A DNA stretch of 49,102 nucleotides from positions 1-49,102 of IMG/VR virus record IMGVR_UViG_3300025769_000197; one strand, written 5' to 3'. This document shows positions 1 to 49,102 of the stretch, one piece after another. The DNA comes from a virus. The notes beneath the pieces were generated by a model. It was not told where the DNA came from and searched no databases. It worked only from the letters and a program-made list of their open reading frames with translations. How positions within the stretch are numbered: the stretch's first letter is position 1; every line of letters begins with the position of its first letter. Made by a program: the position numbers and the translations under genes.

Positions 1-3000
1 TATCAGCAAATAGTATTTTAGCAATAGCAGTATTACCTGATGAATTACTATCTTGTATAGTTATGTTTGCACTTGTGTCTGCAACGTGTAGTGTTGTACT
101 TGGCGAAGTTGTGCCAATACCCAATCTTCCACTACTATTAAACCTCGCATATTCAGTTGTGGCTGAACCATTATATCCAGTAAATAAAATAGTACCATTA
201 CTTGTGTTATTTCTTGAGCTAATTGTAGTAACACCAGCAGATTGTTTTATTTCACTTACTTGGTTAGTACCGTCTGTGTCTTGTAGAAATAATGATGCTA
301 TAGAATCTCTTATTCTTATGTCACCCTGAACAGTCAACTTAGAAGAACTTGGTGAACTTGTGCCTATTCCAACTGAGCCATCGCCTTTTATCATCATGTC
401 TGTGCGATTGTCTGTTACGTTATGAAATCCTAAACCAACTGCACTTTGCAGTCCTATTCTAAATGTATCATGGTTAGTTCTTTCTAATCTTATTTGGTCT
501 GCACTTGTACCTGATATGTGTAAAGCTGCACTTGGCGAAGTTGTCCCCAGTCCCAAAGACTCAGCACTAGCATCCCAAAATAAACCTTGAGTTGAGCCTG
601 TGTCATCATAGAAGGATATGTCTCCATTTCCTGATACTTTAAATCTATTTAAGTCATTTGATGTTACTTGTAAAATATTGCTATTAGCATTTGTACTAGC
701 AGTATTAAGTAATAATCCAGTTGATGTTGATGTGCTTTCATTATCTATAGAAACTAAAGTACCTGCTCTTGAACCATTTATAAGATGAGTTGGTGAAGTC
801 GCACCACCATTAATAATTAACCCATCACCCTTAACTGTTCCTGTTACGTTTATGCCTGTATCATCAATACGAACACGTTGTGAGGGTGCTGTTGCTACAT
901 TAGCACTTGTATTAAGTGTCATATATGGCTTAAAGTTAGAGCCATCTCTTACAACATTTACAGAACCACCTGCTCCTGAAGTATTTGCAACTTCGAATGT
1001 AATACCTACACCATCTGTTGTACTACCTGCTGAGTTTGTTAATTTTAATAATGAATTTGTAGTTGAGCCTGTATCTTTACGAGCTTCTAATCCATCTGTT
1101 ACTGCTGTTCCTGTTACGTCTATGCCTGTGTTTGTGACTTCAAGACGTTTTGTGCCATTGTAATATGATGAAAAACCTGCATCTTCAGTAACAATAATCA
1201 TGTTCTGACTATCAGGTGCTTCAATTCTAACTTTATTGCTTCTAATTTTTAAGTCACCAGTTCCACCATCTGTAATAAAACTATTAGAACCATCATGGTA
1301 AATAAGCAAATCTGAGCCTGTACCGAATATGGCTTTATCATTATCGCCAAAAGCAATATCAGTACCGCCTGTTGTGTTTCCGTTTGCTAATATTTCAGAA
1401 AGCGTATCAACTGTACCAACTTGACTATCTACATAAGCCTTTACAGACTGTTGAGTCGGTAAAAGCGTTGCAGAGTTTGAAACCATATCGTCTTCATCTG
1501 CAAAGCCTGTTATAGTAATTGTACCGTCTGAGAGGCTTCCGAAGTTTGCAGTACCTGAAAGGTGTAGGTCTTTGAATTTATTACCTGTATTACCTAAATC
1601 AATAGCACCGCTTCTTCCACCATTTGTTGTAGTATTCCAAGGCGTTATTTCATCAGTATCACCTATAAATCTAATACCAGTATCACCGCTTCCTATGTAT
1701 AATCTAGTTGCTGTAGTACCAATACTTCCAACTGTTACATTATCCTTTTGGAAATTAAGAATAGTGCCATCTGATGTTTTTCTGTTAAAGTTTCCACAAA
1801 CATTCCCGCTAACAGTACTTGTAATTATTCCATTGTTTCTTAATTCTGCACCTATTACTGTTCCATCTGATGCAGTCTTTCCGACCATGAAATTACCACT
1901 ACTATCTATTCTAGCTCTTTCAAGATTATTAGTACCAAAAGCTATATAGCTATTTTCATAATTCCATATTTGAGTTTGCCCACCTGTATAATGTTTTATT
2001 TGTAAACCATCTGTAATTCCAACACCAGTTGTGTCATTAGTTATTTGAAGTGTAGTAGTTCCGCTACTATTTATAACTGTTGTTCTTGCTGGCGAAGTTG
2101 TGCCAATTCCAACTCTATTATTTGTAGAATCTACATAAAGTGTACTAGTATCTACTGTTAAATCACCAGAAATAGTAAGACTTGTTAAAGTTCCAAGACT
2201 TGTAATATTTGTTTGAGCTGCAGTAAGTACAGAGCCTGTAAGGTCTCCTGTCACATTCCCTGTAACGTTGCCTGTTACATTTCCTGTGACATTGCCAGTG
2301 ACATCTCCTGTAACATCTCCTGTAAGATTACCTGTGACATTACCTGTAACGTTACCTGTTAAAGCTGCTTCAACTGTACCAGCTATTAAAGTTTCTGAAC
2401 CCAGTGTCCATTTATCAGTAGACTCATCCCAGATAAAAGTTTTGTTAGTAGCTGTTCCTCTTTCAATTTCTATACCTGAATTTTGTGAAGGTGTTCCAGT
2501 TTCATCTGAATTTAAAACAATGATGTTGTCACCGATATTTACTTCGTTACTGTTAACACTTGTAGTAGTTCCAGAGACTGTTAAGTTACCACTAATAACA
2601 ACATTACCAGAAGCATCTATAGTTGTAAATGTACCAGCAGCTGCAGTTGTAGCACCTATTACAGTACCATCTATATTACCACCGTTAATGTCTGCTGTTG
2701 TAAGTGTAGCTGAATCAGCTGCAAGTGTATCAATATTTGCAGTACCATTTATGTAAAGGTTTTTAAACTGTAAAGAGTTAGAGCCTAAGTCTATGTCGTT
2801 ATCTGTAACAGGAAGTATAGCTCCATCAGCTATATAGAGTTGTTGTGTTGAAGTTCCGGATACATCTATGTAAAATTCTATGTGGTCGTTAGTTGTATCT
2901 ACTAAAATTTTGTTAAGCGGTGTAGCTAATCCTGCATCACCAAGTACACTAATAACTGGTCCTTCGCCTACTGTTCCATCATGTTTATGTCCAGTAGCGT

Positions 3001-3100
3001 TATCAAAAGCAGAAACTAATTGATTATATTCGTCATTAAATAATGCAGCGGTTATTAAATCGCCATCTGAGAATGTACTTTGTCTGGTATAACTTGCCAT
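1..3100 (-). CDS. Giant tail fibre, N-terminal two thirds (gene crosses the window edge)
   Basis: The frame starts at ATG 3100, after a GGAG-type ribosome site, and I read it open to position 1. It encodes about 1,033 residues. After a short N-terminal domain it becomes low-complexity beta-rich fibre sequence with repeated phrases of the form GIGTTSP (near 2100, 550, 370 and 110), which is typical of long phage tail fibres and of proteins ending in an S74 chaperone. The last partial codon at position 1 completes in frame with base 49102, and the protein continues in the feature at 47298-49102. Total length is about 1,634 aa. It lies directly after the tail-protein genes in the late operon and is probably the receptor-binding fibre. 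Receptor and trimer structure are not visible from sequence. Confidence 0.88.
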   Translation of the reverse strand, partial: MASYTRQSTFSDGDLITAALFNDEYNQLVSAFDNATGHKHDGTVGEGPVISVLGDAGLATPLNKILVDTTNDHIEFYIDVSGTSTQQLYIADGAILPVTDNDIDLGSNSLQFKNLYINGTANIDTLAADSATLTTADINGGNIDGTVIGATTAAAGTFTTIDASGNVVISGNLTVSGTTTSVNSNEVNIGDNIIVLNSDETGTPSQNSGIEIERGTATNKTFIWDESTDKWTLGSETLIAGTVEAALTGNVTGNVTGNLTGDVTGDVTGNVTGNVTGNVTGNVTGDLTGSVLTAAQTNITSLGTLTSLTISGDLTVDTSTLYVDSTNNRVGIGTTSPARTTVINSSGTTTLQITNDTTGVGITDGLQIKHYTGGQTQIWNYENSYIAFGTNNLERARIDSSGNFMVGKTASDGTVIGAELRNNGIITSTVSGNVCGNFNRKTSDGTILNFQKDNVTVGSIGTTATRLYIGSGDTGIRFIGDTDEITPWNTTTNGGRSGAIDLGNTGNKFKDLHLSGTANFGSLSDGTITITGFADEDDMVSNSATLLPTQQSVKAYVDSQVGTVDTLSEILANGNTTGGTDIAFGDNDKAIFGTGSDLLIYHDGSNSFITDGGTGDLKIRSNKVRIEAPDSQNMIIVTEDAGFSSYYNGTKRLEVTNTGIDVTGTAVTDGLEARKDTGSTTNSLLKLTNSAGSTTDGVGITFEVANTSGAGGSVNVVRDGSNFKPYMTLNTSANVATAPSQRVRIDDTGINVTGTVKGDGLIINGGATSPTHLINGSRAGTLVSIDNESTSTSTGLLLNTASTNANSNILQVTSNDLNRFKVSGNGDISFYDDTGSTQGLFWDASAESLGLGTTSPSAALHISGTSADQIRLERTNHDTFRIGLQSAVGLGFHNVTDNRTDMMIKGDGSVGIGTSSPSSSKLTVQGDIRIRDSIASLFLQDTDGTNQVSEIKQSAGVTTISSRNNTSNGTILFTGYNGSATTEYARFNSSGRLGIGTTSPSTTLHVADTSANITIQDSNSSGNTAIAKILFAD
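2231..2362 (-). repeat. Eleven 12-bp repeats encoding [VL]TG[ND]
   Basis: Within the tail fibre, eleven consecutive 12-nt units encode the tetrapeptide V/L-T-G-N/D (the last unit ends in S). Third codon positions vary between units, so selection appears to act on the peptide rather than only on the DNA. Such runs can change length by slippage or recombination and probably form a regular beta-structured shaft segment. Confidence 0.85.
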
Positions 3101-3103
3101 CTA

Positions 3104-4708
3104 TTATCTCCTTCCTGATGGTATAAAATCTATATAAAAACCATTTACAATATATGGTGTCTTTTTATCGTTTGTTGAAATTCTAAAAGAGTTACTATGT
3201 CCACTACCTTGAAGTGCTACCCTAACTAAAGGTTGTTCTCCAGCTCCAAAGACTGAAGAACCAAATGTAGCTGAACCAAACAATGAAGGTGCATCTACAG
3301 TTAAGTTATAATCTGGTGGTTGTGGAATACTCGTACTATCGTAATCATATCTAACTCTTAATGTTGGAGTTATATCTCCTTCTGGAGCTATTGACATTTT
3401 AACATAGTGTAAAGTTTTTAGAGTTCCTAAATCTCCATAGTCATAGTCTGGAGTTTGATAGATAGCATTTATATTAGAGCCATCAAAAGAATCTCCACTA
3501 TCATGAGTATAAACATAGCCGTTTGTATCACCATGATAATAAACTTCAATACCTTCGTTATCAAAGTTTGAATTTATTGAAGTTACTTCTAAACCTAATG
3601 TTTCTGACCATTCAAAACCATTTGGTCTTAATGTTCCTATAATACCTTTTTGTCCTATATTAGGCTGTCCATTATTTGTATAAAATAATCTGTATTGTGA
3701 CTTTTCTCTAATAACTAAACTATTAATTGTATAGTCATCAATTGTCCTAGCTAAACTAACTATCAAAGGCTGTATAGCTTTTGATACAGTTCCTAACTCT
3801 ACGTCACCAATCCTAGCTGTACCAGCAACTGTTCTGATACCATCCGGTGCTAAGAATACTAAGTCACCGCCAATCTCTTGAATACTATAACCACTTAAGC
3901 ATCCTACGTTTTCTGTGATAGGGTCTATACGTATATTAGAACTATCATTTATATTTACAAGTTTATGAATACTATTTTCTGCAAAAACTATTAAGTCTTC
4001 CCTAAATCCTCTAACACCTACAACTTGGTCTGATATAGTTACTGAACCAGCTCCACTTCCTGTAAAGTTATCAGGGTCATTATAAACACTATAATATATA
4101 GTACTTAAATTATTTTGAACTCCTGCAGCTATTAAATGATGGTCGTGTATAGCTACATACTTTACACTATTTGTTCCGTCTACTGCAATTTCTTTAGTAT
4201 AAAAAGTTCTAGTATTTAAATTACCAGTACCTTCCATACGGAAACTCCAAAGCTGATTAGCTCCATCTGCAATAATTATTTCACCATAATCAAAAGTAGC
4301 ACCTTCAAATAATACAAAAGAACACTGCCCTTGATTTGTTCTAGCTGTAGCAGTTTTACCTGTAAAGGTTGTGTAATCGTCTCCGTTTGTTGCGGATAGT
4401 TTATTTATCAGTAACCATGTAGCTCCATCGTTACTAAAATAAATATTAGTTCCTGCACAAGCTATTACACCATCTGCATACGGAAAAGTTCCTAAGATAG
4501 CTGTAATTCCACCTGTAGGTTGCGTAGCTGTTACTTCGCCAACTTTATACTTTGTATAACCATTAATACGTCTGTAGCCACCTTCTGTAGCTACTTCAAA
4601 GTTTTGTAATGTTTTTGCAACTCCGGGAGTTTTAAGTAAATCAATAGAGTTTACTGATTTTACTAAGCCTCCGCTACATGCAACGGTGTAAGGTTGTGAA
4701 CTTGCCAT
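3104..4708 (-). CDS. Tail/virion structural protein, possibly tail-hub or DNA-stabilisation-like
   Basis: This 534-aa protein lies between the fibre gene and a putative adaptor gene, at the usual place for tail-hub or needle components of podoviruses. The sequence is beta-rich with recurring segments such as GGITAILGTF, DLIVFAENSIH and GGDLVFLAPDG, suggesting repeated blades (propeller-like). There is no signal peptide and no catalytic motif. It starts 4 bases after the upstream gene ends and stops just before the fibre ribosome site. P22 gp10-like stabilisation proteins occupy a similar position and have similar length; that assignment is an inference from context. Confidence 0.6.
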   Translation of the reverse strand: MASSQPYTVACSGGLVKSVNSIDLLKTPGVAKTLQNFEVATEGGYRRINGYTKYKVGEVTATQPTGGITAILGTFPYADGVIACAGTNIYFSNDGATWLLINKLSATNGDDYTTFTGKTATARTNQGQCSFVLFEGATFDYGEIIIADGANQLWSFRMEGTGNLNTRTFYTKEIAVDGTNSVKYVAIHDHHLIAAGVQNNLSTIYYSVYNDPDNFTGSGAGSVTISDQVVGVRGFREDLIVFAENSIHKLVNINDSSNIRIDPITENVGCLSGYSIQEIGGDLVFLAPDGIRTVAGTARIGDVELGTVSKAIQPLIVSLARTIDDYTINSLVIREKSQYRLFYTNNGQPNIGQKGIIGTLRPNGFEWSETLGLEVTSINSNFDNEGIEVYYHGDTNGYVYTHDSGDSFDGSNINAIYQTPDYDYGDLGTLKTLHYVKMSIAPEGDITPTLRVRYDYDSTSIPQPPDYNLTVDAPSLFGSATFGSSVFGAGEQPLVRVALQGSGHSNSFRISTNDKKTPYIVNGFYIDFIPSGRR

Positions 4709-4711
4709 AAT

Positions 4712-5479
4712 TTAAAAGTAGGTTCTATCGTCTGTCATATATTTAGGAGCTGGATTCATGAGATTAGATTTCATGTGCTTCATCCCCTTTTTAAAGTCTT
4801 CTAAAGCAAAGGCTGCTTGTTGTGGACTTTCTTTAAACTGCCATACATAGTATCTAGCTTTAGCAGTTATAATGTTAGCATATTGGTCTGGTAATGCTAT
4901 TGTATCACCATGTGCTGAAAGCTCTACAGGCTTTGTAAAAGCATAAAAGTGAATGTTGTAAACTTTGTCAGGTATTGGACTTAATCCAAACTTCCTGTTG
5001 TCAGGAGATTTAATTACAAATCTAGGCTCTCCGTATGCCTGTGTGTTTGCATCATCTGCATTCTCACTGTCTCTGTAGTATCTTTTCCAGTCTGCATGTG
5101 TAATAAACTTCAAACCTTTAGAAACGTGAGGAGCTGTTTCACCACTTACATTAATTGTTGTGGCATAAAAGTCATCCCAGTCTACAGAAGCATAGTCTGT
5201 AGTTATACTAGAACTATCAGCTTTTAGTAAGTACCATCGTTGTCCTGCTACACTAGGAACTGTTACGTTACCATAGAAAGGGTCAGTAGCTCCACTGACT
5301 CCTGCTGAGAAAAAAGGTAGTTGTGGTTCTTCGTTAGCTATGTCAAACAAAGATTTATTAATTGAATCTTTTACAAACTTTTGAATACCTGTAGCACTTG
5401 CAAAAGTAGAAGTAGTAAGTGGAACCTCGTTAAGTTCTCTAAGTACTTCGTTTGTTATATCTAAATATGTTGTAGCCAT
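4712..5479 (-). CDS. Head-tail adaptor / tail accessory protein (P22 gp4-like or tail-tube-like)
   Basis: The 255-aa product begins with a helical segment (LDITNEVLRELNE) followed by a beta-rich part with tryptophans, and ends in a helical part (AKARYYVWQFKESPQQAAFAL). This layout resembles short-tailed phage adaptor or tubular proteins that dock under the portal. Its ATG overlaps the stop of the tiny upstream gene (TAATG), implying translational coupling. Position between capsid and fibre supports a connector role; the exact family is uncertain. Confidence 0.55.
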   Translation of the reverse strand: MATTYLDITNEVLRELNEVPLTTSTFASATGIQKFVKDSINKSLFDIANEEPQLPFFSAGVSGATDPFYGNVTVPSVAGQRWYLLKADSSSITTDYASVDWDDFYATTINVSGETAPHVSKGLKFITHADWKRYYRDSENADDANTQAYGEPRFVIKSPDNRKFGLSPIPDKVYNIHFYAFTKPVELSAHGDTIALPDQYANIITAKARYYVWQFKESPQQAAFALEDFKKGMKHMKSNLMNPAPKYMTDDRTYF

Positions 5480-5625
5480 TATTTTTTATGAACCTTTTGA
5501 ATTGGAAAGTTTGCTGTTAAACTAGCACCTTTATGTTTTACAAACTTACCTGAATGTTTCATTAACTTATAACCACCTTTAGCTTGTTTCATCCAGTGGT
5601 ATCCTTTAGGTGCTTTAACTTTCAC
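5479..5625 (-). CDS. Small basic protein, 48 aa
   Basis: The frame starts with GTG at 5625 (MKVKAPKGYHWMKQ...) and stops in a TAATG overlap with the next gene. It is rich in Lys, His and Gly, with no hydrophobic segment. The start overlaps the upstream stop by one base, so it is probably translated by re-initiation. It could be a minor virion or DNA-binding peptide; function unknown. Confidence 0.6.
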   Translation of the reverse strand: MKVKAPKGYHWMKQAKGGYKLMKHSGKFVKHKGASLTANFPIQKVHKK

Positions 5626-5783
5626 TATTTTTCGCCTTTTATTTTCATAGTGTTATAACCGGCTTTACCTTTACAGTCTGATTCCATATCATATACAGAA
5701 GCATAGCCGCCTTTGTTGTAAGCTTGTCTTACTTTCCCACCTTTCATGTAACCTTTTTTCTTTTTATCTTTTCCGTATTTCAT
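5625..5783 (-). CDS. Small basic Gly/Lys-rich protein, 52 aa
   Basis: The ATG at 5783 follows an AGAGGAAAAT ribosome site. The peptide begins MKYGKDKKKKGYMKGG and has two Gly-Gly-type repeats (KGGKV, KGGYA). It lies immediately after the capsid gene and its hairpin, and overlaps the next start by one base. Basic Gly/Lys-rich peptides near capsid genes are common in marine phages, but I cannot assign a function. Confidence 0.6.
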   Translation of the reverse strand: MKYGKDKKKKGYMKGGKVRQAYNKGGYASVYDMESDCKGKAGYNTMKIKGEK

Positions 5784-5804
5784 TTATTTTCCTCTATATA
5801 AAGA

Positions 5805-5826
5805 GGAGGAGTCCGAAGACTCCCCC
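5805..5826 (-). terminator. c(UUCG)g hairpin after the major capsid gene
   Basis: On the minus strand nine base pairs (5826-5818 with 5813-5805, one of them G-U) enclose a TTCG loop closed by C-G, one of the most stable RNA hairpins known. It begins 11 bases after the capsid stop. The following tract (TCTTTATAT) is only moderately U-rich. A partial terminator or an mRNA 3'-end stabiliser, giving more capsid mRNA than downstream mRNA, is the likely role. Confidence 0.65.
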
Positions 5827-5836
5827 AAAAATATCA

Positions 5837-6817
5837 TTAATCTACTGTGTAGAAAGCTGATACTAAAGATTCAGGTCTAAGAACTTTTGCTCCATAGACA
5901 TGTAAACCTCTTACAATATCACCAAATGAATCAGGGTCTCTGATTACTTCAGTTGATGTAATTGTTTGAGCTGTTGAAGTTGACGATATATGTCCAGCTA
6001 AACATTTACCAGTAGCAGTAGAAGTAGCTCCAATATTGTTTGATTTATACATATTGAATCCTCTTAACTTACCTGTTGAAACAAGTCCATTTCTAATTGA
6101 ACCTTGTCCAGCATTAAAGTCTACTGATAATAGTTTAGAACCAGATTGTGACAACTCTTCATAAAATGAAGGAGGTGCAACAAACCATCTACCTTCTTCA
6201 GGTATGTCTTGGTCATCTAGTTTTCTAGCCATTCTAGCCATAAGGTCTAAAGCATCAACACCGCCACCGTCTGAACCTAATAGGTCTACAGAAGCAGATG
6301 TTTCGCCTACACCGCCTGTACCAGCAGCAGCATCAGCACCAATAATATGGTCTGCGTTACCAAAGTCAGAACCTAAGTCCTGTGAGCATCCTGCAAACAT
6401 TGTAGCAAGGACACCTTCATCAAATGCATTTCTTAAAGAATAAGCAGCAGATGAACTAGCTACTTCTTTAAAGTTTACATGTGACATTTGACTTTCAATA
6501 TCATCTACGATGAATTTAAAAGCGTTAGCTGTATCTACAATAAGAGTTTTTTGAGTATCTGTTAAAGGTGTTTTAGTAACATCTGCTCCTCTTTCATATT
6601 GGTATACAGTGATTTTTGGTTCATTTATAATTTTAACAGTATCTCCGTATCCTGAGATTTCACCTGCGTAGTCTGTGTTTGTAATTGCTTCGACAACAGA
6701 GGCTTTCCTAAAAAAGTTTAAAACCTTCTTAGAATAAATTTCAGGTAGGAAATTGTTACTAGCAAAGTTAGAACCAGAACTTTGTGCAAAGTTTTCGTCT
6801 GATTGGTTATAAGCCAT
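5837..6817 (-). CDS. Major capsid protein
   Basis: The 326-aa protein has the look of an HK97-fold coat protein: an N-terminal arm (AYNQSDENFAQ), a long helix region (FLPEIYSKKVLNFFRKASV), the beta segment GDTVKIINEPKITVYQYERG, and a domain with 'DDIESQMSHVNFKEVASSSAA'-like helices. It follows the scaffold gene, with a strong AGGAGAAAAT ribosome site, and is followed by a very stable hairpin, as expected for the most highly expressed virion gene. The portal-scaffold-capsid gene order supports the call. Confidence 0.85.
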   Translation of the reverse strand: MAYNQSDENFAQSSGSNFASNNFLPEIYSKKVLNFFRKASVVEAITNTDYAGEISGYGDTVKIINEPKITVYQYERGADVTKTPLTDTQKTLIVDTANAFKFIVDDIESQMSHVNFKEVASSSAAYSLRNAFDEGVLATMFAGCSQDLGSDFGNADHIIGADAAAGTGGVGETSASVDLLGSDGGGVDALDLMARMARKLDDQDIPEEGRWFVAPPSFYEELSQSGSKLLSVDFNAGQGSIRNGLVSTGKLRGFNMYKSNNIGATSTATGKCLAGHISSTSTAQTITSTEVIRDPDSFGDIVRGLHVYGAKVLRPESLVSAFYTVD

Positions 6818-6845
6818 TTTATTTTCTCCTAATAAAATATATTAT

Positions 6846-7712
6846 TTAATTTTGAACTCTGCCTTCAAACATAGCTTGACTGATTTCACTTTCGTATTTA
6901 TCAAACTCATCCATGCTCATGGCAGAAATCTCCTTAGTAGTCCAAACTTTATCTTGCTTTGGTTCAACACTTGTAGTTTTAGTTGAGACCATATCAGCAG
7001 CAGATTGTTTGGATTTTTTAGAACTTGACTTCTTCGGTGCAACATCCAATCCAATATCTTTTTTAAATAAATCTAAAGCTCTTGAAGCTAGGTCAGCATC
7101 ATCAGCATTTTTATAAACCCAATCTTGAATTGAGTTTGGCTGAGACTTTGCCCAATCATGAAAATCATCACTGTTTTTAATATCTTCAAAATCAGGATGT
7201 TTTTCCATCAATCGCTTTTCAGCATCTTTTCTAATAAGCTCTTTTTCACGTTGTTGTAAAGCTTCTAATCTTTCTTCTAAAACTTTAGATTTCTCTGAAG
7301 CTTGAAGATGAGATACAGTTTCTACAACTTCGTAAACATCAGGATAATTATTTTTAAACTCTTCTAGTTCTTCTGGAGATTTAGGAGCTTTATACTCAGT
7401 TCTATTTTTAGTAGCTTCGTCTATTAACTCTTGTTCTCTAGATTTAAACTCATTAAGTTTAGAATCATAATGTTTTTTTAAGTCATCGTATCGTTTTTTG
7501 TAGTCTGGTTTTTTGTAAGGTTGGTCTTTAGGACTTTCCTCAACTGCTTCCTTTTCTACAGTTTGCTCTACGTTTGTATCTGTAGGTTCTTTAGGTTGTT
7601 CTTTAAAAAACATTCCTTGAGAACTTTCAAATTGCTTATCTTCTATATCTTTATGCCATGATTTATTTTGATTGTAAGGATTGGCATTTTCCTCTTGTAC
7701 TTTAGTAGTCAT
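6846..7712 (-). CDS. Scaffolding protein
   Basis: The 288-aa protein is almost entirely charged and helical. An acidic, Gln/Glu-rich N-terminus (residues 1-70) is followed by a long coiled coil (about 75-175, with repeats such as KSKVLEERLEALQQREKEL) and a Lys/Ser-rich linker (KKSSSKKSKQ) before a short C-terminal helical module. There is no enzyme motif. This composition and its place between the 227-aa structural gene and the capsid gene are typical of podovirus scaffolds that bind capsid through the C-terminus. Confidence 0.8.
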   Translation of the reverse strand: MTTKVQEENANPYNQNKSWHKDIEDKQFESSQGMFFKEQPKEPTDTNVEQTVEKEAVEESPKDQPYKKPDYKKRYDDLKKHYDSKLNEFKSREQELIDEATKNRTEYKAPKSPEELEEFKNNYPDVYEVVETVSHLQASEKSKVLEERLEALQQREKELIRKDAEKRLMEKHPDFEDIKNSDDFHDWAKSQPNSIQDWVYKNADDADLASRALDLFKKDIGLDVAPKKSSSKKSKQSAADMVSTKTTSVEPKQDKVWTTKEISAMSMDEFDKYESEISQAMFEGRVQN

Positions 7713-7728
7713 ATTCTTTTCTCCTACT

Positions 7729-7840
7729 CAGGGCTTCGTTTAAAAGGTAGCTGCGTATGTCGACTGTGCAGGGCTTTTATTTTTTAAAGGTAGCCTTTCG
7801 GTTATTAAAATGATAGGGTGCTTATGACATAAGGTAGCCC
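7729..7840 (-). repeat. Three diverged copies of a ~25-bp repeat in the scaffold leader
   Basis: The 139-base gap upstream of the scaffold gene holds three units, read on the plus strand as AGGG(T)GCTT, 8-12 bases, then AAGGTAGC. They lie at about 7729-7753, 7769-7795 and 7814-7840, 40-45 bases apart. On the minus strand each unit can pair GCT/AGC-type ends into a weak hairpin. They could be a regulator-binding array or RNA-processing sites ahead of the scaffold-capsid genes. Confidence 0.55.
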
Positions 7841-7851
7841 TACCTCCTATT

Positions 7852-8535
7852 TTAGCTTCTTACGTGTGGGACTCTAGGGTCTAACATATTTCGTGTTACT
7901 TCTTCCTGTATCAGATTATCTTCTTCCAACCCTAAAGCAGGAGAAGAACTATCTGAAGGTTTCATAATACGAGTTTCTGTTTGAACAATCTTTTCAGGTT
8001 GGTCATCCATTACAAGTCCACCGTATTGAGCTTGTTGTCTTTCATCCGCACTAGCTTCAGCATCTTTCATCATTGACATTAATTTGTCAGCTCCGATTTC
8101 TTCTACAGCTTTTGCAGTAAAGACAAATTCTCCGTCAGATAACCTAGCAGGTATACTGTCAGAGACTCCCGAACCCGGACCTTCAACAGGACCAGACCCA
8201 GCAAATTCTTGAGCAACGTCTACAACTTTATCAAATAGCATAGCTAGTTGCTCATCTTGTTCTAGTTTAGATGTAAGCATATCTTCTTCTTCTTCACTTA
8301 ATGCTTCACCTAATATAAATTCCATGTAATTATCTTCCATAACTTCGTCAGATTCCATAGGTTTTTCCATAACCATTACCATCTGTTTATCTATGGAGCC
8401 ACCTTCTTCATAACCCATTCTAGCTACTACTTCAGGTGCTTCTTTTTTTAGAGCTTCTAATCCTTTATTAGGAAGTTTTACTTCAGCTCCATCTTTGTAT
8501 TTAATTCTTACTTTGTTATCATCTTCTAATAACAT
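7852..8535 (-). CDS. Virion-associated protein with a 'SDSIPARLSDGEFVFTA' motif
   Basis: The 227-aa, very acidic, Met-rich protein carries the segment SDSIPARLSDGEFVFTAKAV at about residues 124-143, which I recall as a recurrent motif in phage structural proteins encoded near the portal or internal-core genes. The N-terminal half is a charged helical region (EALSEEEEDMLTSKLEQDEQ). It lies between portal and scaffold, immediately downstream of a small membrane protein gene. A structural or head-assembly role is inferred; the molecular function is unknown. Confidence 0.6.
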   Translation of the reverse strand: MLLEDDNKVRIKYKDGAEVKLPNKGLEALKKEAPEVVARMGYEEGGSIDKQMVMVMEKPMESDEVMEDNYMEFILGEALSEEEEDMLTSKLEQDEQLAMLFDKVVDVAQEFAGSGPVEGPGSGVSDSIPARLSDGEFVFTAKAVEEIGADKLMSMMKDAEASADERQQAQYGGLVMDDQPEKIVQTETRIMKPSDSSSPALGLEEDNLIQEEVTRNMLDPRVPHVRS

Positions 8536-8712
8536 TTATTTCTCCTTTGCTTTTCCAATATTTAAAGCAAACCAATCGATAATTTTGTAAGCTTTACCAA
8601 CTAACTTATCGTCAGCAGGAGTAGGTGTTAATGAAGCAATTAATGAACAGATTGAAACTATCCATGGAACTACTCCAACTATTTTTAATATTGTATCTAA
8701 TAAACTTAACAT
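8536..8712 (-). CDS. Small single-TM protein, holin-like candidate, 58 aa
   Basis: The ATG at 8712 follows AGGAGAAATA. The peptide opens with a hydrophobic segment (about residues 3-28, ILKIVGVVPWIVSICSLIAS), then TPTPADDKLVGKAY and a C-terminal helix (DWFALNIGKAKEK). Similar small proteins with an 'ALN-G-KAK' end occur next to phage structural genes. The single membrane span and charged tail fit a holin or another small inner-membrane protein. The stop lies directly against the next start. Confidence 0.6.
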   Translation of the reverse strand: MLSLLDTILKIVGVVPWIVSICSLIASLTPTPADDKLVGKAYKIIDWFALNIGKAKEK

Positions 8713-8713
8713 A

Positions 8714-8947
8714 TTATTTCTCCTCTTTTCTGTTAATTGCCTCTTTAACCTGTAGGTCCAACTGCTCTAGGCGTACCAGAGAATTCACTTTCCCCTGCAG
8801 CCGGAACATTTCCGATTCCGATGTTGCCACCACCAGTGCCTGTAGCTCCAAGTTCTTGAGGTTGTTCAGGTGTTCCTTGAAGGTTTCCCATAGCTCCCTG
8901 TTCGTTATTAAGGGCTTGAGTCTCATCGCCAGTTGTTTGTCCAGCAT
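8714..8947 (-). CDS. Overprinted helical protein inside the portal 3' end, 77 aa
   Basis: This frame lies almost entirely inside the portal C-terminus in another frame and runs 31 bases beyond the portal stop. It starts at ATG 8947 with AGGA at a good distance. The product is well-behaved and helical: RLKPLI, NRELWETFKEHLNNL, then ATSESEMFRLQGKVNSLVRLEQL. That pattern (Leu-Lys-Pro-Leu, Trp-x-x-Phe, and E-x-x-R-L-Q-G) resembles small conserved phage proteins I have seen encoded near portal genes. The portal frame over the same bases is low-complexity Gly/Pro-rich, as expected if the second frame is constrained. Confidence 0.65.
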   Translation of the reverse strand: MLDKQLAMRLKPLITNRELWETFKEHLNNLKNLELQALVVATSESEMFRLQGKVNSLVRLEQLDLQVKEAINRKEEK

Positions 8948-10949
8948 TTTGCATTCCTATTATTTGTGCCATGATAGCAGCTTCTTCAGGGTCATTGAGT
9001 ATTTCATCAGGGTCTAAATCTAAGCTGTAGGCAAGTTCACTTACGAGTTTAGAAATTTTAACAAATGGAGCAATAGCAGGACTTTGTGCAGTTTGTAAGA
9101 ACATAGTCAGTCTTTGACTACGTACTTCTTTTTGCATCAAGCTATTTGTTCCAGTAGCTTTAACTTCTAAATCACCTTTAACATCCAACTCACCTTCTAA
9201 AAATTGCATGTTCCACTGAAAATAAGATTCTCCAAGTGGCTTTAATAAAAAGTCATCAAGATTCTTTATGACTGTTTTAATATTTAAACTTGATGCTCCA
9301 AGTAACATAGACATGCCTGAAGCAGTCCTTGTCATACTTTGAACACCTGTTTGTCCGTGTGAATAACTAGGTATACCTGTTTGTTCGTCTGCAAGTTGTC
9401 TAAACTTATCAAACATCATCATGTTTTCTGGTGCTGTATTAGGAAACTTCAAACCATGTATAGCTTGTCCCGGCATTCCAGCTTGTCTTCTAAATATCTT
9501 ACCCGGATATATTTCCATCGATTGTCCACCAACTAAAGCAGACTCGTCTACATCAAAAACTAATGACCCAGCCATTGCTAAATTATCTACAGCCATTCTT
9601 GCATGACCGTTCATAATCTGTTGACTGTCATCCATATTTTCTGCTACACCTATACCAAAGAAATTATATGGGTTTCTTTCATATGGAAAAGCGTTATACG
9701 GTATTCTGTATGGAGTAAATGGATTTATTACAGCTCTTAAAAGCTGGTCGCCACATATCCATACATTTACTTGTACTTCATCTAAATCATCTATAGAATC
9801 ATCAAGCTCAATACCTACTTCTCTAGCGTATTCAGCATCCATGATTCCCCAATACTCAAGCACTTCAAAGTTGCTATGGTATTCTTCTTCAACTCTTGCA
9901 TCGTCTTTAAGAGCAGATTCAAAATCTTTTTCTACGTAGTTAGGTCCTAACTTAATGCAGTTCCTAATAGCATCTTCATCAAAGTAAGGCATGTTACGTA
10001 GCTGCCTTAGTTGACTTCTATTCATTTTATGTCTATGGATTACATACTCACATTCATCCATATTAGTTGCTGATGGGTCAGGATAAAAATCCCAGCAGCT
10101 TACAAATTCTATTCTAGGTACTCGAACTTCTAACGGATTATAAGTTCTATTTCCTTCTTCATCTGTGTCCCATTTATGAAGTTTTTTATTAAAATTAAAT
10201 GGTCCTTTTACAATCCCTGTACCGAGTAAAGCAGATTCTAAAAGAGCATTTCTTAATTCTGAGTTTCCATTTGATTCTTCAATTTGGTCATGGATAAGTT
10301 TTTCCATTCGTCTTGCAGCTCTTTGTGCAGGAGATATTTCGATTGACTGCGGATTAGGACTTACACCATCTTTAAGAATACCAGCATCTTCTGCTTGGTC
10401 TTCAAGACTATCTTCAAATATACCGTTGTAATAAGTAGCACCGGGTTTTAAAGTTCTACCGTCACCTTCATAACCAACATCATATGGGTTATCTATTCTA
10501 TTACCTATGTCATCAGGTATGTTTCCTTCTGAAGTTTCTAATCCCGGAATAGGATTAGCGGTATCAAGATGTGCAAAGTTTGTTTCACCTTCTGCTATTT
10601 TTGTTTCAGCTATGCCAATAGGAAATTTACCTGTGCCGAAAATAACATCAACAAGTTGTCCAAATGCTGCTAGTACTTTAGTTTTAGTAACTTTTACAAA
10701 GATTCTAGATTTTTCAGATTCTCTAAACTTAACTGAGTTACTATATAAACCTCTGTAGTTTTCATAGGCTTTTAACCATCTTCTTTCATCAGAATCTCTA
10801 CTTTCTTCAGCTTGAGTATATCTACTCTTAATTATTCCTATAAGATTCTGTTGTTGGCTTTCTAAAAGGTTTAATGTTTTTCCAGCTTCACCTTCTACTT
10901 CTTCGTAAATATTATCAGCTCTTAAGAATGTATTTTCGTTTTCTGCCAT
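8745..10949 (-). CDS. Portal protein
   Basis: The 734-aa protein has the composition and size of a podovirus portal: an N-terminal helical region, a core with RIEFVSCWDFYPDPSATNMD and YRIPYNAFPYERNPYNFFG, a long helical stretch (SQQIMNGHARMAVDNLAMAG), and 'ADEQTGIPSYSHGQTG..TRTASGMSML', a phrase typical of large portal proteins. The C-terminal 80 residues are Gly/Gln/Pro-rich and overlap another frame (8714-8947). It directly follows the large terminase gene (six bases between them), matching the usual TerL-portal order. Confidence 0.88.
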   Translation of the reverse strand: MAENENTFLRADNIYEEVEGEAGKTLNLLESQQQNLIGIIKSRYTQAEESRDSDERRWLKAYENYRGLYSNSVKFRESEKSRIFVKVTKTKVLAAFGQLVDVIFGTGKFPIGIAETKIAEGETNFAHLDTANPIPGLETSEGNIPDDIGNRIDNPYDVGYEGDGRTLKPGATYYNGIFEDSLEDQAEDAGILKDGVSPNPQSIEISPAQRAARRMEKLIHDQIEESNGNSELRNALLESALLGTGIVKGPFNFNKKLHKWDTDEEGNRTYNPLEVRVPRIEFVSCWDFYPDPSATNMDECEYVIHRHKMNRSQLRQLRNMPYFDEDAIRNCIKLGPNYVEKDFESALKDDARVEEEYHSNFEVLEYWGIMDAEYAREVGIELDDSIDDLDEVQVNVWICGDQLLRAVINPFTPYRIPYNAFPYERNPYNFFGIGVAENMDDSQQIMNGHARMAVDNLAMAGSLVFDVDESALVGGQSMEIYPGKIFRRQAGMPGQAIHGLKFPNTAPENMMMFDKFRQLADEQTGIPSYSHGQTGVQSMTRTASGMSMLLGASSLNIKTVIKNLDDFLLKPLGESYFQWNMQFLEGELDVKGDLEVKATGTNSLMQKEVRSQRLTMFLQTAQSPAIAPFVKISKLVSELAYSLDLDPDEILNDPEEAAIMAQIIGMQNAGQTTGDETQALNNEQGAMGNLQGTPEQPQELGATGTGGGNIGIGNVPAAGESEFSGTPRAVGPTG

Positions 10950-10955
10950 AACTCT

Positions 10956-12605
10956 TTAATATCCAAATGTAGAATCTACTGGTCTATATATTTCACGTTT
11001 CAAACCTCTTATACGTTCTAATGGGCTTTCCATTCTTGGTCTACTCATTATCATATAACGTAATGCATCATATGCGTGGTCTGAAGCTTTTGTATCTACG
11101 TCTTCAGGGTTAGTTTTAGATAACGGTATAGATTGCAATTCTCTTATTAAGTTCGGACATGTATTAAATATCTGTAACTTAGGTCTACCGTTTTCTCTAA
11201 CCTTTAAATACTCGTGTATTTGTATTTTACCTTGTATTCTATTTTTATCAGCTCGTCTTAATTTATGACCAGCTCTAATTAAACTTTCTCCTACAGTTGG
11301 ACCAGTTGTTCCTGTTCTTGCCCAAGCTGCAGTATCCAAGACCCCGTTCACTGAAAAAGGGTCTTCCATCTCCATATCAGTTATTATAGCACCTAATTCC
11401 TCACCTGTCAAGCCTTTTTGATATAATTCTCTATAAATTATTAAAGTATTATCATTTATGTCCATTATTCCCCATAAACAACAGCTTTCTGCAGCATATC
11501 CGTAGTCAACTGCTTTTACTCTTTCCCAATGTATAGGCAGTTCAAATGGTGTAATAATATGATGTTCAGGACTAAATTCTACAAATGCAGCTCCTTCAGC
11601 TACATCCCAATTACCTTCAAGCAGTTGTCTTCTTTGTATTGGTGGTAATGATTTAAGCATTTGCTCATATACACCATCTTCTGCAAGGTATGGATTATCA
11701 GCTAACTTAGCCGGTATAAACTTACGAGTTAATCCATCTGCACCAAGAAATGATTTGTTAGATTCACTAGGCTCTATGTATCTTTTCTTTACCCAATGCG
11801 AACCAACGCCACCGGGGTTAGCAGTACATCTAAGGTATGTTTGTATTTCTGGGTCAGTAGTTCTAAGACGTGAAGCAAGATAGTTCCAACTAAACTCTGT
11901 AGGCAGATGAGTAATCTCATCAAAACCTATCCAACTATATGCTTGTCCTTGATAACGGTATACGTCTGCATCTCTTTCAAGGAATCCAAACTCAACCTTT
12001 GCACCGCTTGGAAAGTTCCAAAGCTTTTCTACTTCTCTGAACTTAGCACCGGGAAAGGCTTGGGGATAAAGTTCACGAGACTTATCAATCATCTCTCTAA
12101 GCTCTGGCATAGAACGTCTTAGTATTAATGCTCTGTGTGCAGGTCTGTGTGCGTACCTTAACGGGTCAACAATCATGGCATAAGACTTACCACCACCAGC
12201 AGCTCCACCATAGAGTACATCTTTCTCACCAGCAGCAAGGAAGTCTGTCTGTGGTCCTTCGTTAGCATGGAAGAATACATGATGATTATCAAGTACTTCT
12301 TTTACAGCCTTGGGAAGTGTGTCTAAATCACTTTCTGTAACAACACCTTCTTTAGTGTTATCCAGCTTTTCAAGTGTTTCTTTTTGTTTCTTGAATGATT
12401 TTCTAGCGTTGTTTAGCTTTTCTTCAAGTTTTCTAATGTTCTTTTGTTTACGAGTAATAGTCCTACGTGCTGCAGTTTCTGCATCTTTAGGAGGTCTACC
12501 ACCTTTCTTACGAGGCGTACCGTCTTTGTTCTTAACAAAATTGCCTTCGCTATCTTGCAAGTAAAGATGTGGGTTCAGTTCCCAATCTTTCGCTTCGTAA
12601 TCCAT
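10956..12605 (-). CDS. terL: Terminase large subunit
   Basis: This 549-aa DNA-packaging motor has a P-loop GGAAGGGKS (about residues 132-140), a Walker B-like segment SWIGFDEITHLP (about 223-234), the motif III-type region CTANPGGVGSHW, and RNase H-fold nuclease residues in KAVDYGYA and VLDTAAWAR. The closing DALRYMIM is typical. The N-terminal 110 residues form a basic coiled coil with GGRPPKDAE, an AT-hook-like element not present in minimal terminases. The start overlaps the upstream gene by 56 bases, with no clear ribosome site, so coupled translation is likely. Confidence 0.95.
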   Translation of the reverse strand: MDYEAKDWELNPHLYLQDSEGNFVKNKDGTPRKKGGRPPKDAETAARRTITRKQKNIRKLEEKLNNARKSFKKQKETLEKLDNTKEGVVTESDLDTLPKAVKEVLDNHHVFFHANEGPQTDFLAAGEKDVLYGGAAGGGKSYAMIVDPLRYAHRPAHRALILRRSMPELREMIDKSRELYPQAFPGAKFREVEKLWNFPSGAKVEFGFLERDADVYRYQGQAYSWIGFDEITHLPTEFSWNYLASRLRTTDPEIQTYLRCTANPGGVGSHWVKKRYIEPSESNKSFLGADGLTRKFIPAKLADNPYLAEDGVYEQMLKSLPPIQRRQLLEGNWDVAEGAAFVEFSPEHHIITPFELPIHWERVKAVDYGYAAESCCLWGIMDINDNTLIIYRELYQKGLTGEELGAIITDMEMEDPFSVNGVLDTAAWARTGTTGPTVGESLIRAGHKLRRADKNRIQGKIQIHEYLKVRENGRPKLQIFNTCPNLIRELQSIPLSKTNPEDVDTKASDHAYDALRYMIMSRPRMESPLERIRGLKREIYRPVDSTFGY

Positions 12606-12840
12606 ATTTTTTATCTATATGCTTTTTAAGTCCCGGAGCAGACATACGTCTGTCCGTCTTATATTCTAACCAATCACATGCAGCTTGTAACGATACTTCT
12701 TCGTTGACTACCATGTTCTCTGCAAACTGCAAAGCTTCTAACTCTGTTTCAATTGGTTTAAGAAAAGAACTAGACTCTTCAGATAACTCATAACCAAACG
12801 GTATCGTAGAGGTAGCTCTTTTTATGTATCCTTCTTTCAT
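12550..12840 (-). CDS. Small helix-turn-helix-like protein upstream of TerL, 96 aa
   Basis: The helical C-terminal part (EVSLQAACDWLEYKTDRRMS, then APGLKKHIDKKYG, about residues 48-80) looks like a resolvase-type helix-turn-helix, with an alanine-rich first helix and a 'GLKK' recognition helix. The gene is directly upstream of and overlaps terL, and its own start overlaps the preceding stop by 4 bases. It may contact DNA during packaging; not identified to a family. Confidence 0.6.
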   Translation of the reverse strand: MKEGYIKRATSTIPFGYELSEESSSFLKPIETELEALQFAENMVVNEEVSLQAACDWLEYKTDRRMSAPGLKKHIDKKYGLRSERLGTEPTSLLAR

Positions 12841-13085
12841 TTTATTTTTCTATAAGCTCTTGTTTTTCTTGCAACTTTCTTTGGTTGCTTTGAATGTTGT
12901 TTACCTTTTTTAGTATCTTCTCTTTTCTTTTTAGTTGTTCTAGCATACTCTGAAGCTGATAATGCTTTAATAGCCTTGTCGGGGAGGTACCTTTCTCCTG
13001 TTTCTGATGATTTTTTTCCACTCTTAGTACGCCACTTTTGTTTTGTCCATTCTCTAAGACTTCTTTGAGACTCTTTTAAAGCCAT
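12837..13085 (-). CDS. Small basic protein (DUF5872-like), 82 aa
   Basis: The protein contains a highly recognisable phrase series: SLREWTKQKWRTKSGKKSSETGERYLP (residues about 9-35), KAIKALSASEYARTTKKK, and KGKQHSKQPKKVARKTRAYR. I associate this with a small family of unknown function widespread in phages and some bacteria, which I recall as DUF5872. It is strongly basic and lies in a block of five small basic genes between TerS and TerL; a nucleic-acid-binding or virion-packaged role is plausible. Confidence 0.75.
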   Translation of the reverse strand: MALKESQRSLREWTKQKWRTKSGKKSSETGERYLPDKAIKALSASEYARTTKKKREDTKKGKQHSKQPKKVARKTRAYRKIK

Positions 13086-13279
13086 TACTTATAGCCTCCG
13101 CCTTTAGCTTTATACTCTTTTGCAAGAAGCTGGGCTTTTCGAGCAGACCATTGACCGGCTTTACCACCTTTGGTACCGGCTTTAATCTTCTCAAAAAGCC
13201 TCTTACGCATAGTCGGTTTCGTATAGTTACCGGCTTTATTTACAGTTGATTTACTTTTCGTCTTCTTTTTCATTGGCAT
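13085..13279 (-). CDS. Small basic 'GQWSARKAQ' protein, 64 aa
   Basis: I chose the ATG at 13279 (MPMKKKTKSK...) over an upstream one because a GGAGGC ribosome site lies 6 bases before it. The protein carries KAGNYTKPTMRKRLFEKIKAG and KGGKAGQWSARKAQLLAKEY, a conserved pattern in small proteins of marine phages. It overlaps the upstream gene by 29 bases and ends one base into the next start. Function unknown. Confidence 0.7.
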   Translation of the reverse strand: MPMKKKTKSKSTVNKAGNYTKPTMRKRLFEKIKAGTKGGKAGQWSARKAQLLAKEYKAKGGGYK

Positions 13280-13451
13280 CTTTGCCTCCTTTATTAAAAA
13301 TAGCATCCCAGTTATCTCTGTATTGTTTTGAGTGTACGTTTACTCTAGGTGCAGCTCCTTTACCTCCGTGCCATGAAGGACCGTAAAGTCTGCCTTTATT
13401 CTTTTTATTTGTCATTAAAACAGGTTTTTCATCGCTTCCTAATTGTGGCAC
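13251..13451 (-). CDS. Small protein with 'GPSWHGGKGAAPRVN', 66 aa
   Basis: The frame uses a GTG start at 13451 and begins MPQLGSDEKPVLMTNKKNK. The middle part (GPSWHGGKGAAPRVNVHSKQYRDNWDAIF) is compact and Trp/Gly-rich, and the tail is acidic-basic (KDANEKEDEK). It overlaps the next gene by 29 bases in a different frame. Its position in the small basic gene block and the ribosome-site context suggest it is real. Function unknown. Confidence 0.65.
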   Translation of the reverse strand: MPQLGSDEKPVLMTNKKNKGRLYGPSWHGGKGAAPRVNVHSKQYRDNWDAIFNKGGKDANEKEDEK

Positions 13452-13452
13452 G

Positions 13453-13542
13453 TTACTTACCCTTTATAAATTTTCTAATTACGTTCTGTATTCTTGTACG
13501 CTTCATAAACTTATGAAACTTTTTAAAATATTCTTTTACCAT
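13453..13542 (-). CDS. Tiny basic peptide, 29 aa
   Basis: The ATG at 13542 overlaps the upstream gene's stop, and the TAA ends one base before the next GTG start. The peptide (MVKEYFKKFHKFMKRTRIQN...) is strongly basic and can form an amphipathic helix. Perfect packing between two genes suggests coupled translation rather than chance, but such a short frame needs ribosome-profiling or comparative support. Confidence 0.45.
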   Translation of the reverse strand: MVKEYFKKFHKFMKRTRIQNVIRKFIKGK

Positions 13543-13826
13543 TTTTCTCTGTCAGCCCAATAAGCTGCTGACATTTTACCTCTTTTTATATTTTTAGCGT
13601 GTCTCGCTTTAAAAGACTTTCTTTTTGCTTTCATTTTAGCTGATTCACCTGCTTTAGGTTTACCTGCAGTCTTAGCACCCTTTTGACCAAAACGTATAGT
13701 TTTAATTTTATCACCTACTTTAGCCACAACAATGTGTGACTTTGTAGGGTGGTTAGGTGTTCGTTTAGGTTTGTTATAACCTGAAACTCCTGCTCGTTCT
13801 AATCTACTGTCTTTCTTTTTAGCCAT
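13536..13826 (-). CDS. Conserved small basic protein 'RAGVSGYNKPKRTPNHPTKSH', 96 aa
   Basis: The sequence RAGVSGYNKPKRTPNHP (about residues 11-27), the phrase VVAKVGDKIKTIRFGQKG, and the end KSFKARHAKNIKRGKMSAAYWADR mark a small family I recognise from many phages, also found with some bacterial islands. It is extremely basic, with a predicted beta-hairpin followed by helices. It lies near the packaging genes. A virion or DNA-associated role is plausible; the biochemical function is not known to me. Confidence 0.8.
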   Translation of the reverse strand: MAKKKDSRLERAGVSGYNKPKRTPNHPTKSHIVVAKVGDKIKTIRFGQKGAKTAGKPKAGESAKMKAKRKSFKARHAKNIKRGKMSAAYWADREKW

Positions 13827-13827
13827 A

Positions 13828-14007
13828 TTAATGTACTACTTTTCTTAGTTCTTGTTCGTTATGCTGTAGTTCTTGAATCTCTCCTAGAACTAACAACCCA
13901 TATTGGATAGCTATTCTACTGGCTTGAGCTATAGTATCTGCTTTAATGTAAGGACCTATTGAAACTCCTTCATGTACGTCAATATACTCAGTTATCCAGA
14001 GTTTCAT
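13828..14007 (-). CDS. Small protein between TerS and the basic block, 59 aa
   Basis: The ATG at 14007 gives MKLWITEYIDVHEGVSIGPY..., with a beta-strand start, then an alanine-rich helix (KADTIAQASRIAIQYG) and LLVLGEIQEL. That is an alpha/beta ferredoxin-like small-protein pattern seen in phage genomes. It overlaps the end of the terS gene by 20 bases in another frame and stops one base before the next start. Function unknown. Confidence 0.65.
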   Translation of the reverse strand: MKLWITEYIDVHEGVSIGPYIKADTIAQASRIAIQYGLLVLGEIQELQHNEQELRKVVH

Positions 14008-14419
14008 AGTTACCTTCTTCTACTTCCTCTGCTTCAATGTCTATTGTATGTTTTTCTGGTAATATAAAGATACCACCACTAACGTTATGATTAACATCTA
14101 GCTTATCCGTCTTAACAACACCAGCCCTATCTAGTATCGTCTGTGCAGCTTGTAGCTTGTTGTTAGCTTGGGGTACAGGCTTATCAGATTTCATAACCTC
14201 AATAAGCTTGAATGCTGCAGTAGGGGCTTCCCTTGCAAGTACGTCACTGGCTAAATCTACTACTTCGTTTTTTAGTGATTTTAATATTTGATAGTGATTA
14301 CCTGAATACCCTGCAAGTTCCGCTGACTTTTTGAAATCCCCACCAGTCTCAACAAGGTTATTTAAGAATGCTTGTTGTTTCTCCGTAAGATTTCTCTTCT
14401 TCTCTGGTAGGTAGCTCAT
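13988..14419 (-). CDS. terS: Terminase small subunit
   Basis: The 143-aa protein starts with a DNA-binding helical domain: NLTEKQQAFLNNLVETGGDFKKSAELAGYSG (residues about 10-40). This is the 'LTxKQxxFl..l...G....AA..AGYs' pattern of small terminases. Downstream are helices (ILDRAGVVKTDKLDV) typical of the oligomerisation region. It is the first gene of the leftward arm. A consensus sigma70 promoter lies immediately upstream, its predicted start site falling at the ATG itself. Confidence 0.85.
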   Translation of the reverse strand: MSYLPEKKRNLTEKQQAFLNNLVETGGDFKKSAELAGYSGNHYQILKSLKNEVVDLASDVLAREAPTAAFKLIEVMKSDKPVPQANNKLQAAQTILDRAGVVKTDKLDVNHNVSGGIFILPEKHTIDIEAEEVEEGNYETLDN

Positions 14420-14425
14420 GGTAGT

Positions 14426-14454
14426 ATTATATAGTATCTTTTAACATTTGTCAA
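14426..14454 (-). promoter_or_regulatory. Leftward sigma70 promoter P(late)
   Basis: On the minus strand TTGACA (14454-14449) and TATAAT (14431-14426) are separated by exactly 17 bases, a full match to the bacterial housekeeping consensus. The predicted start is near 14419, the first base of the terS ATG, implying a leaderless or nearly leaderless transcript. Confidence 0.9.
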
Positions 14455-14492
14455 GCCCTTTAAAAGTATTTTAAGTTATTTGGGAAAAGTAC

Positions 14493-14521
14493 TTGACAAA
14501 ATTGAAAAGTATGTGTATAAT
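14493..14521 (+). promoter_or_regulatory. Rightward sigma70 promoter P(early)
   Basis: TTGACA (14493-14498) and TATAAT (14516-14521) with a 17-base spacer match the consensus exactly. It diverges from the leftward promoter, with 38 bases between the two -35 elements. The predicted start is about 14528. A strong hairpin terminator lies 145 nt downstream, so much of this transcription may stop early. Confidence 0.9.
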
Positions 14522-14527
14522 AAAGTT

Positions 14528-14672
14528 GAAAACGTCCCCCGGTTTAAATACATACATAAGCCCACCCAAGTATCATCATAATTTTTATATAATTATTCAT
14601 AAACCCCTATAACTTGTTATAACAAACTTAATAGTCTTTAATACAGACTAAACAAGAACTAGGGGTTTTTTT
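14528..14672 (+). ncRNA. Candidate ~145-nt small RNA or attenuated leader
   Basis: The interval is bounded by a perfect promoter and a strong intrinsic terminator and has no convincing reading frame. The 3' half folds as a three-tier hairpin: 14601-14609 with 14660-14668, CTTGTT (14613-14618) with AACAAG (14651-14656), and TAGTCT (14632-14637) with AGACTA (14645-14650). It may be a stand-alone regulatory RNA, an antitermination target, or a replication-priming transcript entering the DnaA-box region. Confidence 0.6.
14601..14672 (+). terminator. Intrinsic terminator with T7 tract
   Basis: The outer stem AAACCCCTA/TAGGGGTTT (14601-14609 with 14660-14668) runs into seven Ts (14666-14672). Two inner stems extend it. 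On the opposite strand the tail has only three Ts, so it points rightward. Confidence 0.8.
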
Positions 14673-14771
14673 ATGTCTAAAGGTTTATAAAGTTTGTGAA
14701 GTTTTATAGCTTTATAAAGCCCAACTGGTTAATACAACTTTTGGGTAGAAATGTAGATGATTTACATATAT

Positions 14772-14808
14772 ACCCACCCACCCCCCATGTGCATCCTGCC
14801 CGCCCCAC
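14772..14808. other. C-rich tract; G-rich on the minus strand
   Basis: In an otherwise very AT-rich region this stretch is mostly C on the plus strand. The minus strand has GGGG, GGG, GGGGGG, GGG and GGG runs separated by short spacers, enough to form a G-quadruplex. It lies just before the DnaA-box cluster and may help origin opening or act as a replication or transcription block. Confidence 0.55.
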
Positions 14809-14840
14809 TTGTAAAACTTTATACACAGGATATCAACAGT

Positions 14841-14893
14841 TTATCCACTTTTAAAGTGTGTCATGTATAACCTGTGGATAACTCTGTGGATAA
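14841..14893. other. DnaA-box cluster, candidate replication origin
   Basis: Two exact inverted DnaA boxes (TGTGGATAA, 14873-14881 and 14885-14893, 12 bases apart) follow a one-mismatch box in the other orientation (TTATCCACT, 14841-14849). TTATCCACA is the strongest bacterial DnaA site. Together with AT-rich flanks, direct repeats and the C-rich tract this marks a likely origin that recruits the host initiator. Confidence 0.65.
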
Positions 14894-14940
14894 CTTTACA
14901 AGCTTTTAAAGTGTCATACCGCCCTTAAAAAGTGTCATAC
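14847..14940 (+). repeat. Three copies of a TTAAARGTGTCAT-like repeat
   Basis: Similar units occur at 14849-14864 (with GTGTGTCAT), 14904-14918 and 14925-14940 (with AGTGTCATAC), next to the DnaA boxes. A related pair, ACTTTACAAGCTT, occurs at about 14894 and 14949. Direct repeats of this kind act as iterons or regulator sites in other replicons. Confidence 0.55.
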
Positions 14941-15012
14941 TTTTAAAACTTTACAAGCTTATCAAGTCTAGTTAATGCCCCGTTGAAAGTTTATAACGTG
15001 TGTAAAGTTTAT

Positions 15013-15176
15013 TGTATAAATTTTATACAGCACTTTTAAAGCTGTATAAATTTTGTACAACTTCAAAAACTGTACAATTTTTGTACAACTATCTAAACTT
15101 CATAAACCTTATATTACATTATAACCACCTCTTATAATACACTTCTCGTATTATGTAGCTGTGTAAATTTTGTACA
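15013..15176. repeat. Four copies of a 17-bp TGTA..TACA palindrome
   Basis: Copies: 15013-15029 (a perfect palindrome around a central T), 15043-15059, 15071-15087 and 15160-15176. The shared form is TGTRYAAATTTTRTACA with small variations. The first three are 28-30 bases apart, about three helical turns, so they lie on the same DNA face. The last lies just upstream of the first rightward gene. This looks like an operator array for a dimeric repressor or activator, or an iteron set. Confidence 0.75.
15134..15154. promoter_or_regulatory. Perfect 7-bp inverted repeat near the first early gene
   Basis: ATAATAC (15134-15140) and GTATTAT (15148-15154) flank a 7-base loop, and a TATAAT hexamer (15133-15138) overlaps the left arm. 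No good -35 is seen at the right distance. It may be an operator between the third and fourth TGTA palindromes. Confidence 0.4.
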
Positions 15177-15220
15177 GCACCACCTCTGAAACATGCATTC
15201 TTACAACATAAAAAAAAGTG

Positions 15221-15249
15221 TTGCATTCTCTTTTTACATGTTGCATAAA
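15221..15249 (+). promoter_or_regulatory. Weak candidate promoter for the first rightward gene
   Basis: TTGCAT (15221-15226) and CATAAA (15244-15249) are 17 bases apart and sit 35 bases before the ATG at 15284. Both hexamers deviate from consensus, which would suit a promoter needing an activator; the adjacent TGTA palindrome at 15160-15176 could bind one. TGTTGCAT itself occurs twice, 20 bases apart. Confidence 0.35.
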
Positions 15250-15283
15250 ATAAGCAACTTAATTTTAAAAGGAGTTAATAAAC

Positions 15284-15697
15284 ATGAAAAATAAAATCAA
15301 AGTAACAGGCACTATTAATTCTTGGGGGCATAACTCCATAGATAGTGCTGAAGTATTTTTTAATAAGCATATAGAGGATTGCTCGTGTGGTGGTTCTTAT
15401 TCTTTTAGTGCTATGTTGCAAATGGAGCAAATTAAAGAAGGAGACTTTATTGATGATTGTGCAACTATTGAATGTGGTAATTGCTACAGCATGTTAGATG
15501 TTAATGATTATGATATTACTTTAGAAATACCTAATAATCTTAAAGAGCAATTTACTAAAGAAAAGATATGGTGTAAATCTAAAGACTATATTGAAATGGC
15601 TCAAGGTGTGTCTAGTATTGATTGGGATGTTCAGACGGGTGGTAAGTCATACGAAGAACTTGCGGAGCAAGAGTTAAAGGCTCAAGGAGTTTTATAA
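15284..15697 (+). CDS. First early protein, Cys-rich, 137 aa, unknown
   Basis: It starts after AAAAGGAGTTAATAAAC, a strong ribosome site. The sequence has Cys pairs (DCSCGGSY at about residues 33-40, and IDDCATIECGNCYS at about 56-69), which could bind a metal as a zinc-ribbon-like unit. No signal peptide or membrane span. As the first gene after the control region it is likely an early takeover or regulatory protein; I do not recognise the family. Confidence 0.7.
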   Translation: MKNKIKVTGTINSWGHNSIDSAEVFFNKHIEDCSCGGSYSFSAMLQMEQIKEGDFIDDCATIECGNCYSMLDVNDYDITLEIPNNLKEQFTKEKIWCKSKDYIEMAQGVSSIDWDVQTGGKSYEELAEQELKAQGVL

Positions 15698-15712
15698 ATA
15701 AATTAACCCCTA

Positions 15713-15751
15713 ACCACTGAATCAAGCTTCTTAATTGGGGCTTTTGGTGGT
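15713..15751 (+). terminator. Intergenic hairpin, copy 1
   Basis: ACCAC (15713-15717) pairs with GTGGT (15747-15751), around an AAGC/GCTT inner stem. The same architecture recurs at 16041-16078. It may be a partial terminator or a processing site that sets early-gene mRNA ratios. Confidence 0.45.
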
Positions 15752-15805
15752 ATAAAGATAGTCAATAATGACTAAAAACAACATTTACAAAGGAGATAAA
15801 TAAAA

Positions 15806-16030
15806 ATGACAACTTATAATATAACTATTAAATGCGATACAGAAAACGAAAGAGATAAAATATTAAATGCTATTGATACACTAGCTAAATTAAATAATGA
15901 TTGTTTTGATAATGAAAAAATTAATTTAGAGGGGATTATTAAATTTGGTAACGATAGCAACGTATATTTTTCCAGAACTAGAGAGGGGCTAGAAAATAAT
16001 ATATTTGATAGAGAGACAGTAATTATATAA
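15806..16030 (+). CDS. Small early protein, 74 aa, unknown
   Basis: It follows AAAGGAGATAAATAAAA, a leader sequence shared almost exactly with the next gene at 16115. The N-terminus (TTYNITIKCDTENERDKILNAIDTLAKL) has a strand-helix pattern, and the rest is beta-rich (GIIKFGNDSNVYFS). The gene is flanked by two related hairpins. I do not recognise it. Confidence 0.6.
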   Translation: MTTYNITIKCDTENERDKILNAIDTLAKLNNDCFDNEKINLEGIIKFGNDSNVYFSRTREGLENNIFDRETVII

Positions 16031-16040
16031 AATAACCTTA

Positions 16041-16078
16041 ACCACTAATCAAGCCCGCTTTTGTGGGCTTTTGGTGGT
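16041..16078 (+). terminator. Intergenic hairpin, copy 2, terminator-like
   Basis: An inner stem AAGCCCGC/GTGGGCTT (16051-16058 with 16063-16070, with one G-U pair) around TTTT is followed by Ts, and an outer ACCAC/GTGGT stem (16041-16045 with 16074-16078) surrounds it. It is the better-formed twin of the hairpin at 15713-15751 and probably causes partial termination. Confidence 0.6.
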
Positions 16079-16114
16079 AAGAAACATAACATTTTTAAAA
16101 GGAGATAAATAAAA

Positions 16115-16357
16115 ATGATTAATAAACAAGATAAACAAAGACTTTTTAAACTAGGAAAAGAATATAACTTTAATTATGGCGAGTTGTATTTATTATGTGG
16201 TGAGTTTGGTTTAGATACATTGGAAAATGTTTTTAAATATAGAACTCATGTTTTACACAAAGATAGCTTATATAATATTTGCGAGGAATATTTAGAAAGT
16301 GTATCATCTTATTATACAGATAGATTGAGTGAGCAATTAGAATTACAAACATATTAA
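16115..16357 (+). CDS. Small early protein, 80 aa, unknown
   Basis: It has the same ribosome-site leader as the gene at 15806. The protein is helical and acidic with many Tyr and Leu residues (NKQDKQRLFKLGKEYNFNYG, LYLLCGEFGLDTLENVFKY), which suggests a small domain binding another protein. No known motif seen. Confidence 0.6.
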   Translation: MINKQDKQRLFKLGKEYNFNYGELYLLCGEFGLDTLENVFKYRTHVLHKDSLYNICEEYLESVSSYYTDRLSEQLELQTY

Positions 16358-16377
16358 ACAAGAGGGAGAAAATAACT

Positions 16378-16551
16378 ATGAACACAATAACATTATATAA
16401 GACAGAAATTAAATTTTTATTAGAACATTTAGACACTGAAGCTATAAAGATAATTAATATTAAAAATAATACTGATAAAAAAACAGTTGAACTAGATGAC
16501 AAATTGCAAATACTTAATGATATTTGCGATAAGATACAACAACAATTATAA
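16378..16551 (+). CDS. Small helical early protein, 57 aa
   Basis: ATG 16378 follows AGAGGGAGAAAATAAC. The peptide (MNTITLYKTEIKFLLEHLDTE...) is helical, with Asn/Asp-rich turns and a Gln-rich end. It fills the gap between two longer genes with proper spacing. Function unknown. Confidence 0.6.
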   Translation: MNTITLYKTEIKFLLEHLDTEAIKIINIKNNTDKKTVELDDKLQILNDICDKIQQQL

Positions 16552-16575
16552 TTATATAAAAGGAGATAAATAACC

Positions 16576-17448
16576 ATGTTATACGAACATTACAAAAAGA
16601 ACGCGGAACTAAGCCACAAATTAAAATTTAACGGCAAGAATACGACACTAGGGCAAGTACTAGACGAACACAAAGAATACTTTAATAAACCGCCTAGTTA
16701 TTTATTAGGTATTGATTCAAGCTATAAAGTTGCAAAGGGTAAAAAGTTAAAGATAGTTACAGCTATTCAATACCTAGCCCCTGACAAAATGATTACATCG
16801 AAAACACTTTGCCCAAATGCTAAACGCAATGGTTGTGCTGATGCTTGTTTAAAAGATTCTGGGCGGTTAGGAATGGTAAACTCACAAAAAGCCATGATTA
16901 ATAGGACATTATTTTATTTATATATGAATGATAGTTATTACAGACAATTAAGATATGAAATAGACAAGGCTTATATGACTCATGGCGATGCTTTAGCTGT
17001 TAGATTAAACGGAACTTCTGATATTAATTACAAAGATTTAGTCAAAGATTATCCACATATACAATTTTATGACTATACAAAAAATAGGAATATGATGTTA
17101 AAGAACACTAATAAAAATCATCATTACACTTTTAGTGGCTCTATGTTTAGTGAGTACAGCATTAAAGAACTAAAGAAAGCGGTAAAAGATAAGTTGAATA
17201 TTGCCCTTGCATTTAATACAGCTAATACTAAACAAGACAAATTAAAGATACCCTCTAAATTGTTCGGGGTTGACTTAGTTTCTTTTGATGACACAGACGC
17301 GAGGTTTAAAGATAAAAACGGGGCTATAGGCTACCTATCGCGAAAGGGTTCAAGCGTTAAGCTGAGACAGTTAGAGGACACAGAACAAAATAATTTCTTT
17401 GTAACCTCGGCTAACTTAGAACGTATACAAGCTATAGAGGTGGCATAA
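16576..17448 (+). CDS. GP88-like (mycobacteriophage gene-88-type) family protein, 290 aa
   Basis: The central part reads QYLAPDK, then C79-P..G-C87-x3-C91 (LCPNAKRNGCADACLKDSGRLG), RT at about 110-111, AVRLNGTSDI and QFYDYTK. This is the layout I recall for the phage/plasmid family typified by gene product 88 of mycobacteriophages. Three conserved cysteines in a short region could hold a metal or iron-sulphur cluster. It is the largest protein of the early small-gene block. Biochemical activity is unknown to me. Confidence 0.7.
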   Translation: MLYEHYKKNAELSHKLKFNGKNTTLGQVLDEHKEYFNKPPSYLLGIDSSYKVAKGKKLKIVTAIQYLAPDKMITSKTLCPNAKRNGCADACLKDSGRLGMVNSQKAMINRTLFYLYMNDSYYRQLRYEIDKAYMTHGDALAVRLNGTSDINYKDLVKDYPHIQFYDYTKNRNMMLKNTNKNHHYTFSGSMFSEYSIKELKKAVKDKLNIALAFNTANTKQDKLKIPSKLFGVDLVSFDDTDARFKDKNGAIGYLSRKGSSVKLRQLEDTEQNNFFVTSANLERIQAIEVA

Positions 17449-17449
17449 T

Positions 17450-17620
17450 ATGAAAAGATTTGAAATAGATGCAGAACTTTTAACACTTAATAAATTTGTA
17501 ATAATTGCAAAGACTGAAAAAGAAGCTGAACAATATGTTAAAGATTTAAATTTTAATCATCAACATATAAGAGAGCAAAGCTTAAACGATATAACTATAA
17601 TTTCAATTAACGAGGTATAA
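17450..17620 (+). CDS. Small early protein, 56 aa
   Basis: ATG 17450 follows the previous stop after one base, and the stop is followed by the next ATG after one base. It encodes MKRFEIDAELLTLNKFVIIAKT..., a beta-strand then helix (KEAEQYVKDLN) then strand layout, typical of small alpha/beta phage proteins. Confidence 0.6.
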   Translation: MKRFEIDAELLTLNKFVIIAKTEKEAEQYVKDLNFNHQHIREQSLNDITIISINEV

Positions 17621-17621
17621 G

Positions 17622-17786
17622 ATGAAAAGATACGAGAGTATATACGAGTATAAGATACTCAATTACAAGGACTATATAAAGCTTAGACGGGTTCGCAAGT
17701 GGCATAATACATGGATAGTTGTACATCCTAACGACATAGAAAAAGATAAGCCCGTAGAGGTAAGGAGGTTGAGACACAATGTTTGA
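17622..17786 (+). CDS. Small basic early protein, 54 aa
   Basis: The peptide MKRYESIYEYKILNYKDYIK... is rich in Tyr, Lys and Arg (LRRVRKWHNTWIVVHP), beta-rich, and ends VRRLRHNV. A basic surface suggests nucleic-acid or ribosome contact, but I do not recognise it. The end overlaps the next ATG by 8 bases. Confidence 0.6.
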   Translation: MKRYESIYEYKILNYKDYIKLRRVRKWHNTWIVVHPNDIEKDKPVEVRRLRHNV

Positions 17787-17868
17787 CATGGATATTAAAA
17801 TTGTGATAGTTTATATAATAACAGGATTAATAGTAGCTTATTATTTACACAGGAGGGACACAAGATGA
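17779..17868 (+). CDS. Single-TM micropeptide, 29 aa
   Basis: The peptide is one membrane segment (KIVIVYIITGLIVAYYL) followed by a basic end (HRRDTR). It overlaps both neighbours: its ATG sits 8 bases inside the previous gene and its stop overlaps the next start. Such tiny membrane peptides in phage early regions may alter the host membrane or inhibit a host membrane protein. Confidence 0.5.
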   Translation: MFDMDIKIVIVYIITGLIVAYYLHRRDTR

Positions 17869-18029
17869 GCAATACAACAAATGAAAACTACATACAAAAA
17901 GTGTACGAGTATTTATACGAGAAACATTATCAAGAGTTGAGTCCATTTTCTGATGATGTTGAATGGATAGAGAACGAGGCTGAGAGATTAGCTGAGATAG
18001 ACTTAGATAACTTTGAAATGGAGGGATAA
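17865..18029 (+). CDS. Small acidic early protein, 54 aa
   Basis: The acidic helical peptide begins MSNTTNENYIQKVYEYLYEK, with AERLAEIDLDNFE near the end. ATG 17865 overlaps the stop of the micropeptide gene (ATGA), and GGAGGG lies upstream. Possible host-protein binder or nucleic-acid mimic; unknown. Confidence 0.55.
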   Translation: MSNTTNENYIQKVYEYLYEKHYQELSPFSDDVEWIENEAERLAEIDLDNFEMEG

Positions 18030-18033
18030 AGAT

Positions 18034-18222
18034 ATGGATAATTATACAGCAGTAGGTATAGCAGAAGGCTTTATAGAAGCTGAAACAGATAAGCAAGTAC
18101 TACAAGCATGGCAACATCTAGTAGATACAGGTTTAGCATGGAGTCTACAGGGTTGGTTCGGTAGAGTTGCTATGGATTTAATAAATGAAGGTTTAATTAC
18201 ACAGGAGGTAGAAAATGAGTAG
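18034..18222 (+). CDS. Small early protein, 62 aa
   Basis: I chose ATG 18034 (MDNYTAVGIAEGFIEAETDK) because it follows GAGGG at a good distance, whereas the earlier ATG at 18013 lies within the preceding gene. The sequence is helical with an ALV-rich middle (QVLQAWQHLVDTGLAWSLQG), a common small phage protein pattern. It overlaps the next gene by 8 bases. Confidence 0.6.
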   Translation: MDNYTAVGIAEGFIEAETDKQVLQAWQHLVDTGLAWSLQGWFGRVAMDLINEGLITQEVENE

Positions 18223-18430
18223 AACATATAACGATTATTATTTTGAAAAGCTTGACATACTTGACACACTTGACAAGCTTGACATAACGCCAAGAGTCTT
18301 GAACATGATAGCAAGAGAGCCACAAGGAATAGATAACATTAAATACCTAGTAGAACGGAACGCTAATAGAACTTTTAATTGGCTTAACGAGGACATGATA
18401 CAAGATATTATTAATAACGAGGAGGGTTAG
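18215..18430 (+). CDS. Early protein with LD-repeat N-terminus, 71 aa
   Basis: After MSRTYNDYYFEK comes LDILDTLDKLDIT, encoded by four TTGACA repeats spaced 10 bases apart (about 18249-18284). The rest (RVLNMIAREPQGIDNIKYLV) is helical. The repeats could be protein-driven, DNA-driven, or both. The start overlaps the preceding gene by 8 bases with AGGAGG upstream. Confidence 0.55.
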   Translation: MSRTYNDYYFEKLDILDTLDKLDITPRVLNMIAREPQGIDNIKYLVERNANRTFNWLNEDMIQDIINNEEG

Positions 18431-18431
18431 T

Positions 18432-18671
18432 ATGGAAATAAAAGAGAAACAATTAGCTTATGCATTTTTTAATAGTTGCAGAGTAGATTTTAAATATAAA
18501 GATGAAGATGAAACTAGAACATTATATACAGTACATGTATTAGAATATAATGATGAGGATGAAATTATTATTGGTGGTTGTACATCATCAACAGGACTAT
18601 ATAAAAAATTCTTTGTAGAGAAGATGAGCTTTGTTAATATCTACAAAGCTATAGATTATACACATTTATAA
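18432..18671 (+). CDS. Small early protein, 79 aa
   Basis: It follows GAGGAGGGTTAGT with a 1-base gap from the previous stop. The protein is acidic, and the central part is beta-rich (RTLYTVHVLEYNDEDEIIIGG). No motif recognised. It lies in the translationally coupled small-gene run. Confidence 0.6.
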   Translation: MEIKEKQLAYAFFNSCRVDFKYKDEDETRTLYTVHVLEYNDEDEIIIGGCTSSTGLYKKFFVEKMSFVNIYKAIDYTHL

Positions 18672-18680
18672 GGAGGACTA

Positions 18681-18842
18681 ATGGACATAAAAGAAAAATT
18701 AAAACAAGCAATATATTTACTTGATAATATGGTTACACAAGCAGATGAAGATACTCCAAGTGAGTGTAGGACAAAACATTTTAGACAATGTATGGATGAT
18801 TGTATTGATTTCTTAGACAAGCATTACGAGGAGGTAGGCTGA
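18681..18842 (+). CDS. Small early protein, 53 aa
   Basis: ATG 18681 follows AAGGAGGACTA. The product (MDIKEKLKQAIYLLDNMVTQ...) is a two-helix acidic peptide with two cysteines in a short region (ECRTKHFRQCMDDC). The stop overlaps the next ATG (TGATG). Confidence 0.6.
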   Translation: MDIKEKLKQAIYLLDNMVTQADEDTPSECRTKHFRQCMDDCIDFLDKHYEEVG

Positions 18843-18967
18843 TGATAATATATGAGGACATTACAGGCGATATAACAGATATCAAAGATAGACTTATAGA
18901 GCAAGAGAGATTATTATATGAGGTGCTAGAAGCATTAAAACAAAAGGAGGAAGATGATGAAGTATAA
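18842..18967 (+). CDS. Small helical early protein, 41 aa
   Basis: The ATG at 18842 overlaps the previous stop. The peptide has a single amphipathic helix (DITDIKDRLIEQERLLYEVL) typical of coiled-coil micropeptides, and an acidic tail. It overlaps the start of the next gene by 14 bases. Confidence 0.5.
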   Translation: MIIYEDITGDITDIKDRLIEQERLLYEVLEALKQKEEDDEV

Positions 18968-19145
18968 TGTATTTTGTACAAAGTGTCACAAAGAAGTTCC
19001 TAAAACTGATAGTATGTTTGTAATAGAAAATGATGACATAGGAATGACAGTCTTTGAAAAGCTTGAACAACTTCATAAATATACTTATGTTGACAGATTC
19101 AATATATGTGATGAATGTTATAACAAGGAGGAAGATGATGAATAA
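18954..19145 (+). CDS. Small zinc-ribbon-like protein, 63 aa
   Basis: Two CxxC pairs, FCTKCHKEV near the start and NICDECYNKEE near the end, suggest a zinc ribbon. Between them are acidic strands. The ATG follows GGAGGAAG. Such proteins often bind RNA polymerase or nucleic acid; a takeover role is inference only. Confidence 0.65.
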   Translation: MMKYNVFCTKCHKEVPKTDSMFVIENDDIGMTVFEKLEQLHKYTYVDRFNICDECYNKEEDDE

Positions 19146-19344
19146 ATATAGAATAGCAGTACATTATGAGGAGGGCTTTACTGTAGAGGTGACAGCACCT
19201 AACTCAGATGAAGCTAGTAAGGTGGCAAAGGAATTTGTTAGTGCTAATTGTGGAGTTAGTGAATCCTTTGATAATGTTGGAGAAGATGAGGGTAAGTTTG
19301 TGAAACCTTATCATAGAGATTATTGGATAATAGGAGAGAGATGA
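19138..19344 (+). CDS. Small early protein, 68 aa
   Basis: I chose ATG 19138 (MNKYRIAVHYEEGFTVEV) because a GGAGGAAG ribosome site lies just upstream; a longer frame would run inside the previous gene. The sequence has a strand-strand-helix pattern (TAPNSDEASKVAKEFV) common in small phage proteins. Overlaps the previous gene by 8 bases. Confidence 0.6.
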   Translation: MNKYRIAVHYEEGFTVEVTAPNSDEASKVAKEFVSANCGVSESFDNVGEDEGKFVKPYHRDYWIIGER

Positions 19345-19598
19345 TGAATGTTGATAGTGATAAACCAAGATACATTGAGTGTATTTATGAAGCAAATATT
19401 ACCTTTGACTTAGAGGAACTAGATATTGATTGGAACAATGTTAAAGACTACTACATAAAGTATGGTACTTTGTATGTTGATTTCAAAGATGGAAGTTCAG
19501 AACAATATGAGGGAGAGCAAGGCGAAACTGATTGGAAATGGGCAGTAAAAGAAGGTATATTTACAGAAGATTGGGACTTAGTGGAGGGATTAAACTGA
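19341..19598 (+). CDS. Small acidic early protein, 85 aa
   Basis: It starts at ATG 19341, overlapping the previous stop, with GGAGAG upstream. The protein is acidic with many Trp and Tyr (DYYIKYGTLYVDFKDGSS, GETDWKWAVKEG), beta-rich. It resembles nothing I know. It overlaps the next ATG at its own stop. Confidence 0.6.
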   Translation: MMNVDSDKPRYIECIYEANITFDLEELDIDWNNVKDYYIKYGTLYVDFKDGSSEQYEGEQGETDWKWAVKEGIFTEDWDLVEGLN

Positions 19599-19834
19599 TG
19601 AATAAAACATTATACAAAAGACTAGAAGATTTATGTGCTAGAGAAAATGTCATAGCAAAATTAAGTGACAATACATTTAGAACATTTGTTGACTTATTAT
19701 ATGATGATATAAAATCATGGAGCAAACCAATGGAAGCACAAGATACAGCTATCATACGTAGGATAGAAGAGCATGTAAGCTTCATGGTTGCACGGATACT
19801 AACTGACACACATACAGGTACTACTCATGACTAA
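19598..19834 (+). CDS. Small helical early protein, 78 aa
   Basis: It begins MNKTLYKRLEDLCARENVIA at ATG 19598, where the previous stop overlaps the start. A mostly helical, mixed-charge product, ending in a His/Thr-rich tail. No motif recognised. Confidence 0.6.
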   Translation: MNKTLYKRLEDLCARENVIAKLSDNTFRTFVDLLYDDIKSWSKPMEAQDTAIIRRIEEHVSFMVARILTDTHTGTTHD

Positions 19835-20036
19835 CAATCTCTTAGAAGTCATTAGAAAAAAATTATATTTTTCACTTGACAAGGTTAAAAATAAGTTTAC
19901 AATCTTTAAAAAACTTAAAAGGAATAATAAAATAATTATTAATAAAGATAATAAAAATAATATTCCTAAACATTTAAGAGAATTAAATAAAGAAACTTTG
20001 CAAACTTTACAAGAACTTTACAAGGAGAAAATGTAA
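19827..20036 (+). CDS. Small very basic early protein, 69 aa
   Basis: The product is rich in Lys and Asn (FKKLKRNNKIIINKDNKN at about residues 28-45), with a C-terminal helix (LRELNKETLQTLQELYKEKM). Such charge suggests nucleic-acid binding, though the extremely A-rich codons also favour Lys/Asn by composition. It overlaps the previous gene by 8 bases. Confidence 0.55.
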   Translation: MTNNLLEVIRKKLYFSLDKVKNKFTIFKKLKRNNKIIINKDNKNNIPKHLRELNKETLQTLQELYKEKM

Positions 20037-20037
20037 T

Positions 20038-20193
20038 ATGGCAGTTAAATCAAAATCATTTAACTCTTCTCATGTTAGTGCTACAGGAGTTAGAGGCAAG
20101 AAAACAAGTCAAGGTAGAGGTAATGTTGGCTACTCTACCATGAATAAAAATAGAAAAGCTAACTACAAAAAATATAGAGGGCAAGGAAAATGA
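20038..20193 (+). CDS. Small basic Gly/Ser/Lys-rich protein, 51 aa
   Basis: ATG 20038 follows AAGGAGAAAATGTAAT. The peptide (MAVKSKSFNSSHVSATGVRG..., then RGNVGYSTMNKNRK) is basic and disordered-looking, similar in style to basic proteins near the packaging genes. The end overlaps the next ATG by 4 bases. Possible nucleic-acid binder; not recognised. Confidence 0.55.
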   Translation: MAVKSKSFNSSHVSATGVRGKKTSQGRGNVGYSTMNKNRKANYKKYRGQGK

Positions 20194-20423
20194 AAACTAA
20201 AATATTAAAAAACAAAGTAACTATTGAAATGAGTAAAGATGAATATAAAGAGATGATGTTAAAACTTAATTCACTTGATAGTATGATAACTAATACTATT
20301 GAAATGCAAGATGTTTATCTATCAGACATTGGTAAACTTCAAAACTTAAGATGGAGTTTGCAAGAGATGTTAGATGCTACATGGGACACTGAAAACTATA
20401 GCTACATTTCAAGGAGAGATTAA
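20190..20423 (+). CDS. Small helical early protein, 77 aa
   Basis: It begins MKTKILKNKVTIEMSKDEYKEM, with the ATG overlapping the previous stop (ATGA). The rest is helical with an amphipathic pattern (LKLNSLDSMITNTIEMQDVY). Perhaps a coiled-coil dimer. Function unknown. Confidence 0.6.
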   Translation: MKTKILKNKVTIEMSKDEYKEMMLKLNSLDSMITNTIEMQDVYLSDIGKLQNLRWSLQEMLDATWDTENYSYISRRD

Positions 20424-20427
20424 TAAT

Positions 20428-20778
20428 ATGAAAATGTTTTTAATAAAATTACTAACAGGTATAGCAGTTGTATTAACTATGTACTTAGCAATATTAATAC
20501 TGAACGAAGACACTATGGAAAATGCTGATGATATACTAACCTTAAATAGGAAGGTGGAATCTTTAGAGGAAACTTTACAAGCTGTTAAACAACAACAAGA
20601 GTATCTACAAATTATGCAGAAGGGTTTGAGAGAATCTATAAACAATAAAACTATTGAAGTAGATAAAAAGGTAGAGGAAGCTGTTGACAATAAGTTTAAA
20701 GAGCAATCAGCTACCGGTGGACTAGGCGTACTTACAAATGAACAAGCATTAGCTACTGAGGAAGCTGTAGTAGAATGA
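20428..20778 (+). CDS. Membrane-anchored coiled-coil protein, 116 aa
   Basis: I chose ATG 20428, which follows AAGGAGAGATTAAT. An N-terminal membrane segment (FLIKLLTGIAVVLTMYLAIL, residues about 4-23) is followed by a long coiled coil (NRKVESLEETLQAVKQQQ to about residue 85) and a flexible tail. The design resembles an inner-membrane spanin (Rz-type) or a membrane regulator, but its place far from other lysis genes makes the spanin idea weak. Confidence 0.6.
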   Translation: MKMFLIKLLTGIAVVLTMYLAILILNEDTMENADDILTLNRKVESLEETLQAVKQQQEYLQIMQKGLRESINNKTIEVDKKVEEAVDNKFKEQSATGGLGVLTNEQALATEEAVVE

Positions 20779-20858
20779 GTCACGATGACTTAGTAGACTT
20801 TGCAATACTTTTTATGTTAGTATGTGCATTAGTTATTAATCGCTTAATAGGATGGTAA
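20775..20858 (+). CDS. Single-TM micropeptide, 27 aa
   Basis: The peptide MSHDDLVDFAILFMLVCALV... is a short acidic N-terminus, one membrane span and RLIGW. It overlaps the end of the coiled-coil membrane gene by 4 bases and the next start by one base, so a partner of the 116-aa membrane protein is possible. Confidence 0.5.
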   Translation: MSHDDLVDFAILFMLVCALVINRLIGW

Positions 20859-21040
20859 TGAAAGATAACGTAGTGCTAACACCAATGAGCAAAGATGAGT
20901 TTAGATGTTGGGAAAGTTATATTGTATATTACAATTATGAAAACCCTACAGACCAAATAGCTTATGAGGTTAGTTGGAAAGATGATATTTATAGTGTGAC
21001 TTTATTAGACTTAAAGGTTGACAAGGAGGTTAAAGCCTAA
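20858..21040 (+). CDS. Small early protein, 60 aa
   Basis: The start at ATG 20858 (MKDNVVLTPMSKDEFRCWES) overlaps the preceding stop. The sequence is beta-rich with several Trp and Tyr (VYYNYENPTDQIAYEVSWKD). Its 3' end contains the -35 element of the promoter that reads into the structured RNA. Confidence 0.55.
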   Translation: MKDNVVLTPMSKDEFRCWESYIVYYNYENPTDQIAYEVSWKDDIYSVTLLDLKVDKEVKA

Positions 21041-21046
21041 TACAAT
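21018..21046 (+). promoter_or_regulatory. Sigma70 promoter for the structured RNA
   Basis: TTGACA (21018-21023), a 17-base spacer and TACAAT (21041-21046, 5 of 6 matches) overlap the end of the preceding gene. The predicted start at about 21053 is the left edge of a long non-coding, highly structured region. Confidence 0.75.
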
Positions 21047-21052
21047 AGTCAC

Positions 21053-21520
21053 TTATTTAAGGCGTGTCGATAGGTGTAGCCCTCAACTAACCTTCCTTAA
21101 GCCTAAAGACACCTACTAGTTTCTGGTCTAGTGCCACTAAAACCAGACTAAGTTTTAAGATTTAGTGTAAGATGAGCTTACTGTAAAATCCTGAAGTCTG
21201 AGCCATTATAAATCCTAGATTAAATTCGGGGATATGGAGTGACGAAGTGGGTCGTAAGATGAAGGTTGGAATGAGTGCTAGTACCCATCGTCCAACACAC
21301 TAATAGTCTTCCTAACTATCGCTACTAATAGTTAGATGACTTTAAAAGTGCATGTAGCTAGTCTGATTTTCCCACATTGCGTGGAGGTTTGAACAGACTA
21401 TAAAAAACAAAGCCACAATTTGCGAGTGTTGACAGGCACTATAAAAACCTATAGTTCAAGTTGCTGTTGGAGGAGTTGGTAGTTACTTCGGGACTGAAAA
21501 ACTACCCACTTAATTTTTAA
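21053..21520 (+). ncRNA. Candidate large structured RNA, ~470 nt
   Basis: There is no convincing reading frame from 21041 to 21531, in a genome where genes otherwise touch or overlap. Many strong helices are visible: 21071-21077/21109-21115, 21122-21127/21142-21147, 21159-21163/21186-21190 with 21167-21171/21177-21181, 21265-21270/21291-21296, 21312-21319/21328-21335 (8 bp, with an outer 4-bp stem), 21359-21365/21394-21400, 21438-21443/21450-21455 and 21478-21484/21500-21506. A possible pseudoknot pairs 21056-21063 with 21101-21107. It is more GC-rich than its neighbours and has its own promoter. I cannot match it to tmRNA, RNase P RNA, 6S RNA or a group I core. It may be a new or rare family. 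Confidence 0.75.
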
Positions 21521-21531
21521 CCGGAGGGCTT

Positions 21532-21831
21532 ATGAAATTATCAGAATGGGTGAGCAAGTTTGACTTACCTTTCATGTTTGAATTTGAATCCAAAATATTA
21601 GACAAGACTATTCAATGGTCATACACAGATGCATGTCAAGAGAAACAGTTCTGGGAAACGTGGATACCTAAGAAGTCTGATATAAAAATCAGAAGTAAAA
21701 TACCTAAAGGCAAACTGCAACAAGTAAAGAACGAGTTATGGGAAGACTTGGATGAAGACCTACAGGTATTGCGAGATAGACTGAATGAAAAAAGAAGATT
21801 AAAAAGACTTGCACAAAAGCAAGAAGTATGA
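21532..21831 (+). CDS. Small protein between the structured RNA and the SSB-like gene, 99 aa
   Basis: It starts after CCGGAGGGCTT. The first half has Trp/Phe-rich strands (KLSEWVSKFDLPFMFEFESK, TIQWSYTDACQEKQFWETWI), and the second half is a basic helix (LRDRLNEKRRLKRLAQKQ). It heads the replication gene group. Its mixture of aromatic strands and a basic helix could suit DNA binding; family unknown. Confidence 0.65.
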   Translation: MKLSEWVSKFDLPFMFEFESKILDKTIQWSYTDACQEKQFWETWIPKKSDIKIRSKIPKGKLQQVKNELWEDLDEDLQVLRDRLNEKRRLKRLAQKQEV

Positions 21832-21882
21832 TAAACTCAGACCACTTAATACAAAAACTAAAACCTATAGGAGGAATAATAT

Positions 21883-22296
21883 ATGTATGAGTACGTAGAA
21901 GGAAAAGCTATGTGGGCAAATATCAGCACACCAAACACTAAGTTTGAGCCACATAAGTATGGAATAGTTGTGCTGACTGATGAAGATACTGCTACTAAGT
22001 TAGAGGGTATTGGTTTGTCAAGGGTTAGAACCAGAGATGGACAACCTAAGTACGATGAACCGGCTTTCTCATTCAGTAGAAAAGTAGAGAGACACGATGG
22101 GACAACCAATCCGGCACCTAAGTTAGTTGACAACGATGGCAACCCTTTAGATGTTAGTGTTGGTAATGGCTCAGAAGTTACTGTGAAGATTAAACCCTAC
22201 ACAGGTAAGTATGGTACATTTGCAGAATTAATAGCTGTGAAGGTTACTGATTTAGTTGAATACACTGAACCTAGTTCAGATAACGAGGAGTTTTAA
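21883..22296 (+). CDS. Single-stranded DNA-binding protein (T7 gp2.5 analogue)
   Basis: The 137-aa product is beta-rich (KAMWANISTP, YGIVVLTDED, SEVTVKIKPYTGKYGTFAELIAVKV), fitting an OB fold. It ends with an acidic tail and terminal aromatic residue (SSDNEEF), the signature of phage SSBs that contact polymerase and helicase. It lies two genes upstream of the primase-helicase. The fold and partner contacts are inferred from this pattern, not proven. Confidence 0.65.
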   Translation: MYEYVEGKAMWANISTPNTKFEPHKYGIVVLTDEDTATKLEGIGLSRVRTRDGQPKYDEPAFSFSRKVERHDGTTNPAPKLVDNDGNPLDVSVGNGSEVTVKIKPYTGKYGTFAELIAVKVTDLVEYTEPSSDNEEF

Positions 22297-22298
22297 TT

Positions 22299-22547
22299 AT
22301 GATTATTACTATTAAAAATGATGATGGTGAATCAGTCTATGATGTTTCAAAGATTGAGAACGAAGAGAACAAAGCCGGTGCTAACATATCTATCAGTAAG
22401 ATAGGTACGTTGAATGTACTAGTTGAAGCTTTGAACTTTGCTTCACAAGGACACCAGAATAATCTCGAAGCTATCCTAAAGGAAAGCCCAGAGGCAGTTG
22501 TAGAACAACCAGAAGAAGAAGTAGTAGACTCAGAAGACGAGTCTTAA
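22299..22547 (+). CDS. Acidic small protein with the replication genes, 82 aa
   Basis: It is beta-strand then helix (ISISKIGTLNVLVEALNFA) and ends in a long acidic tail (PEEEVVDSEDES), like a DNA mimic or polymerase partner. It lies two bases after the SSB-like gene and upstream of the primase-helicase, so it may be a replication accessory. Not recognised. Confidence 0.6.
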   Translation: MIITIKNDDGESVYDVSKIENEENKAGANISISKIGTLNVLVEALNFASQGHQNNLEAILKESPEAVVEQPEEEVVDSEDES

Positions 22548-22566
22548 TTGTGTAGTGAGGGCTAAC

Positions 22567-24234
22567 ATGGATAAAACTTGGGATAAGTTACATCAACCTT
22601 GTCCACTATGCGGAAGCAGTGATGCTGTAGGAATCAACGAAGATGACTCAGCAAAATGCTTTAGCTGTGGAGAGTTTATGCCTAGCTATACTAAAGCATG
22701 TGGAGGAAAGGATATGCAAACAATAACAACAACTCAGACTAAGCAACCCGATATGGTAGATGAAGGAAAGTTTTCAGCCTTAAAAGACAGAAAAATTTCT
22801 ATGCCAACTGCTCAGAAGTACGGGGTTAAATGTGTACATGACTTACAAGGTAATGTCGTTAAACATTTTTACCCTTACTACAACGGGCATGAGCTATCAG
22901 CTACTAAAGTTAGGAACTGTAAGGACAAAGACTTTTATGTCTCCGGAAGTTATAACGATACAGGGTTGTTTGGTCAACAACTTTTCAAAGGTGGTAAGTA
23001 TGTTACTGTCACTGAAGGAGAGTGTGATGCTATGGCTACCTATGAACTGCTTGGTTCTAAGTGGGCTGTAGTATCTATTAAACGTGGTGCCAATGGTGCA
23101 GTCAGAGATATCAAGGAAAGCTTAGAGTTCTTTGATAACTTTGAAAATGTCATCATTGCTTTTGACAAAGACAAAGCCGGACAAGAAGCTAGTATAAAAG
23201 TTGCAAGACTTTTCAAGCCCGGCAAGGCTCGTATAGTTACACTACCTAACGGTTGGAAAGACCCTAACGATATGCTTAAGAACAACAGACATAAAGAGTT
23301 TGTTGAAGCATGGTGGTCAGCTAAAGTTTATACTCCATCTGGGGTTATAAATGTATCTGAACAACGTGAGAAGTTTCATAACCGTGAGAAGAAAGAAAGT
23401 GTTCCTTATCCTTATGAAGGACTGAACAAGAAATTGTATGGTCTAAGGCAAGGAGAATTAGTAACTCTTACAGGTGGTACAGGGCTTGGAAAGTCTAGTG
23501 TTACACGTGAACTTGAACATCATCTTATTAAAAATACTGATGATAACGTAGGGATTATAGCATTAGAAGAAGATTGGAGGCGTACCATTGATGGGATACT
23601 TTCTATTGAAGCTAACGCTAGGCTCTATGTTGACCAAGTAAGAGACAGGTTTAGTAAAGAAGAACTTGATAAGTTTTTTGATGTACTCTATGATGGTGAG
23701 AATCGTAATAGGGTATGGGTACATTCCCACTTCGGTACCAACGACATCGATGACATCTTTACTAAGCTTCGTTTTATGATTATAGGATGTGACTGTAAGT
23801 GGGTGGTCGTTGACCATCTACATATGTTAGTCAGTGCTGTACATGAAGGGGATGAGAGACGTGCTATTGATACTATCATGACTAGGCTGAGAAGTTTAGT
23901 AGAAGAAACAGGTGCCGGTATTATTTTAGTATCACACTTAAGACGTGTTGATGGTAACAAAGGACATGAGAACGGGATTGAAGTATCTCTTTCTCACCTA
24001 AGAGGTTCCAATAGCATTGGACAACTGAGTGATTGTGTGATAGCATTAGAACGTAATCAACAATCAGATGACCCTGATGAAGCTAGGACTACGAGACTTA
24101 GAATCTTGAAGTCTAGATACACAGGCGATGTCGGTATGGCTTGTAGAGTAATCTACGATGCTGAAACCGGTAGACTATCTGAACTTACAGATGAGGACAT
24201 AACCTTTGATGCTAGTTTGGATGAGGCATTTTAA
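22567..24234 (+). CDS. Primase-helicase (T7 gp4-like)
   Basis: The start at ATG 22567 (MDKTWDKLHQPCPLC) follows GAGGG; an earlier alternative start at 22555 lacks that spacing. A zinc ribbon (CPLC..CFSC, residues about 12-36) leads into a TOPRIM primase domain (VTEGECDAMATYEL, then VIIAFDKDKAGQEA). The C-terminal DnaB/RecA-like helicase has P-loop GGTGLGKSS, Walker B KWVVVDHLHM, motif SHLRRVDG and an arginine-finger region. At 555 aa it matches full-length T7-type fusions and its stop overlaps the polymerase start. Confidence 0.93.
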   Translation: MDKTWDKLHQPCPLCGSSDAVGINEDDSAKCFSCGEFMPSYTKACGGKDMQTITTTQTKQPDMVDEGKFSALKDRKISMPTAQKYGVKCVHDLQGNVVKHFYPYYNGHELSATKVRNCKDKDFYVSGSYNDTGLFGQQLFKGGKYVTVTEGECDAMATYELLGSKWAVVSIKRGANGAVRDIKESLEFFDNFENVIIAFDKDKAGQEASIKVARLFKPGKARIVTLPNGWKDPNDMLKNNRHKEFVEAWWSAKVYTPSGVINVSEQREKFHNREKKESVPYPYEGLNKKLYGLRQGELVTLTGGTGLGKSSVTRELEHHLIKNTDDNVGIIALEEDWRRTIDGILSIEANARLYVDQVRDRFSKEELDKFFDVLYDGENRNRVWVHSHFGTNDIDDIFTKLRFMIIGCDCKWVVVDHLHMLVSAVHEGDERRAIDTIMTRLRSLVEETGAGIILVSHLRRVDGNKGHENGIEVSLSHLRGSNSIGQLSDCVIALERNQQSDDPDEARTTRLRILKSRYTGDVGMACRVIYDAETGRLSELTDEDITFDASLDEAF

Positions 24235-25964
24235 TGGACTTAGTATTTGACATAGAAACAGATGACCTAAAAGCAACTAAGATACATTGTATCGTTGCTC
24301 AAGATATGGACACCGGACAGATATATAAATATCCACCGGAGAAATTATCAGAAGGTTATGAACTGTTAGCTAATGCAGATACTTTAATAGGACATAACAT
24401 CATCGGATTTGACATACCTATGGTAGAGAAGTTTGGTGATGTTGACTTGTCTAAGATACCGGTTATTGATACGTTAGTGTTATCAAGATTATTTAATCCT
24501 AACAGAGAAGGCGGACATAGCCTTGAGAAATGGGGATACAAGTTAGGCTACCATAAGATAGAGTTCTCAGACTATCTTAATTATTCTAAAGAGATGATGG
24601 ACTATTGTGTTAGAGATGTACAACTCAACGCTGTAGTACTAAAGAAACTTAGAGAGGAGAGCAAAGGCTTTTCCAAACAATGCATAGCTTTAGAACAAAG
24701 CATAGCTAGAATAATAAAACAGCAAGAGGTAAACGGATTTAAGTTTGATTTACAATCAGCCTTGATGTTACTTGCTGAACTCAGAGAAAAGAAACAAGCA
24801 ATTGAAGATGAAGTTCATGGTACATTTAAACCTAAATGGGTAGATGATAAGTTAGTAAAACCTTACATTAAAAAAGATGGGGACTTATCTAAGCGTGGAC
24901 TTACAGATGATGAGTATCAAAGATGTATAGATACAAATAACTTCGAACCTTTTATGAGGCAGAAGTTAGTTGACTTTAATCTTGGTAGTCGTAAACAAAT
25001 TGGAGAATATCTTATTGACTTTGGTTGGAAGCCTGAAAGGTTTACACCTACAGGACAACCAATAGTAGATGAGAAAACTCTATCAGCAATCACACACATA
25101 CACGAAGCTAAACTTATAGCAGACTTCTTACTGCTTCAAAAACGTATAGCTCAAGTTGATTCTTGGGTTGAAGGAGTACAAGAAGATGGCAGAGTACATG
25201 GCTTTGTAATACCTAATGGTGCTATCACAGGTAGGATGACTCATAGAAATCCTAACATGGCACAAGTACCGGCAGTCTATAGCCCATATGGAAAAGAATG
25301 TAGGGCTTGTTGGACTGTAGAAGAAGGTAATGTTTTACTTGGAGTTGATGCTTCTGGTCTTGAGATTAGAATGTTGGCTCACTATATGAACGATGAGGAA
25401 TACACAAATGAAATCATTAACGGAGATATACACACCTCTAATCAAAAACTTGCACAACTTGAATCAAGAGATAAGGCGAAGACATTCATCTATGCACTCA
25501 TGTACGGAGCCGGAGATGAAAAACTTGGAAGCGTGGTTGGAGGAACTACAGCAGATGGTAAAAGAGCTAGACAATATTTCTTTGATAATAAACCTACATT
25601 TAAATCTCTTAGAGACAGAGTACAAAGAGCATCAACAAAAAATTATCTCAAAGGATTAGATGGTAGAAAGCTTTATGTACGTAACCAACATTCAGCACTT
25701 AACACTTTACTACAAGGTGCCGGTGCTATTATAATGAAACAAGGGTTGGTTATGTTAGATGAGTTGTTAAAATTAAATAACATGGAATATAAATTCGTAG
25801 CTAACATACATGATGAATGGCAGATAGAAGTTCCAAAAGATAAGGCTGATTTTATAGGTAAGTTTGCAGTAGAGAGTATTGTTAATGCCGGAAAACATTT
25901 TAATCTTCGCTGTCCTTTGGATGGTGAATACAAGATAGGAGCTAATTGGAGTGAAACCCACTAA
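24234..25964 (+). CDS. DNA polymerase, family A, T7-like with 3'-5' exonuclease
   Basis: The 576-aa enzyme has exonuclease motifs Exo I (VFDIETDD, start), Exo II (IGHNIIGFD) and Exo III (YCVRDVQLN). Polymerase motif A is DASGLEIRMLAH, motif B (O helix) is KTFIYALMYGAGDEK, and motif C is NIHDEW. The residue equivalent to E. coli Phe762 is Tyr, as in T7, a change often linked with fast virulent replication. It is shorter than T7 gp5 (704 aa), lacking part of the thumb/thioredoxin-binding region, so the processivity factor may differ. Coupled to the helicase by a TAATG overlap. Confidence 0.93.
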   Translation: MDLVFDIETDDLKATKIHCIVAQDMDTGQIYKYPPEKLSEGYELLANADTLIGHNIIGFDIPMVEKFGDVDLSKIPVIDTLVLSRLFNPNREGGHSLEKWGYKLGYHKIEFSDYLNYSKEMMDYCVRDVQLNAVVLKKLREESKGFSKQCIALEQSIARIIKQQEVNGFKFDLQSALMLLAELREKKQAIEDEVHGTFKPKWVDDKLVKPYIKKDGDLSKRGLTDDEYQRCIDTNNFEPFMRQKLVDFNLGSRKQIGEYLIDFGWKPERFTPTGQPIVDEKTLSAITHIHEAKLIADFLLLQKRIAQVDSWVEGVQEDGRVHGFVIPNGAITGRMTHRNPNMAQVPAVYSPYGKECRACWTVEEGNVLLGVDASGLEIRMLAHYMNDEEYTNEIINGDIHTSNQKLAQLESRDKAKTFIYALMYGAGDEKLGSVVGGTTADGKRARQYFFDNKPTFKSLRDRVQRASTKNYLKGLDGRKLYVRNQHSALNTLLQGAGAIIMKQGLVMLDELLKLNNMEYKFVANIHDEWQIEVPKDKADFIGKFAVESIVNAGKHFNLRCPLDGEYKIGANWSETH

Positions 25965-26370
25965 AGAAGATAGAAAGAAATTTGATATTGATTTAGAATA
26001 TGGAGAGATTAGAGAAGAGAAAATAAAAGACATGCTAACCGGAAAGAAGATAGAGGTTAAGTCAGAGAAAGGAATGTGGATGAAGACAGGAAACATATGT
26101 ATAGAGTATGAGTCTTGGAACAAACCATCAGGAATAAGAGCAACGGAATCAGACTATTGGTTCCATAACTTATGTGTAGGAGACAACGAATTTTGCACAC
26201 TAGTATTTAAAACAGATGTACTTAGAACTATTGTTGATGAGCTTGATAGTTTTAAAACTGTATGTGGTGGAGACCATAACGCTAGTAAAATGTTTTTAGT
26301 CAATCTTCAAAAATTATTCTCATCAGATGTCATCAAAGCATTTAAGGAGACTGAAGATGAAAAAAAATAA
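25951..26370 (+). CDS. PD-(D/E)XK nuclease-like protein, 139 aa
   Basis: The sequence DIDLEYGEIREEKIKDML, then GKKIEVKSEKG and TGNICIEYESWNKPSGIRAT, ending with DYWFHNL, matches small phage restriction-like nucleases: an acidic residue before the strand, EVK at the active site, and an IEYE segment. It overlaps the polymerase stop by 14 bases. A resolvase or structure-specific nuclease working with the polymerase and exonuclease is likely; the exact substrate is not known. Confidence 0.7.
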   Translation: MKPTKEDRKKFDIDLEYGEIREEKIKDMLTGKKIEVKSEKGMWMKTGNICIEYESWNKPSGIRATESDYWFHNLCVGDNEFCTLVFKTDVLRTIVDELDSFKTVCGGDHNASKMFLVNLQKLFSSDVIKAFKETEDEKK

Positions 26371-27232
26371 AAAAACACTTGACACATTAGTAGAAGACAT
26401 ATATAATAAATTGTCGGCTTTAGGAAAAGGTGAACATCTTGACATAGATGAGAACACAATAGAGCAGTTTGGAGAATCCATGAAAGAGATTCTCTACTCT
26501 TGGTCACACCCTAGCCCACGTGGTAAACCTAGCTTAAGAATGTCTAACGTAGGTAAACAACCTAGACAACTATGGTACGAGATGAACTCAACCTCAGATA
26601 CTACAGAGGTTATTTCACCGCCAACATTTATTAAGTTCTTGTACGGACATCTACTTGAAGAGATAGTTTTATTTCTTGTTAGATTATCTGGACATGAAGT
26701 TACAAGTGAGCAGAAAGAAATAACAGTATCTGGAATCAAAGGACACATGGATTGTGTTATTGATGGTGAAGTAGTAGATGTAAAGACTGCTTCAGGTTTT
26801 GCATTTAAGAAGTTTAAAGATGGTACTCTAGCAGAGGATGATGCTTTTGGTTACATGGCTCAACTTGCCGGATACGAACAAGCAGAAGGAACTAAGAATG
26901 GTGGCTTCCTTGCTCTTAACAAAGAGTCTGGAGAGTTAGCTATGTTCAGACCAGATAACTTTGATAAGCCTAATATTAAAAAGAAAATAACTGATATTAA
27001 AAAGGCTGTTAAACTAACAGCACCACCTAATAAATGTTATGATGATGTTCCAGATGGTAAGTCTGGTAATATGAAACTTGCTAAAGGTTGTGTATATTGT
27101 AGACATAAGTTTGAATGTCATGCAGATGCAAACGATGGTAAAGGTTTAAGAGTGTTTAAATATTCAACAGGTTATAGATACTTAACTCAAGTACCTAAAC
27201 CGCCTAATGTTATAGAGGTTACACAGATATGA
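26357..27232 (+). CDS. Exonuclease, Cas4/RecB-like, 291 aa
   Basis: The ATG at 26357 follows AAGGAGACTGAAG. The catalytic core is IKGHMDCVIDGEVVDVKTASG (G-H-x-D, then D-V-K), followed by the motif IV helix YMAQLAGYEQ. The C-terminus carries CVYCRHKFEC, part of a likely iron-sulphur cluster as in Cas4 and AddB-type nucleases. This fits a PD-(D/E)XK exonuclease for recombination or host DNA degradation, replacing T7 gp6. A promoter-like sequence lies inside its first codons. Confidence 0.8.
   Translation: MKKNKKTLDTLVEDIYNKLSALGKGEHLDIDENTIEQFGESMKEILYSWSHPSPRGKPSLRMSNVGKQPRQLWYEMNSTSDTTEVISPPTFIKFLYGHLLEEIVLFLVRLSGHEVTSEQKEITVSGIKGHMDCVIDGEVVDVKTASGFAFKKFKDGTLAEDDAFGYMAQLAGYEQAEGTKNGGFLALNKESGELAMFRPDNFDKPNIKKKITDIKKAVKLTAPPNKCYDDVPDGKSGNMKLAKGCVYCRHKFECHADANDGKGLRVFKYSTGYRYLTQVPKPPNVIEVTQI
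26379..26407 (+). promoter_or_regulatory. Internal promoter-like sequence in the exonuclease gene
   Basis: TTGACA (26379-26384) and TATAAT (26402-26407), 17 bases apart, match the consensus exactly but lie inside the coding sequence, 22 bases after the start codon. They could be chance in AT-rich DNA or a real internal promoter for the downstream nuclease and reductase genes. Confidence 0.5.
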
Positions 27233-27477
27233 ATGGTAGAAAAGCCAAGAGACTAAGACGTAGAGCAGAGGAGTTACTTATCAGTTGGATAAGAACTATG
27301 GTTCCAGAAGGAGAAGAAGCTACCAAGATAACTAAGAAAAACTTGGGTGAGTTCTTACCAGAACAAACTCATATCTTTGCAAATAATAGATTCATGTTAA
27401 GTGCTTATAGTTTAAGATGGTTCTATAAAAAAGTTAAGCAGAATCCAGACATTACTTTGGAACAGCTTAATGCCTAG
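27229..27477 (+). CDS. Small basic protein with the nuclease genes, 82 aa
   Basis: It has a basic N-terminal helix (GRKAKRLRRRAEELLISWIRT) and a Phe/Tyr-rich second half (NRFMLSAYSLRWFYKKVKQN). The stop and start overlap neighbours by a few bases. It could be a DNA-binding accessory of the exonuclease-resolvase pair. Not recognised as a known family. Confidence 0.65.
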   Translation: MNGRKAKRLRRRAEELLISWIRTMVPEGEEATKITKKNLGEFLPEQTHIFANNRFMLSAYSLRWFYKKVKQNPDITLEQLNA

Positions 27478-27904
27478 AAGAGTACCACGAAAGCCAAGAC
27501 CTAAAAAAGTAAACGTACCTAAAGGATACGATAGTGCTTGGGAATATGATATACATCAGACTATCCTAAAAGAATGGAACCATCATTGGGATAATATTAA
27601 TTATGTTGTTAAGCATAAGTACGAGCCAGACTTTGTAAAGGTCATAGATGGTAAAACTATTTTAATAGAAGCTAAAGGTAGATTCTGGGACTATGCAGAG
27701 TATAGTAAGTACATACATATTAGAAGTGCTTTACCTAAGAATTATGAGTTAGTGTTTTTATTTCAGAAACCTTTCTCTCCAATGCCGGGTGCTAAAGTAA
27801 GGAAAGATAAAACAAAAAGAACTCATGCTGAATGGGCTGAGACAAATGACTTCACTTGGTATAGTGAAGAGACATTACCGGAGGAATGGAGAAGTGAAGT
27901 ATAA
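27470..27904 (+). CDS. Endonuclease I-like resolvase (T7 gp3-type)
   Basis: The 144-aa protein has the layout of T7 endonuclease I: a conserved E in DSAWEYDIHQ, Y-x-P-D-F in KYEPDFVKV, then the E-x-K motif in ILIEAKGRFW. The segment order and the length are both close to T7 gp3 (149 aa). It would cut branched DNA (Holliday junctions, replication debris) before packaging. An 8-base overlap with the upstream gene indicates coupling. Confidence 0.8.
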   Translation: MPRRVPRKPRPKKVNVPKGYDSAWEYDIHQTILKEWNHHWDNINYVVKHKYEPDFVKVIDGKTILIEAKGRFWDYAEYSKYIHIRSALPKNYELVFLFQKPFSPMPGAKVRKDKTKRTHAEWAETNDFTWYSEETLPEEWRSEV

Positions 27905-28160
27905 ATTTAAAGAAGATGAAATATTAAGAGAGATAAGAATGTATGTTGATAGAACATACGACCAACATTATGCTAATGGTAAGTACCAAGCTACTGATAT
28001 AATATTAGATACAGGACATGGAGAAGGATTTTGTATTGGAAACATTATGAAGTACGCTATGAGATATGGAAAGAAACATGGTAATAATCCAGATGACTTA
28101 CGTAAGATAATACACTATGCTATAATAGCTTTATATTTACAGGACAAAGATAATGATTGA
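27894..28160 (+). CDS. DUF3310-like protein, ~88 aa
   Basis: Homology-like sequence begins near VKYKFKEDEILREIRMYVDR, so I prefer the GTG at 27894; a longer frame from 27825 lies inside the previous gene. The helical core GEGFCIGNIMKYAMRYGKKHG and DDLRKIIHYAIIALYL match the pattern of DUF3310 (sometimes called SaV-like) phage proteins, with GN-x-x-KY and DL-x-K. These commonly flank nucleotide metabolism genes, as here beside nrdA. Function not established. Confidence 0.7.
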   Translation: MKYKFKEDEILREIRMYVDRTYDQHYANGKYQATDIILDTGHGEGFCIGNIMKYAMRYGKKHGNNPDDLRKIIHYAIIALYLQDKDND

Positions 28161-30048
28161 AGATAAGATAGGACAGAAGCCTTACCTAGGCATTACAATA
28201 GATTATGATAAAGAAAAAACATTTGATAAGTTTAGTTTAGATACACTCAAAGATAGATATTTTTGGGAAGGAGAAACACATGCCCAAGAAGCATTCGCAA
28301 GAGCCTCAGTCTTCGGAGCAACCTACAAAGGTGAGACAGATTTTGAATTGGCTCAAAGACTTTATAACTACAGTTCCTCTCGTTGGTTCATGTTCAGCAC
28401 TCCTATACTTAGTAACGGGGGAACAACTCGTGGGCTTCCTATCAGTTGTTTTCTTAACTATGTTCCTGATAGTAGGGGTGGTTTATCTTCTCACTATGAC
28501 GAGAATATTTGGTTGGCAAGTTCGGGTGGAGGCATTGGTGGATATTGGGGAGATATTAGGAGTAATGGTATATCTACTACTCATGGCTCTCGTTCTACTG
28601 GTTCAATTCCTTTCATGCATGTAGTTGATTCTCAGATGTTAGCTTTTAACCAAGGCACTACAAGACGTGGTAGTTATGCGGCTTATATGGATATAAGTCA
28701 TCCTGAGATTGAAGAGTTTATTAACATGAGAAAAGAATCAGGTGGAGATATAAACAGAAAGAATCTTAATCTTCATAACGGTGTAAATATTACAGATGCT
28801 TTTCTTGAAGCAGTACAGAAGGATGAAGATTGGAGATTGATAGACCCTAAGACTAACGAAGCTGTTAAGACTATTAACGCTAGAGATTTATGGTGGCAGA
28901 TAATAAATGCTAGAGCAGAAACAGGTGAGCCTTACATGGTGAACATTGATACTTGTAATAAACATTTACCTAAAGCACAAAAAGATTTAGGTTTAAAGAT
29001 AAGACAAAGTAACTTATGCTCAGAGATTACTCTACCAACAGATGAAGAGAGAACAGCAGTATGTTGCTTATCTTCTGTAAACTTAGAACACTTTGATGAC
29101 TGGTCAAAAGATGACATGTTCATTGAAGATTTAATAACCATGCTTGACAATGTTTTACAGCACTACATTGACAATGCAATAGACACAACACAGTTAGGAG
29201 AATACAGTGCAAATTTTAAACGCTTTCAAAAATATGTTAAAGAAGGTAAGGAAGGCTTTACCAAGAGTGCCTACTCAGCGTATCGAGAAAGGAGTCTCGG
29301 TCTCGGTGCTATGGGCTTCCATGCTTATCTTCAATCTCGTAACATCCCTTTCGAAGGGATATACGCTAGTGGTTTCAACTATAAAGCATTCTTGTATATC
29401 AATACTAGAGCAAATGAAGCGACTAAAGAACTGGCTGTTAGAAGAGGAGAGGCTCCAGACATTCATGGTACAGGTAAAAGAAACGCTAACCTATTGGCTA
29501 TTGCTCCTAACGCTAGTAGTGGGATTATATGTAGTGGTACTTCCCCTTCTATTGAGCCTTTCCGTGCTAACTGCTATACTCACAAAACTTTGTCAGGGTC
29601 TTACCAAGTTAAGAACAAGTATCTCGAAAAAGTTCTCAAGTCTAAGGGGCTTAAAGGCAAAGAGTTAGATGCAGTATGGAAAGATATATCAGGTAGTGAT
29701 GGTTCAGTTCAACACTTAGATATATTAACAGATGAAGAAAAAGAAATATTTAAGACTGCTAATGAAATAAATCAAATTTGGATTGTAGAACATGCACATC
29801 AACGACAAGAGTTTGTATGTCAAGCACAGTCTGTTAATCTGTTCTTCACTTTACCAAAGGCAACAGAGCCTCAAGAAGTACACGATGAGTACATGCAATA
29901 TGTTAATGATGTACATTGGTATGGTATGAACAAACTTAAATCGCTTTATTACTTCCGTTCTAATGCAGCCAGAACTGTAGAGAATGTTAATACTAAAGTA
30001 CAACGAATAAATTTAGAAGATACAGAATGTATCGCATGTGAGGGATAG
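28153..30048 (+). CDS. nrdA: Ribonucleotide reductase large subunit, class I, 631 aa
   Basis: Makes deoxynucleotides from ribonucleotide diphosphates for phage DNA. Catalytic-site features: SCFLNYVPD early (first redox Cys), NLCSEI (active-site N-x-C-x-E), a later VCCLSSVNLEHF, and the C-terminal CIAC pair that shuttles electrons. It is about 130 residues shorter than typical class Ia enzymes and lacks the N-terminal ATP-cone, so dATP feedback control is probably absent. It forms an operon with nrdB and a small zinc-ribbon gene between them. Confidence 0.93.
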   Translation: MIEDKIGQKPYLGITIDYDKEKTFDKFSLDTLKDRYFWEGETHAQEAFARASVFGATYKGETDFELAQRLYNYSSSRWFMFSTPILSNGGTTRGLPISCFLNYVPDSRGGLSSHYDENIWLASSGGGIGGYWGDIRSNGISTTHGSRSTGSIPFMHVVDSQMLAFNQGTTRRGSYAAYMDISHPEIEEFINMRKESGGDINRKNLNLHNGVNITDAFLEAVQKDEDWRLIDPKTNEAVKTINARDLWWQIINARAETGEPYMVNIDTCNKHLPKAQKDLGLKIRQSNLCSEITLPTDEERTAVCCLSSVNLEHFDDWSKDDMFIEDLITMLDNVLQHYIDNAIDTTQLGEYSANFKRFQKYVKEGKEGFTKSAYSAYRERSLGLGAMGFHAYLQSRNIPFEGIYASGFNYKAFLYINTRANEATKELAVRRGEAPDIHGTGKRNANLLAIAPNASSGIICSGTSPSIEPFRANCYTHKTLSGSYQVKNKYLEKVLKSKGLKGKELDAVWKDISGSDGSVQHLDILTDEEKEIFKTANEINQIWIVEHAHQRQEFVCQAQSVNLFFTLPKATEPQEVHDEYMQYVNDVHWYGMNKLKSLYYFRSNAARTVENVNTKVQRINLEDTECIACEG

Positions 30049-30050
30049 TC

Positions 30051-30194
30051 ATGGATTGTTGGCACTGTGGAACACAATTAATATGGGGCGGAGACCATGA
30101 CATAGAAGATGAAAATGAAGAGTATATAATGGAGACAAACTTACATTGCCCTAAATGTAACTCCGAAGTTATAGTCTATTTACCAAAGGAATAA
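30051..30194 (+). CDS. Small zinc-ribbon protein between nrdA and nrdB, 47 aa
   Basis: The ATG at 30051 follows GAGGGATAG. The peptide MDCWHCGTQLIWGGDHD..., then HCPKCNSEV has CxxC...CxxC, an obvious zinc ribbon. Similar mini-proteins with the WGGDHD phrase recur in phage genomes. It is too short for many gene finders. Its location suggests a partner or regulator in nucleotide metabolism, but the function is unknown. Confidence 0.75.
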   Translation: MDCWHCGTQLIWGGDHDIEDENEEYIMETNLHCPKCNSEVIVYLPKE

Positions 30195-30198
30195 TAAT

Positions 30199-31182
30199 AT
30201 GAGCTTACTAACAACTAGAGATTACTACAAACCATTTGAATATCCATGGATGTTTGATTACTATGTATTACAGAATCAGATGCATTGGATGCCAGAGTCT
30301 GTAGCACTACATACAGATGTAAAAGATTGGCAAGAACTTACACCGGTTGAAAAGAATTTACTTACACAAATATTCAGATTGTTTACTCAGTCTGATGTTG
30401 ATGTGGGTGCCGGATATGTAGATAAGTATATGCCTATCTTTAAAAAACCTGAATCAAGAATGATGATGGGTTCTTTTGCAAACATGGAATCAATTCATCA
30501 ACATGCTTATTCTTTATTGCTTGACACAGTTGGAATGCCTGAGATAGAGTACAAAGCTTTTGCAGAGTACGAAGAGATGTCAGACAAGCATGACTATGTT
30601 GGTAACTTTAAACCGCTTAAGTCTGATAAAAGAACTATTGCAAAAACTTTAGCAGTTTACTCAGCTTTTACAGAAGGCTTACAGTTGTTCAGTAGCTTTG
30701 CTATTCTTTTAAACTTTCCAAGATTTGGTAAGATGAAAGGCATGGGACAGATAGTTACTTACTCTATCCGTGATGAGTCTATGCACGTTGAAGCTATGAC
30801 TAAATTGTTTAGAGAGTTTATACAAGAGAACATAGAGATATGGACAGATGATTTTAAGAAAGAACTCTATGACATATGCAGACATATGGTAGAGTTAGAA
30901 GATAAGTTTTTGGATTTAGTTTTTGATATGGGAGATATACAAGGACTAACTAAAAAAGATATGTATGCTTACAACAGATACATAGCAGATAGAAGGTTGC
31001 TTCAGTTAGGATTAAAAACTAACTTTGACCAAAGAGAGAATCCTCTTGGTTGGATTGATGAAGTAACCGGAGTAGAACACCAGAACTTTTTTGAAGGTAG
31101 GGCTACTACCTATATGAAAGCAGGGCTTCGAGGTAGACAGGACAATATTAAATTTACAAACCTAGAGGAACCTAATGATTAA
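30199..31182 (+). CDS. nrdB: Ribonucleotide reductase small subunit
   Basis: The 327-aa radical-forming subunit shows the ferritin-like iron-ligand pattern: acidic residues in TQSDVDVGAGY, E-x-x-H in NMESIHQHAYS, a glutamate in FTEGLQLFSSFA, and E-x-x-H in RDESMHVEAM. The helical bundle and length agree with class I NrdB. It provides the tyrosyl radical for NrdA, and forms the reductase genes' operon with it. Confidence 0.93.
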   Translation: MSLLTTRDYYKPFEYPWMFDYYVLQNQMHWMPESVALHTDVKDWQELTPVEKNLLTQIFRLFTQSDVDVGAGYVDKYMPIFKKPESRMMMGSFANMESIHQHAYSLLLDTVGMPEIEYKAFAEYEEMSDKHDYVGNFKPLKSDKRTIAKTLAVYSAFTEGLQLFSSFAILLNFPRFGKMKGMGQIVTYSIRDESMHVEAMTKLFREFIQENIEIWTDDFKKELYDICRHMVELEDKFLDLVFDMGDIQGLTKKDMYAYNRYIADRRLLQLGLKTNFDQRENPLGWIDEVTGVEHQNFFEGRATTYMKAGLRGRQDNIKFTNLEEPND

Positions 31183-31393
31183 TAAATCCGAAGCTAACTT
31201 AGTAAGCTTCAAAATACTTTTAACAAGAGATAATAAAATAGTAACAGAGTTTAGCCTACTGCCTGAAGATATGGTAGACGAAGTATTTCCACCAGATGAT
31301 AGAGCAGTTATTAAAACTATTATTAGAAATGGTAAAGCTAAGTTAGAAAACTTACACGACTACTTTCAAAGAGAACTTAATGTTTTAAAATAG
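31175..31393 (+). CDS. Small protein after nrdB, 72 aa
   Basis: It overlaps the nrdB end by 8 bases. It is strand-rich at the start (SEANLVSFKILLTRDNKIV) with an acidic centre and a helical end (KAKLENLHDYFQRELNV). No recognised motif; a member of the nucleotide-metabolism transcript. Confidence 0.6.
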   Translation: MINKSEANLVSFKILLTRDNKIVTEFSLLPEDMVDEVFPPDDRAVIKTIIRNGKAKLENLHDYFQRELNVLK

Positions 31394-31397
31394 GGGG

Positions 31398-31426
31398 TTG
31401 ACATTTATTTTTAGTTATGTTATAAT
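31398..31426 (+). promoter_or_regulatory. Sigma70 promoter upstream of the last two rightward genes
   Basis: TTGACA (31398-31403), a 17-base spacer and TATAAT (31421-31426) match the consensus fully, five bases after the previous stop. It should drive the 61-aa and 81-aa genes separately from the replication operon. Confidence 0.88.
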
Positions 31427-31458
31427 GGTTTTTTAATTCAAAAAGCTGGAGGGCTAAT

Positions 31459-31644
31459 ATGAGAAAAATAAATCAAGAAGTTCTTAACAAAGTAGATAGT
31501 ATGTCTAATCAAGAAGTTGCTGATTACCTAGAAATGAAGAATCCAAAGAAAGTGTGTTGGGAACTTGCAAGAAAAAGAGTGGCAGAGCAACTACAAGATA
31601 ATGCAGATTTGAATAGTAACTTTATAAAGAATTTTAGATTTTAA
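31459..31644 (+). CDS. Small possible DNA-binding protein, 61 aa
   Basis: It follows CTGGAGGGCTAAT and its own consensus promoter. It has a helical pattern (NQEVLNKVDSMSNQEVADYL, then PKKVCWELARKRVAEQLQ) that could be a short helix-turn-helix, with 'SNQEVADYLEM' as the turn region. Having a dedicated promoter makes it a candidate regulator, perhaps of the TGTA operator array; this is inference. Confidence 0.6.
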   Translation: MRKINQEVLNKVDSMSNQEVADYLEMKNPKKVCWELARKRVAEQLQDNADLNSNFIKNFRF

Positions 31645-31658
31645 AGGAGTTAAATAAC

Positions 31659-31904
31659 ATGCATTATGAATTTTACATTTACACAAAAGATGGTGAAGAC
31701 TCTTGGCATTGGAAATTAGAAGATTATAAAAAAGTAATTCAAGATATTGAAGAAAACAAAGATGATAAATCTTCTAGAGTTGAAATACAAAGATGGTATG
31801 GCGATAGTGATTTTGATTATGTTGAAGTTTATCCAAACGATGAGACTTCAGAGTTACCTAAATATGTCCTCAAATATACCGATAAAGTTTTAATTAATTT
31901 ATAG
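31659..31904 (+). CDS. Small acidic protein at the convergence point, 81 aa
   Basis: It begins after TTTTAAAGGAGTTAAATAAC, a leader like those of the early genes at 15284 and 15806. It is acidic, Trp/Tyr-rich (GEDSWHWKLEDYKKVIQDIE, RWYGDSDFDYVEV), and ends 11 bases inside the opposing cyclase gene. Not recognised. Confidence 0.6.
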   Translation: MHYEFYIYTKDGEDSWHWKLEDYKKVIQDIEENKDDKSSRVEIQRWYGDSDFDYVEVYPNDETSELPKYVLKYTDKVLINL

Positions 31905-31925
31905 TATAAATCTTTATAGGTTTTT
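31882..31925 (+). terminator. Weak hairpin at the convergent gene ends
   Basis: An AT-only nested hairpin (ATAAAG 31882-31887 with CTTTAT 31912-31917; ATTTAT 31897-31902 with ATAAAT 31906-31911) is followed by five Ts (31921-31925). It could end rightward transcripts; the minus-strand side has no T tract. Confidence 0.35.
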
Positions 31926-33627
31926 CTTTACCCTTTACATAAATTGGCTTAAGAGTTGCATACTTACCTGTGTAACTCTTAATTGTTTCGTGACCTATGA
32001 CTATATCTTCACCTACTTCTTTAGTAGAACTTTCTAACCTTGCAGCTAAGTTGACTGCATCACCTATTGCCGAGTAATCAAATCGTGAATCGCTTCCCAT
32101 ATTACCTACAACTGCCTCTCCTGTATTTATCCCTATACCTATCTCTATCCCTAAGTCGGCTTCAACCATACGTTGGTGTATTTTCACAGATGCTTCAACA
32201 GCTCTTTGCTCATGGTCATCTAGGTCTATAGGTGCATTAAAGATAGCCATCATCGCATCACCAATATATTTATCTACCATCCCTCCACATTCTTTAACTG
32301 CATCAGCTTGAATAGTTAGTGCCTTATTCATAATCTCTGTTACTTGTTCAGGCTCTAGTTTTTCTGACAAGCTTGTGAAGCCACGAACATCTGTAAATAA
32401 AAACGTACATCTTCGTCTATCTCCGCCTAACTTCAGAAGCTCCGGATTATCTTGAAGTTGTTTGACTTGTCTTGGGTCAAGATAATGTTCAAATTGTTTC
32501 TTGATTTGTTGTCTAAGCTTGTATTGCTTTCTAAAATTTAAATAGAATTGTAACGTAGCAATAAGTGTCATACTTGTCATACTCCAAGTCACATCTATGA
32601 GTATGTTATTTTGTATGACACTATATCCAAAGTAGCCTACTCCTGACATCAAACCACCAACTGATACAATACCCCATGTGATACCTAATCGTGCTATTAG
32701 AAAGGCTGTCAGTAAACCAGAGACACATAATAATAATAGTTCTACAAACAATCTATAGTCAGGTATTTGTGGCGTATCCATTAACATGCTCTCAGATAAC
32801 GCAGCTTGAATTTTGTGAGGCTCTAATAAACCTACCGGAGTTGCTACTTGATTAGTAATACCTTTAGCTGTAAAGCCTACGAATACAAACTTATCTTTTA
32901 CATTCATCTCAGCTAGTGTAGTTTGTGGAGTATCTACCCAACTAATCCATTTACGTCCTAGACTATCTGTTGAAACGGGTGGAATGCCTCTAACTCTAAC
33001 CTGTTCTATTCCATTCAGATTTGTGACAATCTGATAAGTACGACCACCTCCTAGTATTTTTAAAACTTCTGTTCCAAACGAAGCAACCCACCCATTATCT
33101 GTTTGTTGTAGTAAAGGTATACGCCTTACTAAATTATCTACATCAACTGGTGCAGATATAGCACCTTGACTAGCTGATTGTTTTAATACATTTATGTTCT
33201 CTAAAAATCCTTGAGCCTTTGGTAAAGATACTATTGGTCCTTTGATAACTGTACCATGTGTTGCCGGGAAGTTATTATTGTTTACTTCTGGCATAGCTAT
33301 AACACTTGCAGACTTTGAAAGCTCTAAAGCAAACTCATCATCACCACCTAGTCTATCTACATGTGGAAATAACATAACCCAACCAACACCTAACGCACCA
33401 GCATCCATAATCTTTTTATGAATACTTGCTAAGTCTTGACGAGGTAAGGGATATCCTCCCATATTATCTAGGTCTTGTTCAGTAATGTTAAGGATTTTAA
33501 AATGTCCGGTTGGTTGCTGTTCAGGTACTAGAGCATCAAAAGTCTTTAGTCTCAAGACTTCTAATGGGACAACGTTAAAAAGCAAAGGTAAAGTTAATAG
33601 CCCTAAAAGAATTGTAGACCACTTCAT
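31894..33627 (-). CDS. CHASE2-domain class III adenylate cyclase, 577 aa
   Basis: An N-terminal membrane anchor (residues about 1-25) leads to an extracytoplasmic CHASE2-like sensor (KTFDALVPEQQPTGHFKIL ... YPLPRQDL ... VGWVMLFPHVDRLGGD), then about three membrane spans (near 292-360) and a complete catalytic domain (about 385-577). Catalytic residues are present: metal Asp in FTDVRGFT, the loop DKYIGDAMMAIF, adenine-selecting Lys and Asp (VDKYIGD, AIGDAVNLAARLE), and the transition-state Asn and Arg. It should make cAMP in the host in response to a periplasmic signal. A strong AGGAGATTAAC site lies in the FecR gene end. Membrane cyclases are very unusual in phages. Confidence 0.88.
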   Translation of the reverse strand: MKWSTILLGLLTLPLLFNVVPLEVLRLKTFDALVPEQQPTGHFKILNITEQDLDNMGGYPLPRQDLASIHKKIMDAGALGVGWVMLFPHVDRLGGDDEFALELSKSASVIAMPEVNNNNFPATHGTVIKGPIVSLPKAQGFLENINVLKQSASQGAISAPVDVDNLVRRIPLLQQTDNGWVASFGTEVLKILGGGRTYQIVTNLNGIEQVRVRGIPPVSTDSLGRKWISWVDTPQTTLAEMNVKDKFVFVGFTAKGITNQVATPVGLLEPHKIQAALSESMLMDTPQIPDYRLFVELLLLCVSGLLTAFLIARLGITWGIVSVGGLMSGVGYFGYSVIQNNILIDVTWSMTSMTLIATLQFYLNFRKQYKLRQQIKKQFEHYLDPRQVKQLQDNPELLKLGGDRRRCTFLFTDVRGFTSLSEKLEPEQVTEIMNKALTIQADAVKECGGMVDKYIGDAMMAIFNAPIDLDDHEQRAVEASVKIHQRMVEADLGIEIGIGINTGEAVVGNMGSDSRFDYSAIGDAVNLAARLESSTKEVGEDIVIGHETIKSYTGKYATLKPIYVKGKEKPIKIYTIN

Positions 33628-33628
33628 G

Positions 33629-34756
33629 TTAATCTCCTTGCGTTATTTTTATAGTAGAGTCTCCTCCACCATTGACAATGACCTGTGTACTCTTACCATT
33701 TTGAATCATGATAACTGTGTAAGCATTAGACCTATCTAAGTCTAACCTTACAGTATCTTCTAGAGACTTGTAAAAAGTTATAAGATTGTCAGTTAAAAAT
33801 GTGTTGATTTGGGTATCAGAGTCAAAGCCAACTTGAGTTCCTTTTAAATCTATGTCAGTCCTTAAAAGTGATTCAGTATTGTCTAACTCATTTACTTCTT
33901 CTATAATGTTTAGTAAATCTTCTAGAAAGTTTACATCAAGATAATTTATATCTAACTCTGTAAACTCTAACTCATCTTCTGCAAGATAGTCTACTTCTAA
34001 ATCATCGAACTCAAGGAAGTCAACATCAAGAATATTAGAAACGCCATTTCCATCTTGTCCCTCATCTTCTTGTTCTACTTCCTGTGGTTGATTTACTATT
34101 AACATGTTATCAATTAACTCTAGGGTCAAGTCAAGGATAACGGGTTTGGTTGGTGCAGTCTCGTACATTGAAACTGTAGTAGCTTGGTAAGGCTTGTTAA
34201 GTGTTACCTGTCCCATAGCTGTTGCGACAACAATCTCTCCACTTGGAAGACCATCGTTGTCCGGTAATAATATAACTAAACTTCTCCCTAACTCATCTAC
34301 AGTAACTGTAAAATCTGTACCACGAATAGCTATCGTAGCACTAGGAGTTTGTATTAGTATATTTTCTTTATCTATTGTAGCTAACTTACCAGTGATAAAC
34401 CTTGCAGTACCACTAGCAAATTGTAAAGCCATCTTAGATTTAGATGGGTCGGGGTCGTATATAAACTCATCTATTATTAATTCAGAATGTTCAGTAAGTC
34501 TAACTTGACTGTCATCTAAAAAAGTAATGCCCAATCTTCCGTTAGAAGTTTGAACATTATCAAAACTATTTATGTCAAAATTTAATGAAGCTTGGTAAGT
34601 GTCTTCTAAGTCCTTTTGGACTTCTCTAACTACTCTACCAGCTCCATTAAGTTCTGTTATGTTTCCAATATTAGCAGCTTGTGCCTGTACCTTGGTCATT
34701 TTGAATGACACAAACAGTACCATTATTACCGTTAGATATAATTTTAAGCCAGTCAT
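33629..34756 (-). CDS. FecR-domain protein, secreted or periplasmic, 375 aa
   Basis: A signal peptide (LYLTVIMVLFVSF, cut after VQAQA) leads to a FecR domain (about residues 55-170): LTEHSELIIDEFIYD, MALQFASGTARFITGK, then TPSATIAIRGTDFTV. Past it is a highly acidic stretch of LD-x-D/N-FLE-type repeats (about 235-300). In bacteria, FecR proteins often sit directly beside CHASE2 cyclases and are thought to act with them in envelope sensing. Here the gene ends one base before the cyclase start and its first 86 bases overlap the curlin-like gene. Confidence 0.8.
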   Translation of the reverse strand: MTGLKLYLTVIMVLFVSFKMTKVQAQAANIGNITELNGAGRVVREVQKDLEDTYQASLNFDINSFDNVQTSNGRLGITFLDDSQVRLTEHSELIIDEFIYDPDPSKSKMALQFASGTARFITGKLATIDKENILIQTPSATIAIRGTDFTVTVDELGRSLVILLPDNDGLPSGEIVVATAMGQVTLNKPYQATTVSMYETAPTKPVILDLTLELIDNMLIVNQPQEVEQEDEGQDGNGVSNILDVDFLEFDDLEVDYLAEDELEFTELDINYLDVNFLEDLLNIIEEVNELDNTESLLRTDIDLKGTQVGFDSDTQINTFLTDNLITFYKSLEDTVRLDLDRSNAYTVIMIQNGKSTQVIVNGGGDSTIKITQGD

Positions 34757-35387
34757 TGTCTTGAGTACTCAGTTGTTGTATGTTGAATGTTCTACTGTTC
34801 CCTGTTTGGTCAAGATAAAAATACCCTCCGGCATATCCTGAACCTGTAAAGGTTACAGTGTTATCATCTCCATCAACATCTACATAGTTAGTAGCACCAT
34901 CATAATTTATATCGAAATCAAAAGTGTTATCATCACCTTGAATAATCCAATCTAAATCTAGTGTTGCAGCTAGTGCAGTTGTACCATGGTCTAAGGTAAA
35001 TGTGTTAGAGCTTCCAGTAACATCAACATTATAATTAGAGTTATCAATACCAAAAGTATTTGTTGGGTCTCCTTGTATAGTAAATGTATTACTATCACCA
35101 TCAAACTCAAAAAATCCTGTTATAGAATCACCATAAATATCACCTAAGAATTTATTAGCATCTCCTATTTGATTTATATCTAAAGTCATAGTAAGACCGT
35201 CTAAATCTAATGGAGTCACACTTCCTGCAGAAGATTGTAATCCACCTATAATATTGCCTGAACCTAACTGCTCTAAATCTATGTTAGCTGTAGCACCTGA
35301 TTGGTCAACATATATTTCGTTATCAGCCCCGTATGTCGGCAATGCACTCAGCATCACAAACAGGCTCATTAATTTTAATATTTTCAT
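34671..35387 (-). CDS. Curlin-repeat (amyloid-like) secreted protein, 238 aa
   Basis: A signal peptide (MKILKLMSLFVMLS..., cut near YGA) precedes about eight imperfect repeats of the curlin type, with G-x-x-N at the turn and Q/D two residues before the G: DLEQLGSGNI, DINQIGDANK, DVTGSSNTFTLD, IIQGDDNTFDFD, YLDQTGNSRTFN. Curlin repeats form amyloid fibres secreted by CsgG. The C-terminus ends in a Cys-containing tail (VCVIQND...TSC). The next gene upstream is CsgG and overlaps it by 65 bases, which supports a substrate role. Amyloid formation is inferred, not shown. Confidence 0.75.
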   Translation of the reverse strand: MKILKLMSLFVMLSALPTYGADNEIYVDQSGATANIDLEQLGSGNIIGGLQSSAGSVTPLDLDGLTMTLDINQIGDANKFLGDIYGDSITGFFEFDGDSNTFTIQGDPTNTFGIDNSNYNVDVTGSSNTFTLDHGTTALAATLDLDWIIQGDDNTFDFDINYDGATNYVDVDGDDNTVTFTGSGYAGGYFYLDQTGNSRTFNIQQLSTQDNDWLKIISNGNNGTVCVIQNDQGTGTSC

Positions 35388-36180
35388 ATTTCCAATAGCC
35401 TCTCTCTATTCCTATATTTATAATATTTAATACACCTGTCTCTATTGCCTTTTGCAAAGCTATAGAAACAGATTCGTTCTCAGCTACACCACCTTCTATT
35501 TCTACTAGCTCTGTGCCAGTTTCAATAAAACGAAATATATCCTGAGAAACACTTGTGGATATAATACTTTTAGAAACTAAAGTTTCCATCAGTACTTCTC
35601 CTGTTGACACAGATACTAATCGTAATGATATAGTAACCGTATCTTCTCTGTACTGCTTACTGTTACCTATCCCTAGGTATCTAGCACCAGCACCTCCAGA
35701 CCTGAGATTAGCTTCATAACTAATTACTCCTCCCTGAACTAGTAACCCTGCAAATAGCAGAGGTTTCATTTTGTTATCTTCCTTAAACTCTTTACGAGTA
35801 CTTCTAATAAGTTGTCTTTCTTTTGTTAGGTCATCCAAGCCTACTCTTTCTACAACTCTAAAAAACTTTCCATTTGCTGTATGCTTAAAAGCTCTTATAA
35901 GAAAAGCTTCAGGAGCTTGTGTAATAGCTGTGCTAAACAAAGCAAATGAACTATTACTTCTTCTCTGTCCTGTTAAGTCTTTAAAACTATTAGGGTATAT
36001 AGCTATAGTCGGCATCATTGTAGCCGGTGGTAAATTTTTTAATTCTTCTGATTGTAAATCTAATACTGAACTAGGCTTTATATCTTGAGTTAATGCTAAG
36101 TCCTCATTGTGATTTAGTACTGCACAGCTAGAAATAAAAATCGCCAACAGGCAAAGATATAGTCGTTGTATTACCATCAC
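35323..36180 (-). CDS. csgG: CsgG-like curli secretion pore lipoprotein, 285 aa
   Basis: A lipoprotein signal (LCLLAIFISSC, lipobox about residues 16-19) is followed by the CsgG core: TIAIYPNSFKDLTGQ, APEAFLIRAFKHTANGKFF, VVERVGLDDLTKERQLIRSTR, and GGVISYEANLRSGGAGARYLG, then TVTISLRLVSVSTGEVL. CsgG forms the nonameric outer-membrane channel for curlin. Length is close to E. coli CsgG (277 aa). Gene order CsgF, CsgG, curlin-like on one transcript mirrors curli systems. CsgE and CsgD were not found. Confidence 0.88.
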   Translation of the reverse strand: MMVIQRLYLCLLAIFISSCAVLNHNEDLALTQDIKPSSVLDLQSEELKNLPPATMMPTIAIYPNSFKDLTGQRRSNSSFALFSTAITQAPEAFLIRAFKHTANGKFFRVVERVGLDDLTKERQLIRSTRKEFKEDNKMKPLLFAGLLVQGGVISYEANLRSGGAGARYLGIGNSKQYREDTVTISLRLVSVSTGEVLMETLVSKSIISTSVSQDIFRFIETGTELVEIEGGVAENESVSIALQKAIETGVLNIINIGIERGYWKYENIKINEPVCDAECIADIRG

Positions 36181-36607
36181 TATCCGTTATGTTTAAAGTT
36201 ATTATTCCATCGACAACACTGTATTCTATTCTGTTGCCCTCTAATTCTAGTACACCACTATCGCTAGGAGTCTCACCAAACAAATTGTCTACAAGCTGTC
36301 TAGATAACTGTGCATATATTCTAGACTCTAGGTTCCTTATAAACCTTGCAAGTGTTGTGTTTTCTTTATCTCTTTCTATCTCATCTTGAAGTGCTTTTAT
36401 CTCTGCTTTCAAAGCTTCTTTACGATTGAACTCTTGGTTCTGTATGGTAAGGTAATGTGAAGATGAATTAATACCACTAAAGCTAGGACTTTTAAACTTA
36501 AATACTATCTCGTCTGCTTGTAATACACTTATTAAAAACAATAGTATAAAAATACCTATTGATGCTAATTCAAATTTATTAATCTTTTCTTTGGTCTTTT
36601 TTCCCAT
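36128..36607 (-). CDS. csgF: CsgF-like curli assembly protein, 159 aa
   Basis: An N-terminal signal/anchor (FELASIGIFILLFLISVLQA) leads to the mature start IVFKFKSPSFSG, matching the CsgF pattern F-x-F-x-x-P-x-F-G/S-G that inserts in the CsgG pore. Farther along are the helix ARFIRNLESRIYAQLSRQLV and a beta end, EYSVVDGIITLNITD and TTTISLPVG, as in CsgF. E. coli CsgF is 138 aa. It directly precedes and overlaps csgG by 53 bases, strongly supporting the pair. Confidence 0.85.
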   Translation of the reverse strand: MGKKTKEKINKFELASIGIFILLFLISVLQADEIVFKFKSPSFSGINSSSHYLTIQNQEFNRKEALKAEIKALQDEIERDKENTTLARFIRNLESRIYAQLSRQLVDNLFGETPSDSGVLELEGNRIEYSVVDGIITLNITDSDGNTTTISLPVGDFYF

Positions 36608-36866
36608 CTGCTCTCGCTATCCTATCTACATCTACTTGTATACCCATGGCTGTTCTAACCATTGAGTCTATTCGTATCATGTCGTTATCCATTTGTCTTA
36701 CTCTATCTATTAATGCAACTATCATGCCTTGCTGAGTATCTAACTTTTTATGTACATCAGCTATCAAAGCATTAAATAATTTATATACCATCCAACCAGC
36801 AGCAACTGCAAAAGCTGCAGGAATACCTACAGTTTCTAAGACGGTCATGAAATCTCTAGTATCCAT
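36579..36866 (-). CDS. Small membrane protein with coiled coil, 95 aa (holin-like candidate)
   Basis: A membrane segment (GIPAAFAVAAGWMVYKLF, residues about 14-31) is followed by a coiled-coil region (IADVHKKLDTQQGMIVALID ... RQMDNDMIRIDSM) and a basic tail. The gene lies between a 3-TM protein and CsgF, and overlaps CsgF by 29 bases. A holin or lysis-timing accessory is possible; it could also serve the secretion module. Confidence 0.55.
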   Translation of the reverse strand: MDTRDFMTVLETVGIPAAFAVAAGWMVYKLFNALIADVHKKLDTQQGMIVALIDRVRQMDNDMIRIDSMVRTAMGIQVDVDRIARADGKKDQRKD

Positions 36867-37309
36867 TATCTTCCTTTAGCTAAACTACCACCAAAGTACA
36901 TGCCTATAATTGCTGATACTAAGTTTGTATCTAATTGTGTTATTACCAAGCCTTGAAAAGTTATCCATTCAAATACTTCTCTACCGGGTTTTAAAAACCA
37001 AAAGCCGGGATTCCAGTTAGTATATCCTACTGTAACATCTACATCAGGATAATAAACAGCTACAAGTTTAGGCAACAACACAATAGCAAAGACTGATGTT
37101 AGTGCTATAATCCTTCTTGTCCATGCAAAACCTTTGTCAGCTTGTCCTGCTTGTATAGATTGTTCTCTAGCCTTCATCTCAAACTCGCCACGAGTTATAA
37201 GAAGTTTCTGAGCCTCTGCTTTAGCCTTACGACTTTCAGACCATATACTCATAACTCCACCTAACACAGTAGAAGCTAACATAGTTATTATCTCAAACGG
37301 AAATCCCAT
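36866..37309 (-). CDS. Three-TM holin-like protein, 147 aa
   Basis: Hydrophobic segments lie near residues 5-22, 65-85 and 118-142, with a charged helical loop after the first (SESRKAKAEAQKLLITRGEFEM). The layout resembles 3-TM holins of the gene-transfer-agent type. It follows the 1,224-aa lysozyme-bearing protein gene and starts in a TAATG overlap with the tiny preceding gene. Structural membrane protein is the alternative. Confidence 0.55.
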   Translation of the reverse strand: MGFPFEIITMLASTVLGGVMSIWSESRKAKAEAQKLLITRGEFEMKAREQSIQAGQADKGFAWTRRIIALTSVFAIVLLPKLVAVYYPDVDVTVGYTNWNPGFWFLKPGREVFEWITFQGLVITQLDTNLVSAIIGMYFGGSLAKGR

Positions 37310-37446
37310 TACATCATCCCTGCCATTAAGTCTTCGTATAGTATTCTAAATTCTTCTAACTGCATAAAGCCTAAGTCCTTTTCTATCTGGTGTATCCTGT
37401 AGACTTTATAAGCCTTTTCAAGTTGTTCCTCGGTGTAAAGTATCAT
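37309..37446 (-). CDS. Small helical protein, 45 aa
   Basis: The ATG at 37446 overlaps the preceding stop and the TAA overlaps the next start, so it is tightly coupled on both sides. The peptide (MILYTEEQLEKAYKVYRIHQ...) is helical, with a Met-rich end (EDLMAGMM). The coupling suggests a real gene; function unknown. Confidence 0.6.
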   Translation of the reverse strand: MILYTEEQLEKAYKVYRIHQIEKDLGFMQLEEFRILYEDLMAGMM

Positions 37447-40400
37447 TAGTCTTTAAATAAATTTAATTCTTTAATTATTCTATTAGCTCTAAAGTTTCTA
37501 TCTTTTAAGTTTTTCAAATGAGCCTCTGGGTTTGTTTCTCTTTCACCATAAGTCTTGGGCTTTAACCATTTATTATTTATAGACTCAGTAATTTGTTGAA
37601 TATTTCCTGTTTCAAAAGAATCTCTCAAATCATCTAAATTACCGCCACCTATCTGTTTCCTCATTTTACTTTGAGGATTCATTACAGTATCTAAAAAGTA
37701 TTCTAAATTAGCTTCGTTAGAATCATCTAACTTGTTATCTTTTAAAAAGTTTTCGTATCCTTCTTTATGTAATTTAGTAGTAAATTGAAATAACCCTTGA
37801 CCTAACTTACTATTACCAACTTCTTTTTGTTTATAACTGTAAGAACCTCTCCAGTCATCACTTTCAACTCCGGTTTCTTTATCTATATTAGCCATAATTC
37901 CAACTATAGCCTCTGGTCTTAATTGTTTATTTTTTAGATAACTGTAAATACTCAATCTATTTTCTTCAGGAGTTACAACTCCACCTTCGTTAAAACCTAA
38001 CCTATTCATTTGGTCTTGAGTATCTTCTCTAACCAAAGAATCTTGTAAAGATTGAGACTGAACAGCATAAGGTTGTCCGGTAAAAGGGTCTACTCTATTT
38101 TCAGGTTCGTTCTTTACATCACTAACATCTTTAGAAACACCTAAACCTTGAGCATAACCTACTCTACCGCCTTCATTAAATCCACTTCTAAAACCTTCTA
38201 ACTTTTCAAACCTATCACTAAATCCCTCTACTACTTCTTCAGTTCCTGTAGCAATTTCAGCATATCTTTCAAAAGCTTTTCTATTTTTTTTATCTTGTTC
38301 TTTTGCTTTTTCTTGTATAGGAGTATAAGGTTCAAACCCCGTATACTTTTCCATTAAGTTTTTAGTTCCTATTAAAGGTAACTTTCTAGCACCTGTTTCA
38401 AGTAATCCTCTATTATATAAAGTCATGCCAACAATATCGTTAAGCACTGGTCCACCTAAATTAGCGGTAGCTATTGCAGGGTTTTGCCCATATGCCAAAG
38501 CTTCTGTAAACCTAACTCCATATTCTATAGGTCCTAATAAACCAACACGTTGATAAGCTTTTAAAGTATCTTTCCAAGAATCTTCTCCCCTATCCATACG
38601 TTCTCTATTTTCTTCTGAAGTTCTCCAATAGTTAGTAGCTTTAGCAACATTAGTAGACATTGCAACAAAAGCAGCTACTTTAGGTGCGTTAGTTGCTGGG
38701 TTATTAATTGTATCTCTTGCAAAGTTTTTTAAGATTGTATTACCAAACACTGTAGGATACCTTAAAAACTGTGTAAAGATATCTATCTTAGGATTAGTCA
38801 TATAAGTAGGTACTCTTGCAGACTCTCTAGCTGTTGGTAATATAATAGAGTTAGTAAATCTACCAGCACCTCTAACTAACTGCTCATTATAAAAAGCATC
38901 GCTTTGTTTAGCTCCTGCATTTAACCATCTAATACCATCTTCTACATCTATTCCTAAATCAAATAACTCACTTCTTAACTTTTGAATTTTCATAGGAGCT
39001 ATTTCACTTAGTATATCTTCTCCATCAGCTTTAAACTTGTTAAGCTTTGTTAAGTTATCTCTTATTAAATCTTTACCTGTAGAAAATGATGCAAGTTGTA
39101 CAGTTTTTGTCCAAGGTATAAGTAGATTAAATCTATAAAATCTTCTAGCTTGAGCTTTTAAAAATTCATTTTGTAAACCTTCACCAGATATCCTGTTAGT
39201 AACATCTCCCATAGCTTCATCTACAGCTATAAATACTCTATTCATTTCCTGAACTATTTCATCAGGTTTCATATTATGTTTTTCTTTTAATATGCTAGAG
39301 ATTTCTGTAGTAAATATTTTATGACCTTTAGTTATTGCAGTTTGCATACCTTTAACATTTGCATTTATAGGAGCTTTAGCTAAAGGTATCATAGCCTCTG
39401 TAACAGAAGACAAAGTTGCAAGTGGTAGATAAGCCATAGCATTTGCAAGTTTTGTAGTATCGTAAATACCTTGTATTAAACCACTATCAAAATAATCTAC
39501 TTGTCCTGTTACAGATTTATAAAGGTCAATTATTCTTTTCTTATCTTTTCTGGTAAGTCCTTTACCTCTTACTTTTCTTAATTCTTGATTTATAGGAGTA
39601 ATATATCTCTCTATAAATTGATTCTCATTAGACTTATTAGTCTTACCCGGAAGTAAAAAAGATTTTTTATGCTCTATAGTTTTAGCAGCATTCATATAGT
39701 AATTAGTAGTTACTGGAACTAAGTCATTAGTTAAATACTTTTCAAAGTTATTATCTTTTAAATTTCTAAATGTTCTAGCTTGAGTAAGTAATATAGAATG
39801 AGAAGAATATAATTCATTTTGTTTATCCAACATTTGTTCTATAACATCGTCTACATTTTTAGCAGTAATCCCTTCTACTTTTTCTGATAATAATAACTTT
39901 TTAAATCCGGGTATATCTTCTTCTATAGCTTGTCTATTCCAAGAACGAGGAAAATAATCTTCAATTCTAGGTGCTTCTAATCCAGCATCTTCAGCTTCTT
40001 TTAAAATGTTATCATAAAAATTTCTTAAATTTAAAACTGTTGTTTTTACTTCATCACTGGCTCCTTCGTCAGAAGCTCCTCTAAGTATTCTAATAACAGC
40101 TAACTCATTATCTTTAGTAATATGCCCTGTTTTTCTTATAGGTTTAACAGCAGCATCAAACTCAAGTAAAAAGTTTCCTCTTGTATTATTAAGGTCTTCA
40201 GAAAAACTAAATCCTAATCTTCTAGTAGTTCTCGTACCTATTTGTTTAGAAAACTCTTCACTAAATTTTTCACCTAGTTCTTTTGCTTTAGGAGAAAACT
40301 CTGAAGTTGTTCTAAGTATTCTAGTTGGATTACCTACTGTATTAGCTAATAAAGTATCTTTAGCTTTTCTAGCTTTAAATAATAATTCACTACCTGCATC

Positions 40401-41120
40401 TTTTCTATATTCATCGTTTGTAAATAATCTATTTAAGTCTTCGTTATATAAACGATGTCTCTGTGCTAAATTTCCAAACACTCCACCTGTAATGGTTCCA
40501 AGAGCTGCAGAGCCTACAAGTTCTGGAGCAGAATAAAGTTTACGTAAACCTACATTTATTTCTGTGTTTTGTCTAAAGTGATTGTCAAGACCTGTCCAAG
40601 CTCCAACTTCAGCACCTGTTATAGCTGTAGCTTTTCTTATTTGTTTTTTACCAACGTCTTTTAAATTATTTTTTGCAATAGCTTTAGAGCCTTGTAAAGC
40701 TGCTGTAGTTAAACCTTGTCTTGCAGCTAATGATGTTCCACCTGTAATTGGAGTAAGTAAAGCTGCTGTTATCGCTGTTGGGTCTGTAACAATATCTACT
40801 GTAGCATCTTTAATAAGTTCAGCATATTGTTTAAAACTTCCCATGTCTGCATTATCAAACTTAGAACGAAGATAAGAATAGTCTTGTTTTTGTTGGTCAG
40901 TAAATTTACCACTTTCCATGGCTCTATTCATTCCTGAAAACAAATTAAAATCAGAATCTCTTAAATACTCAAACACATCATCAGATTTTTCACCAACAGA
41001 TTCTAAAAATCTTTCAGCAGTTTTTTGAAACTCATCATCCTTTTCAAGGTCATCAAGAGTATAACTTTTAGAAAAACTAGAAAGGGATGAAGAACCCCAT
41101 GTATCGTTAATTATTCCCAT
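37446..41120 (-). CDS. Large internal virion protein with C-terminal lysozyme-like domain, 1,224 aa
   Basis: A long, helical, ejection-type protein makes up residues 1 to about 1,050. The final ~160 residues (PEAIVGIMANIDKETGVES, then GLFQFTTKLHKEGYENFL and QQITESINNKWLKP) match phage tail-lysozyme domains that cut peptidoglycan: the Glu in 'N-I-D-K-E' is a likely catalytic acid. This would open the cell wall during DNA injection, as T7 gp16 does. No stand-alone endolysin was recognised elsewhere. The 'FNEGG' phrase occurs twice before this domain. Confidence 0.8.
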   Translation of the reverse strand: MGIINDTWGSSSLSSFSKSYTLDDLEKDDEFQKTAERFLESVGEKSDDVFEYLRDSDFNLFSGMNRAMESGKFTDQQKQDYSYLRSKFDNADMGSFKQYAELIKDATVDIVTDPTAITAALLTPITGGTSLAARQGLTTAALQGSKAIAKNNLKDVGKKQIRKATAITGAEVGAWTGLDNHFRQNTEINVGLRKLYSAPELVGSAALGTITGGVFGNLAQRHRLYNEDLNRLFTNDEYRKDAGSELLFKARKAKDTLLANTVGNPTRILRTTSEFSPKAKELGEKFSEEFSKQIGTRTTRRLGFSFSEDLNNTRGNFLLEFDAAVKPIRKTGHITKDNELAVIRILRGASDEGASDEVKTTVLNLRNFYDNILKEAEDAGLEAPRIEDYFPRSWNRQAIEEDIPGFKKLLLSEKVEGITAKNVDDVIEQMLDKQNELYSSHSILLTQARTFRNLKDNNFEKYLTNDLVPVTTNYYMNAAKTIEHKKSFLLPGKTNKSNENQFIERYITPINQELRKVRGKGLTRKDKKRIIDLYKSVTGQVDYFDSGLIQGIYDTTKLANAMAYLPLATLSSVTEAMIPLAKAPINANVKGMQTAITKGHKIFTTEISSILKEKHNMKPDEIVQEMNRVFIAVDEAMGDVTNRISGEGLQNEFLKAQARRFYRFNLLIPWTKTVQLASFSTGKDLIRDNLTKLNKFKADGEDILSEIAPMKIQKLRSELFDLGIDVEDGIRWLNAGAKQSDAFYNEQLVRGAGRFTNSIILPTARESARVPTYMTNPKIDIFTQFLRYPTVFGNTILKNFARDTINNPATNAPKVAAFVAMSTNVAKATNYWRTSEENRERMDRGEDSWKDTLKAYQRVGLLGPIEYGVRFTEALAYGQNPAIATANLGGPVLNDIVGMTLYNRGLLETGARKLPLIGTKNLMEKYTGFEPYTPIQEKAKEQDKKNRKAFERYAEIATGTEEVVEGFSDRFEKLEGFRSGFNEGGRVGYAQGLGVSKDVSDVKNEPENRVDPFTGQPYAVQSQSLQDSLVREDTQDQMNRLGFNEGGVVTPEENRLSIYSYLKNKQLRPEAIVGIMANIDKETGVESDDWRGSYSYKQKEVGNSKLGQGLFQFTTKLHKEGYENFLKDNKLDDSNEANLEYFLDTVMNPQSKMRKQIGGGNLDDLRDSFETGNIQQITESINNKWLKPKTYGERETNPEAHLKNLKDRNFRANRIIKELNLFKD

Positions 41121-41124
41121 ATAT

Positions 41125-42876
41125 TTAGAGTTGTAAATCTTTGTATAAATCTCTTATAAAATTTCTTCTACCAATCATTTGAAATGCTAGTGCATCTTTT
41201 CCTTTTGATATATAACCAGCATCATATAACATTTCTTTTGTTATTAAATCAATAGGGTCTGTTCTCCCCGGAGCTTGTTGAGTAACAGGTCCTGTTTGAG
41301 GTTTCATATCTATTAGTTTATTAATAAGCTCTTCATTAATTTTATATTTAGAAGAAATATCTTTTATATTCATAACTTCTTTAACAACTTTAGGAGGCAT
41401 TATAGTATCTATAACCTCATCATCTTTATCTTCAGGAATTAAATTACGACTTGTTTCATAACCAAACTCTCTATTTAAATCTCTTATGTATTGCTGTCTT
41501 TCATCTAAAGTTAAATCCATAGAGTCACCTTTTATAAATTTTAAAGTTGTTGAATATAGCTCAGTAACTTGAGGATGATTGGCTCCTAATTTTGATTGTA
41601 TATCTTCTTTAAAAGTTTTTAGATTAGGAAGTAATTCATTTTTTAAATATTGAGTTTCTTTTTCATTCTCAACAGGACTCATTGAAGCAATATCCCAATT
41701 TGTCATTGTTGTTCTTAAATTAACTAATGAACCTTTTTCAACAATTTGATTTAATAGAAAGTTAGTGGCTATTTGTTGAGCTGTTACATCTTTAGGATTT
41801 TTTCCTAAATTAGTAGTAACTTCTAAAACTTGAGAACCGAAAGTTAAACCTAATTGTTTATCTTTCACAACTTCATTAAATATCTCTATTCTTTCATCAG
41901 TTTTATCAAAAGAAGCAACTACACTTTGAGCAGCATTATAAGCTGATTTTTTGTCAGTTTCGTTAAATACTGGTAATGGTTTAGTTTTATATTGATTTAA
42001 ATCTAAATCTTTAACAGTTTCTATTTTATTACCATCAGCATCTCTAGTTATATAAAGTAAACCTTTTTTCTTTATTATAGAACCGTGAGCTTGTTCCTCC
42101 CACTCTACCACTTTAGGGTCTACTATATCTTTAAATACTAATTCTCCCTTCTTAGCTTTTTCATTTATAGCTCTTACTATATCAACAACTCCATTTCCTT
42201 TGGCGTTCCAATCTTGTACTGCTTTTTTAAGTTCTGTAACTTCTTTTAATACAGGAGTATCATATAAAACATCTTTAGCTTTTTCATTTTTATAAGCTAT
42301 AGTTTCTTCAGTTTCTTTACCAAATAAATTTTTTACAAATTTACCAGCTGCTCCAGCTAAAGTTCTAGGAGCTACCCTATCTGCGTATTTTTCATATTGA
42401 TTAATAAATTCTTCATAAGAAGGAACATCTCCTGCTTCTTGTTGCATCTTATTAAAAGTAGGAAGCATAGCTTTTGCTTTTTCTCTAGATTTATCTCTTA
42501 ACCAAGCATCATAACTAGATTTTAAAGCGTTTGGTCTAGCTTTAGTAACTTCTCCTTCATACATATCATAGTAATAATCAGTAAGATAATCTATTGGATT
42601 ACCTCCTTTTTCTATATAAGGTTGAAAAGTTGTTTGTAATTTTTGATGGTCTTGTAAAAATTTATTATACCTAGCTTTTTGTGGAGCTTGTGCCATCATT
42701 AAATCATCAGCTCTTTGATTAATTAAACTATTAGCACCTTTAACAACTGTATCAAACATAAGAAGTCTTTTAGAAAACTTCTCTTGGTCTTTAATTGTTT
42801 TTTCTCTATATTTACGAGATTCATCTATTTTTTGCTGTGCGTAATCTAATGTTCCTTGGTAATCATATCTTGACAT
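41125..42876 (-). CDS. Internal virion / core protein, 583 aa
   Basis: The product is mostly charged helices with coiled coils (YAQQKIDESRKYREKTIKDQ at the start), no signal peptide and no enzyme motif. It lies between genes for two proteins of similar style and the lysozyme-bearing protein, the T7-like gp14-gp15-gp16 neighbourhood. An internal-core or ejection role is inferred from context and composition. Confidence 0.6.
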   Translation of the reverse strand: MSRYDYQGTLDYAQQKIDESRKYREKTIKDQEKFSKRLLMFDTVVKGANSLINQRADDLMMAQAPQKARYNKFLQDHQKLQTTFQPYIEKGGNPIDYLTDYYYDMYEGEVTKARPNALKSSYDAWLRDKSREKAKAMLPTFNKMQQEAGDVPSYEEFINQYEKYADRVAPRTLAGAAGKFVKNLFGKETEETIAYKNEKAKDVLYDTPVLKEVTELKKAVQDWNAKGNGVVDIVRAINEKAKKGELVFKDIVDPKVVEWEEQAHGSIIKKKGLLYITRDADGNKIETVKDLDLNQYKTKPLPVFNETDKKSAYNAAQSVVASFDKTDERIEIFNEVVKDKQLGLTFGSQVLEVTTNLGKNPKDVTAQQIATNFLLNQIVEKGSLVNLRTTMTNWDIASMSPVENEKETQYLKNELLPNLKTFKEDIQSKLGANHPQVTELYSTTLKFIKGDSMDLTLDERQQYIRDLNREFGYETSRNLIPEDKDDEVIDTIMPPKVVKEVMNIKDISSKYKINEELINKLIDMKPQTGPVTQQAPGRTDPIDLITKEMLYDAGYISKGKDALAFQMIGRRNFIRDLYKDLQL

Positions 42877-42877
42877 T

Positions 42878-43468
42878 TTATTGTCCTCTTTCTAATAAAC
42901 TTGTTGATTCTTTTGTTTCTGGTTTAGCTAATAAACTTTCTTGAGACATTTCTATAGTTTTTATTTTTTCTACTATATCTTTTGGTAAAGCTCCCTCCGG
43001 AACTCCTCCTACTTTGCCTATTTTTTGTTTTACAGTTTCTGCAATGTTATTAGCTTTTTCTTCTAGTATTGTTTCTTCTGTTTCTTCATCTTCTTCATCA
43101 TCTTCGTCATCTATCCTGTATTCAATATCTGCTTTTTCTGCTAATGCCATCAACAAATACATTAAAGGTTCCATTAATATTAACATTAAATCTGGATTCC
43201 ATTTACCTTCTCTAAAACCTACATATCCTATCTGCATTGCTAAGTCTGTAATAGGTACACCGTCAGCTATGGCTAAAACTATAGGGGTGTAATTTTCTTC
43301 TAATAATAATTCAGCAGTAGTATAATCTAAAGCTTTTTTAAAGTTTGTAAATTCTGGCTGTCCTTCAAAAGGTCTAGGCTCATCTGGATTAGATGTTAAT
43401 GATTGACCCGGTATAGGTCTACCAGTTTTAGCAAAAGCTTCAACAGCTTCTTGATTATACGTTTCCAT
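42878..43468 (-). CDS. Structural or core accessory protein, 196 aa
   Basis: It has an acidic low-complexity centre (RIDDEDDEEDEETEETILEE, about residues 118-137) and helical ends, without known domains. It sits between the amphipathic 359-aa protein and the 583-aa core protein, one base from each. A minor virion protein is likely. Confidence 0.55.
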   Translation of the reverse strand: METYNQEAVEAFAKTGRPIPGQSLTSNPDEPRPFEGQPEFTNFKKALDYTTAELLLEENYTPIVLAIADGVPITDLAMQIGYVGFREGKWNPDLMLILMEPLMYLLMALAEKADIEYRIDDEDDEEDEETEETILEEKANNIAETVKQKIGKVGGVPEGALPKDIVEKIKTIEMSQESLLAKPETKESTSLLERGQ

Positions 43469-43469
43469 C

Positions 43470-44549
43470 CTATACTCCTACTTTGAAAGGTTGATATTGT
43501 GAAGCTGCAAAGTTTGACATATACGAATCATATGCAGGATTGCCTTCACCTATTAAGTTATTTAAATAATTAGAATTTTGAAAATTATTAACCATAAAAT
43601 TATTACCAGATTTCTGCATTGAAAAGTCTACTTCTTTAAATACAGAAGGACTTGAAGCACCTGCATCCATCATTTCAGGTATATTAATATTATAATAATC
43701 AGCACCTTCAGGTTGTTCGTATCCAAAAGCTTCTGCAGCTTTTTGTGTTAAACCTAATTTAGCTCCTCCCACTACAGATTCTTCAAGAGTATCTTGAGCA
43801 TATTGCTTACCTGTCTCATAAATATCCATTTCTGCTATATCTTTTCTAATAGCTGAATCTTTATCAAAAATATTAATTTTATCTAATAATCCTACTTCTT
43901 TTGTTTGTGTTAGTAAAGAAGAAGGGTCTATAGTTAAACCTTTTTCAACAGCTAACTTACTTGCGTCTATAGGTGTTATAGCTTTTGTAAAATCATCAGT
44001 AGCTAAATCTAGTAAGTTTTTAGATTCTGGGGGTAAAGTCCCTAAAGCTTTTGTATTAAATCCAGCTTTATCAAAACCTGTTTCTGTAACTAAATTTCCT
44101 TTAGAATCAAAAATATTACCAGTACCATCTTTAAATTTAGTTTGACTAGCATCTACTCCTTGAGCAAGTATATCAGAACTAACTACAGGAGTTTTAACAA
44201 ATCCTCTACCTTTTAAAAAGTTACCTGTCCTATCTATAGCTCCGTTAATAGTTTCTGTTACTCCTGAATAAACTTTACCTGCAAAAGTACCAGCTTTATT
44301 TATCAAGTTTAAAGTATGCCCTAAAGCTTTAGAACCTATACCGGCTTTACCTAATAGCTTTGTAGACCACGTAGCTAGTTTTCCAGAAGCTCCAAAGAAA
44401 CTTCCTAATGCTCCAGTAGCGTAAGGCATAAGAAACATCATTCCTATTTGACCAACTACTCCTAGTTTACCTATAGCTTTACCTATTTTCTTAAATACTT
44501 TTTTTATTCCTTTACCTATTTGTTTAGCTTTTTTTCTAAGCCATCCCAT
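43470..44549 (-). CDS. Internal virion protein with amphipathic N-terminus, 359 aa
   Basis: It starts with a very basic amphipathic run (GWLRKKAKQIGKGIKKVFKK), then a Gly/Met/Leu-rich hydrophobic segment (GVVGQIGMMFLMPYATGALG) and more Gly/Ala helices, the composition of small internal proteins that insert in the inner membrane during DNA injection. The rest is helical and Thr/Asn-rich. It resembles phage ejection proteins of the T7 gp14 type in style; no direct homology claimed. Confidence 0.6.
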   Translation of the reverse strand: MGWLRKKAKQIGKGIKKVFKKIGKAIGKLGVVGQIGMMFLMPYATGALGSFFGASGKLATWSTKLLGKAGIGSKALGHTLNLINKAGTFAGKVYSGVTETINGAIDRTGNFLKGRGFVKTPVVSSDILAQGVDASQTKFKDGTGNIFDSKGNLVTETGFDKAGFNTKALGTLPPESKNLLDLATDDFTKAITPIDASKLAVEKGLTIDPSSLLTQTKEVGLLDKINIFDKDSAIRKDIAEMDIYETGKQYAQDTLEESVVGGAKLGLTQKAAEAFGYEQPEGADYYNINIPEMMDAGASSPSVFKEVDFSMQKSGNNFMVNNFQNSNYLNNLIGEGNPAYDSYMSNFAASQYQPFKVGV

Positions 44550-44561
44550 ATTATTCTCCTA

Positions 44562-46661
44562 TTATCCAAATATTCTATCTATAGTATTAGATGCGTTTGT
44601 AAAATTACTTGACCAATTCTTAGCAGCATCTCCTTCAGAACTAGCAGCAGCTATCATAGCTTGTAATTTTCTATTAGCATCATTTTCAGCAAATCTAAAA
44701 TCATAATCTGCTTGGTCTCTTAGTTCCTGCCATAAAAATGATAGAGCTGATGAAGTTAATCCAAAAGCATTCTGTACATTTTGTTGATTAACAGCATTCT
44801 GTGCTGCTGTGTTTGCTGTATTTGATTGTCTTCTCCATGTAATATTAGAATTTATTATAGCTTGTTGATTAGCTGAATTCCATTGTTGTCTATTAAAATC
44901 CATTTGAGCATTAAACTGACTTACTTGATTTAAAATAGCAGCATTAGCTTTATTTATATCAGCAGTTCTATTAGCATCTCTAGCAAAAGCAGCATTTTGA
45001 GATTGAATATTAATTTGCTCTGCAGCATTCATTTGAGTAACATTAAACTGTTCAACTTGACTACTTAAACTAGCCATAAACTGTTGAGTTTGATTCTCAC
45101 TAGCAGAATTAAATTGTCTAGCAGCGTTCTCTGATGCTTGATTACTTAATAATCTTTGTTGTTCTTGTTGAGCTTTTAATACATTAGACTGTTGCTCATT
45201 TGTTAAGTTTTGCATGTCCATCTGTAAAAAAGCTTGAGCATTTTGAATCTGTGCTTGTTGATTAAAACCTGCTTCAGTTAAATTAGCCTGTGACATTAAC
45301 ATAGCATTTTGTATAGTTGCTTGTTGATTAAAGTTTGCTTCTGTTAAACCTACAGTTTGTAAAAATTTACTGTTAGATAAAGCTACTTGTTGGTCAGCAT
45401 TAAACTGAGCCATGTCCATGTTAAATACGTTTTGTGCATTTGTTAAAGCTGTCTGTTGTCTTCTTTGTGCATCAGCTTCAAAAGCTCTTGACTCTATATC
45501 TTTTTGTTGAGCTACACTAGATTGAATAGCCTGTGCATTACTTTGAGCAATAGGCATGGCTGACTGTATTAAAGCATTTACTAATGCATCTCTACCTACT
45601 GTAGAAGCTGATAAACCTCTTTTTGCTAACATCTGTTCTACACTTGCCACTGCAGGTCTAGCCCATACAGGTATTTCACCATCTTCGATACCGTCAAGAA
45701 GTTTATTCATTTGTGTAGATACTAAAGCTTCTTCAGGTAATCCTTCAATAATCCCTCTTTGCTCTTCACTAAAGTCTGCTAATCTATCTTCTAAAGCTTC
45801 AGGGTCATTTCCTATTTCTTCTATATCAGTATCAGATAAACCTGCTCTACTTAATTGTTTTTTAGCTCTTGTAATTCTTGATAAGCTTGTACCGGCATTT
45901 ATAGCTGCTGTAGCTTTAGCACCTTCGCTGAGAGTTCCAACAACTCTTTCAGTTAAAGCACCTTCAGGTATTTCTACTTCAACACCTTCTATAGGTGCTA
46001 CTCGTTCTACCCCTGCAGCCTTTGCAAGTGCATCTTCTACTACTTTTCCTTTAGTAACTTCTACTTCAGGTGTCTTAGCAATTTGTTCTGCTTCCATTTG
46101 AGCAGCTTGTATTTCTTCTGGAGTTTGTGCAGCTACTGCTTCCATAGTAGCCACTTGTTCAGGTGTTTGTTGAGCTAAAGTTTCTGCAGTTACTTGTTCG
46201 GTTGGTTTAAATTCAACAGCTTCTGCCTCAGTTCCTTCCATAGAAATTTTTTCAGCTTCTGAAGTTGGTACTGTTCCTTCTGGTATTTGTCCAGCAGCTA
46301 TCTGTTCTGCAGTTCTACCAGTTTGTATAACTCTCTTACCTCTTTCTTCTTCTAATTGTGCCGGAGTTCCTGTTATAGTTCCATCTGCAGGAGGAGTTAC
46401 AGGAGGAGTTACAGTACCATTTCCACTACCCGGTATGTCTCCTATTACTATAGGCTCATCTTCATTTGTTATTGAGGTTGCAGTCTGTACATCGCCACCA
46501 CCAATACCACCAATTGATATAGGTTGTTCTCTACGTTCATCTTCTATTGGTTTAGAAATTCCACCTACAGCTTTTTGAACTCTACCGCCTTGACGATAGT
46601 CTTGTCTTTCAGACTTGTAAGACTGTTTATACTTTTTATTTCTTTTCTTTTTATTTTTCAT
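44562..46661 (-). CDS. Large Gln/Asn-rich helical virion protein, 699 aa
   Basis: A basic start (KNKKKRNKKYKQSYKSERQD) and a Gly/Pro-rich linker lead to an acidic, Thr/Pro/Glu-rich region with repeats such as EQVATMEAVAAQTPEEIQAAQ, then very long helices rich in Gln, Asn and Ala with recurring QFNxxQQ and NQQAxIQNA phrases (about residues 350-640). No enzyme motif. A long helical, internally repetitive virion protein such as a core or tape-like protein fits the position and composition. Confidence 0.6.
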   Translation of the reverse strand: MKNKKKRNKKYKQSYKSERQDYRQGGRVQKAVGGISKPIEDERREQPISIGGIGGGDVQTATSITNEDEPIVIGDIPGSGNGTVTPPVTPPADGTITGTPAQLEEERGKRVIQTGRTAEQIAAGQIPEGTVPTSEAEKISMEGTEAEAVEFKPTEQVTAETLAQQTPEQVATMEAVAAQTPEEIQAAQMEAEQIAKTPEVEVTKGKVVEDALAKAAGVERVAPIEGVEVEIPEGALTERVVGTLSEGAKATAAINAGTSLSRITRAKKQLSRAGLSDTDIEEIGNDPEALEDRLADFSEEQRGIIEGLPEEALVSTQMNKLLDGIEDGEIPVWARPAVASVEQMLAKRGLSASTVGRDALVNALIQSAMPIAQSNAQAIQSSVAQQKDIESRAFEADAQRRQQTALTNAQNVFNMDMAQFNADQQVALSNSKFLQTVGLTEANFNQQATIQNAMLMSQANLTEAGFNQQAQIQNAQAFLQMDMQNLTNEQQSNVLKAQQEQQRLLSNQASENAARQFNSASENQTQQFMASLSSQVEQFNVTQMNAAEQINIQSQNAAFARDANRTADINKANAAILNQVSQFNAQMDFNRQQWNSANQQAIINSNITWRRQSNTANTAAQNAVNQQNVQNAFGLTSSALSFLWQELRDQADYDFRFAENDANRKLQAMIAAASSEGDAAKNWSSNFTNASNTIDRIFG

Positions 46662-46678
46662 AGTATTCTATACCTATT

Positions 46679-46921
46679 TTACTTGACTTCGAAGAGTTTG
46701 TCAAGTTTTTCTCCAATTTTATCTATCCTATCCATGAGTCTACCCATGTCATCTTTTAATTCGTTCTTTGTTACATACTCTCTTGCTATCTCTTCACGAG
46801 TTTTATTTAAAAGTATGTCAAGTCTTTTAGCTTCCGAAGTATTGTTTCGTATAGCATAAAGCACTGGTGCTAACACCAAAGTTATAAAGATGTTCCAAAA
46901 TAAATAAGGTGTTAGTTCCAT
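46679..46921 (-). CDS. Membrane-anchored coiled-coil protein, 80 aa
   Basis: An N-terminal membrane span (LFWNIFITLVLAPVLYAIRN, residues about 7-26) is followed by a charged coiled coil (AKRLDILLNKTREEIAREYVTKNELKDD, then DRIDKIGEKLDKLF). Small proteins of this form lie near fibre and internal-protein genes in many phages; lysis or membrane association is possible. Confidence 0.6.
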   Translation of the reverse strand: MELTPYLFWNIFITLVLAPVLYAIRNNTSEAKRLDILLNKTREEIAREYVTKNELKDDMGRLMDRIDKIGEKLDKLFEVK

Positions 46922-46924
46922 GTG

Positions 46925-47287
46925 TTAAGCTCCGATTGTTTTCGTAACGCTTGTTGGTGTAATAATCTCAGCTATTTTTCCATCTAGTGATGTTTTTAAG
47001 TTTGTTACTTCATCATCACCTAAAGCTGTTTCAACCCAACCTTGAACATCAGCAACTTCTAAATCTGCAAAAGCTGTAAAAGTTCCTAAGTCTGAAACAT
47101 CTAAAGAACATGTCCCATAGACAGATGATGTTAGATTATTACCGTCTGCATCTTGACTTCCATCATCTTCAGCATTAAGCCTCCAATGAACATTATAGAC
47201 TACATCAGTTGCAGTTACTGCATTGTCGTCTGTTTTTGAAGGGTATGTGTCAACTGTTGAAACATCCCAAGTATATGTAATTGCCAT
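46925..47287 (-). CDS. Small virion protein after the tail fibre, 120 aa
   Basis: I chose ATG 47287 (MAITYTWDVSTVDTYPS...) because AGGAGAAATAAA lies directly upstream; an earlier start at 47311 lies inside the fibre gene end. It is beta-rich with a WRL motif and a helical end (WVETALGDDEVTNLKTSLDG). It probably is a fibre-associated or minor structural protein. Confidence 0.6.
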   Translation of the reverse strand: MAITYTWDVSTVDTYPSKTDDNAVTATDVVYNVHWRLNAEDDGSQDADGNNLTSSVYGTCSLDVSDLGTFTAFADLEVADVQGWVETALGDDEVTNLKTSLDGKIAEIITPTSVTKTIGA

Positions 47288-47297
47288 TTTATTTCTC

Positions 47298-49102
47298 CTA
47301 TATTGCTGCAATAATAAATGCTAGTAGTTCACTGTAGCGAACTCCTAACCTAGTTTGTTCAACCCCATTAGAGTCTTCCCAAGTCTCTGATATAAACATA
47401 CCATAGTCTCCGGCATCTAACCCTTCTGCAGTGAACGCATCCTGCAAGTCCTGTGATATTATGCCGAAGTGATATCTAGCTTCGTCACCTTTTTCTGTCA
47501 CAGCATTTTGCCATCTGAATTTTCTTAATAAACCTTTACATGCTGTAGCTACTCTTTGCTCTGCATCTGTTAAGGCTTGTATGTCTTGTTTGTCGTTTCT
47601 ATCTGAAGTTTGTATAGTTCCGTTGGTAGCGTAGATGTCATCGAATCTTGCACTTGATGAACCTAAATCAATTGCATTATCTCGTGCAGCTCCTAGGTTA
47701 TCACATGGTATTATTCTATTTATAGTTATATAAGTCCAAAAAGCTAAACCAACTCCGTTACCTGATGTTTCAACTCCTCCATTAGCTATATAAAGTTCAG
47801 GTGCATTACCTTGAGGTTCTTGGAAACCTATAATACCTCTACAATCTGTAGAACCTTGACCTACAAACTCTATCATTTTACCAAAAGTTTCTGTAGTGTC
47901 TTGTAAAGTCAGTACGCTATCTGTTACAGATGACTTAGCTGTTGAAACGTGTAAAGGTGTTTCGGGTGAACTTGTGCCAATTCCAACTTTATTATTTTGA
48001 TTAGTACCAGCAGCATCAACGCCAAATAAAATATCTTTACCTGAACCACCTGTATTATAAATTCTTAAATCATCCCCAGCATGATTGACTTTAAAATAAC
48101 TACCAGTATCACTTCTACCAATATTTAAACTTATTTCATTTCCATTTGCAGCTCTTACATCAAGTTTAGCTGCTGGCGAAGTTGTGTTGATTCCAAGATT
48201 TCCATTACTATCTATCCTAGCTTTTTCAGTGTCGTTAGTTGCAAAGAGAAGATTTGCACTACCACCTACTCCACCTTGTATAAAGCTAGATACTGTACCT
48301 GAACCTGAGAGAAATTGTAATTTTGGAGTACCGCTTGTACTTTCTAGTTTAGCGGTTAAATTGCCTGATGTAGCAACTTGTAAACCACTACTGTAAGCTG
48401 TTCCTGAAAGGTGAAGGTCTTTGAATTTAACCCCTGAATGACCAATATCCATAGCACCATTTGAATTAGCACCTGATGATGTTGTTGGTACAATTTCTGC
48501 TGCACCCAATCTTATTCCACAATTATTAGAAGCAAAATAAGGTCTGCTACTTAAAACACCAATACTTCCAACTGTTGTGCCATCTTTTCTAAACAGAGCA
48601 ATGTCTCCATCTGAGCCAATTCTATTTAGATAAGTTGTTGGTTGTGAGTTAGAGCCTATACCAATAAAACCTAAAGAACCGCTAAGTCTTAATCCTGCAT
48701 TATTAGTGTCTGATGAATTATCAGGTGCAGTAGAACCACTTGCATTAGTAGTTCCAACTAATAGATTCCCCGAGGAATCAATTCTAGCTTTTTCAGAACC
48801 ATCAAGTTCCCATCTATGTCCACCTGCATTTGCGTTTACTGCGTTGTAAACAATACCGCCTGCACCTTTTTGTTTTAAATCAAAATAATATGTGCCATCA
48901 TAAGCTAGTCTTAAACTTCTACTTGCTTCTGCTGTAGAAGATTGAGCATGAATTGCTGTTGCTGGCGAACTTGTGCCAATTCCAACGTTGTTTTCTACAT
49001 ACAGACCTCCGTCAGCTTCTATAAGAACTTGACGAGTTGCAAGTGAGCTTGAATTTTTTAGTGTTAGCCAACTGGTTTTAGCATATGACTGAGCAGAATT
49101 TT
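47298..49102 (-). CDS. Giant tail fibre, C-terminal third with S74 chaperone
   Basis: Read in frame from base 49102 without stops, this is the end of the fibre begun at 3100 (about 601 residues here). More GIGTSSP-type motifs occur near 48970, 48170 and 47970. The last ~110 residues are an intramolecular chaperone of the S74/endosialidase type: SDRNDKQDIQALTDAEQRVA, a Trp-containing strand (KFRWQNAV), HFGIISQDLQDAF and VRYSELLAFI. It trimerises the fibre and cuts itself off before Ser in the TSDR motif. A shorter internal start at 48509 is not needed. Confidence 0.88.
   Translation of the reverse strand, partial: NSAQSYAKTSWLTLKNSSSLATRQVLIEADGGLYVENNVGIGTSSPATAIHAQSSTAEASRSLRLAYDGTYYFDLKQKGAGGIVYNAVNANAGGHRWELDGSEKARIDSSGNLLVGTTNASGSTAPDNSSDTNNAGLRLSGSLGFIGIGSNSQPTTYLNRIGSDGDIALFRKDGTTVGSIGVLSSRPYFASNNCGIRLGAAEIVPTTSSGANSNGAMDIGHSGVKFKDLHLSGTAYSSGLQVATSGNLTAKLESTSGTPKLQFLSGSGTVSSFIQGGVGGSANLLFATNDTEKARIDSNGNLGINTTSPAAKLDVRAANGNEISLNIGRSDTGSYFKVNHAGDDLRIYNTGGSGKDILFGVDAAGTNQNNKVGIGTSSPETPLHVSTAKSSVTDSVLTLQDTTETFGKMIEFVGQGSTDCRGIIGFQEPQGNAPELYIANGGVETSGNGVGLAFWTYITINRIIPCDNLGAARDNAIDLGSSSARFDDIYATNGTIQTSDRNDKQDIQALTDAEQRVATACKGLLRKFRWQNAVTEKGDEARYHFGIISQDLQDAFTAEGLDAGDYGMFISETWEDSNGVEQTRLGVRYSELLAFIIAAI

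Follow-up and report, generated by a model that had tools for sequence, protein, structure and literature searches.

The noncoding stretch at 21041-21531 of the window, by which we mean the whole 49,102-base virus record analyzed here, is on the evidence of its sequence and its relatives a transcribed operon leader in a marine podovirus, lying ahead of a small gene, and the RNA modules it carries fold independently, interchange, and recombine between phages and genomic sites. A preliminary description had presented this region as one large structured noncoding RNA with its own promoter, a possible pseudoknot, and no known family. All of this holds except that it is not a single RNA, and the comparison drawn there with the ornate GOLLD and ROOL types gives way to a mosaic of at least 7 separately evolving modules in an mRNA leader. 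The function we infer for these modules is offered tentatively: the best explanation, which we hold at less than even confidence, is that they are interchangeable RNAs acting in trans as decoys or inhibitors of host RNA-binding or defense factors.

The window has the gene set of a podovirus, with head, portal, terminase, and tail genes on the minus strand and replication genes on the plus strand. The closest isolate primases, at about 47% identity, belong to the Pelagibacter phages HTVC103P and HTVC104P, and a Pelagibacterales host seems plausible for this phage. Just 5′ of the replication genes, 20374-20778 has a weak match to an Rz-like spanin (PHROG 739, E = 9e-4), and genes for the large and small subunits of ribonucleotide reductase are found at 28153-31182. 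Gene blocks of opposite orientation are separated by 864 nt without ORFs (14420-15283), and this stretch, which carries DnaA-box-like sequences (TTATCCAC at 14841, TGTGGATAA at 14873 and 14885), is a candidate for a replication origin and for a region of divergent promoters. No additional arrays were seen on reading this stretch and 17449-18033, and a model search finds F3, the largest module described below, once in the window.

The ORFs on either side of the leader (20852-21040 and 21532-21831) are 491 nt apart, and no ORF touching 21041-21531 exceeds 33 aa, as the preliminary description had held in seeing no convincing reading frame. The near-perfect sigma70 promoter it placed before the stretch is also there: TTGACA-17-TACAAT occupies 21018-21046 on the plus strand (−35 TTGACA at 21018-21023, −10 TACAAT at 21041-21046) with 11 of 12 consensus matches, and transcription would be expected to start at about 21053. 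Homologs retrieved via the neighboring primase and SSB genes place a leader at the same position in about 60 distinct contigs, with the promoter readable in nearly all of them. Both hexamers were found in 74 of 92 leaders, the misses that were inspected reflecting removal of the −35 box by a 60-nt clip of the sequences, and the spacing is 17 nt in every one of these 74 despite 28 different spacer sequences.

Plain folding energy was rejected as proof of structure. Minimum-energy folding gives z = −1.44 for the plus strand, where 11 of 100 shuffles fold equally well and the result is not above chance, and z = −2.03 for the minus strand. The eight strong helices proposed earlier are thus unconvincing from folding alone and needed comparative proof; covariation, described below, does bear out structure in the region.

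The modules (M1, M2, F3, M4, and M5-M10) were defined by reading leaders and by profile searches, and those of the window follow the order M1-M2-F3(M4)-M10-M6-M9 on the plus strand. M1 (21061-21112) is a 5′ hairpin with a large conserved loop (UAGCCCUC at 21077-21084), its core occurring in 110 viral contig stretches and its stem varying among relatives, as in the pair ACUAAAAGGU/ACCUUUUAGU read by eye in one contig (L139). It is followed by M2 (21115-21147), an H-type pseudoknot formed by ACUAG/CUAGU and UCUGGU/ACCAGA, and by F3 (21162-21303; model R1, E = 4.1e-9), a pseudoknotted RNA of four helices, P1 to P4, in which P1 pairs 21162-21168 with 21297-21303 and the P3 arm is capped by the 22-nt sub-module M4 (21210-21231, AAATCCTAGATTAAATTCGGGG). 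M10 (21305-21358) is a hairpin, CUAACUAU/AUAGUUAG, paired by eye from 2 distinct sequences only, and its loop GCUAC can, again by eye, pair with GUAGC downstream. M6 (21360-21423), whose motif occurs in 55 viral contig stretches, combines a stem AGUCUG/CAGACU, an inner hairpin, and a pseudoknot GGUUUG/CAAAGCC, and M9 (21424-21507) comprises two candidate H-type pseudoknots (AGUG/CACU with AGG/CCU, and GGAGU/ACUUC with GGUAG/CUACC), paired by eye and not counted.

Dissection of 33 non-redundant F3 examples gives the following layout: after P1 comes a junction whose last letters are GAG, then P2, a bulge that closes with UAAAA, the helices P3 and P4, and a P4 loop of conserved sequence (AUGAG...ACC). 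In the F3 pseudoknot, the 3 nt before GAG pair with the 3 nt after the conserved loop motif; 22 of 27 positions pair across 9 distinct combinations, including GAU/AUC, AAC/GUU, GAC/GUC, and UCC/GGA, and none of 20,000 shuffles is as good. With the covariation of the M2 pseudoknot, this substantiates what had been put forward as a possible pseudoknot. The F3 pair score is 0.629 against 0.250 for shuffled sequences in alignment A1, which was built with the variable P3 arm trimmed off and undercounts P1 and P4 because MAFFT misaligns F3 helices between subtypes, and 0.545 against 0.199 in A7, a model-fitted alignment of 69 distinct sequences that leans to the structure. Corresponding scores are 0.307 against 0.110 for M2 (A3), 0.174 against 0.082 for M6 (A4), and, with all cells paired, 0.362 against 0.189 for M7, a module absent from the window. 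In each case none of 500 shuffles scores as high as the real alignment, a comparison that kinship among sequences can inflate, so that the firmer evidence comes from changes on both sides of helices and from sliding the partner strand, a control that abolishes or much weakens the signal for every covariation-tested module. G-U cells number 50 and A-C cells 4 in these structures, as expected for folding of the sense RNA. The comparison of homologs suggested in the preliminary description therefore supports the predicted structures of F3, M2, M6, and M7, pseudoknot helices included.

These structures are combined differently from phage to phage. In Blast comparisons with relatives, the region splits into blocks whose presence or absence is independent, and 102 leaders from uncultivated marine phage contigs fall into 42 architectures; module order is largely constant, though M7 or M6, for example, can precede F3, while leader length varies widely and modules are freely lost. 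Exchange extends inside F3, where the P3 arm has 40 different contents on similar cores and identical arms also sit on divergent cores, and the 22 nt of M4 are unchanged amid 26 distinct flanking contexts in viral contigs. Most module copies lie in 5′ leaders directly before a gene, and all copies tested share the strand of neighboring coding (99:0, 45:0, 43:0, and 21:0). Modules also occupy many unrelated intergenic sites besides the leader: the F3 loop motif is found in 113 viral contig stretches 5′ of many different genes, F3, M4, and M6 precede many different downstream genes with no constant gene or gene class, and M6 is additionally placed 3′ of genes in contigs of 109 kb (L363) and 65 kb (L370). 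F3 and M4 are never within ORFs and were rejected as introns. In one contig (L341), two intrinsic terminators enclose F3, a further element, and a promoter-like sequence that was read by eye and not listed by the consensus scan; they enclose no gene. The array is kept in L068 without the downstream gene, and in L143 and L243 though a new promoter follows it. From the swapping, the loss, the different neighbors, and the gene-less unit, it can be argued that the modules act on their own.

Two of these contigs have peculiarities of their own. L341 has 23 intrinsic terminators against 3.6 by chance, an expression style unlike that of the window phage, yet it has F3. In L143, the array and the usual downstream gene are separated, at about 4250-4700, by an additional gene that has a promoter of its own and the same ribosome-binding site, GGAGGGCTA.

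Rfam covariance models applied to the window and its relatives gave no family match, with none for GOLLD, ROOL, or OLE at E <= 1 to 3 and none to tmRNA, RNase P, 6S, group I introns, riboswitches, or ToxI, in agreement with the initial judgment that tmRNA, RNase P, 6S, and group I do not fit; tRNA and tmRNA are likewise absent from the window. No convincing blastn match was obtained for the region or single modules among 50,697 phage records, or for the region among plasmids. Weak Kolga and Aegir matches fall within annotated genes or next to them and are not called by the F3 model, which has no significant match in nine marine phage records including HTVC103P, HTVC104P, HTVC115P, and HTVC008M. 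In an exact-pattern scan of 84,980 bacterial and archaeal genomes, which diverged copies would escape, the 21-nt core of M4 is absent and the F3 loop has a single match, exact in the loop and located in an Anaerolineales MAG, which is partial at 24 nt and was dismissed as chance.

If each module is in itself a complete ligand for some nuclease or RNA-binding protein of the host, such as a defense factor that targets RNA, then a series made early by the phage from its sigma70 promoter could supply decoys or inhibitors acting in trans, and the repertoire of each phage would be reshuffled as hosts change, like protein anti-defense genes. The mRNA leader would then be a convenient route to transcription, not the purpose. 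We lean toward this reading because the modules are independent in their architectures and swapped arms, because they are indifferent to position (leaders, intergenic sites, 3′ sides, and the gene-less L341 unit), because arrays persist in L068, L143, and L243, and because the total orientation bias and the excess of G-U over A-C point to a sense-strand RNA. It also draws on the resemblance of the H-type pseudoknot series to type III antitoxins: ToxI units are H-type pseudoknots, and phage TE evades the ToxIN RNase via a pseudo-ToxI (PMC5086642). ToxI, CptI, and pseudo-ToxI are likewise transcribed series of this kind, the last a precedent for a phage-borne RNA decoy (PMC5086642).

The resemblance goes only so far. 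By covariation, M2 and M7 fit the ~35-40 nt H-type pseudoknot units of type III antitoxin RNA, but the units here mostly differ from one another, unlike those of ToxI, which repeat a single sequence, and the only repeat in the window is degenerate, with two copies (70%). No ToxN-like endoribonuclease gene is adjacent, the ORF at 21532-21831 being without a match in Pfam, in PADLOC, or by fold; array and gene have no terminator between them, and Rfam gives no match to ToxI. No partner protein, toxin, or defense gene has been identified, and the 5′-leader placement and M1 loop complementarity (below) fit roles in cis, all of which weighs against trans decoys. A broader proposal, still more tentative, is that marine phages share a freely recombining pool of pseudoknot modules, themselves subject to arm swapping, from which phage-specific arrays would be assembled to act in trans against host RNA-targeting factors; such arrays might then be a combinatorial RNA counterpart of protein anti-defense islands.

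At a guess, protection of the mRNA ranks close behind trans decoys, although taken by itself we think it somewhat unlikely. Pseudoknots would here armor the transcript in cis, blocking or slowing host ribonucleases and stabilizing the carrier mRNA, so that any good block would serve. Modules keep to the transcribed strand without exception and hardly ever fall within genes, occurring in 5′ leaders and also 3′ of genes (L363 and L370), and their dense pseudoknotted folds, with the identity of the downstream gene immaterial, are what such armor calls for. However, the L341 unit has no gene to protect, and loop conservation as strict as that of M4 across its 26 contexts exceeds the need of a generic block.

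A role in translation would center on the downstream gene. This small plus-strand gene (21532-21831; ribosome-binding site and start codon at 21523-21534) encodes 99 aa with a basic C-terminus and reads as part of the same transcript as the array; between the two there is no terminator or other mark of an RNA end. The protein has no match in Pfam, PHROG, or PADLOC, its predicted structure (AF2 pLDDT 76) has no PDB fold match below E 1, and a toxin was rejected for want of a family or fold match. Its N-termini are swapped among relatives (MKLSEWVSKF... vs MNLYFKSTTL...) ahead of the conserved basic C-terminus, a parallel to the leader mosaic. At this gene's ribosome-binding site, GAGGGCU complements the M1 loop sequence AGCCCUC, and in the main clade loop and site may base-pair, adding local translational control. 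That the modules as a whole form a switch, whether sensor or timing device, with the M1 loop pairing across the array with this site, is in our estimation improbable. The complementarity, GUAGCCCUC / GAGGGUUAU, extends over 7-9 bp in about 68 leaders, against mostly 5-7 bp between the M1 loop and the next gene's site, though a CCCUC loop is partly complementary to any purine-rich site. Loop and site have both changed in L252 and, as read from the sequence, still match over 8 nt. Against a switch, modules are also found where M1 is absent and ahead of a wide range of genes, L068 has an array with no gene, and a promoter intervenes between array and gene in L143 and L243.

Far less probable is a single large ornate RNA assembling into a particle. 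GOLLD and ROOL are large pseudoknotted phage-encoded RNAs whose function is not yet known (PMC12286853), and the region is like them in size, pseudoknotted structure, and phage origin, and has a promoter. Each of those RNAs, however, has one conserved fold and often neighbors tRNA islands, whereas here small modules combine freely with no fixed core in all arrays, length varies widely, modules are freely lost, no Rfam family matches, and the window and the loci of 7 relatives contain 0 tRNAs. Least credible of all is a DNA-level element, such as a mobile inverted repeat or a hairpin used in replication or packaging: although the modules are multi-site, mobile, and rich in hairpins, the total strand bias, the excess of G-U far above A-C, the pseudoknots, and the invariant promoter before the main array speak against it.

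Other leader RNAs offer partial parallels. The T4 gene 32 leader has one pseudoknot, which regulates its own gene; both there and here a leader pseudoknot lies near a single-strand-binding-protein gene, but here there are many modules and genes, and the SSB gene comes with a promoter-like sequence of its own. In tandem riboswitches, too, a leader carries a succession of folded RNA domains; in the present arrays, however, no constant downstream gene class and no expression platform were seen. We found no description of such a module system in the open-access literature and, to our knowledge, no RNA system unites free module shuffling, arm swapping within modules, and position independence; this combination we would call categorically new, whereas single modules alone would be new members of the general kind of structured phage RNA. 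If our reading is true, several structured RNA families are added at once, RNA domains prove to be shuffled between marine bacterial viruses in the way that protein domains are, and RNA-based counter-defense in marine phages becomes accessible to experiment. Short test objects for a search for host partners are M2 (33 nt), M7 (~27 nt), and M4 (22 nt).

A cultured phage offers one further observation. In isolate HTVC115P (L267 about 3290-3332, MN698247.1), a gap of about 400 nt 5′ of the SSB gene contains an apparent H-type pseudoknot, GUUGG/CCAAC with GAGUAG/CUACUC, which is possibly a cultured relative of M9.
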